Part shown: in pieces, positions 1 through 40,695 of the stretch
How positions within the stretch are numbered: position 1 is the stretch's first letter
Layout: each line of letters opens with the position of its first letter
Source of the DNA: Candidatus Woesearchaeota archaeon
GTDB lineage: Archaea; Nanobdellota; Nanobdellia; Woesearchaeales; GW2011-AR9
Assembly: GCA_016179955.1 (NCBI GenBank)
Contig: JACPCD010000035.1
Location: 1-40,695 of the forward strand
Length of the DNA: 40,695 bases
Direction of reading: 5' to 3'
The notes under the pieces: model-generated
The model's database searches: none
What the model saw: the letters and a program-made list of their open reading frames with translations, nothing else
Told to the model about the DNA's origin: nothing
Made by a program: the position numbers and the translations under genes

Positions 1-1031
1 ACGATACGTTAAACTCTCAAATGTATACTGCGGCTTTGAAAGCAGTTGGAGAAGAATTGCAGGCCCGGCTATTGGCGGATGCTCTGGGCTACCAATTCGT
101 TGATACCAGAGACTGCTTCGTTCTGACGGAGAATTATGATAACGCACAGGTGCTTCCGGAAACCTATGCACGATTGCATTCTCTTCAAGCGCTGGATCAA
201 AAACTGGTTTTTCCTGGATTTTATGGGGCAACTGCTGCCGGAGATATTGCCACGTTTAGCCTCGGCGGCTCCAATAAATCGGGCGCGATTTTGGCTCGGG
301 GGTTGGAGGCGGCGGTGTTTGAAAATTTCACCGACACCCCTGTCTTAGCGGCTCATCCTACAATTGTGCCGTCTGCATCAGTGATTCCGGAGATGACTTT
401 TAAAGAGATGCGTGACCTTTCATACTTCGGTTTTGATATTTTTCATAAAGAAGCCATTGGGCCGTTGATGGGTACACCCATTACGTTGCATGTTCGCAGC
501 ACCACAGAGTACCCTCTTCCTGGAACACAGATAACGGCAGAGAGGATCAGCGATCCTGCCCATCCCGTGGTGGGCATTGCGTACAAAGATGGATTTTGTT
601 CATTTAGTGTCGAAATGCCGGGATTGAATGATGGGGAAGGGATATTGTATGCCTTGCTGGGGGTCTTTCATGCTCGTCAAATTCCTATTGAGTTTTCTCC
701 TACCGGAATTGATGACATTTCCATCATTGTGGAACAGAATGCGGTTCGCCCGGTTCTCAATCAGATAACCGCAGAGTTGGAAAATGCTGTTGGTGCTGAC
801 TATGTTAATGTGACATTCAAGCAAAATATAGGGTGTTTGGCTGTTGCTGGCAAGGACTTACAGCGGAATGCCCGAATATCTGCGGAGATAGAGCAAGTTC
901 TTGCGGACCATCGAATTAAGGTAATTGCCGACACCAAAGGCGTTCAAAGGCGGTCGTTTATCTATGCGGTTGATATGCAGCAGGGCCATGAGGCAGTTAG
1001 AGTGTTGTATGAGAATTTTGTTTCCCGCTGA
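1..1031 (+). CDS. Aspartate kinase, C-terminal part with ACT-like region (5' end outside window)
   Basis: Frame is open to the left edge (DTLNSQMYTAAL...). Contains VDTRDCFVLTENYDNAQVLPETY, PGFYGATAAGDIATFSLGGSNKSGAILA and ACT-like repeats GIAYKDGFCSFSVEMPG / VTFKQNIGCLAVAG. Confidence 0.75.
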   Translation, partial: DTLNSQMYTAALKAVGEELQARLLADALGYQFVDTRDCFVLTENYDNAQVLPETYARLHSLQALDQKLVFPGFYGATAAGDIATFSLGGSNKSGAILARGLEAAVFENFTDTPVLAAHPTIVPSASVIPEMTFKEMRDLSYFGFDIFHKEAIGPLMGTPITLHVRSTTEYPLPGTQITAERISDPAHPVVGIAYKDGFCSFSVEMPGLNDGEGILYALLGVFHARQIPIEFSPTGIDDISIIVEQNAVRPVLNQITAELENAVGADYVNVTFKQNIGCLAVAGKDLQRNARISAEIEQVLADHRIKVIADTKGVQRRSFIYAVDMQQGHEAVRVLYENFVSR

Positions 1032-1181
1032 TAAAGATTTGACGCCAATATTTGACCACTGCTTCTTTCGTAGCTCTTCAGTTAGCTTTCTCCACCATTT
1101 AAAAGCGTAATTTTTATTAACTTAGGGGTATTTTTATCCTAAAAGGACCAGAAACTAACGCAGTTTGAGGTAGATATTGAA

Positions 1182-1742
1182 ATGATACCACCATCGCCCC
1201 AAATCCGGGAAGAGCAGGCGATCGTCCTGGATTACCTGGAACATGGATACCCTTTTGAGCAGGGAACCATGAAGACCCCCATAGTGCAAGCTCTGGGCTT
1301 TCAACACTTATCTTTACTGGAACTTATCCCCAAAAAAGGAATTCAGCTCCAGCCCGGCCAGGAAGTGTATATTGGCGACGGCAAGCGGGAAGAGATCCAC
1401 CACATCAAAGGCCGGATTCCCATTGACAAATTAACCGCTACCGCTCATAATGGGTTAACACATACTATTGAGGAAGTGGTCAAAAGGGAAGAAAAGAAAT
1501 TCATTGATTTTTTTAATAAGGCACAGCCATTGACGATGCGAATGCATCAATTAGAGCTTCTTCCCGGCGTGGGCAAGAAGCATATGTGGGAAGTGCTGGA
1601 AGCGCGCAAGGGCAAGCCCTTTGAGAGTTTTGATGACCTGAAAGCAAGAGTAAAGCTGCTTCCCGATCCGCGGATGGCGGTGGTGAAGAGAATCATCTCC
1701 GAACTGGAAGGGAAGGAGAAGTATAGGATATTTGTGTTCTAA
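1182..1742 (+). CDS. DUF655 family protein (archaeal, HhH-like RNA/DNA-binding)
   Basis: VLDYLEHGYP...PGQEVYIGDGKREEIHHIKGRI...LELLPGVGKKHMWEVLEARKGKPFESFDDLKARV is typical of DUF655. Confidence 0.85.
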   Translation: MIPPSPQIREEQAIVLDYLEHGYPFEQGTMKTPIVQALGFQHLSLLELIPKKGIQLQPGQEVYIGDGKREEIHHIKGRIPIDKLTATAHNGLTHTIEEVVKREEKKFIDFFNKAQPLTMRMHQLELLPGVGKKHMWEVLEARKGKPFESFDDLKARVKLLPDPRMAVVKRIISELEGKEKYRIFVF

Positions 1743-1755
1743 CTGGTTATACTCT

Positions 1756-2169
1756 TTACCACTTATACTCCGGCGGCCTCATCCGGTATTTTTCCTCTGC
1801 TGGGAACATCGAATTTAAGATCCATTCTGCCAGTACTCGGGTTTCATATTCGCATTCGGTGTGAATCGTTTCATGGATAGTGGTCAGTAAATCTTTTTCT
1901 GCGCTCATTCCTTCCTGCTTGTGAATCTTGCCATCAAGCCGATAGGTGTAGCCCAGCAGCCTTTCATTTCCCTGGCGGGGGAACGTTTCCACCAGCCGGA
2001 AGGGGAAGAACTTCGACAGATCTCGGCGCTCCTGCTGGAAACGGTCGTGGTAGGAATGGGACAGAACATATTTTGGAAGAATAGTGGATTCTTGGTCCGA
2101 CGGGGGGTTTGGTTTTTCTCTCGGAGAAATGTAGTGTTCGGGGGCCGGTGCTGGGACGGAATAGTTCAT
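1756..2169 (-). CDS. Hypothetical protein with HExxH-type motif (HETIH)
   Basis: ORF with LLTTIHETIHTECEYETRVLAEWIL. Confidence 0.5.
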   Translation of the reverse strand: MNYSVPAPAPEHYISPREKPNPPSDQESTILPKYVLSHSYHDRFQQERRDLSKFFPFRLVETFPRQGNERLLGYTYRLDGKIHKQEGMSAEKDLLTTIHETIHTECEYETRVLAEWILNSMFPAEEKYRMRPPEYKW

Positions 2170-2228
2170 AATTTTCTTTAAGGAGAAGGGAAGACATAAC
2201 GGTTATGGTACTTAGTGAGACAATTCAA

Positions 2229-2621
2229 TCAAAATACTCTCCAATTCACATCTTTCTTCTTTTGCTTCACCAGGTCATGTAATCCGACTTGTTCTGCTCT
2301 TCGCAGCAATTGTCGTGAAATCTGAGCTACACGAACGCCGTTGATGTCCACGTCGTTCTGCAAGAAACTATACTTTTTCAGGATGTCATCCAAGAGCTTG
2401 GCTTGTGCTTCTATATTCACATGCAACACCCCTGACGTGGCCACTTCCCGTTCTTTTTCCAGCTCTTCCAGTTCCTGAAACTTAGCTATAAGTTCCCGGA
2501 CATCGGGGTGGATTTCTTTCAAGAATTCAATAATGGCCTGGATATCTTTCAGAGCATCAGCTTTTTTATGCTGTTCCTGAGGTCCAAACAGGCTCTGCCA
2601 CCAGCTTTTTTTAGATGCCAT
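2229..2621 (-). CDS. Hypothetical protein, helical
   Basis: 130-aa ORF, charged/coiled-coil-like composition. Confidence 0.5.
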   Translation of the reverse strand: MASKKSWWQSLFGPQEQHKKADALKDIQAIIEFLKEIHPDVRELIAKFQELEELEKEREVATSGVLHVNIEAQAKLLDDILKKYSFLQNDVDINGVRVAQISRQLLRRAEQVGLHDLVKQKKKDVNWRVF

Positions 2622-2744
2622 CTATTAATGAGGATGAAATCTCCACAGATTAAAAACCTTTTTGTTTTTATCTGGTGTTGTGGGTTTGTCATTTTCTCAT
2701 TTTTGAGCCACAAAAATTAAATAATACGGCCTCTTTAGGGTAGA

Positions 2745-3008
2745 ATGGGGGTGCTTATGAATCCATTCCTTGATAAATATACTTTAGGAGACATCATTGC
2801 CTTGTACGATCACTGCGCCATCAGCGGTGGGGAATGCAGTGAAATGCTGGAAGATTATATTCTTTCCCGGAATGGTGCTTTGCAGTCAGAGATTGAGCAG
2901 CAGTATGACTCTTTCCTTTGCGGGAATATGACGATGGGGGAATATTGTGATGAATTATACTTGATAGGGGTTCGCATGGATCATAAGCCGGTTAAGAAGT
3001 GTGCTTGA
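2745..3008 (+). CDS. Hypothetical small protein
   Basis: 87-aa ORF; ATG also at 2757. Confidence 0.4.
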   Translation: MGVLMNPFLDKYTLGDIIALYDHCAISGGECSEMLEDYILSRNGALQSEIEQQYDSFLCGNMTMGEYCDELYLIGVRMDHKPVKKCA

Positions 3009-3114
3009 GTTTCCTGATTTTGTCTATCAATCAAATGATAGGGGGCGAGAAAGTATTAATGTTTAATTTCGGTTGGTGATTATTGCATCCTCTATATTCA
3101 GCAGAAGAAAAAAC

Positions 3115-3228
3115 TTAGTGCGGGATGACCAATCCTAGCTCCAAGCAGACTTTCTTTTGGTTCTCGGTGAGCTTGTCGTAATGTTGGCGCACAAATTCCA
3201 AAAATTCACGGTCAATGTCTTCCCCCAT
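3115..3228 (-). CDS. Candidate small protein (37 aa) MGEDIDREFLEFVRQHYDKLTENQKKVCLELGLVIPH
   Basis: Below the ORF-track cutoff. ATG (rc of cat 3226-3228) to TAA (rc of tta 3115-3117); amphipathic helical composition looks coding. Confidence 0.35.
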   Translation of the reverse strand: MGEDIDREFLEFVRQHYDKLTENQKKVCLELGLVIPH

Positions 3229-3255
3229 AGACTTTTGGGAAAATGTTTTAGTTTA

Positions 3256-3420
3256 TTGGAAATTGCGCTGGGTTTAAAACCACGCCTTTTAGGGCGCAAT
3301 TTTCAATCCAAGGAAATGCCGAGCATTTCCTGGACGAAAAATGCCAATAGCATTTTCCTGTCCCGAAAATCGCACGATTAAATACCTCGGGATTTAGCTC
3401 GAGGATTAGTGCGATTTTCG
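3256..3420. repeat. Array of four consecutive strong hairpins
   Basis: H1 3256-3268/3294-3306 (13 bp, one G:U); H2 GGAAATGC-CGA-GCATTTCC 3312-3330 (8 bp); H3 AAAATGC-CAATA-GCATTTT 3338-3356 plus outer GGAC/GTCC; H4 CGAAAATCGCAC 3364-3375 / GTGCGATTTTCG 3409-3420 (12 bp) with inner CCTCG/CGAGG. Confidence 0.85.
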
Positions 3421-3580
3421 TTATAAAAGTTGTTTAGTCTGGTGTGGGAGTAAATTGTTGTTGCCGTTTTCGCAGAGTAATTTTTTGGTGGAATAAAATA
3501 ATCAGGGCAATATTTATATAACATTTTTACTTTCTACGCTAAAAGGCGGTGATGGCAGAATTTCAAAATACAACTTTTCC

Positions 3581-5113
3581 TTGATAGTGCTCTTTCTGTT
3601 CTTGGCAAGCGCTTTAGTACAAGCAAATATCCTTATCAACGAAATCATGTACGATCCCGCCGGGAATGACAACGACCGCGAGTTCGTGGAAATCTATCAT
3701 TCTCCGGGCTTTCTGAACCTGTCTGGTTACATCGTGGGCGATGCCGTCTCGAACGATACTTTGGTGGGTGTTTCCTATAGTTCTGCTTCCTATTCCCTTA
3801 TCGTGGAAGAAGGGTTTAATGCTACGGGAATGAATGCCTCCATCTATTCAGTAGGCAAAACCATCGGCAATAACCTGAACAACGATCAGGATCGGGTGGT
3901 TTTCTATTATCCCAACGGCACACTGATAGATATTATGAATTACAGCAGTTCTCTCGGCGGGAATAATAACGGCTATTCGCTGGAGCGGGATGAGTTTAGT
4001 ATTTTTACAGAAAGCCTGGTTGCAAATGGAACTCCCGGCCGGCAGAATAGCGTGATTCCTGCCTGTACTGTTTCACTCGTCAATTCCAGCTGGAGCGGCT
4101 GGCTGAACCAGACGTCCTGCCTTTCCAATGACACCCTGCGCCAGAACCGGAGCTTGATTCAATATGATGCCAACCGCTGTGGGACGGTTGAAAACGTGAG
4201 CTTCTGGGAATTTCAGGACACTACTTGTTATTTTGGGTTTCAGGGAGATATTGCTGAAATAAACAGCACCCTCTCCAATCTTACCCTCACCAAGAGCAAT
4301 GGCACGGTAACGTTCTTTGAAGCGGGCTTTCCTCTTTTCTTTTTCCCATTTAATTTTACCAATAATACTTTTACTTTTGCAGACATTTTCATCAGACAGC
4401 AACTGACAACTGAATCATCCGGCTATCTGCTGCTGGCGGGGTTGGATTTAACCGTGCATAATAAAACCAAAAATTTTAATCTTCAAAAGATGGATGCTGT
4501 CAGCAATGCGGTCTGTATTCTGGATGCAGAAGTCCGAAACGTCTCCGCGCTTAGTTCTGGGTGCACCGAACCAAATGAGACCATTGTTCGTTGTGATGGT
4601 GAACTCCATGTTGATTATACCTGTACTAGCAATGGAACGCAGTATACTGTTTCTGGATTACATCACTCGTTTGTCCGTGAATTTACCATTGCGGATGAAA
4701 CACCTCCTCCTTCTGGATTTGCTTCTGGCGGCGGTGGTGGTTCAAGTTCTTGTCCGTCCGGCATGAAACTGGTGGGGAGAAGATGCGTGGCGGAAGAGAC
4801 CAGAGCAGAGCAAAGCCCGGAACAAAGTGTGGTTCCAGTTCCCCGCGAAGGTACTGTGGTTTCACCTTCTGCTGAACTTACAGAGGAAGATTCCATTCCC
4901 AGCTCACGGATCATCGAAAAAGACATAGAGCTTAGCCTGCGGGATGGGAATAAAGTTTCTCGGAAAACGATAGTGGAGGGCAACCAACTGACGGGGGCAG
5001 CCATAGGATTCAATGACGTAGCGTCTGGTGAAGGAATGATGGGAATGGTCGCTTTGGCGCTGCTAGCGTTGTTTAGCTGCGCGGCAGCCTGGGTGATGGT
5101 GAGGAGAAAGTAG
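3581..5113 (+). CDS. Secreted/surface protein with lamin-tail-like domain and C-terminal TM anchor (TTG start)
   Basis: N-terminal signal, ILINEIMYDPAGNDNDREFVEIYHSPGFLNLSGYIVGD (LTD signature), Gly/Ser linker, C-terminal MGMVALALLALFSCAAAWVMVRRK. Confidence 0.75.
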   Translation: MIVLFLFLASALVQANILINEIMYDPAGNDNDREFVEIYHSPGFLNLSGYIVGDAVSNDTLVGVSYSSASYSLIVEEGFNATGMNASIYSVGKTIGNNLNNDQDRVVFYYPNGTLIDIMNYSSSLGGNNNGYSLERDEFSIFTESLVANGTPGRQNSVIPACTVSLVNSSWSGWLNQTSCLSNDTLRQNRSLIQYDANRCGTVENVSFWEFQDTTCYFGFQGDIAEINSTLSNLTLTKSNGTVTFFEAGFPLFFFPFNFTNNTFTFADIFIRQQLTTESSGYLLLAGLDLTVHNKTKNFNLQKMDAVSNAVCILDAEVRNVSALSSGCTEPNETIVRCDGELHVDYTCTSNGTQYTVSGLHHSFVREFTIADETPPPSGFASGGGGGSSSCPSGMKLVGRRCVAEETRAEQSPEQSVVPVPREGTVVSPSAELTEEDSIPSSRIIEKDIELSLRDGNKVSRKTIVEGNQLTGAAIGFNDVASGEGMMGMVALALLALFSCAAAWVMVRRK

Positions 5114-5247
5114 GGCATGGCGGAGTTTTATGGAATGAACATTTTCTTATATTTTAAGTAATAACCAGATAATAATTTATGGAGATTTCCTCAGGAGTCT
5201 TGGTCTTTGGATTTTTTGTGATGATAATTTTATAAAGTCAACTTTTT

Positions 5248-5979
5248 GTGAACTTGGTAATGGAATTTGCTTATCTTGATGAAAGTGGCGATCTCGGTCC
5301 TAACGGAAGCAGGAACCTGGTCTTGACTTTAATGTGCACACGCAAGAAGAAAGAGATCTCGAGAGTGATAAGGGACGCCAAAAAGAGACTTCTTGATCAT
5401 AACAAAACTGCGCGATGGTTAAGCCGAAAAGGGGAAATAAAATTTTACAGTTTTCCGGATAAAGATTTACTCAAAAGAACTCTTAGGAAATTAGCTGATA
5501 TTGAAATGAATGTTTATTTCATTTTTTTTGAAAAAGATGGAACTGCCATAAATGCCGATATTAAACAAACAATTTTAACACACCTTTTTCGCCATATTAT
5601 GAAGAAACCAGATAGAACTATTGACAAAGTCATTGCCGACTTAAGTTTCTTTAATAAAGAAAAGTTGAATCGCTTTATTCTGCAAAGCTATACCTCAAAG
5701 CCCGTGAAGCTGAAAAATGATAAAGGGCTAGAGTTTGATGCAGAATATGGAAAGGTCACTTTTTCAAGATTAAGCGCTGAAGAGTTTGAAAAAGCAAAAG
5801 ATGATATTTCCAATACTATTGTAGAGATTGAACATTATAATTCCAGGTTAAGCGATGAACTTCAGGCGCTGGATTTAATTAGTGGGAGTATCTTTGCTTT
5901 TGTTGAGCATGGAAATAAAGAATATTTTGACCTCATAAGCAAAAGCAAGGTTAAGATTGACGGTGTAAAGTTTCAATAA
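5248..5979 (+). CDS. DUF3800 domain protein
   Basis: N-terminal FAYLDESGDLG signature and overall length typical of DUF3800. Confidence 0.8.
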   Translation: MNLVMEFAYLDESGDLGPNGSRNLVLTLMCTRKKKEISRVIRDAKKRLLDHNKTARWLSRKGEIKFYSFPDKDLLKRTLRKLADIEMNVYFIFFEKDGTAINADIKQTILTHLFRHIMKKPDRTIDKVIADLSFFNKEKLNRFILQSYTSKPVKLKNDKGLEFDAEYGKVTFSRLSAEEFEKAKDDISNTIVEIEHYNSRLSDELQALDLISGSIFAFVEHGNKEYFDLISKSKVKIDGVKFQ

Positions 5980-5995
5980 ATTAACAAAAATAAGC

Positions 5996-6084
5996 GGTTA
6001 CAAAACCTGCCCTACTTGTCAACCCTTACCACATAAGCGATAAGGTCTCCGAAGAGTCCTTTCGGGAGGGTGTTACTTGTAACC
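5996..6084 (+). ncRNA. Candidate structured RNA downstream of the DUF3800 gene
   Basis: Closing stem GGTTACAA (5996-6003)/TTGTAACC (6077-6084). Enclosed hairpins CCTTA 6024-6028/TAAGG 6041-6045 and CTCCGAA 6047-6053/TTCGGGAG 6061-6068. Strand assumed to follow the DUF3800 gene. Confidence 0.5.
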
Positions 6085-6133
6085 AGACCTTACAAAATAG
6101 CTATTTTATATAAAGTTTTCTTTTGTATTTCAT

Positions 6134-6162
6134 CCAGTATAGGTTTTTGTATACTGGTTTTT
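6134..6162 (+). terminator. Hairpin plus T-run
   Basis: CCAGTATA 6134-6141 / TATACTGG 6150-6157 followed by TTTTT. Confidence 0.45.
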
Positions 6163-6224
6163 CAAGTGAAACATAAAAAAGACGAGAAATCTCAAGAAAC
6201 TCGACCTTTCAAAAAGTAAAGATA

Positions 6225-7362
6225 TTATAGAAACTGGCTCATCCTCATTTGCTGTTTCTTTTCCTTCAGTAATCGGCTTTCTTTCAATAGCACTCCAATC
6301 TCAAACCCAAACTTTCGCTGCAGAAATTCCTGTGCATACTTTACCATCAATTCTTCTGACGAAAAACGCAACGGCTGCTCTTTCAGCGCATTCCGGCTCG
6401 CTTCCCGACACACCCATACTCCCAGGGGAATGTTGTATTCTGAGGTTATGAATCGCAGAGCCAAAACTGAATGCTGCCGTTTCAGTGATTTCATCTTTTC
6501 CAGAATAGCCAGGCGCGCCGCGTAATATCCGCCTGCCGTTTCCTCGGCATACTCTTTCCGCCCTTCATATGCTTCGTAATCTGTCGAATAAAAGTTTCCT
6601 TCCTTGCTCCAGGGATTTACTTTATATCCCAGATAACTTTCAAATAATTCGTAACTCCATACTTCCGGGAAGAATAATACTAGGTAATAATTCCCCCAGG
6701 AGCCGCCAAAATAGAGCTGATATTCTCCTATCGAAAAATCTTTGATTTCCGTCATCAATTGCTTGCCAATAGTATCATCCACTGCCGTAATGCTCCAGCG
6801 GGTGGGGACTAATTTCCGGTTCTGCTTCAAACCTACATTTCCTACTGACAGCAGCTTGTTCAGGAAACTTTCTGACGACTCGCTCCACTCGGGAATCCAC
6901 GGCCGGATTAGATGTTATGCGTGCTTTCTGTACTTCTGCCTGCGGCCCAAAGGGAATGATCTCTTTCTCCGGCTTGATGCGTAGTTTAGGCTGTTCCTTC
7001 AGGCGTACTTCCAGCTCTACTGCCTTTCGGGCCATGCCCACTTCCTGGCAGATCTCTAGGAATTTTCCGGTTTTGTGGATATCTTTTACATTCCACGAGG
7101 TTCTGGAATTAACTAATCCGTAGCGGAGACTGGCGATCGTGCCTATAGGGAGCCGCTGCAGGCTCCATTGCCGCGGGGAGTCATAATGAGAAGTATCATT
7201 TAGCGTCTGCGGGCTTAACACGCCAATATTAACTTGAGGATAGCCAAACCGGCCGATGAAAGGGGCGGGAGATGTTCCGAAGAAGTCTTTCTTAAAGTTT
7301 TGTTGGATGTTGATGTGGGGAATTTGTTCGATGTCCTTGAACTTGACCCGCTGGAGGTGCAT
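6225..7362 (-). pseudogene. nreA: NreA-type DNA repair protein, split into two ORFs by an indel
   Basis: N-part 6775..7362 (IPHINIQQNFKKDFFGTSPAPFIGRFGYPQVNIG), C-part 6225..6830 (KQNRKLVPTRWSITAVDDTIGKQL) ending in the PIP-box-like QMRMSQFL. Continuous homology passes from one frame to the other around 6875. Confidence 0.8.
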
Positions 7363-7623
7363 GAAGAACCTATAGATGTTGAATGTTTAAATAATTTTGG
7401 ATGGAGAATAATACTCCCACTCTATTTCTATCAACTGGTTCATAAATTCTAATCATTTAAAACATATAAAAAATCTGCCGAAACCTTTATATTAAAGCCT
7501 AACTTTTAACGCAGTATGCCAAAACCAAAGTTATCAGATGCGGAATTCAGGAAGATATCCGTAAATTTATAAAAATTACTACTGGGGTTTATAATTTAAA
7601 AGATTACGGGTTGGATAATTAAA

Positions 7624-8133
7624 TTATTTTGTTCTAAATTGTTTCAACAAATCAGCATATTTCAAGAAGTTAGGGGTTCGTAGTCTTTCATTGATGTTGA
7701 TGTGTTGATATGCCTTCATTGCATCTTTACCTAACATTGTTCTTTGATCATCAGAGTACACAATATCAAGGCCATAAAAACTGCCACAAGCCACAATCAT
7801 AAAATCGACCAGAATATTGGTGTCCCATCCATATGTTCCTCCTAAATTTCGATAATGATCAAAATACTTTTTGGCTAATAAAGTAATTTCAATAGAATTC
7901 CGCAGATAGTGTCCTCCGGTTATCCTATCATACATCTCTAGAAGAGAGATACGTGCTTTTCTGCTTGCATCCGTTACCTTAGGGATATTTCTTATCTCTT
8001 TCCTGATAAGAGGGAAGTTGTACACGACAAAATCCTTCTCTTCACGTATTCTTCTTTCAATCTCTTCAGCATCAGGCTCTTCTAGCAAATTCCCGTAAAT
8101 GTTGGTGTCAAAAACTACTCTTAGCATAATCAC
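7624..8133 (-). CDS. PIN-domain protein
   Basis: LRVVFDTNIYGNLL ... DTNILVDFMIVACGSFYGLDIVYSDD. Confidence 0.7.
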   Translation of the reverse strand: MIMLRVVFDTNIYGNLLEEPDAEEIERRIREEKDFVVYNFPLIRKEIRNIPKVTDASRKARISLLEMYDRITGGHYLRNSIEITLLAKKYFDHYRNLGGTYGWDTNILVDFMIVACGSFYGLDIVYSDDQRTMLGKDAMKAYQHININERLRTPNFLKYADLLKQFRTK

Positions 8134-8219
8134 GAAGAAAACAAAGTTGATTAATAAACTTTTGTGCCCCTTGAGAGAAAATGAACTTAATGTATGGGAT
8201 TAAAAAAAGAAAAATACGA

Positions 8220-8846
8220 TTAAATGTGACTAATATTTACTACTTTTGTTGGGCATTTTATCTTTTCCGGATCAGTAATATACTCTCGCTCATAACATTT
8301 AACGCCGAAGCAAAATCTATCTTGGTATCCTATAATAAGAGGCTTTTGAAGCTGTTCAGCGACTCTAATGGGACGCCAAATATGCCAGCCCGTTACTACA
8401 TCTTCCGGGAAAATAGGGCTTTGATATCCATCGCAGAGGTAGTTACAAAGATATAGGATAGCATCAATGCTTTTCTTTGCGGAAAAATTCTCAAACGGCT
8501 CGATTACGCGCTTTGTTTTTTCTATTTTTGCAATTTCATCAAGATGATTGTCATAAAATGATTGTCCTGAAGTCGGAGGCGCAATAGTAACCAGAACATT
8601 ATCACTGCCATAGTCTTTCTGTATCTGTTCTATAAAGGGATGGCTGGGAATTCTGTGCGAAAGATGAATGTATAGTGACGTTGCTTCTTTAGGGATGGCG
8701 CTGAAAATGGAAGCCCTTGCTGCTGCTTTGTGTGCCGCATATTCCCGTTCTTGCTGTTCTGCCATAGCTTTAAACGTAGCTTGTAAAGCAGCTAATCCTT
8801 CTTGTTGTTCGTTTGTGGAGGAGGTCATTTTGATTAGCTCATTCAT
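8220..8846 (-). CDS. Hypothetical protein
   Basis: 208-aa ORF overlapping the next gene start; part of a tightly packed minus-strand cluster. Confidence 0.5.
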   Translation of the reverse strand: MNELIKMTSSTNEQQEGLAALQATFKAMAEQQEREYAAHKAAARASIFSAIPKEATSLYIHLSHRIPSHPFIEQIQKDYGSDNVLVTIAPPTSGQSFYDNHLDEIAKIEKTKRVIEPFENFSAKKSIDAILYLCNYLCDGYQSPIFPEDVVTGWHIWRPIRVAEQLQKPLIIGYQDRFCFGVKCYEREYITDPEKIKCPTKVVNISHI

Positions 8847-9238
8847 ATCTCATTAAAATCTCGTACGATTCTTGCCAATTTAGATTCATCGGCCGTTGGC
8901 ATTTCATACACATATTCGATGCCATCATCGTAGTCTTTTAATCTTCCCTGATATGTTTTTCTCTCCAGAGCATCTCGTTTTGATATTAATTCATTTAAAG
9001 TGCCTATCAATTCTTCTGGGGTTCCTCCTTCTCGAAGGGGTGCGGTCAAAAGAACATAGGTGTTTTCTCCGGGGCCTAATCTTTCCTGCGGTGGCTCTAT
9101 GGAGATGACTAAGCTCCCCACATCTCGTTGCATGGTATAATCCCCGCCGTCATACCTGAAATTGCTGCCATAATTTTTTCTTACTCTCTCGTATATCTTT
9201 TCTAAATTTTCGTCGACCATTTTATTCAGTTCCTCCAC
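8843..9238 (-). CDS. Hypothetical protein
   Basis: 131-aa ORF, overlapping neighbours. Confidence 0.5.
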   Translation of the reverse strand: MEELNKMVDENLEKIYERVRKNYGSNFRYDGGDYTMQRDVGSLVISIEPPQERLGPGENTYVLLTAPLREGGTPEELIGTLNELISKRDALERKTYQGRLKDYDDGIEYVYEMPTADESKLARIVRDFNEI

Positions 9239-9635
9239 TTTTATCTTGCGGTAAATATTTTGCCAATGTTTTTATAAGCTTAAATACTACCGCAGAGCCT
9301 TCTTCTTTATCTGCCAAGGCTCTCCTCATGTATTGTGCAGTCGTTAATCCGATATCAGGGTCTATCTGACGTAGTGTTTCATAACACGCCCTATAGGTAT
9401 CTACTGGATCTGGCGCTACTGGATTATGCGGCCACCAGCCTTTTTGTTCAGCAGGAGGAGCATAACGATCTAAGACACTTTCTAACTCATTAAGATCACA
9501 ATCTACTGCTCTTTTGAATTTATATCCAGGAGTACGTAGTTTAATCTTCGGTTCTATTCTCATTCTGAAACCAGTCATTTTATGAGCCTCCAAGCCACTT
9601 AGTGAATTTTTCTTTATCCAAATCAAGAAAAGCAA
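9222..9635 (-). CDS. Hypothetical protein
   Basis: 137-aa ORF overlapping both neighbours; start possibly further downstream. Confidence 0.45.
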   Translation of the reverse strand: MLFLIWIKKNSLSGLEAHKMTGFRMRIEPKIKLRTPGYKFKRAVDCDLNELESVLDRYAPPAEQKGWWPHNPVAPDPVDTYRACYETLRQIDPDIGLTTAQYMRRALADKEEGSAVVFKLIKTLAKYLPQDKSGGTE

Positions 9636-9936
9636 AATTTCTTACGCCATGTTCTTCTAGTTCTGTTAATCTTTCTTTAGATAATGGCTTAAAATAAAAG
9701 TATCCTACAATTGTTTTTTCGGGAACATTTCTTTTTACCGCTATTGCAAAGCTTGCGCTCATATCAGAATCATTATTTTCTTCTACAAGTATTGCATCTA
9801 AAGACCTTTCCGATACATATTTTGGCTGAAATTCCTTCTGGGAAAATATTTCCACTTCATAACCAAGAGCTTTGTAAACCTGCTCAAGAGCTTGGTAAAC
9901 TGCCCGGTCTTCATTTTTGATAATCCCCAGTTTCAT
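9580..9936 (-). CDS. Receiver-like protein, degenerate
   Basis: KLGIIKNEDRAVYQALEQVYKALGYEVEIFS...LDAILVEENN...; CheY-like beta/alpha pattern. Confidence 0.45.
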   Translation of the reverse strand: MKLGIIKNEDRAVYQALEQVYKALGYEVEIFSQKEFQPKYVSERSLDAILVEENNDSDMSASFAIAVKRNVPEKTIVGYFYFKPLSKERLTELEEHGVRNFAFLDLDKEKFTKWLGGS

Positions 9937-10427
9937 TTTTGCAAAACCTCTAACACTTTATTCCAGTCTTTCCTGCCATCATCTGTAAACGGAGCATGGA
10001 AAATGCCTAATTTAGAATCATTTATGGTGTAAAGATATTGTTCAGAGGAGGAGTCACGCCAGTATCCACCACTAATGGGGTCAATGGCCGCTGAAATAGG
10101 ATGGTCATGATGGTTTATATCCGTTACAATGCCAATGTAAGGTATCTTTATCTTTGCTGCAAGGAAAGCCAAAGGGAACCCAAACGGCAATAAATCAAAA
10201 ATGTACTTCATTCCTTCCGGACCCATGGTGCTTCTGCCACCTTTCGGCATCATTAAGTCCGTAAGCAAGACATTGTAATGATAACCGCTTTCAAGCGCTT
10301 TTTGTCCTTCTTCGTAGTTTGTAAGTACGACCAGTTTATGTTCTTTAAGCTGGACTTGGGCGCTTTCTCTATGCTTGAGGGTATCTTCAATGACCAAAAT
10401 GTCTAATCGTGGCTGTGGTTCTGTCAT
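9933..10427 (-). CDS. Response-regulator receiver domain protein
   Basis: LDILVIEDTLKHRESAQVQLKEH...YNVLLTDLMMPKGG: acidic pair and phospho-acceptor Asp motif. Confidence 0.65.
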   Translation of the reverse strand: MTEPQPRLDILVIEDTLKHRESAQVQLKEHKLVVLTNYEEGQKALESGYHYNVLLTDLMMPKGGRSTMGPEGMKYIFDLLPFGFPLAFLAAKIKIPYIGIVTDINHHDHPISAAIDPISGGYWRDSSSEQYLYTINDSKLGIFHAPFTDDGRKDWNKVLEVLQK

Positions 10428-10553
10428 TCTATTTTTAGTTGTAGCGTCGGATATATAAAACTTTCGTCTTTTTACGATAGTAATTAGACACTAAAAACAC
10501 GCTGATTTTTATTCTCCCAAACCTTTAAAAACAATCCCCTTCTTATCTAGATT

Positions 10554-11588
10554 ATGCTCACCCCCAAACAAATAGCTCTCTTACGCGAAGAACTTCACAC
10601 CGCGAAAAATCCTATTTTCTTTCACGATGATGACGCCGATGGTCTCGCTTCATTCCTCTTACTCTACCGGATGCATCGGGAAGGAAAAGGCATCATCGTC
10701 AAGCTTGCTCCCAACCTGGGAAAACCATTCCTGCGCAAAGTGGAAGAGCTTCACCCCGACAAGATTTTTGTGTTAGACGTCCCGCAGGTAGACCAGGAAT
10801 TCATTGATGAAGCAAAAGTGCCTATATTCTGGATTGATCACCATCAGCCTTTAGAGCGGAATAACATCCATTATTTCAATCCCCGCCTGCAGGACCTCAA
10901 TGCGTATGTTCCTACGACCAGGATGGCCTGGCAGGTAAGCGAGAATCCTGCCGATATGTGGATTGCGGTCATCGGTTGTTTAGCAGACCATTACCTGCCG
11001 GAATTCATCGATGAATTCATAGAAAAATATCCCTACTTGCTTCCCCAAAAGGGAGATTTGCCCGAGATCCTGTTCAAGCAGCCCGTAGGCCAGTTAGTCA
11101 AGATGTTTTTCTTCCTGCTGAAAGGGCCCACCTCTGACGTGCATAAATCTATCAAGATTCTGACCCGAATAAAATCTCCTGACGAGATCATGAAGCAGGA
11201 AACAGCGCAGGGAAAATTTCTCTACCGGCGCTTTGAGATCATCAACCAAAAGTATGAAGAATTGCTGGTGCAGGCCAAGAAAAGCGTTCCCAGTGGAAAA
11301 CTCATTTTATTTTATTATACGGAAGAACAGTGGTCCTTCACCGCTAATCTGGCCAATGAGCTCGCGGGGTTGTATCCTAAAAAAATCGTCATCATCGCCC
11401 GGAAAAAGTCCGGGGAAATGAAATGCAGCCTGCGGGCGCAGTTTCCCATCTTGGATGCATTACAGCGTGCCTTGGTGGGAATCAACGGTTATGGGGGGGG
11501 CCATTTCAATGCCTGTGGTGCGGTGATTAAGCAGGAAGATTGGGATGTTTTCCTGCACAATTTCAAGAAAGAGTTAGACCATGCTTAA
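10554..11588 (+). CDS. DHH/DHHA1-family phosphoesterase (RecJ-like)
   Basis: FHDDDADGLAS, IFWIDHHQP, GYGGGHFNACGAVI. Confidence 0.85.
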   Translation: MLTPKQIALLREELHTAKNPIFFHDDDADGLASFLLLYRMHREGKGIIVKLAPNLGKPFLRKVEELHPDKIFVLDVPQVDQEFIDEAKVPIFWIDHHQPLERNNIHYFNPRLQDLNAYVPTTRMAWQVSENPADMWIAVIGCLADHYLPEFIDEFIEKYPYLLPQKGDLPEILFKQPVGQLVKMFFFLLKGPTSDVHKSIKILTRIKSPDEIMKQETAQGKFLYRRFEIINQKYEELLVQAKKSVPSGKLILFYYTEEQWSFTANLANELAGLYPKKIVIIARKKSGEMKCSLRAQFPILDALQRALVGINGYGGGHFNACGAVIKQEDWDVFLHNFKKELDHA

Positions 11589-11943
11589 GCTGCTGATTGC
11601 GTTCAGTGGAATTATTGCTGGCTTTATTCTTTCGTATCTCTGCTGGGATGAGTTGGAACAAAGAAAATATTTTGTGATTGCCAAGCACATTTTGCTGGTA
11701 TCTTTATTTCTGGTGGAAAGTTATTTTCTTGCCTCTGTTGTTTTATGGACCTTTTTGGCTCTGGCAGTTATTTTCTTTGCGCTCAGTCTGAAATTTCAGC
11801 ATTATCTTCTGGAAGTAGGAATTTATCTTTTCGTGAGCATCTTTTATTTCCTGTATTTAAGTGGCGAGGCCAGTCCGGTAGTTGTTGCGTCCCTCTTGTT
11901 CCTCTACGGCCTGCCTGCCGGAACCTTGCTTCGGAAACCATGA
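11581..11943 (+). CDS. Small integral membrane protein
   Basis: Several hydrophobic helices; overlaps the DHH gene end and the next start (ATGA). Confidence 0.55.
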   Translation: MLKLLIAFSGIIAGFILSYLCWDELEQRKYFVIAKHILLVSLFLVESYFLASVVLWTFLALAVIFFALSLKFQHYLLEVGIYLFVSIFYFLYLSGEASPVVVASLLFLYGLPAGTLLRKP

Positions 11944-12596
11944 CTAACCAACCTAATCTAGAAGAAACTATCCGGGAGAAAGTAACGCCCCTGCTGGAAG
12001 AAACCATGGAAAAGCACTGGGGCATTACCATTCCTCAGCTGGAAACGGATATTACTGATCGGTTAAAGAGTCCGCAGCTACAGGTGTACCTTCCTCTGGG
12101 CTTGAGTTTTCCCCGCGCGAAGAAAAAATTTAAAGCGGAGTTCATGAAGCGGGAATTGCAGCTGCACCGGGGCAATGTTTCCCAGCTGGCGAAAGTTCTG
12201 GGATTAGATAGGAGGAGTATTCATCGGGCTATCCACGAACTCGATATTAATATCAATAAGATGCGCGGAGGTCGTTTTTCAGCAGAAACTTACCGGCAGA
12301 CAGAGATAGATATAGCTCTTCGTTCCACCCTGGATCAGTACAAAGAGCTTATCCGGCCGCAGAAGCTGGAAAGCTTGTATCAGGACGTGCCTTCACTGTC
12401 TAAGAGCATTGCCCAAATCCTGCCGCATTGGGACCTTACCTGGAAAGCAGCGGAGCGGGAGTTTGAGAAACAGTTCCTGGTTCAGGCGCTGAAGGAGAAT
12501 TCCGGGAGCATTTCAAAGACAGCGGTGATGATACGCCTGCGCCCGGAAACGGTGCAGCGGAAAGTGAAGAGGCTGGGATTGCGGGGGACACGCTAA
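11940..12596 (+). CDS. Protein with two Fis-type HTH segments
   Basis: ATG 11940 overlaps the upstream TGA. FMKRELQLHRGNVSQLAKVLGLDRRSIHRAIHEL and FLVQALKENSGSISKTAVMIRLRPETVQRKVKRLGL. Confidence 0.65.
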   Translation: MTNQPNLEETIREKVTPLLEETMEKHWGITIPQLETDITDRLKSPQLQVYLPLGLSFPRAKKKFKAEFMKRELQLHRGNVSQLAKVLGLDRRSIHRAIHELDININKMRGGRFSAETYRQTEIDIALRSTLDQYKELIRPQKLESLYQDVPSLSKSIAQILPHWDLTWKAAEREFEKQFLVQALKENSGSISKTAVMIRLRPETVQRKVKRLGLRGTR

Positions 12597-12646
12597 TTGA
12601 CTTCGTCTGCCGGGGCAAAAATTATATATACTCCTGAAAAATCATC

Positions 12647-13063
12647 TTGGGTATGCTTCAAGAGGAAAACCATAATGCCAATCTGAAAAAATCAGATCAT
12701 CCCCTTTTCTTTCAGCGGCTCACACCTTCACAAAAAGCGGCCGATACCATTGCCCATTTTGGCGGTAGCTGGACATTCATAATCATCTTCTTTCTTTTTT
12801 TTGTGACCTGGATCATATTAAATACATGGTTATTGCTCACGCAAAAAGTATTTGACCCGTACCCTTACATTCTGCTGAACCTTACCTTATCCTGTTTGGC
12901 GGCAATTCAGGCCCCCATTATTTTAATGACCCAGAACCGGCAGGCGGAACGTGACCGGATAAATGCCCGGTATGATTATGCCATCAACCGCAAAGCGGAG
13001 CGGGAAATCCAGACGCTGCAGCGGGATGTGGATGAGATTAAAAAGATGATGCGGAAGAGGTAA
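12647..13063 (+). CDS. DUF1003 membrane protein
   Basis: ADTIAHFGGSWTFIIIFFLFFVTWIILNTW...FDPYPYILLNLTLSCLAAIQAPIILMTQNRQAERDR. Confidence 0.85.
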   Translation: MGMLQEENHNANLKKSDHPLFFQRLTPSQKAADTIAHFGGSWTFIIIFFLFFVTWIILNTWLLLTQKVFDPYPYILLNLTLSCLAAIQAPIILMTQNRQAERDRINARYDYAINRKAEREIQTLQRDVDEIKKMMRKR

Positions 13064-13115
13064 GTATTAACCCGATGATATAAGCAAAACACGGTTCACT
13101 TCTTAATCTTTAGTT

Positions 13116-13770
13116 CTATTCCTCACTTTCTGACCATACCTCTTCAAAGAAATGTTTATATCTCTTAGCAATTGCTGGAGAACGAATAACCACTCCACTC
13201 GGGTTAGCAGACCAAACATAGGTTGCAACATTATCTCCATAAATTAATATTGCACTCGGTAGGTGCTGTCTAAAATAACGTACTTTAATGAATTTAGTGG
13301 TAGCAACAGTTCTTGAAATTACATCTTTAATTTTGACACAAGCAAGTAATTTTGCTCCTTTTTTTTAAAGCATAGATTACATCACTATACATCGTCTTTA
13401 TTCCCTTAATCCCTTCATAAACAGTAGCGGTTTGTGGAACTCTACCGAAATGCTGCTTCTCTTTCAGAGCAGGTAAAACCTTCCTCAATTCTTCCTCTTT
13501 CTCTTCCAACAAGCTTTTTTCTCTTTGCACATAATGAAGAATATGCTCTGGATCAGCCGCTTCAAAGTATTTTGTATTTTCTTTAATCACAAATGAAACT
13601 AATCCTTTATCTATTAAGCGTTCCAGCATTTCATAGACTTTAGAGCGAGACACTTTTGCCTTTTTGATAATTTCACCGGTTGTACTTGGACCTAACTCTA
13701 AAAGAGCAAAATAGACTTTAATCCCCCCTTTCGTTAATCCAATTCCTTCTAATAATGCCGTTTCTTCCAT
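13116..13770 (-). pseudogene. TrmB-family transcriptional regulator, frameshifted at an A8 tract
   Basis: N-part 13327..13770. After removing one A from the A8 run (T8 on + strand near 13359-13366) the frame continues ALKKGAKLLACVKIKDVISRTVATTKFIKVRYFRQHLPSAILIYGDNVATYVWSANPSGVVIRSPAIAKRYKHFFEEVWSESEE* ending at 13116. Confidence 0.75.
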
Positions 13771-13935
13771 TGTCCCCTCTAGAGGGAGAGACGATATATA
13801 AATATTACTCTTTGAAATCTAATTTTATGACAAAAAATCCAAACAAAAACTTAAGAAGCATAGTCTTTGAGAGTAGACAAAGTAAAGGAGTTGTGTTTTG
13901 GTATATAGAAACAATGAAAATTATGGGGTGAAAAA

Positions 13936-14187
13936 ATGACCGGAAGTTGGGGCACAGCACACGATTTGAGAGCTTTAGAATTTGCGGATTATTGCCGCAG
14001 AGAATTGAAGAGAGATAATTTTGAAATGGAAGTTGATGGAGTAAGATACCGAGTTAATCATGCTGGCAGTTCAGTTGCATTGTATAAAAATAATCGCTTA
14101 ACTGCACATATGGGGGATGATGATTTTTTAGAGAACTATAACCCTTCTAGGGGGTTGGATGCAAAAGTGTTAGATGGGAAAAAATAA
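13936..14187 (+). CDS. Hypothetical protein
   Basis: 83-aa ORF preceded by a GGGGTG ribosome-binding-like element; overlaps next ORF. Confidence 0.45.
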   Translation: MTGSWGTAHDLRALEFADYCRRELKRDNFEMEVDGVRYRVNHAGSSVALYKNNRLTAHMGDDDFLENYNPSRGLDAKVLDGKK

Positions 14188-14560
14188 AATGGGCAGCCTC
14201 ATCGAATTTAACGATACTTTGGAGCTAACTTTAGAACAGGGCTTTCCAGACAATTTTGTTTTAGAGAGACATCTACAACAACCATACACTACCGAAGAAT
14301 TTAAAGATAGAATCTATGAGTTCCACAAACCGAATATGAGACTCTACCATCCAGCACCTACCCGCGTTTTTCTTGTTCATAATATTGATGGCAAATGGAT
14401 ACATTGGGGTAAAGCCCATGTTCTTGAACAAACAATTCATGCCGAAACAAAATCAACTTCCGGAAAATTCAGGCTTGTGCAAATTTACGAACCTGAATTT
14501 ATGCGAATGAAAAATATTGTTGATGTTAGCAAAGAAAAGCAATATTCTTTTCCTTATTAA
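14174..14560 (+). CDS. Hypothetical protein
   Basis: 128-aa ORF; alternative ATG at 14189. Confidence 0.5.
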   Translation: MGKNKMGSLIEFNDTLELTLEQGFPDNFVLERHLQQPYTTEEFKDRIYEFHKPNMRLYHPAPTRVFLVHNIDGKWIHWGKAHVLEQTIHAETKSTSGKFRLVQIYEPEFMRMKNIVDVSKEKQYSFPY

Positions 14561-14611
14561 AACCAAAAAAAGTATTGTTAATTGCCTATAAATGTTGCTT
14601 TACTACCCCCT

Positions 14612-14896
14612 TCAATACCTTCGCCGCCTATAGCCGTAGGAAATTCTATCCAGAGGATCACCACTGGTTGAAATTCTTTCTAATGGCGAGGGGCCAGAAA
14701 TACGGTCCAGGGGATCCTGAGAAGTGGAAACGCGTTCTAACGGTCCTGGTTCGGAGATACGATCCAAAGGATTTCCGCTGCTTTTATAATGATGTGATTC
14801 TCGTGGAGAGTATGGCGGCTGGTAGAATCTTGAATTAATCTCTTTCCCGCATTTTTTCTCTGGGGTACTTTTTCTTCGATATTTTCCCATGCACAT
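14612..14896 (-). CDS. Small basic low-complexity protein with PLDRIS/PLERIS repeats
   Basis: NPLDRISEPGPLERVSTSQDPLDRISGPSPLERISTSGDPLDRIS; matching DNA tandem units of about 27-30 nt. Confidence 0.45.
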   Translation of the reverse strand: MCMGKYRRKSTPEKKCGKEINSRFYQPPYSPRESHHYKSSGNPLDRISEPGPLERVSTSQDPLDRISGPSPLERISTSGDPLDRISYGYRRRRY

Positions 14897-14915
14897 TCCC
14901 TTTCCACTACGATGC

Positions 14916-16871
14916 TTAAAACAAGCTCAACCCATACACCACAAACAGCGGCACAAAGACAATTGAAAAAGTGTTGATGACTTTTATCAAAGCATTCAAT
15001 GCCGGGCCAGCCGTATCTTTGAACGGATCGCCAACAGTGTCTCCTACCACGGCTGCTTTATGCGCGTCGCTTCCTTTTCCACCAAACTTCCCATCTTCAA
15101 TATATTTTTTAGCATTATCCCAGGCAGCACCCGCATTGGCCATGAACAACGCGAGCAATAATCCACTTAAAATGACTCCAATCAGCAAACCCCCTAACGC
15201 CTTGATGCCTATCATGTTCTTCAATGCTGCTTTAGTTACGATATCAACACAGGTTCCGTATTCCGGTTTTGCTTTTCTTTGCATCAGTCCTTTAATCTGC
15301 TTGAATTGCCGTCGGACTTCCACTACAATCCGGTGAGCTGATGAACCCACTGCCGTCATGCAGACCGATGAAAAGGCAAACGGTAACAAGGCACCAATAA
15401 ATAGTCCCACGATGACTGCGGGATTGGTCAACAAGAAACTGAACGGCCGGCCAGAAAACAATTCCACTTCTTGAGTGAACGCGGCGAATAACGCTAGCGC
15501 ACCTAAAGCCGCAGAGCCAATGGCATACCCTTTCGTGACTGCTTTTGTGGTATTGCCGACGGAATCCAAGGCATCAGTAACTTTTCTCACTTTCTTATCC
15601 AGCTTGGCCATTTCTGCGATGCCACCGGCATTATCGGTGATGGGCCCATAACTGTCGAGAGCAATAATAATCCCGGTTAAAGAAAGCATAGATACGGCGG
15701 CAATGGCAATCCCATAAATTCCCGCCAGCCAGTATGCTGTCAGAATGCCCGCAGCGATGACTAAGACCGGTACGATAGTTGATTGCAAACCTATCGCTAA
15801 GCCCATGATTAAATTAGTGCCTGCACCGGTTTGAGATGCTTCCGCAATCTTCTGCACTGGGCGGAAGGATTTGCTGGTGTAATACTCGGTGATGATGTTG
15901 ATCAGCAGCGTGATGACTAAGCCTACCACCGTTGCCAGAAACAGGTTGAGTGGATTACGTGTATACATAGTTACAAGGTAAAATCCAGCCACCGAAAAGA
16001 TTCCGGCCGCAAACAATCCTTTATACATTGCACCCATGATATTTTTGGACCGGCCCAGGCGGACAAAGAAGGTGCCGATAATGGAACTAATAATTGCCAC
16101 GGAACCGAGCATTAAAGGATATTCTACGGCGTTATTGAATGTGCCTGATACGGAAGGAATGGTGGCCAACAGTAAAGCTGCCAGCAGCGTCACCACATAT
16201 GTTTCATACAAGTCTGCGCCCATGCCAGCGCAGTCTCCCACGTTATCGCCGACGTTGTCCGCAATAGTCGCAGGATTTCGAGGATCGTCTTCGGGAATTC
16301 CCTTCTCGATTTTACCCACTAAATCTGCGCCGACGTCCGCTGCTTTGGTGAAAATGCCGCCGCCAACCCGGGCAAACAGGGAAACCAATGAGGCGCCAAA
16401 TCCCAACCCAATCAACATTGCTGGGTCTTGGAAAATAGCAAAGAAGACGCTAATGGCTAACAACGCTAAACCGACCACCGCCATGCCGGTAACGGAACCA
16501 CCTTTAAAAGCTACGCTTAACGCTTCCCGTAATCCTTGCTTGGCCATTTCTGCCGTACGAACATTGGTGCGCACGGAAATGCTCATGCCAATGTAGCCAG
16601 CAACGGCAGAAAGAACCGCACCCACCAGAAAACCAACGGCAATAGGAATGCCCAGAAGATACCAGAGGACTGCGGTGATGATGACCGCAAAAACTGCAAT
16701 AGTTTTGTATTGCCGGGCCATATAGGCCATGGCGCCTTCTTTGATGGCATCCGAAATTTCCTGCATCTTGGGTGTGCCGGCGCTGAGTTTCAGGATGTTT
16801 TTGGCAAGATACCAGGCATAGGCCAAGGCCAAAAGACTTACAATGATTGCGATAATGCTGACGTATTCCAT
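14916..16871 (-). CDS. hppA: Membrane-bound proton-translocating pyrophosphatase
   Basis: [73 protein letters not shown]...[23 protein letters not shown]. Confidence 0.97.
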
Positions 16872-16944
16872 GAATGATACACCCCCTCAATAATATCTCT
16901 TTTGGGGGAGAAATGGTTTATATATTTTATGGTGATGGAATGGG

Positions 16945-16980
16945 GGTGTTTGATTATGCGGTTGATTGTTCTCAAACACC
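16945..16980. promoter_or_regulatory. 9-bp inverted repeat upstream of a surface protein gene
   Basis: GGTGTTTGA 16945-16953 / TCAAACACC 16972-16980, just before TATA-like tctttatatag and the CDS at 17017. Confidence 0.4.
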
Positions 16981-17016
16981 ATAATCTTTATATAGAAAAA
17001 TTACACTTTTCTGGGA

Positions 17017-19302
17017 ATGTCTCTCGAATATATCACCCGGCGGGAAGGAACCACTTCTTTACTGCAACGGGTACGGCAGGCTGTCAAAAGTACCGTGGCG
17101 AGTTATGCCTTGCCGTTCTTCTTAGCCCTTCCTGCTCTTGCGAATGTATCCTGCGGAAAGAATAGTGCTCCTTCCAACCCGGTTCCGGTTTGTGCTGATG
17201 CTGATGGCGATGGCTCCTATGCTACTGCTGGCTGTGGGGGTGACGTTGATTGTGATGATGCCAATGCCCGCGCATGGCAAAATATTCCCGTTTATTCTGA
17301 TATTGACCATGATGGGTTTGGCGCCGGCGATCTTGGAACCCTCTGTATTGGTGAGGATTTGCCAGCAGGCTATGCTTTAAACAATACGGATTGTGAGGAC
17401 AACGACAACACTATTTATCCGGGCTCACCGGAACTTTGTGATTATTTGGATAACGATTGCGATCTTCGTACGGTTGATGGGAGCAGTGAACTGCCGCCCC
17501 TTAACCCAGTTCAGGACGGAGTTTGTGGTGGCTCCCGGGAGGCGTGCCTTGACGGCGAATGGCAGGAAATGTATAATGGCGTTGAAGGCTATGAAAATAA
17601 AGAAAGCCTCTGTGATGGTCTCGATAATGACTGCAATAGGGGGATTGATGATGAATTATTTATCCCCTCACGAGCATGTACTGCTGGTGTTGGGGAATGC
17701 ACCACCCTAGGAGTGGAATACAAAACGTGTTTGGGAGAAGGGGGGTGGAGCGCAGATTATAGGGATTGTACTGCTGTTCCCGGAATTCCTGGAATAGAAT
17801 TGTGCGATGACGTAGATCAGGATTGTGATGAGAATAATTACAATGGCTTTGCCGTTGGTGAGGCTTGTGCTGTTGGTATCGGTGCATGCACTGCCTCTGG
17901 TTCGTATGTCTGCAGTCCCGATGGTCTGGATGTGATTTGCGATGCGGTTCCTGGAATTCCGGGTATAGAATTGTGCGATGATCGAGACCAGGATTGCGAT
18001 GAGAATAATTACAATGGCTTTGCAGTCGGTGAACCGTGCGCCGTAGGCATTGGTGATTGTGCCCGGGCAAGTTCCTATAGTTGCAGTCCTGACGGCTTAA
18101 CTGCACTGTGTGATGTGCTTCCGGGGGATCCCACTGCCGAAGTTTGTGACGGCCGTGATAATAATTGTAATGGTGAAATCGATGAAGGGTTGGTTCGCCC
18201 CTCCCAGGAGTGTACTGCCGGAATGGGAGAATGCCGTGCGTCCGGTTTAGAGTACCAAACCTGCTTAGGAGAATCGGGCTGGAGTGTGGAGTATAGCGGT
18301 TGTGATGGGGTTCCGGAAATGCCTCGGGCAGAGGTATGTGATGGCCTGGACCAGGATTGCGATGGAAATAATGACAATGGTTTCCCCGTGGGAGGACCCT
18401 GCGCCGTTAGCGTTGGTGGATGTCTTGCCTCTGGTTCGTATGTCTGCAGTGCAGACGGCTTGCGCGTACTGTGTGATGCCATGCCTGGTGATCCAAGGGA
18501 TGAGGTTTGTGATGGCATCGATAACAATTGCAATGGAGAAATCGATGAGGGATTGAGCAGGGAAAATCTGCGTTGTATGGGAAATATTGAAAACTGCATT
18601 GCCGGCTCATGGTATTCCATTGGTGGCATATCCCAGCTCAAAAATGAGCCGCGTGATGCCCGATTTTCCTGCAATAGGATATTGGCTGACGGTGTTTCCC
18701 GTGGTGATGGGGTGTATTGGATTGATCCTAATGGTGGTGCGCCCGATGATGCATACATAGTATATTGTGATATGACGACTGCTGGTGGTGGCTGGACCCT
18801 GGTGATGCAATCGTTAGCGGGCGATGATACTTTCCACTACAGTTCTGAATATTGGAGCAATGATGCGCTTTACAATGAAAATATCTTGGTGCCGGGCTGT
18901 GCGACGGCAAAATATGAAGCGTACCTGAGCCTCCCCGGCCGGGAATTTATGTTAAACTTAGTCGGAAATCGAAACAATCGTTCCATGTACACCAATCCGG
19001 CGGAAACTACTGCTCGATCGTTGTTTAGCAGGAATAATAACCCTGTCCGGCCGAGTGGCGGTAATTTGGATCTGCGGGAATGGACGGCCTATCCGCCGGA
19101 GTGTGCCAGCAACCCCTATGAAGGATTTGTCGCAGCTACCGTTCACGAAGTTGATCAGGTGACAGTCCGTTGGAGTGTCCAGCAGTATTCAGTGGGCCGG
19201 CTAGGTCATGCGGCTGCGGGCCTAGGAATCAGGATTGGCATGGTCTGGCCCTGCACCGGTGAATGGGGCTCGAAGGATGCGGTGCTGCTGTGGGTTAGAT
19301 GA
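17017..19302 (+). CDS. Putative surface lipoprotein: MopE-like Cys/Asp repeats plus C-terminal fibrinogen-like region
   Basis: Hydrophobic N-terminus with lipobox-like ALANVSCG; many xxxEVCDGxDNNCNGEIDEG repeats; C-terminal YIVYCDMTTAGGGWTLVMQ. Confidence 0.8.
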   Translation: MSLEYITRREGTTSLLQRVRQAVKSTVASYALPFFLALPALANVSCGKNSAPSNPVPVCADADGDGSYATAGCGGDVDCDDANARAWQNIPVYSDIDHDGFGAGDLGTLCIGEDLPAGYALNNTDCEDNDNTIYPGSPELCDYLDNDCDLRTVDGSSELPPLNPVQDGVCGGSREACLDGEWQEMYNGVEGYENKESLCDGLDNDCNRGIDDELFIPSRACTAGVGECTTLGVEYKTCLGEGGWSADYRDCTAVPGIPGIELCDDVDQDCDENNYNGFAVGEACAVGIGACTASGSYVCSPDGLDVICDAVPGIPGIELCDDRDQDCDENNYNGFAVGEPCAVGIGDCARASSYSCSPDGLTALCDVLPGDPTAEVCDGRDNNCNGEIDEGLVRPSQECTAGMGECRASGLEYQTCLGESGWSVEYSGCDGVPEMPRAEVCDGLDQDCDGNNDNGFPVGGPCAVSVGGCLASGSYVCSADGLRVLCDAMPGDPRDEVCDGIDNNCNGEIDEGLSRENLRCMGNIENCIAGSWYSIGGISQLKNEPRDARFSCNRILADGVSRGDGVYWIDPNGGAPDDAYIVYCDMTTAGGGWTLVMQSLAGDDTFHYSSEYWSNDALYNENILVPGCATAKYEAYLSLPGREFMLNLVGNRNNRSMYTNPAETTARSLFSRNNNPVRPSGGNLDLREWTAYPPECASNPYEGFVAATVHEVDQVTVRWSVQQYSVGRLGHAAAGLGIRIGMVWPCTGEWGSKDAVLLWVR
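17775..18117 (+). repeat. Tandem coding repeat, about 171 bp (57 aa) per unit
   Basis: VPGIPGIELCDD..DQDCDENNYNGFAVGE.CAVGIG repeated starting near 17775 and 17946. Confidence 0.75.
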
Positions 19303-19502
19303 TGAAAACCCACCACTTTGAGTTCTACTAGCGGGCGCACAAGAACGCTGGGATGGTTGAGTCGCAGCGGAATCCGTAGCGCAGATTTTCTAAGTTGCCA
19401 AATAAATAGGGGTTGCCGTAATGTTTGAGGTTGAGTAGTCCTACGTTAAAATTAGGATAAATTAGTGATAAATTTGTTTTAAGAAAGTATTTAAATTAGG
19501 GG

Positions 19503-20387
19503 TTGTTTTTAATAGTTGAGATGGTGGATGAACCGCAAAAAGGGCTGATTTTCTTTCAAGGAAAGCAGATTAGGCGAACTTGGTTTAATGAGGAATGGTG
19601 GTTTTCAGTAGTTGATATAATCGGGGCATTGACACAAACCGATAGGGCTAGAAAGTATTGGTCTGACTTAAAAGTTAAGCTTTCTGAAGAAGGTTTTGAA
19701 GTGTCCGAAAAAATCGGACAGTTGAAATTGATGGCGGAAGATGGCAAATTGCGGCTTACAGACTGTGCCACTACTAAAAATATGTTTAGGATTGTTCAAT
19801 CTATCCCATCTCCGAAAGCGGAGCCGTTTAAGCAATGGTTGGCTCAAGTCGGCTATGACAGGGTTCAAGAAATCCAAAATCCGGAATTAGCTCAGAAGCG
19901 TATGAAAGAAATATACAAAGCCAAAGGCTACTCTGATGATTGGATTGAAAAGAGAGTTAGGGGAATCGCCATCCGAGACGAATTGACAGATGAGTGGGAT
20001 AAAAGAGGGATAAAGACAGAAAATGAATATGCCATTCTTACCGCTGAAATATCAAAAGCAACTTTTGGTATGACCCCCAGCGAATATAAGTCATTCAAAG
20101 GGCTGAAACGAGAGAACTTGCGAGACCATATGAACGATTTGGAGCTGATTTTTAGTATGCTTGGCGAAAGAGTATCTACTGAAATCACCAGAAAAGAAGA
20201 CGCACAAGGGTATCCGCAAGTTGAAGATGCTGCCCAAAGAGGCGGAAGAGTGGCTGGTAACGCCAGAAAGGAAACTGAAAAAGAGTTAGGTCGTCCAATC
20301 GTAACCAGTAAGAATTATCTTGCTAAACCGGAAAAGAAGAGAAAGAAACAGATTGAGGATAAAAATAAGCAGATAAAATTACAGTAA
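19503..20387 (+). CDS. BRO-N/DinD-like protein
   Basis: FFQGKQIRRTWFNEEWWFSVVDIIGALTQTDRARKYWSDLK; LTDCATTKNMFRIVQSIPSPKAEPFKQWLAQVG. Confidence 0.75.
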   Translation: MFLIVEMVDEPQKGLIFFQGKQIRRTWFNEEWWFSVVDIIGALTQTDRARKYWSDLKVKLSEEGFEVSEKIGQLKLMAEDGKLRLTDCATTKNMFRIVQSIPSPKAEPFKQWLAQVGYDRVQEIQNPELAQKRMKEIYKAKGYSDDWIEKRVRGIAIRDELTDEWDKRGIKTENEYAILTAEISKATFGMTPSEYKSFKGLKRENLRDHMNDLELIFSMLGERVSTEITRKEDAQGYPQVEDAAQRGGRVAGNARKETEKELGRPIVTSKNYLAKPEKKRKKQIEDKNKQIKLQ

Positions 20388-20399
20388 GAACTATTTTTC

Positions 20400-20828
20400 C
20401 TACTTTCGCAGGTGTTTACGCAGTCTTTCTCTAGATGCCTGCTCTTGGTTTTCCTTCCGTTTCTGTTGTTGTCTTATTTCTTCTTCATAATCCTGACGCC
20501 GCGCTGCCTGTACCATCAGAAATAATTTTTCATAGCGACTCTGATTTTCCTCATCGGAAAAAATGGGTGACTTCTTTCCATTTTCAAATACGGTTAAAGA
20601 ACAGGAATAATGCTCATAAGCACTCCCCTCTATTCTCTGTTCTAATCCCCGAATCTGATACCGGTATTTCGTATCGCTGGTGATGTATCTCTTATCAGTC
20701 AGGTCTGAGTCGCCATTATTATATTTCCCATATTCTTCTTTCCATTCTCCTGGCTTAAAATGCTCAGCTTTCTCTTTGAGCAAGGAGTAAATTTTGTTTA
20801 CAAGATCATTTTCTTTGCTTTGGGTCAT
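20400..20828 (-). CDS. Hypothetical protein
   Basis: 142-aa charged ORF directly downstream of the next minus ORF. Confidence 0.5.
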   Translation of the reverse strand: MTQSKENDLVNKIYSLLKEKAEHFKPGEWKEEYGKYNNGDSDLTDKRYITSDTKYRYQIRGLEQRIEGSAYEHYSCSLTVFENGKKSPIFSDEENQSRYEKLFLMVQAARRQDYEEEIRQQQKRKENQEQASRERLRKHLRK

Positions 20829-20830
20829 TT

Positions 20831-21247
20831 TTATCGTCTTTCTAGTTTATCTAGTAGAATGTACTCCAATCTTCTTCCAATAAGTGTACCTCGTGCATGT
20901 GGATTAGGCAATATTTCTGTGGAGTCTGCTAATTTCCTATAGGTGTAAGTTAGACAAGGTGTTGCTAACGAATATCTCTGGTTTACTTCATTAGCACCGA
21001 TGGACATGGCCGCTCCGACTCGTTGAAGAAGGAGTTCCCGAATATCATGGGAAGAATAATCTCCACTGTTAATTTTACTTTCCATCTCTTCAAATCGCTC
21101 AGGCTTGTAGGTAGAGAGATATGCTTCAAGTGGCCCCCACAAGATTGCTTCCACTACTTCGCTCTTGCCAGTTAGCAAGACCAGTAATTTAATCCTGCTA
21201 ACTTCGCTTTCATTTCCCGCTACTTGTAATATTTGGTTATTTTCCAT
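20831..21247 (-). CDS. Hypothetical protein
   Basis: 138-aa ORF, divergent from the TrmB gene. Confidence 0.5.
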   Translation of the reverse strand: MENNQILQVAGNESEVSRIKLLVLLTGKSEVVEAILWGPLEAYLSTYKPERFEEMESKINSGDYSSHDIRELLLQRVGAAMSIGANEVNQRYSLATPCLTYTYRKLADSTEILPNPHARGTLIGRRLEYILLDKLERR

Positions 21248-21309
21248 TTTAATTACTTCATCGTAGTTTGACCGAAATATTTAAATATATGCTGTCAATT
21301 ATTTACGAC

Positions 21310-22044
21310 ATGATTGAGAAACTGTTGAAGTTTGGGCTTGCAGAAAAAGAAGCAAAGGTATATCTCTCTTGCTTGGAGTTGGGAGATGCTGTAGCGAGTG
21401 ATATTGCACTAAAGAGTAATCTTCCTCGGACCTTAGTTTACGATATTCTGGAGAGGTTAATCGATTTAGGCTTAGTTTCATACGCCATTAAGACAAATAA
21501 AAAAGTATTTAGGGCGGCAGATCCTGAAGAATTGCTTAGAATAATACACGAGAAGGAGGAAGCAGTTAAGGAAGTATTGCCAGAATTAAAGCGATTACAG
21601 AAGATTGAAGGCGTGAAAAGACCAAAAGTAGAGATTTATGAAGGAAAAGAGGGAATGAAAACCGTGATGAACGATATTCTGCGTTCTGGTGCGAGAGAGT
21701 TTCTTGCCTATGGCAGTTCCAAATCATCTTTTCCAATAATTCCTGCATTTATGGAAGAGTGGCATCAACGAAGAGCAAAGCAAAAGGTCTTTATGCGTGT
21801 ACTCTATAATGATTCCCCGGAGGCACGAAAGCGGGTCAAGCAATTTATTCACACATTTAAACACGCCGAGTACCGTTTTATGCCTATTAAAGTTCATTCA
21901 CCGACTGCAACGCTGATATACAGTAATCGCGTAGTTTTACAGTCGTGGACCGGGGAGCCTTTTTCAGTAATGATTGAGAATGAGGAGATGGCAAGGAACC
22001 AAAAGAGATATTTTGAAGAATTGTGGAAGATAGCAAAAAAGTAG
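21310..22044 (+). CDS. TrmB-family transcriptional regulator
   Basis: MIEKLLKFGLAEKEAKVYLSCLELGDAVASDIALKSNLPRTLVYDILERLIDLGLVSY. ATG 21310 lies about 25-30 nt after TATA-like atttaaatat, suggesting a leaderless start (ATG 21289 possible). Confidence 0.8.
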   Translation: MIEKLLKFGLAEKEAKVYLSCLELGDAVASDIALKSNLPRTLVYDILERLIDLGLVSYAIKTNKKVFRAADPEELLRIIHEKEEAVKEVLPELKRLQKIEGVKRPKVEIYEGKEGMKTVMNDILRSGAREFLAYGSSKSSFPIIPAFMEEWHQRRAKQKVFMRVLYNDSPEARKRVKQFIHTFKHAEYRFMPIKVHSPTATLIYSNRVVLQSWTGEPFSVMIENEEMARNQKRYFEELWKIAKK

Positions 22045-22050
22045 CGTGTC

Positions 22051-22072
22051 CCTAATCCTCCGTTTGATTAGG
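22051..22072. terminator. Hairpin between convergent genes
   Basis: CCTAATC 22051-22057 / GATTAGG 22066-22072. Confidence 0.4.
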
Positions 22073-22086
22073 TTCTGAAGAATTGA

Positions 22087-22464
22087 TCATTCCACCAGCA
22101 CCACTATCCTTTTCTGCCGTATCGTCAGGTACGGCCGGGATAATCTTTTCTTCAGCTCCCTATCCTGAGTCAATACTAAAGCGCCTTGCCGGGATTGTTG
22201 TACGAGTTCGTCATCTACAACCACATTCTTGGCTGCTGTGATGACCAGAACTTTTTTGGCTTTTAACACCGCCAACATCAACGTTGCCGCCCGCTTAAAC
22301 TTACTGCGCTGTTCTGCTTGTATCTGCTGTAGCTCTTTAATTGTTCCTTCCAGTACCATGATTTCATATTTAAAATCACACGCCTTCTCTACTTCTGCAA
22401 AGAGGTCTATCTTGAATTCCACCATGGCCATCAAGGCATTGGTGTCGATGATTACCTTTTTCAT
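22087..22464 (-). CDS. PIN-domain protein (Fcf1/VapC9-like)
   Basis: KKVIIDTNALMAMVEFKIDLFAEVEKACDFKYEIMVLEGTIKEL...VVVDDELVQQSRQGALVLTQDRELKKRL. Confidence 0.75.
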   Translation of the reverse strand: MKKVIIDTNALMAMVEFKIDLFAEVEKACDFKYEIMVLEGTIKELQQIQAEQRSKFKRAATLMLAVLKAKKVLVITAAKNVVVDDELVQQSRQGALVLTQDRELKKRLSRPYLTIRQKRIVVLVE

Positions 22465-22497
22465 GAGGGGGGAAGTATTTGATTGTTGATTTAGTTT

Positions 22498-23322
22498 TTA
22501 TTTCTCCTCCATTTTTATTTTAGCAATCTGCTGCAGGCTGGCAATCCAGAACAGCCGGGTAAGTACCAGCAACACCAAGAAGAGGATGCCGGAAATCACC
22601 ACCATCGCAAAGGGCAGGGCATTCATGGCATAATAAATCAGGTAAAGACTGCCTCCTAAAATTACTCCATTGATGAGCAGTCCGATGATAGTTTTATAGA
22701 TGCGGGTGATGCTCACGCGAAAAAAGGAAAGCACAAATTGTTTCCAAGAAGCAGCATTGATGCAGGCAAAGGCTGCCAGTAAGAAATAATAGATTCCTAT
22801 TGCCACATACGCCAGCATCTTGCCGTTGCTGATAATGGAGGAGGGATCGCTTTCCAGGTTCAGCAGCCCCCGCAAGGCATAATAACTTATGATGGTAAAT
22901 GGGCCTATGATCGCGACGGATGCAACCATATATTTCCCCCAACTGGCAAAAAATCCTTTGAAGCCCAGCACACGATGGGATAATCCCCACAGCAGGCCGT
23001 TGAGAATCAGAAAGATGCCAATGAGCCATGCTGCCAGATCCATAAGATTCTTGATGAGTGACTGATAATTTTGATAGATTCCCTGCATATTATCCAGAAA
23101 CGGTGCGCCCTGCTGGATGCTCTCGGCGTTGAAATTGGCATTTTGCAGCGGCTCGATGATGTTGCGGGCGTTTTCCAGTATTTTTACCTGGTACGTTACA
23201 CCAACGATGGCGATGGAACCAATCAGTACTGCTTGTAGGAAGAATATGCCTAGCAATAGGCCGGGATGGTGTTTAATTCCTTGCACTAACTGTTTCCATC
23301 CCTGTACCAAAAATTCCATCAA
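22498..23322 (-). CDS. Polytopic membrane protein
   Basis: Multiple hydrophobic helices across 274 aa. Confidence 0.6.
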   Translation of the reverse strand: MMEFLVQGWKQLVQGIKHHPGLLLGIFFLQAVLIGSIAIVGVTYQVKILENARNIIEPLQNANFNAESIQQGAPFLDNMQGIYQNYQSLIKNLMDLAAWLIGIFLILNGLLWGLSHRVLGFKGFFASWGKYMVASVAIIGPFTIISYYALRGLLNLESDPSSIISNGKMLAYVAIGIYYFLLAAFACINAASWKQFVLSFFRVSITRIYKTIIGLLINGVILGGSLYLIYYAMNALPFAMVVISGILFLVLLVLTRLFWIASLQQIAKIKMEEK

Positions 23323-23373
23323 GAATGAGAAATAGAACTCTCTTTAAATAAATGCTGGTTTCTCCTCAAGCCT

Positions 23374-23607
23374 CTATTGCGCGTGGTAGTAGTCGTGGTA
23401 ATCCCGCATCAGCCCATCCGGTGATATTTGGCTTAATTTTAGCTTTATCTTCCTGGTGCCGACTAAAAACTCAATCTCCGGCTTCTTCTGCTGCTGGGCC
23501 TCCTGGATCATGCGCACGATTTCCCGCTCTTCCAGCGGGGATGATTCCAATCCCAGCAATTTCTTCATGGTCATGCGATTTCCTCCGCGGGATGCTCGTC
23601 GTCCCAC
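23374..23607 (-). CDS. Hypothetical small protein
   Basis: 77-aa ORF overlapping the upstream ORF; likely start at an internal Met (MTMKKLLGLESSPLEEREIVRMIQEA). Confidence 0.4.
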   Translation of the reverse strand: MGRRASRGGNRMTMKKLLGLESSPLEEREIVRMIQEAQQQKKPEIEFLVGTRKIKLKLSQISPDGLMRDYHDYYHAQ

Positions 23608-23870
23608 GACTCTTCCTCTTCTTCCTCTACTGCCCGCAGCCCTTTCTCATACCCGAGCATAAAGGCATCCTCGTCTGTGCTGAGGGTATCTTCGTCCACT
23701 AACCTTTCCCGCGCTTCTGACGAATAGATGTTCTCTTCGTCCTCTTCTACCATATCTCTTGCTTTCTCAATACTTTTTAGCCGTTCTTCCTGCTGGTCCA
23801 TAATGCACCACCCCTGGTGTGGGTCTATCCCCCTTCGTAATACTTCCATAACCTTTAAATATAAATACAT
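23571..23870 (-). CDS. Hypothetical acidic protein
   Basis: 99-aa Glu-rich ORF. Confidence 0.4.
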   Translation of the reverse strand: MYLYLKVMEVLRRGIDPHQGWCIMDQQEERLKSIEKARDMVEEDEENIYSSEARERLVDEDTLSTDEDAFMLGYEKGLRAVEEEEEESWDDEHPAEEIA

Positions 23871-23915
23871 TTACCTAATGGTATATATTGTGTATATGTT
23901 TGAGGGGGGTACTCT

Positions 23916-24881
23916 ATGGACTATAGAAAATTGATATCTTTTGGGAAAAGCAGCTACGTGGTATCTTTACCTAAAACCTGGGTTACCCAAAACAAGCTTA
24001 AGAAAGGGGATTTGATCTATTTTGAGGAGAATAATCAATCGTTGGTATTAAACCATCAAAACACGATTAAAAAAAGTGAGAATAAGGAAATAATTATCCC
24101 GGTTAATGGCAAAAGCGTCCGTCGTCTGCAGCGGGAAATTATCTCTGCGTATATCAAAGATTATAAGTCCATAGTTTTAACTGGTGAAGAAGTTAAAGAC
24201 AAGGCGAAAGAGATTCAATCCACCATTCAAAATCTCATGGCGTTGGAGGTGATGGAACAGACCTCTAAGCGGATTGTCGCTAAAGATTTTCTGGACATGA
24301 ATAACATCTCTATATTTAATCTTATTAAGAAGATGGACATTATTGTGCGGGCCATGATTGAAGATTGTGAAAATATGTTTAAAGAAGATAATTACGAAAA
24401 TATTTCCCACCGTGATAACGACGTCAACCGTTTAAGCTTTCTCGTCTTTCGGGTGGTGGAATTTGGCTTGGACAACCCTTCCTTTATGTTTAAGAAAGAA
24501 GGGCTGGAAAGCAGAAATCTTTTGAATTTGTGGTGGTTTACATTCAATTTAGAAATTTTGGGAGATGAAGTCAAGAGGATTGCCCGGTATATGAGGGAGA
24601 CCTCGCTTCCGGAAAAAGAACAGCAGAAGTTCATCGGGCTGTTAGCCGACGCAAAAAAAGGCTACCTTTCCATTATGACTGGATTCCATACCCAAAATGA
24701 GGAACCAGCCCACAGCGTTTTGGAATCAAAAGACGACTTTATTAAAAAATGCGATCAGTTCTCTAAAGATAATAAGAAAATTGAAAATGTCAGCCTGCTG
24801 GTTGAAAAGTTAAAGTCTATGACCACTGGGATGCATAATTTGGGGCGGGTAGTGTACCAATATGGTTTCACTAAGAAGTAA
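23916..24881 (+). CDS. AbrB/SpoVT plus PhoU-domain phosphate uptake regulator
   Basis: MDYRKLISFGKSSYVVSLPKTWVTQNKLKKGDLIYFEE (AbrB-like) followed by PhoU-like helices. Confidence 0.8.
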   Translation: MDYRKLISFGKSSYVVSLPKTWVTQNKLKKGDLIYFEENNQSLVLNHQNTIKKSENKEIIIPVNGKSVRRLQREIISAYIKDYKSIVLTGEEVKDKAKEIQSTIQNLMALEVMEQTSKRIVAKDFLDMNNISIFNLIKKMDIIVRAMIEDCENMFKEDNYENISHRDNDVNRLSFLVFRVVEFGLDNPSFMFKKEGLESRNLLNLWWFTFNLEILGDEVKRIARYMRETSLPEKEQQKFIGLLADAKKGYLSIMTGFHTQNEEPAHSVLESKDDFIKKCDQFSKDNKKIENVSLLVEKLKSMTTGMHNLGRVVYQYGFTKK

Positions 24882-24926
24882 TTACTTGGCAAAAGTTTAT
24901 AAAGGGGCACTCATAGCAGTAATTCC

Positions 24927-26393
24927 ATGAGTATGCCTGCCACGCTATCGGATGAGGAAACGTCGGCCCCAGAAATGAACTTGGATAAAATAATCTCTAT
25001 CAACAGGAATAGTATTGTATCTCGGACCGTACTCCAGGGACGTCCGGTCATCGGAAAATGTTATACCCCTGACCGGTATCCCGAATATCAGCGGCAATAT
25101 GCTGGTTTTTGTTCTCCACCATTCTTGAAGCCTTTTTCTGAGGAACTTACCCGGAGATACTGCTTTCAGAAAGAGTTAGATTTATACCAATTCAGCAGCC
25201 AACTGCCCGAAGAAGAGAGATTTTCATCTATTTTGGAAGGAGTTGACCCGGAGACCAAAACTTTCTTCACCAAAATTATAACTATTGGAAATTATGGGGA
25301 GCATTTCCTGCAGGTTGGCAATAATTATGGGCAAAAGGCAGAGAGTTTACTCCATGCTGTTAATCAACTTCATGCCATTTTTGGCCGTTACCATCAAGAG
25401 TTGTATCAATGTTCCAAAACTAGAAGATCCTCCCGGCTAAAACCCCGTAACAAAGAAGAAGATTATGAGCGTTACCTCAATTACTTTCGAACCATCATCC
25501 GCCGAACCAGTGATTCTTTTCGAGCGTATTCTGCTGCTCTTCCCTCTGCGCGTGGAGAATCCAAGACTGCTCCGCTGACGATGAATAAACAAGTAGACCG
25601 TTTTCTTTCAGAAGTTGGCGTTAAAGATTTGCGTGAGGTCGTTGATGATTTTGTTAATCGGGACTGGGAAATCTGCTACGGAAAGAAGTCCCCCCAGCTT
25701 ATTGACGTTTCTAAAAAAATGAAAAGACAACTGGCACAGCTAAAAGAGCTGTATCAGGAGGGAATAGCATCGGTAGTTCATGGAGATGTGGTAAACCCGG
25801 ACAATATATTTTATATGAAAGATTATATGACAGATAAAGTTCTGGCCTGCGACTTTGCCGAGGTACGGGTAGATCAACGTGCTTTGGATGTCGCTGGCGC
25901 TTTGTTCAATCCCTATAATATGCCTAAAAGTGTACCGGACGAAATTATAGCCATTGAGCTTATGGGGAAGTATGTGGAGAAGGTGCATGCCAATGAGTTG
26001 GTGCCTCTGGACAATAAAGACTTTGTGGTCCGGTGTCTGGAAACTCGTCTGCGGGATCATGCTGTCCGCCTGTTTGCCATTGATAGCGGTTATATCCCCG
26101 CTGAGATCCGTGTTTTTGCCAGCCGTTTGCAGGAGTTTGACTCTCCTGAAAATGATGAAGAGCTGCATAAGAAATTCCTGCAGGAAATGTTTATACGGCG
26201 TTTTACTGACTTTACGGAGCATTATCTTCGGGCGGAAGGAAGAGCAAGCTTAGAAGATATCTTTGGGAAGCAAGGGGCTCTTCTGGTGGAACAGATCCGG
26301 TTGGTGGAGAATCTATACACTGCTGCCGGCGTGATGGCCTCTAGTCCCAGCGCAAAACGGCAAGAGCATGTTAAAGAAATAATAGAAAGTTAG
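24927..26393 (+). CDS. Aminoglycoside-phosphotransferase/kinase-fold protein
   Basis: VVHGDVVNPDNIFYMKDYMTDKVLACDFAEVRVDQRALDVAG. Confidence 0.65.
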   Translation: MSMPATLSDEETSAPEMNLDKIISINRNSIVSRTVLQGRPVIGKCYTPDRYPEYQRQYAGFCSPPFLKPFSEELTRRYCFQKELDLYQFSSQLPEEERFSSILEGVDPETKTFFTKIITIGNYGEHFLQVGNNYGQKAESLLHAVNQLHAIFGRYHQELYQCSKTRRSSRLKPRNKEEDYERYLNYFRTIIRRTSDSFRAYSAALPSARGESKTAPLTMNKQVDRFLSEVGVKDLREVVDDFVNRDWEICYGKKSPQLIDVSKKMKRQLAQLKELYQEGIASVVHGDVVNPDNIFYMKDYMTDKVLACDFAEVRVDQRALDVAGALFNPYNMPKSVPDEIIAIELMGKYVEKVHANELVPLDNKDFVVRCLETRLRDHAVRLFAIDSGYIPAEIRVFASRLQEFDSPENDEELHKKFLQEMFIRRFTDFTEHYLRAEGRASLEDIFGKQGALLVEQIRLVENLYTAAGVMASSPSAKRQEHVKEIIES

Positions 26394-26430
26394 AAATCCA
26401 TAAACTATTTATCTTTGCGGATGTCCCTCT

Positions 26431-27165
26431 ATGGTCACAGGATACGAAATGGAACGAAAATACTATATTAAAGATGAAGCCGTGTTCAACGAGTTGCTAA
26501 ATTTAGTTCCCCGCCCCCTGGGAACAATAGCTGATTATGTAGTTAAAAGTTTCAATTCTAAGGGGAGGGATTATCGTTATTTTGATACTTTTGAAGGCGT
26601 ACTGGAGCAGAAAGGTTTGCTGGCATATATTGGACCAGGCCCTTTGGAAAGGGAAGGTGCTTCCGTTTCATTCCGGGCTCGGGAATATGATTACGTATTT
26701 ACAGTAAAAACTCCAACCTCTAATCCGGAAAATAGAGATGAAACGGAATTAATTCATAGGACTATTCCTTCAGAAGGGACTGATTTCTATAAATTACAAC
26801 CCCATGAATTTAATCATTGGGATGGCATGAAGAGGATACGTGGCACTATTGGTGAAGATGGTCTCCTTCAGGAAGTAGTGCGGCTGGAGGTTCTTACCAA
26901 TCGTTTTAGTCTTTATACAGATTCTAATTTTGCTATTGAAATAGCATTAGATAAAGTTACGGGAAGGGGATTTGGCGGACTGGTTAAAAAATTTAATGAG
27001 CTGGAAATAGAAGTCAAAGATGGCGGTACTGAAGAAGATAAAGAAAAGGTTGCGTCTTATTTTACACAAAAATATGGTGCGGATATTCTTATAAAATCCC
27101 AACTCCCCAAATGGATTAAGGCCATGCGCCTGATGCGGGGCGAAGAGATTATTGCTGATTCTTAA
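26431..27165 (+). CDS. CYTH-domain protein (class IV adenylate cyclase/thiamine-triphosphatase fold)
   Basis: GYEMERKYYI ... SVSFRAREYDYVFTVKTPT ... FAIEIALDKVTG ... FNELEIEVKDG. Confidence 0.75.
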   Translation: MVTGYEMERKYYIKDEAVFNELLNLVPRPLGTIADYVVKSFNSKGRDYRYFDTFEGVLEQKGLLAYIGPGPLEREGASVSFRAREYDYVFTVKTPTSNPENRDETELIHRTIPSEGTDFYKLQPHEFNHWDGMKRIRGTIGEDGLLQEVVRLEVLTNRFSLYTDSNFAIEIALDKVTGRGFGGLVKKFNELEIEVKDGGTEEDKEKVASYFTQKYGADILIKSQLPKWIKAMRLMRGEEIIADS

Positions 27166-27272
27166 TCTATTTAAAAGTAAATTATTATTTATAAGAGAAG
27201 CTTTTATAAAATAGTCCAGGTTTGTGCGCTATAGTCCGCGAGGAACACCTGCGATACAGGCAGTGCGGGGGT

Positions 27273-27304
27273 AACGGGAAAGCCTATTGCTTTTCGTTCC
27301 CAAG
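27273..27304 (+). other. tRNA-Leu intron 1 (32 nt, acceptor/D-arm junction)
   Basis: Lies between T8 (27272) and D-stem GCA (27306). Self-complementary: AAC/GTT, AAAGC/GCTTT. Exact site ambiguous by 1 nt (27273-27304 or 27274-27305 give the same mature RNA). Confidence 0.8.
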
Positions 27305-27336
27305 AGCAAAGCCTGGCCAAATGCGCAGGACTTAAG

Positions 27337-27367
27337 ACTGCCGTAACTATTCAACGTTATGGAAGCA
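27337..27367 (+). other. tRNA-Leu intron 2 (31 nt, canonical 37/38)
   Basis: CTTAAG^ACTGCCGTAACTATTCAACGTTATGGAAGCA^A. Inner stem CCGTAAC/GTTATGG, CTT/AAG helix, 3' bulge CA^A (relaxed BHB). Confidence 0.88.
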
Positions 27368-27398
27368 ATCCTGTTCCTTAGTGGATTCGAGGGTTCAA

Positions 27399-27428
27399 TC
27401 GCGGATGGTTGGTCCATCGCGGGAATAC
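27399..27428 (+). other. tRNA-Leu intron 3 (30 nt, T-loop 58/59)
   Basis: Central helix GTTC 27393-27396 / GAAT 27423-27426, bulges AA^T and AC^A, inner stem CGC(G)GATGG/CCATCGCG. Confidence 0.88.
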
Positions 27429-27454
27429 ATCCCTTCCCCCGCACTTTTTTCCCC

Positions 27455-27970
27455 ATGCACGATGCTACACTCTGTTTATTAGTGAGAAAAGAGACCGAGG
27501 AGATACTTCTCGGCTTGAAGAAACGGGGATTTGGATCGGGAAAGTATAATGGTTTTGGCGGGAAGAAAAGTCCTCAGGAAACCGTAGAGGAAGCGGCCGT
27601 CCGGGAATTGTATGAGGAATCTGGCATTTCCGTTTCCAAGGAATCTTTGCAGAATGTGGCGGAACTAACGTTCTATTTTTCTCTGAAGCCGGAATGGAAT
27701 CAAGTCGTTCACGTCTATCTTATCCATGATTGGAGAGGGCAGCCGCAGGAAAGCGAGGAGATGAAGCCGCAGTGGTTTAAGTTTTCGGATATTCCTTACG
27801 CTCGGATGTGGCCGGATGACTCGTACTGGATGCCGTTGGTTCTGGGCGGGAAAAAAGTTACTGCCACTGATGAAATACGCCCCTGTGGCTCAGTGGTAGA
27901 GCGCGTCCTTGGTAAATCTATCCGGAAAGGACGAGGTCGCGAGTTCAATGACGCTCACTGGCGCTCATAA
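27455..27970 (+). CDS. NUDIX hydrolase; 3' end overlaps tRNA-Thr
   Basis: MHDATLCLLVRKETEEILLGLKKRGFGSGKYNGFGGKKSPQETVEEAAVRELYEESGI (NUDIX box). The 27359 start in the ORF track lies inside tRNA-Leu; ATG 27455 preferred. Confidence 0.85.
   Translation: MHDATLCLLVRKETEEILLGLKKRGFGSGKYNGFGGKKSPQETVEEAAVRELYEESGISVSKESLQNVAELTFYFSLKPEWNQVVHVYLIHDWRGQPQESEEMKPQWFKFSDIPYARMWPDDSYWMPLVLGGKKVTATDEIRPCGSVVERVLGKSIRKGRGREFNDAHWRS
27915..27927 (+). other. tRNA-Thr intron 1 (13 nt, 37/38)
   Basis: AATCTATCCGGAA. Helix TTGG 27909-27912 / CCGG 27922-27925, bulges TA^A and AA^A. Confidence 0.85.
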
Positions 27971-27989
27971 CGTGCCAGGAGGTTGAAAG
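27950..27989 (+). other. tRNA-Thr intron 2 (40 nt, T-loop 59/60)
   Basis: Helix TTCA 27944-27947 / TGAA 27984-27987, bulges AT^G and AG^T, inner hairpin CTGGCGC/GTGCCAG. Confidence 0.88.
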
Positions 27990-28058
27990 TCTCGCCAGGG
28001 GCTTTTTATTTTCTCTATACCCTAAATATTAATAAGCTAGGCCAGACTAAACTGTACC

Positions 28059-28801
28059 ATGCTTTCCGAAATATCCCAACATCTGCGGGAAAAGTTTAAA
28101 CTCTTTTTTCTTACGGATAACCTTATCGTAAATAATAAATTTATTCCCGTAACGACAGACCATTTTGTAGAGATAGCTCCGGTAGCTGCGGAAAATACTA
28201 TCGCGTTCGTGGATGGCGGACAGGCTGAAATCTTATCCGGCGGCAATATTAATCTCAGTTTCATCCGCGTCTTTGCCCAGGTTATGAAATATAATAAAAA
28301 GATTTCTTCCTTCACTGAAGAATTTTACATATTGACCAGCGCGGTTTATAGGTTAGGAGATATTTGGTATGAAGGGAAAGTATTTTCTGCCGGGAAAAAT
28401 CTCTTGATCGATGAAACAGACTTAATGATTTCCTCTACTGATGCCTCTATCCGTTCCGGGAATGAACGGGCACCCATCAGTAGAAACTAAGTCCTTATGC
28501 GGGATGTTGGTATTATACTGCGGTAGGGCATGATTATTTCGTGAAATTGCACCCGCAGGCAACGCATGTCTTTCGTTTTCAGGGAAATGGTGGTATCTTG
28601 CCTAGTTTGGTTGCCAACAGTTCTGATCCCTTGTTTCTGGGCTATCCCTATGGGCTGATAATGGCGGATAAACTGGCTCGGGTGAGCAATGCCGAGCGAA
28701 ATTCGCTGCGGATGAGTCTCCTGCTGCGGAAGGAAAACCGGGAGATTGCGGAGTATCTCTCGACCATGAATGCGCATGAGATATTGGATGGGGGAGGTTA
28801 A
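28059..28801 (+). pseudogene. NurA-domain-like nuclease, disrupted (two ORFs, apparent internal deletion)
   Basis: N-part 28059..28490 (NTIAFVDGGQAEILSGGNINLSFIRVFAQVM), C-part from about 28504 to 28801 (GCWYYTAVGHDYFVKLHPQATHVFRF...LGYPYGLIMADKLARVSNAER) in another frame. Confidence 0.55.
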
Positions 28802-28802
28802 C

Positions 28803-29582
28803 TTAATCCCAGCTCTTCGCAACACCATCTTTTAGCCAAGCCACCAAATCTTTTGGTTGAATGTCTCGATTCTTTAAAGCTATTGCATTATCAATTGCTA
28901 ACATTCTTGTCGCTTCACGAATGAGAGCAGAAGCTTTTACTGGATGAAGATTCCCGAAAGAGCGATATAATCCATCAACGTCTTTTTCAATTCCGTCAAA
29001 ACTTTCTTTCCTATATTTCTCTTCAATTGCTCTTTGTCGGTCTATAATATCCAATTGGCTGAAATCAATCCATGGCAATAACGTTTCTATGGGCGTCTGT
29101 AAAAATCCAGACGGAAGCGTATCTTTAAACTGTTGAATAGCGGCAGGATCACCTTTTCTCATTCGTTCATAAATGGAAAACATATTTTTATGAAAATCAT
29201 CATAGCCATGCACGCTTGAAGCAGCAAATTCTGCTACTGTCTCGTCCAATAAACAATCATAAAATGTGGCTTTTGAAGTGTTTGGGCCAAACAATAATAA
29301 TTCTTCAAACATTAAATAGTGTGTTGCTTCGTGAAATAATGTCGCTTCATGCTGTTTTGGAGGTACGTGAAATCCCTTCTCTTCTGCTGAAAATGCTCCA
29401 CCAATGAGTGTGCTAACAGCTTGAGGAAAATAGAGAATCTTAAACTCTCTTGGTCTTTTCTGAACACCAAGAACTTCCTCTGCTCTTTCAATTATGGCTC
29501 TTAAGCTTTTTTCATCTACTTCAATAACCTCGCCAGTAGCATAACTCCGTACTGGTTCTAACTTAGTAACGTCTAGGTCCAT
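28803..29582 (-). CDS. Putative metallopeptidase-like protein (HExxH)
   Basis: EATLFHEATHYLMFEELLLFG...FYDCLLDETVAEFAA: HExxH with downstream Glu, gluzincin-like. Confidence 0.55.
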   Translation of the reverse strand: MDLDVTKLEPVRSYATGEVIEVDEKSLRAIIERAEEVLGVQKRPREFKILYFPQAVSTLIGGAFSAEEKGFHVPPKQHEATLFHEATHYLMFEELLLFGPNTSKATFYDCLLDETVAEFAASSVHGYDDFHKNMFSIYERMRKGDPAAIQQFKDTLPSGFLQTPIETLLPWIDFSQLDIIDRQRAIEEKYRKESFDGIEKDVDGLYRSFGNLHPVKASALIREATRMLAIDNAIALKNRDIQPKDLVAWLKDGVAKSWD

Positions 29583-29685
29583 AAAGTACTATTTAATCTC
29601 CCAATTTATAAACCTTTGTATCTTTTAAGTGGTATCACAATAAGCCAAAATCCAGTATTCCCCTCTTTCTGGAGGCTATTCCAAC

Positions 29686-30628
29686 TCACGGATGGATCTG
29701 CTCAAATTCTTCCCTAAACTTCTGTGCCATCCGTTCATCCCGAATGATCAAAATGTTCTCATCATTGCGTTTATCTCCGCCTTCCGTGGGATTAAAAGAA
29801 CCCGTGATAACGGTCTTCCCGTCAATAATAAACACTTTATGGTGCATATTGCCGGGGTTATTATCTTTTACCACATCTACTCCCTGATACTGCAGCACGT
29901 CATACTTTGAATACTTGGTCACTTGCCGCGCTTCCATGATTCCGTGAACCGGTATTTCCTCCAGATGCTTCAGCAGCAGCACATTGGCTATCCCTTCATT
30001 GGTGAAGGAAAACGCCATGACATAAATGGATTCTTTTGCTTTTCTCAGTTCGGCGTTGATCCGTTCGGCGCAGTGGTCTTCAGGACAGAAATAATTCTGA
30101 AATTCATCTTCATAATTTTGGGCCAGGATGCTGGAGTTAATGAGCAGTAAGTTGTTATTATTCCGGTGGGCATCATTGTTGGTGGGATTCATCGAGCCCG
30201 TGGATACTTTTTTGCCATCAATGATACAAAATTTATTGTGCATCAGGCCATAGGTATCGGCACGGACAAAGCTGCGGTTAAATTTATCCAGATAGTCATT
30301 ATCGGTAATGATCTTAACCTCTATCGTTTTATCTTTGTCGTCCAATACCTTTTTCACTGCCTCCAGTCCCACGTCAAACAGGGCGCAATGGATGGATTGT
30401 TCTGCTGAAATGGATGGATTGTTCTGCTGAACTCAGAAATTGCACTAACGCCGGCTCACAATCTTCCCGGGGACAGAAATGGACTTCCAGGTCTCCCTGA
30501 TCTTTCACTGCAGAATGAAGTGGTGCAACGGCTGTTCCCGTCAAAGGACTAAAGTCAAAATCGACATAGCGGAGTGCAGCTAATCCAACAAAGAAAATAA
30601 AAAGAAGAAAAAGAAATAGTTTTCTCAT
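29686..30628 (-). pseudogene. Secreted phospholipase D-like protein, frameshifted by a 22-bp tandem duplication
   Basis: Two HxK-type motifs (MHNKFCIIDGKKVSTGSMNPT; MHHKVFIIDGKTVITGSFNPT). Removing one 22-bp copy joins 30374..30628 to 29686..30372 as ...FLSSAEQSIHCALFDVGLEAVKKVL.... Confidence 0.85.
30387..30430. repeat. Exact 22-bp tandem duplication
   Basis: AATGGATGGATTGTTCTGCTGA twice: 30387-30408 and 30409-30430. Confidence 0.97.
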
Positions 30629-31200
30629 TGCCGGCGCAAATGAGCTCGTCTGCTAGGTCTGGACTTTTCAAAGCCTTCGCCTTTCCCGCGCATGCCCCGG
30701 CTTTTTCTGCCTGCAGAGGTTTTCCCGTGGAATACCCTACTTTGATTTTTAGCCTTGGTAATCCAATTCAGGGAAGGATCTGACTGAATGACCGGGTGAT
30801 GAGAATCAACTAAGATGACTTCATACCAGTAATGTTTCCCATCCTGCCCTACCCAGTACGAATTAAGCACCGTTAGGTTTTCAAATTGCTGCTGTGCTCT
30901 TTCCTCGGCAATAAGCTGGTAACTCTTTCGTAAGGATAAGGTAAGTCCAGAATGTCTTGGTCTTCGCCGTCGTTTGATCTGCGGACGAGTATGCCCTCCC
31001 CGCAGCACTCGTTGGCGGACGACTATAATGCCTTGTTTTGCTTTGTATCCCAAAGAACGTGCCCGGTCCAGCCGGGTGGGCCGTTCCAATTTTACAGTAA
31101 CTGGTTCAGAACGCCAAGCCAATAGCCGCTGATTCCATAGCTCCGCCAGGCCTTCCTGCGGCTTTTTCCAGGTTTCCCGAATATGTTGGTATAGTCCCAT
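30625..31200 (-). CDS. rpl15e: Ribosomal protein L15e
   Basis: MGLYQHIRETWKKPQEG...PTRLDRARSLGYKAKQGIIVVRQRVLRGG...NLTVLNSYWVGQDGKHYWYEVILVDSHHPVI. Confidence 0.95.
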   Translation of the reverse strand: MGLYQHIRETWKKPQEGLAELWNQRLLAWRSEPVTVKLERPTRLDRARSLGYKAKQGIIVVRQRVLRGGHTRPQIKRRRRPRHSGLTLSLRKSYQLIAEERAQQQFENLTVLNSYWVGQDGKHYWYEVILVDSHHPVIQSDPSLNWITKAKNQSRVFHGKTSAGRKSRGMRGKGEGFEKSRPSRRAHLRRQ

Positions 31201-31391
31201 AGTGCCTCCATTATCATGTTCTCTTCTTGCTATTGCAGATTCAGGGAAGCAACCCCACATCTCTGCTAGACTCAAAAGAAGGGGGTTTATTTTTAAAGGT
31301 TTCTGGGAAGATTGGTGTTTTAGGGGCTTAATGACTCAAAAACCAACACCTTTAAATATCTCCCGGTTATCGTTTCCCTGAACGTGAGGTG

Positions 31392-32564
31392 ATGTGCATG
31401 GATATCAAGCCGCTTCTGAAAGAAGATTTCCTGGTGCTTAAGGATAGTGCTACCCTGTCTGAGATGATCGGGGCACTAAAACAGTTTGAGAAGCGCTCCA
31501 TTCTCGTCTTCCGCAACAACAAATATCTGGGAATGGTGGAGAAGAAGCACCTGTTGCGCTCGCAGATGGATGTTTCTGAGATCAAGCTTAAGAATTTCGT
31601 GCATAAATCTCCACTTCTCAATGAAAATGAAGATATCATCTCCACGGCGTACCTGATGTTCCAGAGCAACATGGATTTCCTGCCGGTGGAGCGGGAGAAG
31701 AAGATCATCGGCGTCGTCCAGGGGATAGATGTGGTCAGGGCAGCGTTAGAACTGGCGGAAGCAAAACATTTCAAGATTGCGGATGCAAAGTTAGTCCGTT
31801 TGCCCAAAGTGAATAAAGATGATCCGGTTGCGGAAGCCATGGCTATCATGTTCCACGAGAAGGTAGACCAAGTCCCCCTCTTTGACCGGGGGAAATTATA
31901 TGGCATCATTACCTATAAAGACATCCTGCGCAAATACCTTAACTGGTCTCCCAAGAGGGATGTCTCTGCCAAATTTAACAAGATGGCCAGCAGCAGGAGT
32001 GCCAAGCCTAACACGCCGGAATTAGGTTCGTTGCCACTTTCGTCGTTCAGCACCAATGATAATTTGTTGACGCTCAGCAAAACCGGCACGCTGAAGCAGG
32101 CCGCTGAGATCATGCTCCGCAACAATATCACGGATGTCATTATTGCTGACAATGGGGTTGTTGATGGCGTCATGACGGTGAAGAACATGCTGCGGGTTAT
32201 CGGCAGCTTAAAGATTCCCCAGAACTTCAACATCCAATTCATCGGCCTGAACAAAGTGGATCTGGAGCCGGCGCAGAAGTACAGCATCCAGAAGATTGTC
32301 TCCAATGAGGCGCTGAAGCTGCAGCGTAAAATCCACCATACCCAGTTTGAACTGGTAGTACATCTAAAAGAATACGAGAAAGACGGCACCCAGCACAAGT
32401 ATTCCGTCAGCCTGCGGGTGGAATTTCCCGGGCAGATCATTACCAGCACCGAAGATGACTGGGACGTGGAAACTGCGCTGCGGAAAGCATTAGAGAATGC
32501 GCAGAACGTCGCCGAGAAAAAGTTTCATAGCGTGAAAGCGAGGGAGCGCCGGCGGGAAGACTAA
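31392..32564 (+). CDS. CBS-domain protein with C-terminal HPF/RaiA-like domain
   Basis: Multiple CBS repeats; C-terminus FELVVHLKEYEKDGTQHKYSVSLRVEFPGQIITSTEDDWDVETALRKALENAQ resembles ribosome hibernation factors. Confidence 0.7.
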   Translation: MCMDIKPLLKEDFLVLKDSATLSEMIGALKQFEKRSILVFRNNKYLGMVEKKHLLRSQMDVSEIKLKNFVHKSPLLNENEDIISTAYLMFQSNMDFLPVEREKKIIGVVQGIDVVRAALELAEAKHFKIADAKLVRLPKVNKDDPVAEAMAIMFHEKVDQVPLFDRGKLYGIITYKDILRKYLNWSPKRDVSAKFNKMASSRSAKPNTPELGSLPLSSFSTNDNLLTLSKTGTLKQAAEIMLRNNITDVIIADNGVVDGVMTVKNMLRVIGSLKIPQNFNIQFIGLNKVDLEPAQKYSIQKIVSNEALKLQRKIHHTQFELVVHLKEYEKDGTQHKYSVSLRVEFPGQIITSTEDDWDVETALRKALENAQNVAEKKFHSVKARERRRED

Positions 32565-32642
32565 CGTTTTTTTTATTATCAACACTATTTTTTAGTGGTA
32601 TCGTTCAAAATATTTATAAACCCCTGAGCCTCCGAACTGATT

Positions 32643-34148
32643 ATGGCTAAATTAGTCATTGCCGGCAACCGCAGCCCCATAGATTACAGCAAAGGGAAGG
32701 AGAGCAATGTTGCTATTGGCGGAGTTACCCAGGCGTTAGTTGGCTGTTTGACGGACGATGATGTTTATGTCTGCATCTCGCAAGGCGATGATGATCCCAA
32801 CCGGGTTGATGCCGTGGGAGAAATTCCGGTGAGTGCTGGTGATTACCGTTTCCGGATGAAGAAAGTCTTTCTGGATGCTCAGGATTACCGGCGCTATTAT
32901 GAGGGCACGGCCAACAGTTTTCTCTGGCCGCTGTTTCATCTCAACAGCGCGGCCTACTATGAAATCAGCCCGACCTTTCCCCGGCCCCGCTTCGACGGAA
33001 ATGATTTCTTTACTTATTCTAAGGTAAATGGCTTGGTTGCTGATGCGGTGCTCGAAGCCGCGGGTGAAGATGGGGTGGTGTGGGTGCAGGACTATCACCT
33101 GCTCCTTACCCCAGCGAGGGTGAAAGAAGCAAAATCAAAGCTGCGGGTGGGCCAGTTCATCCACATTCCCATGTTCCATCCGGCAATCGTGGATCGCTAT
33201 CTTTCCGAATCAGGAGAAGCCCAGGAATGCCTGCATTATCTCTTTGATGCGCTGCTCGCCAATGACTTATTGGGGTTCCACATCCAGGATTACGTGGAAA
33301 ATTTTGGAGCGGCCTTCAGCAAGTTCTTTCCCTCAGTACATCCTGAACCCACCAACGAAGGATTAATCATCCAGCTCAATGAAAAACGATGCCATGTGGA
33401 ACATTTTCCCATAGGGGTTGACGTTGCAGGCATCAGCCAGCAGGCTCAAGAGCCGTTACAGGTAACGTTAGCGGATGGGAGACGACTGGAAGATATCATC
33501 AAAGATGATAAGGAGCGGGGGCGTAAACTCTTTGTGGGTGTAGAGCGCAGCGATTATACGAAAGGCCTGCTGGAACGGCTCTTTATTATTGATAAGCTGC
33601 TGGAAGCGGGAATGCCAGTTCGCTACATTGGCGCCATGGCCATATCCCGGGAACAAATTGACGCGTATCGGGAATTAATAGCACAGGTTGAGTCGACCCG
33701 GAACCAGCTGAATCAAAAGTGGCAGCCACGGTGTGGGTACGAACCCATTATTATTGATACCCAGGGATTAAAGCCCCCTCAAAATTATGCGCTCCTGCGG
33801 GAAGCCGACTGTGTGCTGATGCCTTTATATGAAGATGGCATGAACCTGGTCTTTCAGGAATCTATTTTGGCCAAGCAGTTTCTTCCTCATGATCGCCGGG
33901 GCTTTATCGCGGTCGGCAATTGCGGGGCTGAGAAAATGGCTTTTCGATACGGCGACCAGCATGGCGTGGTAAGGATTGATCCCTTTGACGTTTCCCGTTC
34001 CGTTGATAAGATTTGCCGGACATTTCAAAGCCAGTACAACATTTCTGATGCATTGATTCAGCACGCCTTGCAGCGAGATGTCAACCAATGGCGGGACAAT
34101 TTCCTGAAACGATTGCGGGAGATAGAGATTTTCCCCAGCAAGCCCTGA
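32643..34148 (+). CDS. otsA: Trehalose-6-phosphate synthase (GT20)
   Basis: VVWVQDYHLLLTPARVK...GQFIHIPMFHP...LFVGVERSDYTKGLLERL...EDGMNLVFQESILA. Confidence 0.9.
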   Translation: MAKLVIAGNRSPIDYSKGKESNVAIGGVTQALVGCLTDDDVYVCISQGDDDPNRVDAVGEIPVSAGDYRFRMKKVFLDAQDYRRYYEGTANSFLWPLFHLNSAAYYEISPTFPRPRFDGNDFFTYSKVNGLVADAVLEAAGEDGVVWVQDYHLLLTPARVKEAKSKLRVGQFIHIPMFHPAIVDRYLSESGEAQECLHYLFDALLANDLLGFHIQDYVENFGAAFSKFFPSVHPEPTNEGLIIQLNEKRCHVEHFPIGVDVAGISQQAQEPLQVTLADGRRLEDIIKDDKERGRKLFVGVERSDYTKGLLERLFIIDKLLEAGMPVRYIGAMAISREQIDAYRELIAQVESTRNQLNQKWQPRCGYEPIIIDTQGLKPPQNYALLREADCVLMPLYEDGMNLVFQESILAKQFLPHDRRGFIAVGNCGAEKMAFRYGDQHGVVRIDPFDVSRSVDKICRTFQSQYNISDALIQHALQRDVNQWRDNFLKRLREIEIFPSKP

Positions 34149-34189
34149 GCGTGTTTAAGATTATCTTCGTTTAGTCGGTATTAGGTTAC

Positions 34190-34203
34190 GTCTGCCGGCA
34201 GAC
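34190..34203. repeat. Perfect 14-bp palindrome between convergent genes
   Basis: GTCTGCCGGCAGAC. Confidence 0.6.
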
Positions 34204-34226
34204 TTAATCCATACTTTGTTTAAGAA

Positions 34227-34580
34227 TTACTTTCCTTCAGGTCTTTTCTTTTTCTTCTCCCGGAACTTCCGGGCATTTTCCTGATTGGCAAAGCGGTAAA
34301 GCTTGCCGTCAATGACTGTTTCCACTACGTCTTCCACGTTCATCAATGGCTTCCCGGTCAGGGCATCTTTCGCTAATTGCCCTTCATCACTTTCTCCGGC
34401 GGCAAAGCCGGCTTCCCACGGCTCTACCTCATCTTCTTCCACCTGTATTTGTCGGCCTTCTTCGGTTTCTATATCTTCATCCAGTTCCCCGTGCTCCATC
34501 TGTTCCAGGGATTCTTCCCCGTCTTCTTTGGCGTGGTCCGGATGGGAATGCTCTTTGATTATTTTCTTGGGTTTCGCCAT
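34227..34580 (-). CDS. Hypothetical acidic protein
   Basis: 117-aa ORF with C-terminal KLYRFANQENARKFREKKKKRPEGK. Confidence 0.5.
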   Translation of the reverse strand: MAKPKKIIKEHSHPDHAKEDGEESLEQMEHGELDEDIETEEGRQIQVEEDEVEPWEAGFAAGESDEGQLAKDALTGKPLMNVEDVVETVIDGKLYRFANQENARKFREKKKKRPEGK

Positions 34581-34698
34581 ATCTCTTTAGGAATTAGTTT
34601 CGGTTTAAAAGGATTGCGGTGGTTTAGGATAAGGCCCGATGGTAGGCTCATACCAGTTAAGCCATATCTTTTTAAATAGGCCATAGTTTGCCTCGTCT

Positions 34699-35055
34699 AT
34701 GGATCTCATCGCTGTGCTTAAACGAAATAAAGTTGCTGTTCCACGGGGCTTAACTCACTTGCTGGAGAATGCGCCGGACGGCGTAACTTTACAGCGAAAT
34801 AGTCCTTTCCCCTTGCTTGATTATATCTGCTGGCACTTGCCGGACTATTTTAGTTGGCCCCTGCCTTACACGGTCCAATACAAGAATTTTTTCATTGGAG
34901 TGGCTGATCAGCATAAATTCCGGCGTTATGATTCTTATTTTCCCGAGCATGTCCGGGAAGGAGTAGAGCAGGCCTGGCTGGCTATTGAGCGGGCGTATCA
35001 GAATGGAGTGACAGAAAGGTCTGGAGTCAGAGAAAGGTCCGCATCAGAAACATGA
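34699..35055 (+). CDS. Hypothetical protein
   Basis: 118-aa ORF preceded by TATA-like ctttttaaataggcc. Confidence 0.5.
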   Translation: MDLIAVLKRNKVAVPRGLTHLLENAPDGVTLQRNSPFPLLDYICWHLPDYFSWPLPYTVQYKNFFIGVADQHKFRRYDSYFPEHVREGVEQAWLAIERAYQNGVTERSGVRERSASET

Positions 35056-35626
35056 CTGTTCCCGCCACCAGCGGCACCACAATATTATCGTCTAAAGTCT
35101 TGTCATTGAAATCAATCTTAATGACCTCTGCCACCATGGCGGTGAAGCTTCCCACGAACGCCAAGGGAAAACTGACAAAGAGTACTGCTCCCCCAAACCC
35201 CGCTAAAAATCCCATCAGCGTACCTTCATAGAGCTTTCTGCTCTTGCCATTGAAGAAATTCTGCAGCCGGCCGAATTTGGCGCCGAAGATATGACTTACT
35301 GAATCTCCGAACGTAAGCACCATAATGGAAGCTAAGGCAATATCTTTGTCAAATAATTTGAGCACCAGCAATGAGCCGATAAAGAAAAACAAAGTTCCTT
35401 TGCCGGGAAGAGTATCCAGCTGCTCCGGGCGCTCAAAATTACGGAGGAACCAATCAAGGACGGGAAGGCGTATCTTTCGCTTGACCAGAAAGCTGAGCAG
35501 GAAACCGATAAGAATCAGCAGGAAGATGCTGAAGGCGCTGAGGATGTCCAGGTAGAGCAGCAGTACAGTTACCAATCCTACTAGGATGTGCAGCAGCTGG
35601 CGTTTGAGTTCGAGTTTACTTAACAT
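35027..35626 (-). CDS. Polyprenol/diacylglycerol kinase-like (SEC59 family) membrane protein
   Basis: ELKRQLLHILVG ... LPGKGTLFFFIGSLL ... LTFGDSVSHIFGAKFGR ... YEGTLMGFLAGF. Confidence 0.7.
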   Translation of the reverse strand: MLSKLELKRQLLHILVGLVTVLLLYLDILSAFSIFLLILIGFLLSFLVKRKIRLPVLDWFLRNFERPEQLDTLPGKGTLFFFIGSLLVLKLFDKDIALASIMVLTFGDSVSHIFGAKFGRLQNFFNGKSRKLYEGTLMGFLAGFGGAVLFVSFPLAFVGSFTAMVAEVIKIDFNDKTLDDNIVVPLVAGTVMFLMRTFL

Positions 35627-35658
35627 GAATTCCTGGGCTAAAAGTGGTTTTATAAGGA

Positions 35659-36558
35659 TTATGGAAGAATTGGTAAGCATCTTTTATCACCAGCTAATAA
35701 TTCAGCCGGCAGGTACATACTTAGTTCTCTGTTTAAGATCGCCCGAGGAGCTTTCATTACAAGTAGGTTGCCTTCAATATTAATCATCCCGGAGTAAGGC
35801 TTCTCTTTCTCACTGGTGGAAATGACGATGGGTTCAGCTTCAATTCTATATATTGCTTGTGCCCCTACCTTGAGTGTGGTGATAGCTCTTCCCAGCCCAA
35901 TAATTGGCCGGGGGAAAATTCTGTCTTTAAACTCATCCCTGCTACACCCGGCTTTTTGTAAGACATAACTGAGCAAATCTTCAACCTGTTTCTGAGAATG
36001 AATGTGATACTTATCTTCTTCTGGAGTATATTGCGGGGAAATAATAAATTTATCTTCCGGCAATGCACGTAATGTTTTCACTGCATTTATCAGCACATCC
36101 ATATTATCAAAGAGGGAAGCAGGATTAGTGGGGTAATTACTCAAGGTGAGAGCTACTCTTTTGACCATATCAGGATGTTCAACAATCCATACTGCATTCT
36201 GTTGAAATATATCCCGCTCAAACCAGCCTGAAGTTAAAAGATAAAATCTCTTTCCAGTGGTTTCATACAAACTTTGGACTAGTTCTGCTAACCGGGGATG
36301 TAAAAATGGATCAGAATCGGTGGCCGTGAGCAGATAGCGTGCTAGCATATCCTCTCCAATCTCTTCGTTTATTTTTTTTATTGACTGAACATAGCGTCTA
36401 AATAATTCGGGGGGAACATTTCGTAATCCCGTTGGAGGATCCTGACTGCAATGGTCGCATTCTCGCGGACACCCATAATTTAACTGGAATGTATCTACTT
36501 CTATTTGTCGCAATAGTTCTGGCCCAACTCGTTCCAATGCTTGCTCCAAAGTAACCAT
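35659..36558 (-). CDS. Radical SAM-like protein
   Basis: FQLNYGCPRECDHCSQDPP (CxxxCxxC) in a TIM-barrel-sized ORF. Confidence 0.65.
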   Translation of the reverse strand: MVTLEQALERVGPELLRQIEVDTFQLNYGCPRECDHCSQDPPTGLRNVPPELFRRYVQSIKKINEEIGEDMLARYLLTATDSDPFLHPRLAELVQSLYETTGKRFYLLTSGWFERDIFQQNAVWIVEHPDMVKRVALTLSNYPTNPASLFDNMDVLINAVKTLRALPEDKFIISPQYTPEEDKYHIHSQKQVEDLLSYVLQKAGCSRDEFKDRIFPRPIIGLGRAITTLKVGAQAIYRIEAEPIVISTSEKEKPYSGMINIEGNLLVMKAPRAILNRELSMYLPAELLAGDKRCLPILP

Positions 36559-36715
36559 TTTACCCTCACAGAGTAGCACTTAAGTATATAAATATTATTT
36601 TAATAAATTAATACAAAAGAGTAAAATTTAAATATAATATTGGGTTTATGTATAAACTATAAGCATAAAATCATAAAATACAGCCAAATGGGTAGTTACC
36701 AGTGCCGGTGAGACT

Positions 36716-37690
36716 ATGAACATTAACAAAACCAACCGGAAAATAATTCGCGAACTAGGAAACAATGCCCGGCTGAGCTACAAAGAACTAGCCGAAAAGA
36801 TCAATTCCAAAAAAGAAATTGTGGCCTATCATATCACTAAATTAGAAAAAGAGAAAATCATTGCCAAGTATATCCCGGTCTTCTCACAAGCACGATTAGG
36901 CATTTTCGTGCATAAGATTTACCTCCGCTTTCAGGGGCTTCCTGCTGAGAAAGAAATCCAATTAATCGAAGAATTACGGGAAAGCCCCTTCGTGAACTGG
37001 ATGGCAAGAAGTGTAGGTACGTGGGATTTGATGATTGCATTGTATTGTCGAAACATATTAGAATTTGCCAAGAGAAAAAATGAGCTTGTGTTTAAAAAGT
37101 ACGGGCAATACATTCAAGATTATAGTGTCTCTATTTTAGAAGATGCCCTTATTTATACTAGGGATTATCTCATTAATGCCTCTACCAGGGACCGTTCAGG
37201 ATTAATCTACGGTGGTTCATTGAGGGAAGAAAAGATCGATGAATCTCAACGGAACATAATACGACTCATTCGAAACAACGGGCGTTATGAAGCAACAGAA
37301 CTGGCTCGGAGATTAGGCTTAAATGTTAAAACCATAATAACTAAGATAAATGATTTAGAGCAAAGAAAGATTATTCAGGGGTACATCGTCATTATTGACC
37401 AGAAAAAATTAGGCCTCCAGTATTTTAAAATTGATATTTCTTTTCAGGATCATTCTGATGAACAATACAAAAGAGTGCTGGAATATTGTAAAAATAATAA
37501 ATATGTGGTAAACCTGATGAAATCAGTAGGTGATTGGGAGATTGAACTTGAAGCTGAAGCCGAAACGGTCGGGGAAATTTACCAACTAGCAAAAGATTTG
37601 CGCACTCGGTTTCCCACCATTATCAAGAAAGTAGATTTACATATCATTACTGATGAAATAAAAGTAGATTATTTGCCGGCGTGGTATTAA
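36716..37690 (+). CDS. Lrp/AsnC-type regulator with duplicated HTH and ligand-binding modules
   Basis: NKTNRKIIRELGNNARLSYKELAEKI and ESQRNIIRLIRNNGRYEATELARRLGLNVKT. Confidence 0.8.
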   Translation: MNINKTNRKIIRELGNNARLSYKELAEKINSKKEIVAYHITKLEKEKIIAKYIPVFSQARLGIFVHKIYLRFQGLPAEKEIQLIEELRESPFVNWMARSVGTWDLMIALYCRNILEFAKRKNELVFKKYGQYIQDYSVSILEDALIYTRDYLINASTRDRSGLIYGGSLREEKIDESQRNIIRLIRNNGRYEATELARRLGLNVKTIITKINDLEQRKIIQGYIVIIDQKKLGLQYFKIDISFQDHSDEQYKRVLEYCKNNKYVVNLMKSVGDWEIELEAEAETVGEIYQLAKDLRTRFPTIIKKVDLHIITDEIKVDYLPAWY

Positions 37691-37710
37691 ATGAAGTTTT
37701 GTGATTAAAA

Positions 37711-38568
37711 ATGAAATTTGATAAAAATCTTGCCGCCATTCATGCGTATCTCTGTGGTGATGGATATGTCATCAAAAATCCATAGACTCAGCAGCATAAA
37801 TATTACTATATTGGACTAAGAAACACGAATGAAGTCTTACTTAAAGATTTTCAACAAAAATTCAAAGCAGTCTTTAATGTTGAACCTCGTATTGTAGAAG
37901 GTCGTAGCGTAATCCAAAATAAAGCAATTTATCAATTCTTAACTACAGATTTTTCTTACTATTCTTACGAATGGTCTTTTCCTCAACTATCAACAGAGAA
38001 CACCAAAGCCTGGCTTCGTGCCTTTTTTGACTGTGAAGGCTGGGTTGAGAATCAACCGGCAAAAAGCAGATTAATTAGTTTGGAATGTTGTAATGAACAA
38101 GGAATTCTTCAAGTTAAAGACGCTCTTGATACATTAGGGATTAGCTCTCAACTTGCCAAGAAAAAAGGCAGAACTATTTGGCGTTTAACTATTTGCGGAA
38201 AAGAAAATATGAGACAGTTTCAATCGAGCATTGATTTTCTCCACCCAGAAAAAAAGCAAAAATTGAAAGAGGCAATAGCTTCTTATGCTAACTATGAATG
38301 GAAAATTCCGACCGCAAAAGAAGAGTTGTTAGCTTTTTTAATGCAAAAAGGGAAAATTTGCAAGATGAGAAATGAATTAAGAGTATTATCCATACTAGAA
38401 CAAAATCTCAAAAATCTGCAGAAAGCTTTAAAAGAACACGGCATCCCTTCCGCTTTGTTGGGGCCATGGAAATCAAGCACCTGTTCCCAATATTATTGCC
38501 TGAAACTAAAAGTAGAGACTATCTATGGAAGAAGCATCAACTCGCCAGCCAAGTGGTCCTCCGTCTGA
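37711..38568 (+). pseudogene. LAGLIDADG homing endonuclease with one in-frame TAG
   Basis: Dodecapeptide motifs LAAIHAYLCGDGYV and KAWLRAFFDCEGWV in one frame from ATG 37711; TAG at 37783-37785. ORF track shows only 38080..38568. Confidence 0.75.
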
Positions 38569-40042
38569 ACTAAAGCACGTGAGTAAGGTGGTTTGGGAAT
38601 TGCCCCTTACCTATAAAAAAGGAATGCTGGTGCCAGCGAGGATCATTGCGAATAAAGAACTTATTGAATCCATGGATGCGGGTGTCTTTAATCAGGTTTC
38701 GAATGTAGCATGTCTTCCGGGAATCCAAAAATATGCATATTGCATGCCCGATGGTCATTTCGTTGGTGAGTAATCACAACGAGACCAGTGGGGCTATGGG
38801 TTCCCAATCGGCGGCGTCGCTGCATTTGATCCTGAACAAGGCGGAGTGATCAGTCCGGGCGGCATTGGATTTGACATTAATTGCGGCATGCGCCTTATCG
38901 TCACCAACCTTACCGCTAAAGACGTCAAGCCCCACATCCATAAACTAGTCGATGCGCTCTATAAAGCCGTTCCCGCCGGTGTGGGCTGCAAAGGGTTCGT
39001 GCGCATTTCCAAAGATGAGTTCAAGAACGTCATGAAAGACGGCGCGCAGTGGTGCCTGAAGAACGGCTATGCGACAGAGGATGACATTAAGCATATCGAA
39101 GATGAGGGCAAAATAGCCCAGGCTAACCCCGCTAAAGTTTCTGAGAAAGCAATTCAACGTGGACTTGATCAACTCGGAACGTTAGGCAGCGGAAATCATT
39201 ATTTAGAAATCCAGGAAGTCCGGGAAGGAAACATTTTCAATAAAGAAGCTGCCAAAGCATTTGGAATCACTGGCCCCGGACAGATTGTCATCATGGTTCA
39301 TTGCGGCAGCCGGGGTATGGGCCATCAGGTGGGAACGGATTATTTGCGTTTATTTCTGGAGGTCATGCCGAAATACGGCATTGAAATCATTGACCGTGAG
39401 CTGGCTTGTGCGCCGTTCAACAGTCCGGAAGGACAGGATTATTATCAAGCCATGGCCTGCGCAGCTAACATGGCCTTTGCCAACCGGCAAGTCATTACCA
39501 GTCAGATCCGGAAAGTGTTCAGCCAGGTGTTTGGAAAATCAGCAGACGATTTAGGGATGAAATTAGTCTATGATGTGGCTCATAATATCGCCAAGCTTGA
39601 GAAATATATTATTGACGGCAAAGAGAAAGAACTGTTGATTCACCGGAAGGGATCGACCAGAGCATTTGGTCCAAAGCACGCGAAATTTCTGCCCAAAGAT
39701 TATGCCCACGTCGGCCAGCCGGTCATCTTAGGTGGCTCGATGGAAACGGGCTCTTATTTATTAGTAGGCACGGACAGCGCCGATGAAACGTTCTCGAGCA
39801 CGGCGCATGGGGCAGGACGAACCATGTCCCGGGCGCAGGCCAAGCGGGAAGTTCGCGGAGATCAACTGCAGAAAGAGATGGAAAAGAAAGGGATTTACGT
39901 GCATGGCGTTACTATGGCTGGATTAGCGGAAGAAGCCGGAAAAGCGTACAAAGATATTGAAGTGGTGGTTGATTCTCTGGAAGCGGCGGGGATTACTCAT
40001 CGGGTGGCTGCGCTCAAGCCCATTGGGAATGTGAAAGGGTAA
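38525..40042 (+). CDS. rtcB: RNA-splicing ligase RtcB, interrupted by a 30-nt BHB intron (join 38525..38758,38789..40042)
   Basis: Exon 1 ...LPGIQKYAYCMPDGH + exon 2 WGYGFPIGGVAAFDPEQGGVISPGGIGFDINCGMRL..., same frame after removing 38759-38788; spliced product 495 aa. Confidence 0.93.
38759..38788 (+). other. Putative BHB intron in rtcB mRNA
   Basis: H GGTC 38753-38756 / GACC 38783-38786; bulges AT^T (38757-38759) and AG^T (38787-38789); inner helix TCGTTG 38760-38765 / CAACGA 38777-38782; loop GTGAGTAATCA includes in-frame TAA 38771-38773. Confidence 0.88.
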
Positions 40043-40090
40043 AGTTTATATTTGTTCTGATATCTCTTCACTTTATAAGAAGAGGGTGAT

Positions 40091-40695
40091 ATGGTAAAAA
40101 TAATATTGTTAGGCCTGCTGGTTTTAACTGTTCTGATACTAATGGGCTGTAATACTTTTAGAACGGAAGATACTGCGGTGAATCAAACTGTTCTTAACGA
40201 AAGTATTGGCGTTACCAACGAGAGTGTGCTGAATAATACTATCATTAATTCTGCCGGTGCCTGCACTCCCCAATGGCGCTGCATCAGTTCTCAACTGAAA
40301 GCGTACCAGCTGGCCAATTGCAGTTTTACTTCCAAGCTGAAATGTCCGTTAGGTTGTTTTAATGATTCCTGCAGGGTTGCCGAGACGTGCACTCCCGGCT
40401 TTGGCTGCGTCAATGATCATATCAAAGGATATCAGATGGAAAGCTGCCAATGGGCTTCTCAGACGAATTGTGACTGGAAATGCGAGAACGGTGAATGTGT
40501 TCCCAAACCAGAAAATTATACTGAACCGGAATCAGCTGCAACTTCGACCGAGCCTGCTGCGTCTGCCTCCCCCCCAAGATATTCCCTGGCAGCCGGTAGT
40601 ATTGATAACATTACAGTCGGGGGCATTGGGCATTCCATTAGCATTTATGCTATTGAGCCTGCCCGGGTGCGTATAGTGGTTGATGATTTGCGCAG
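40091..40695 (+). CDS. Putative secreted Cys-rich lipoprotein (3' end outside window)
   Basis: MVKIILLGLLVLTVLILMGCNTFR (lipobox) then CTPQWRCISSQLKAYQLANCSF / CTPGFGCVNDHIKGYQMESCQW repeats; open to window end, absent from ORF track. Confidence 0.65.
   Translation, partial: MVKIILLGLLVLTVLILMGCNTFRTEDTAVNQTVLNESIGVTNESVLNNTIINSAGACTPQWRCISSQLKAYQLANCSFTSKLKCPLGCFNDSCRVAETCTPGFGCVNDHIKGYQMESCQWASQTNCDWKCENGECVPKPENYTEPESAATSTEPAASASPPRYSLAAGSIDNITVGGIGHSISIYAIEPARVRIVVDDLR

Follow-up and report, generated by a model that had tools for sequence, protein, structure and literature searches.

The stretch of DNA analyzed here, referred to as the window, comprises 40,695 nucleotides from a Candidatus Woesearchaeota archaeon and carries on its plus strand an interrupted copy of rtcB (38525-40042), the gene for the enzyme that joins spliced RNA ends. 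After codon 78, directly behind the PDGH motif, the gene is broken by exactly 30 nucleotides (38759-38788), which in context read GAT GGT CAT / TTCGTTGGTGAGTAATCACAACGAGACCAG / TGG GGC TAT. Sequence, translation, and relatives together define exon 1 (MEEAST...CMPDGH, 78 amino acids) at 38525-38758, and translation defines exon 2 (WGYGFPIGG...NVKG), which includes the DINCG metal site, at 38789-40042; the protein sequence is conserved on both sides of the insert. Because an in-frame TAA lies within the insert at 38771-38773, the unspliced reading frame (38525-38773) encodes 82 amino acids. A preliminary description of this locus had reported the 30-nucleotide insert, its TAA, and an unspliced fragment of about 82 amino acids, all of which sequence and translation bear out, and had overlooked a gene directly 5' of rtcB. 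This gene (37711-38568, plus strand) encodes a LAGLIDADG homing endonuclease of an rtcB-adjacent family, overlaps the start of rtcB, and is broken by an in-frame TAG (37783-37785) that, on comparison with relatives, is absent at that place from one of them, G013.

The junction in the rtcB transcript can be drawn as an exact bulge-helix-bulge (BHB), the geometry given in the preliminary description. All of its elements lie on the plus strand: a 4-bp central helix pairs GGUC (38753-38756) with GACC (38783-38786), an inner helix pairs UCGUUG (38760-38765) with CAACGA (38777-38782), and two 3-nt bulges, AU/U (38757-38759) and AG/U (38787-38789), sit at the exon borders. The helices are defined by sequence and covariation, and the bulges by sequence and the exon model. 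Cuts predicted after the second nucleotide of each bulge (38758/38759 and 38788/38789) would excise the insert to give CMPDGHWGYGFPIGG, with the WGYGFPIGG motif rebuilt. When the intron letters were shuffled 4000 times, the central and inner helices were never reproduced at that place (p 0.0002). In the unconstrained minimum-energy fold of the junction (-30.9 kcal/mol), both helices and the 5' bulge remain, and an additional pair between U38752 and A38787 closes the 3' bulge, such that the exact BHB costs 3.6 kcal/mol more; this extra pair in the modeled fold is a small caveat. When the 40.7-kb window was scanned under strict criteria for BHBs that restore an open reading frame, four matches emerged, among which only the one in rtcB could be tied to a conserved protein. 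A group I or group II self-splicing intron is ruled out because the inserts are only 12-33 nt long across all modeled rtcB genes, and the catalytic core of either type is far longer.

Judged from their sequences, introns of this kind in rtcB are a recurrent class in Woesearchaeota and their relatives. Explicit exon models identified 45 BHB introns in 35 genomes, each with a shuffle p < 0.02 at its own place, and in 45 of 45 the predicted cuts, made after nucleotide 2 of the 3-nt bulges, restore the protein motif. The insertions form two clusters. Cluster A lies at PDGH/WGY and comprises three positions within PDGH-W-G-Y, namely CAY/TGG (12 introns), CAT TG/G (1), and GGN T/AY (21). Cluster B lies at the DxxC metal site and comprises four positions within GG-I-G-F-D-I-N-C, namely GGA A/TC (3), GGA T/AT GAT (3), GAY/ATH (3), and GAY AT/H (2). 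Ten rtcB genes hold two introns, one per cluster. Lengths range from 29 to 33 nt apart from a 12-nt form, the intron at GGA A/TC, for which the sequence also allows the cut to be placed one base to either side. This 12-nt intron (L135, L137, and L138; GGI/GFD region) has the stop TAA, a central helix, and a perfect CCCG/CGGG outer helix, and it lacks an inner helix.

A gapped-pattern search over the order matched 29 of 353 genomes, while the reversed-pattern control gave zero everywhere, and a phylum-wide pattern search added five genomes from beyond the order. The closest rtcB homologues outside Candidatus Woesearchaeota MAGs are cyanobacterial and Geobacter-type RtcBs, about 63-66% identical and without the insert. 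Excluded from the counts was the rtcB gene of G188 (L145), in which a site-2 intron is accompanied by a frame-breaking deletion of about 46 nt between GGCGG repeats, either a broken gene or an assembly error. An intron call in G007 proved spurious, the gene being intact. Another rtcB match (L139, G251:C9:65773-67203) has a single TGA in its interior, outside both intron clusters. Several rtcB genes (L038, L039, L040, L148, L149, and others) carry inteins at the DINC metal site, near the cluster B introns.

Compensatory changes accompany the conserved geometry. Among 14 introns at site 1, we counted 25 double-changed pair cells, compared with 8.0 in shuffles (0 of 500 as high) and 2-4 in slid controls. 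The corresponding covariation score was 0.486, against 0.184 when shuffled (again 0 of 500 as high) and at most 0.169 in slid controls. Pair types at one inner-helix position of site 1 include GC, CG, UA, and AU, and site 2 displays the same covariation pattern. Just 2 of the 14 have a G-C pair at the distal central position; most site-1 relatives have three of four central pairs with a distal G-A, compared with four in the window. An in-frame stop is present in 45 of 45 introns, where shuffled introns give an expectation of 0.50, a count in which related introns are not independent, though stop type and position differ between sites. The universal stop suggests that unspliced mRNA is kept from yielding full-length protein, and obligatory splicing is favored because the unspliced message is apparently barred from doing so.

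One could instead suppose that the insert is no intron at all, and that ribosomes bypass it or read through its stop, or that the gene is a pseudogene or an assembly error. The window insert is in frame, and splicing here is read from sequence only. Yet many of the inserts in relatives are 31-32 nt long and shift the frame, and readthrough and bypassing are rejected for this reason. Conserved protein flanks the insert on both sides, and inserts whose BHB geometry is kept through compensatory changes recur in independent assemblies, both at this position and at others, so that the assembly artefact that the preliminary description named as a possible refutation is not borne out. We consider a non-intron explanation exceedingly improbable. 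The insert in the window, supported by sequence, fold, exon model, and covariation, is almost certainly a genuine pre-mRNA BHB intron, with the predicted cut positions of the preliminary description upheld by same-site BHBs in independent genomes.

The components needed to splice such an intron are encoded alongside it. The window genome is a MAG of 954 kb in 42 contigs, 81% complete, with a single EndA gene containing N- and C-domains and an archease gene; in a survey of genomes, 34 of 38 yielded EndA and 13 of 13 archease, and complete copies are free of intron-like interruptions. The tRNA-His gene of the window genome (L266 6857-6940, minus strand, G000:C28) has a 12-nt intron at position 37, the canonical place, according to ARAGORN, with a boundary that a separate perfect-BHB fit placed differently. 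A working splicing pathway is supported by the presence of EndA, archease, and this intron-containing tRNA-His. In one family the archease gene lies directly 5' of the intron-bearing rtcB (L173, L180), and there G281 keeps a small endonuclease relic.

The preliminary description had held that RtcB must ligate its own mRNA in order to be made, and had named a second intact rtcB as grounds against this. One rtcB was found in the window genome and no further copy within its 81% completeness, nor was a second rtcB found in the most complete intron-bearing genomes (G085, 99%; G011, 96%; G013, G281, and G294, 95%). A search for an ATP-dependent RNA ligase gave no match in G085, G281, G294, or G013. 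PF09414 matches in G011 and in the window genome have weak scores and fall in long frames of 576-586 amino acids, which we infer to be DNA ligases. Because rtcB is the sole copy and these four near-complete genomes have no RNA ligase match, RtcB is probably the ligase of its own mRNA. Thus, the sole rtcB and the lack of a clear alternative ligase make the self-ligation claimed earlier plausible rather than compelled.

Introns in archaeal protein genes have been regarded as very rare, with cbf5 as the standard case. In the window genome, the catalytic Asp codon of cbf5 (GTL G/AY P; G000:C28 near 24850; L253/L259) is interrupted by a BHB intron of 16 nt, and the comparison with cbf5 made in the preliminary description was apt in this respect as well. 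Such cbf5 micro-introns, 13-18 nt long, occur in five Woesearchaeota-type genomes, the window's own, G002, G196, G288, and G085 (also L250, L252, L254, and L258), at the position described for the crenarchaeal cbf5 intron (PMC2738675). The idea that rtcB is the only host gene is rejected, since cbf5 introns were found in the same genomes. RNA polymerase domain matches of full length from these genomes are uninterrupted. A loose scan for ORF-restoring BHBs returned 786 matches and was useless. With stricter criteria, applied to the window and to 400 kb from three intron-bearing genomes, the scan returned 38 matches compared with 47 in a non-physical control, and thus no hint that mRNA introns abound in that sequence; its sensitivity was 9 of 25 on known single-intron rtcB genes, and it is blind to micro-introns. 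The mRNA introns in these genomes look few rather than general, with at least two RNA-maturation genes as hosts.

The neighboring endonuclease offers a different perspective on how the rtcB introns are maintained. Intact members of its family have two LAGLIDADG_3 domains. The family HMM matched beside rtcB in many intron-bearing genomes, and the whole order was then searched, which gave 17 members at >=42% identity, plus fragments. Sixteen of the 17 adjoin rtcB, on either strand. The 17th (L219, G031:C25:7-582) lies at a contig end, and the rtcB gene of that genome (L004) has no intron. Among rtcB genes with enough flanking sequence, the endonuclease is found beside 16 of 32 that bear an intron and 2 of 43 that are intron-free (Fisher p 6e-6), or 14 of 30 and 1 of 42 when loci found through the endonuclease search are left out. 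Decayed copies are present in the window genome, G002, G094, G188, and G212, with a relic in G281. The link between the intron and an adjacent endonuclease family suggests a selfish origin.

Other observations on this family are less direct. Three endonuclease-adjacent rtcB genes (G316, G066, and G074) have no cluster A BHB intron and instead show changes in the motif (QADQHCGYG, MSDMHWGYGLPMG) or contain an intein, which is weakly compatible with a homing model. Five class-level relatives carry introns and lack this endonuclease. In G020, a relic rtcB 5' end of 187 nt lies upstream of the endonuclease gene, 84% identical to the genome's own exon 1 and ending about seven codons before the site-1 position; this is as expected if the endonuclease gene entered through break repair there, though as a single case it is an anecdote. 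GGG precedes CAY in 9 of 9 site-2 genes of the PDGH type compared with 3 of 40 intron-free genes, a pattern only suggestive of horizontal movement with a co-conversion tract.

It could also be that these are plain BHB introns, created in rare events of reverse splicing or RNA recombination where the sequence happens to fold well, inherited vertically and frequently lost, with the endonuclease as an unrelated passenger. The cbf5 micro-introns in five genomes are in keeping with such an origin, as is the half of intron-bearing rtcB loci at which no endonuclease was detected nearby. The endonuclease tree, which is star-like, is compatible with it too: we looked in the tree for transfer of the endonuclease between families, and it was not demonstrated, as vertical descent within the family was not rejected (p-AU 0.31). 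However, a passenger would hardly be expected to adjoin rtcB in 16 of 17 cases with the 17th at a contig end, to be so unevenly split between intron-bearing and intron-free genes, or to accompany insertion points that differ yet lie close together in a single likely recognition sequence. On balance, we regard an origin without the endonuclease as unlikely.

The distribution of the introns bears on a further possibility. A presence/absence comparison among close relatives, which the preliminary description had proposed, revealed a patchy intron. A tree of 77 RtcB proteins, based on their exon-2 sequence, requires at least 15 changes of intron presence at cluster A, at least 20 of site identity, and at least 11 at cluster B. 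Sister species differ in intron presence (G037/G010 and G024/G040), and one genus holds both sites, no-intron genes, and inteins side by side. Rapid intron turnover is shown by this sequence comparison, as reconstructed on the tree. Autoregulatory splicing, in which the intron would couple RtcB synthesis to free RtcB or EndA activity and the endonuclease would be incidental or only the original source, fits with the stop that always blocks unspliced mRNA (45 of 45, against 0.50 expected), with a host gene that is the sole rtcB in 95-99% complete genomes, and with a second RNA-maturation gene, cbf5, carrying an intron in the same genome. Yet the intron is missing from most relatives, and its presence is not conserved across the lineage as autoregulatory control would require. 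Furthermore, regulation does not need sites that crowd into two conserved motifs, the tie to the endonuclease family is strong, and a ligase required for its own production constitutes positive rather than homeostatic feedback. The autoregulatory loop advanced in the preliminary description is thus not supported as stated, given an intron that is patchy even between sister species and occupies several close positions; patchiness argues against a conserved circuit, and a loop as such is possible. As the main explanation for the introns, we judge autoregulation improbable.

Taken together, the evidence is best explained by BHB splicing of a genuine pre-mRNA intron, and we consider it probable as a whole that EndA cuts the intron, that RtcB joins its own message, and that the intron is kept or spread by collaborative homing; the last component, persistence by collaborative homing, is itself reasonably likely. 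The 30-nt intron would fold in the rtcB pre-mRNA as a bulge-helix-bulge, EndA, the tRNA-splicing endonuclease, would cut both bulges, and RtcB, aided by archease, would ligate exon 1 to exon 2, such that functional ligase would arise only in cells already holding some RtcB. At the DNA level, the free-standing LAGLIDADG endonuclease would cut rtcB alleles that lack the intron, close to the conserved PDGHWGYGFPIGG codons, and the break would be repaired by copying the endonuclease gene and intron together. An intron anywhere within the recognition sequence would then shield its carrier from cutting. In the window, the endonuclease gene has decayed, by one TAG, with the intron left behind. The homing model accounts for the crowding of introns at several positions in a span of a few nucleotides, for the tie between the endonuclease family and rtcB, and for decay of the endonuclease where the intron persists. 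A more far-reaching version, in which RtcB self-ligation is obligate, the ligase is inherited as protein, the gene alone cannot restart the enzyme, the endonuclease has contributed to driving this dependence across an archaeal class, and supply feedback is possible, is one that we put forward tentatively and with some doubt.

This arrangement combines features of several known systems. The cbf5 pre-mRNA intron of Desulfurococcales and Sulfolobales is likewise a short BHB intron (16-44 nt) that has been gained and lost, in an RNA-processing gene, cut between bulge nucleotides 2 and 3, in a catalytic motif (PMC2738675). In contrast to cbf5, the host gene of the rtcB intron encodes the splicing ligase itself. 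Several insertion sites are in use in rtcB, one gene can hold as many as two introns, and a free-standing endonuclease is linked to it; that work describes none of these features for cbf5 (PMC2738675). Collaborative homing is known from phage introns with free-standing endonucleases (PMC10448857). There, as in rtcB, the endonuclease gene lies beside rather than inside the intron-bearing conserved gene, and in both systems the expected target of the endonuclease is the site where the intron inserts, so that intron and endonuclease are acquired; unlike those phage introns (PMC10448857), the rtcB intron belongs to the archaeal BHB type, is 29-33 nt long, and relies on host proteins for splicing, with DNA cleavage as a prediction. 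Archaeal rRNA BHB introns, which encode homing endonucleases (PMC2738675), share with rtcB the combination of BHB splicing and homing-endonuclease mobility, but their endonuclease lies inside the intron, whereas an rtcB intron has nowhere near the length needed for such a gene. The RtcB inteins of relatives are also selfish insertions into rtcB, at the same DxxC site as the cluster B introns; inteins leave the protein, whereas the introns leave the RNA.

We found no rtcB intron in the open-access literature, which does not in itself prove novelty. In these genomes, both rtcB and cbf5 would come out of automated annotation split or truncated. Across dozens of uncultured archaeal species, introns recur in the catalytic motifs of the gene for the very ligase needed for their removal, and their frequent place beside a homing-endonuclease gene suggests that a selfish element accounts for their spread or persistence. 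Through the linked endonuclease, it becomes possible to test directly how such introns originate and spread, and the dependence of RtcB on itself poses a bootstrapping question for the biology of these archaea.
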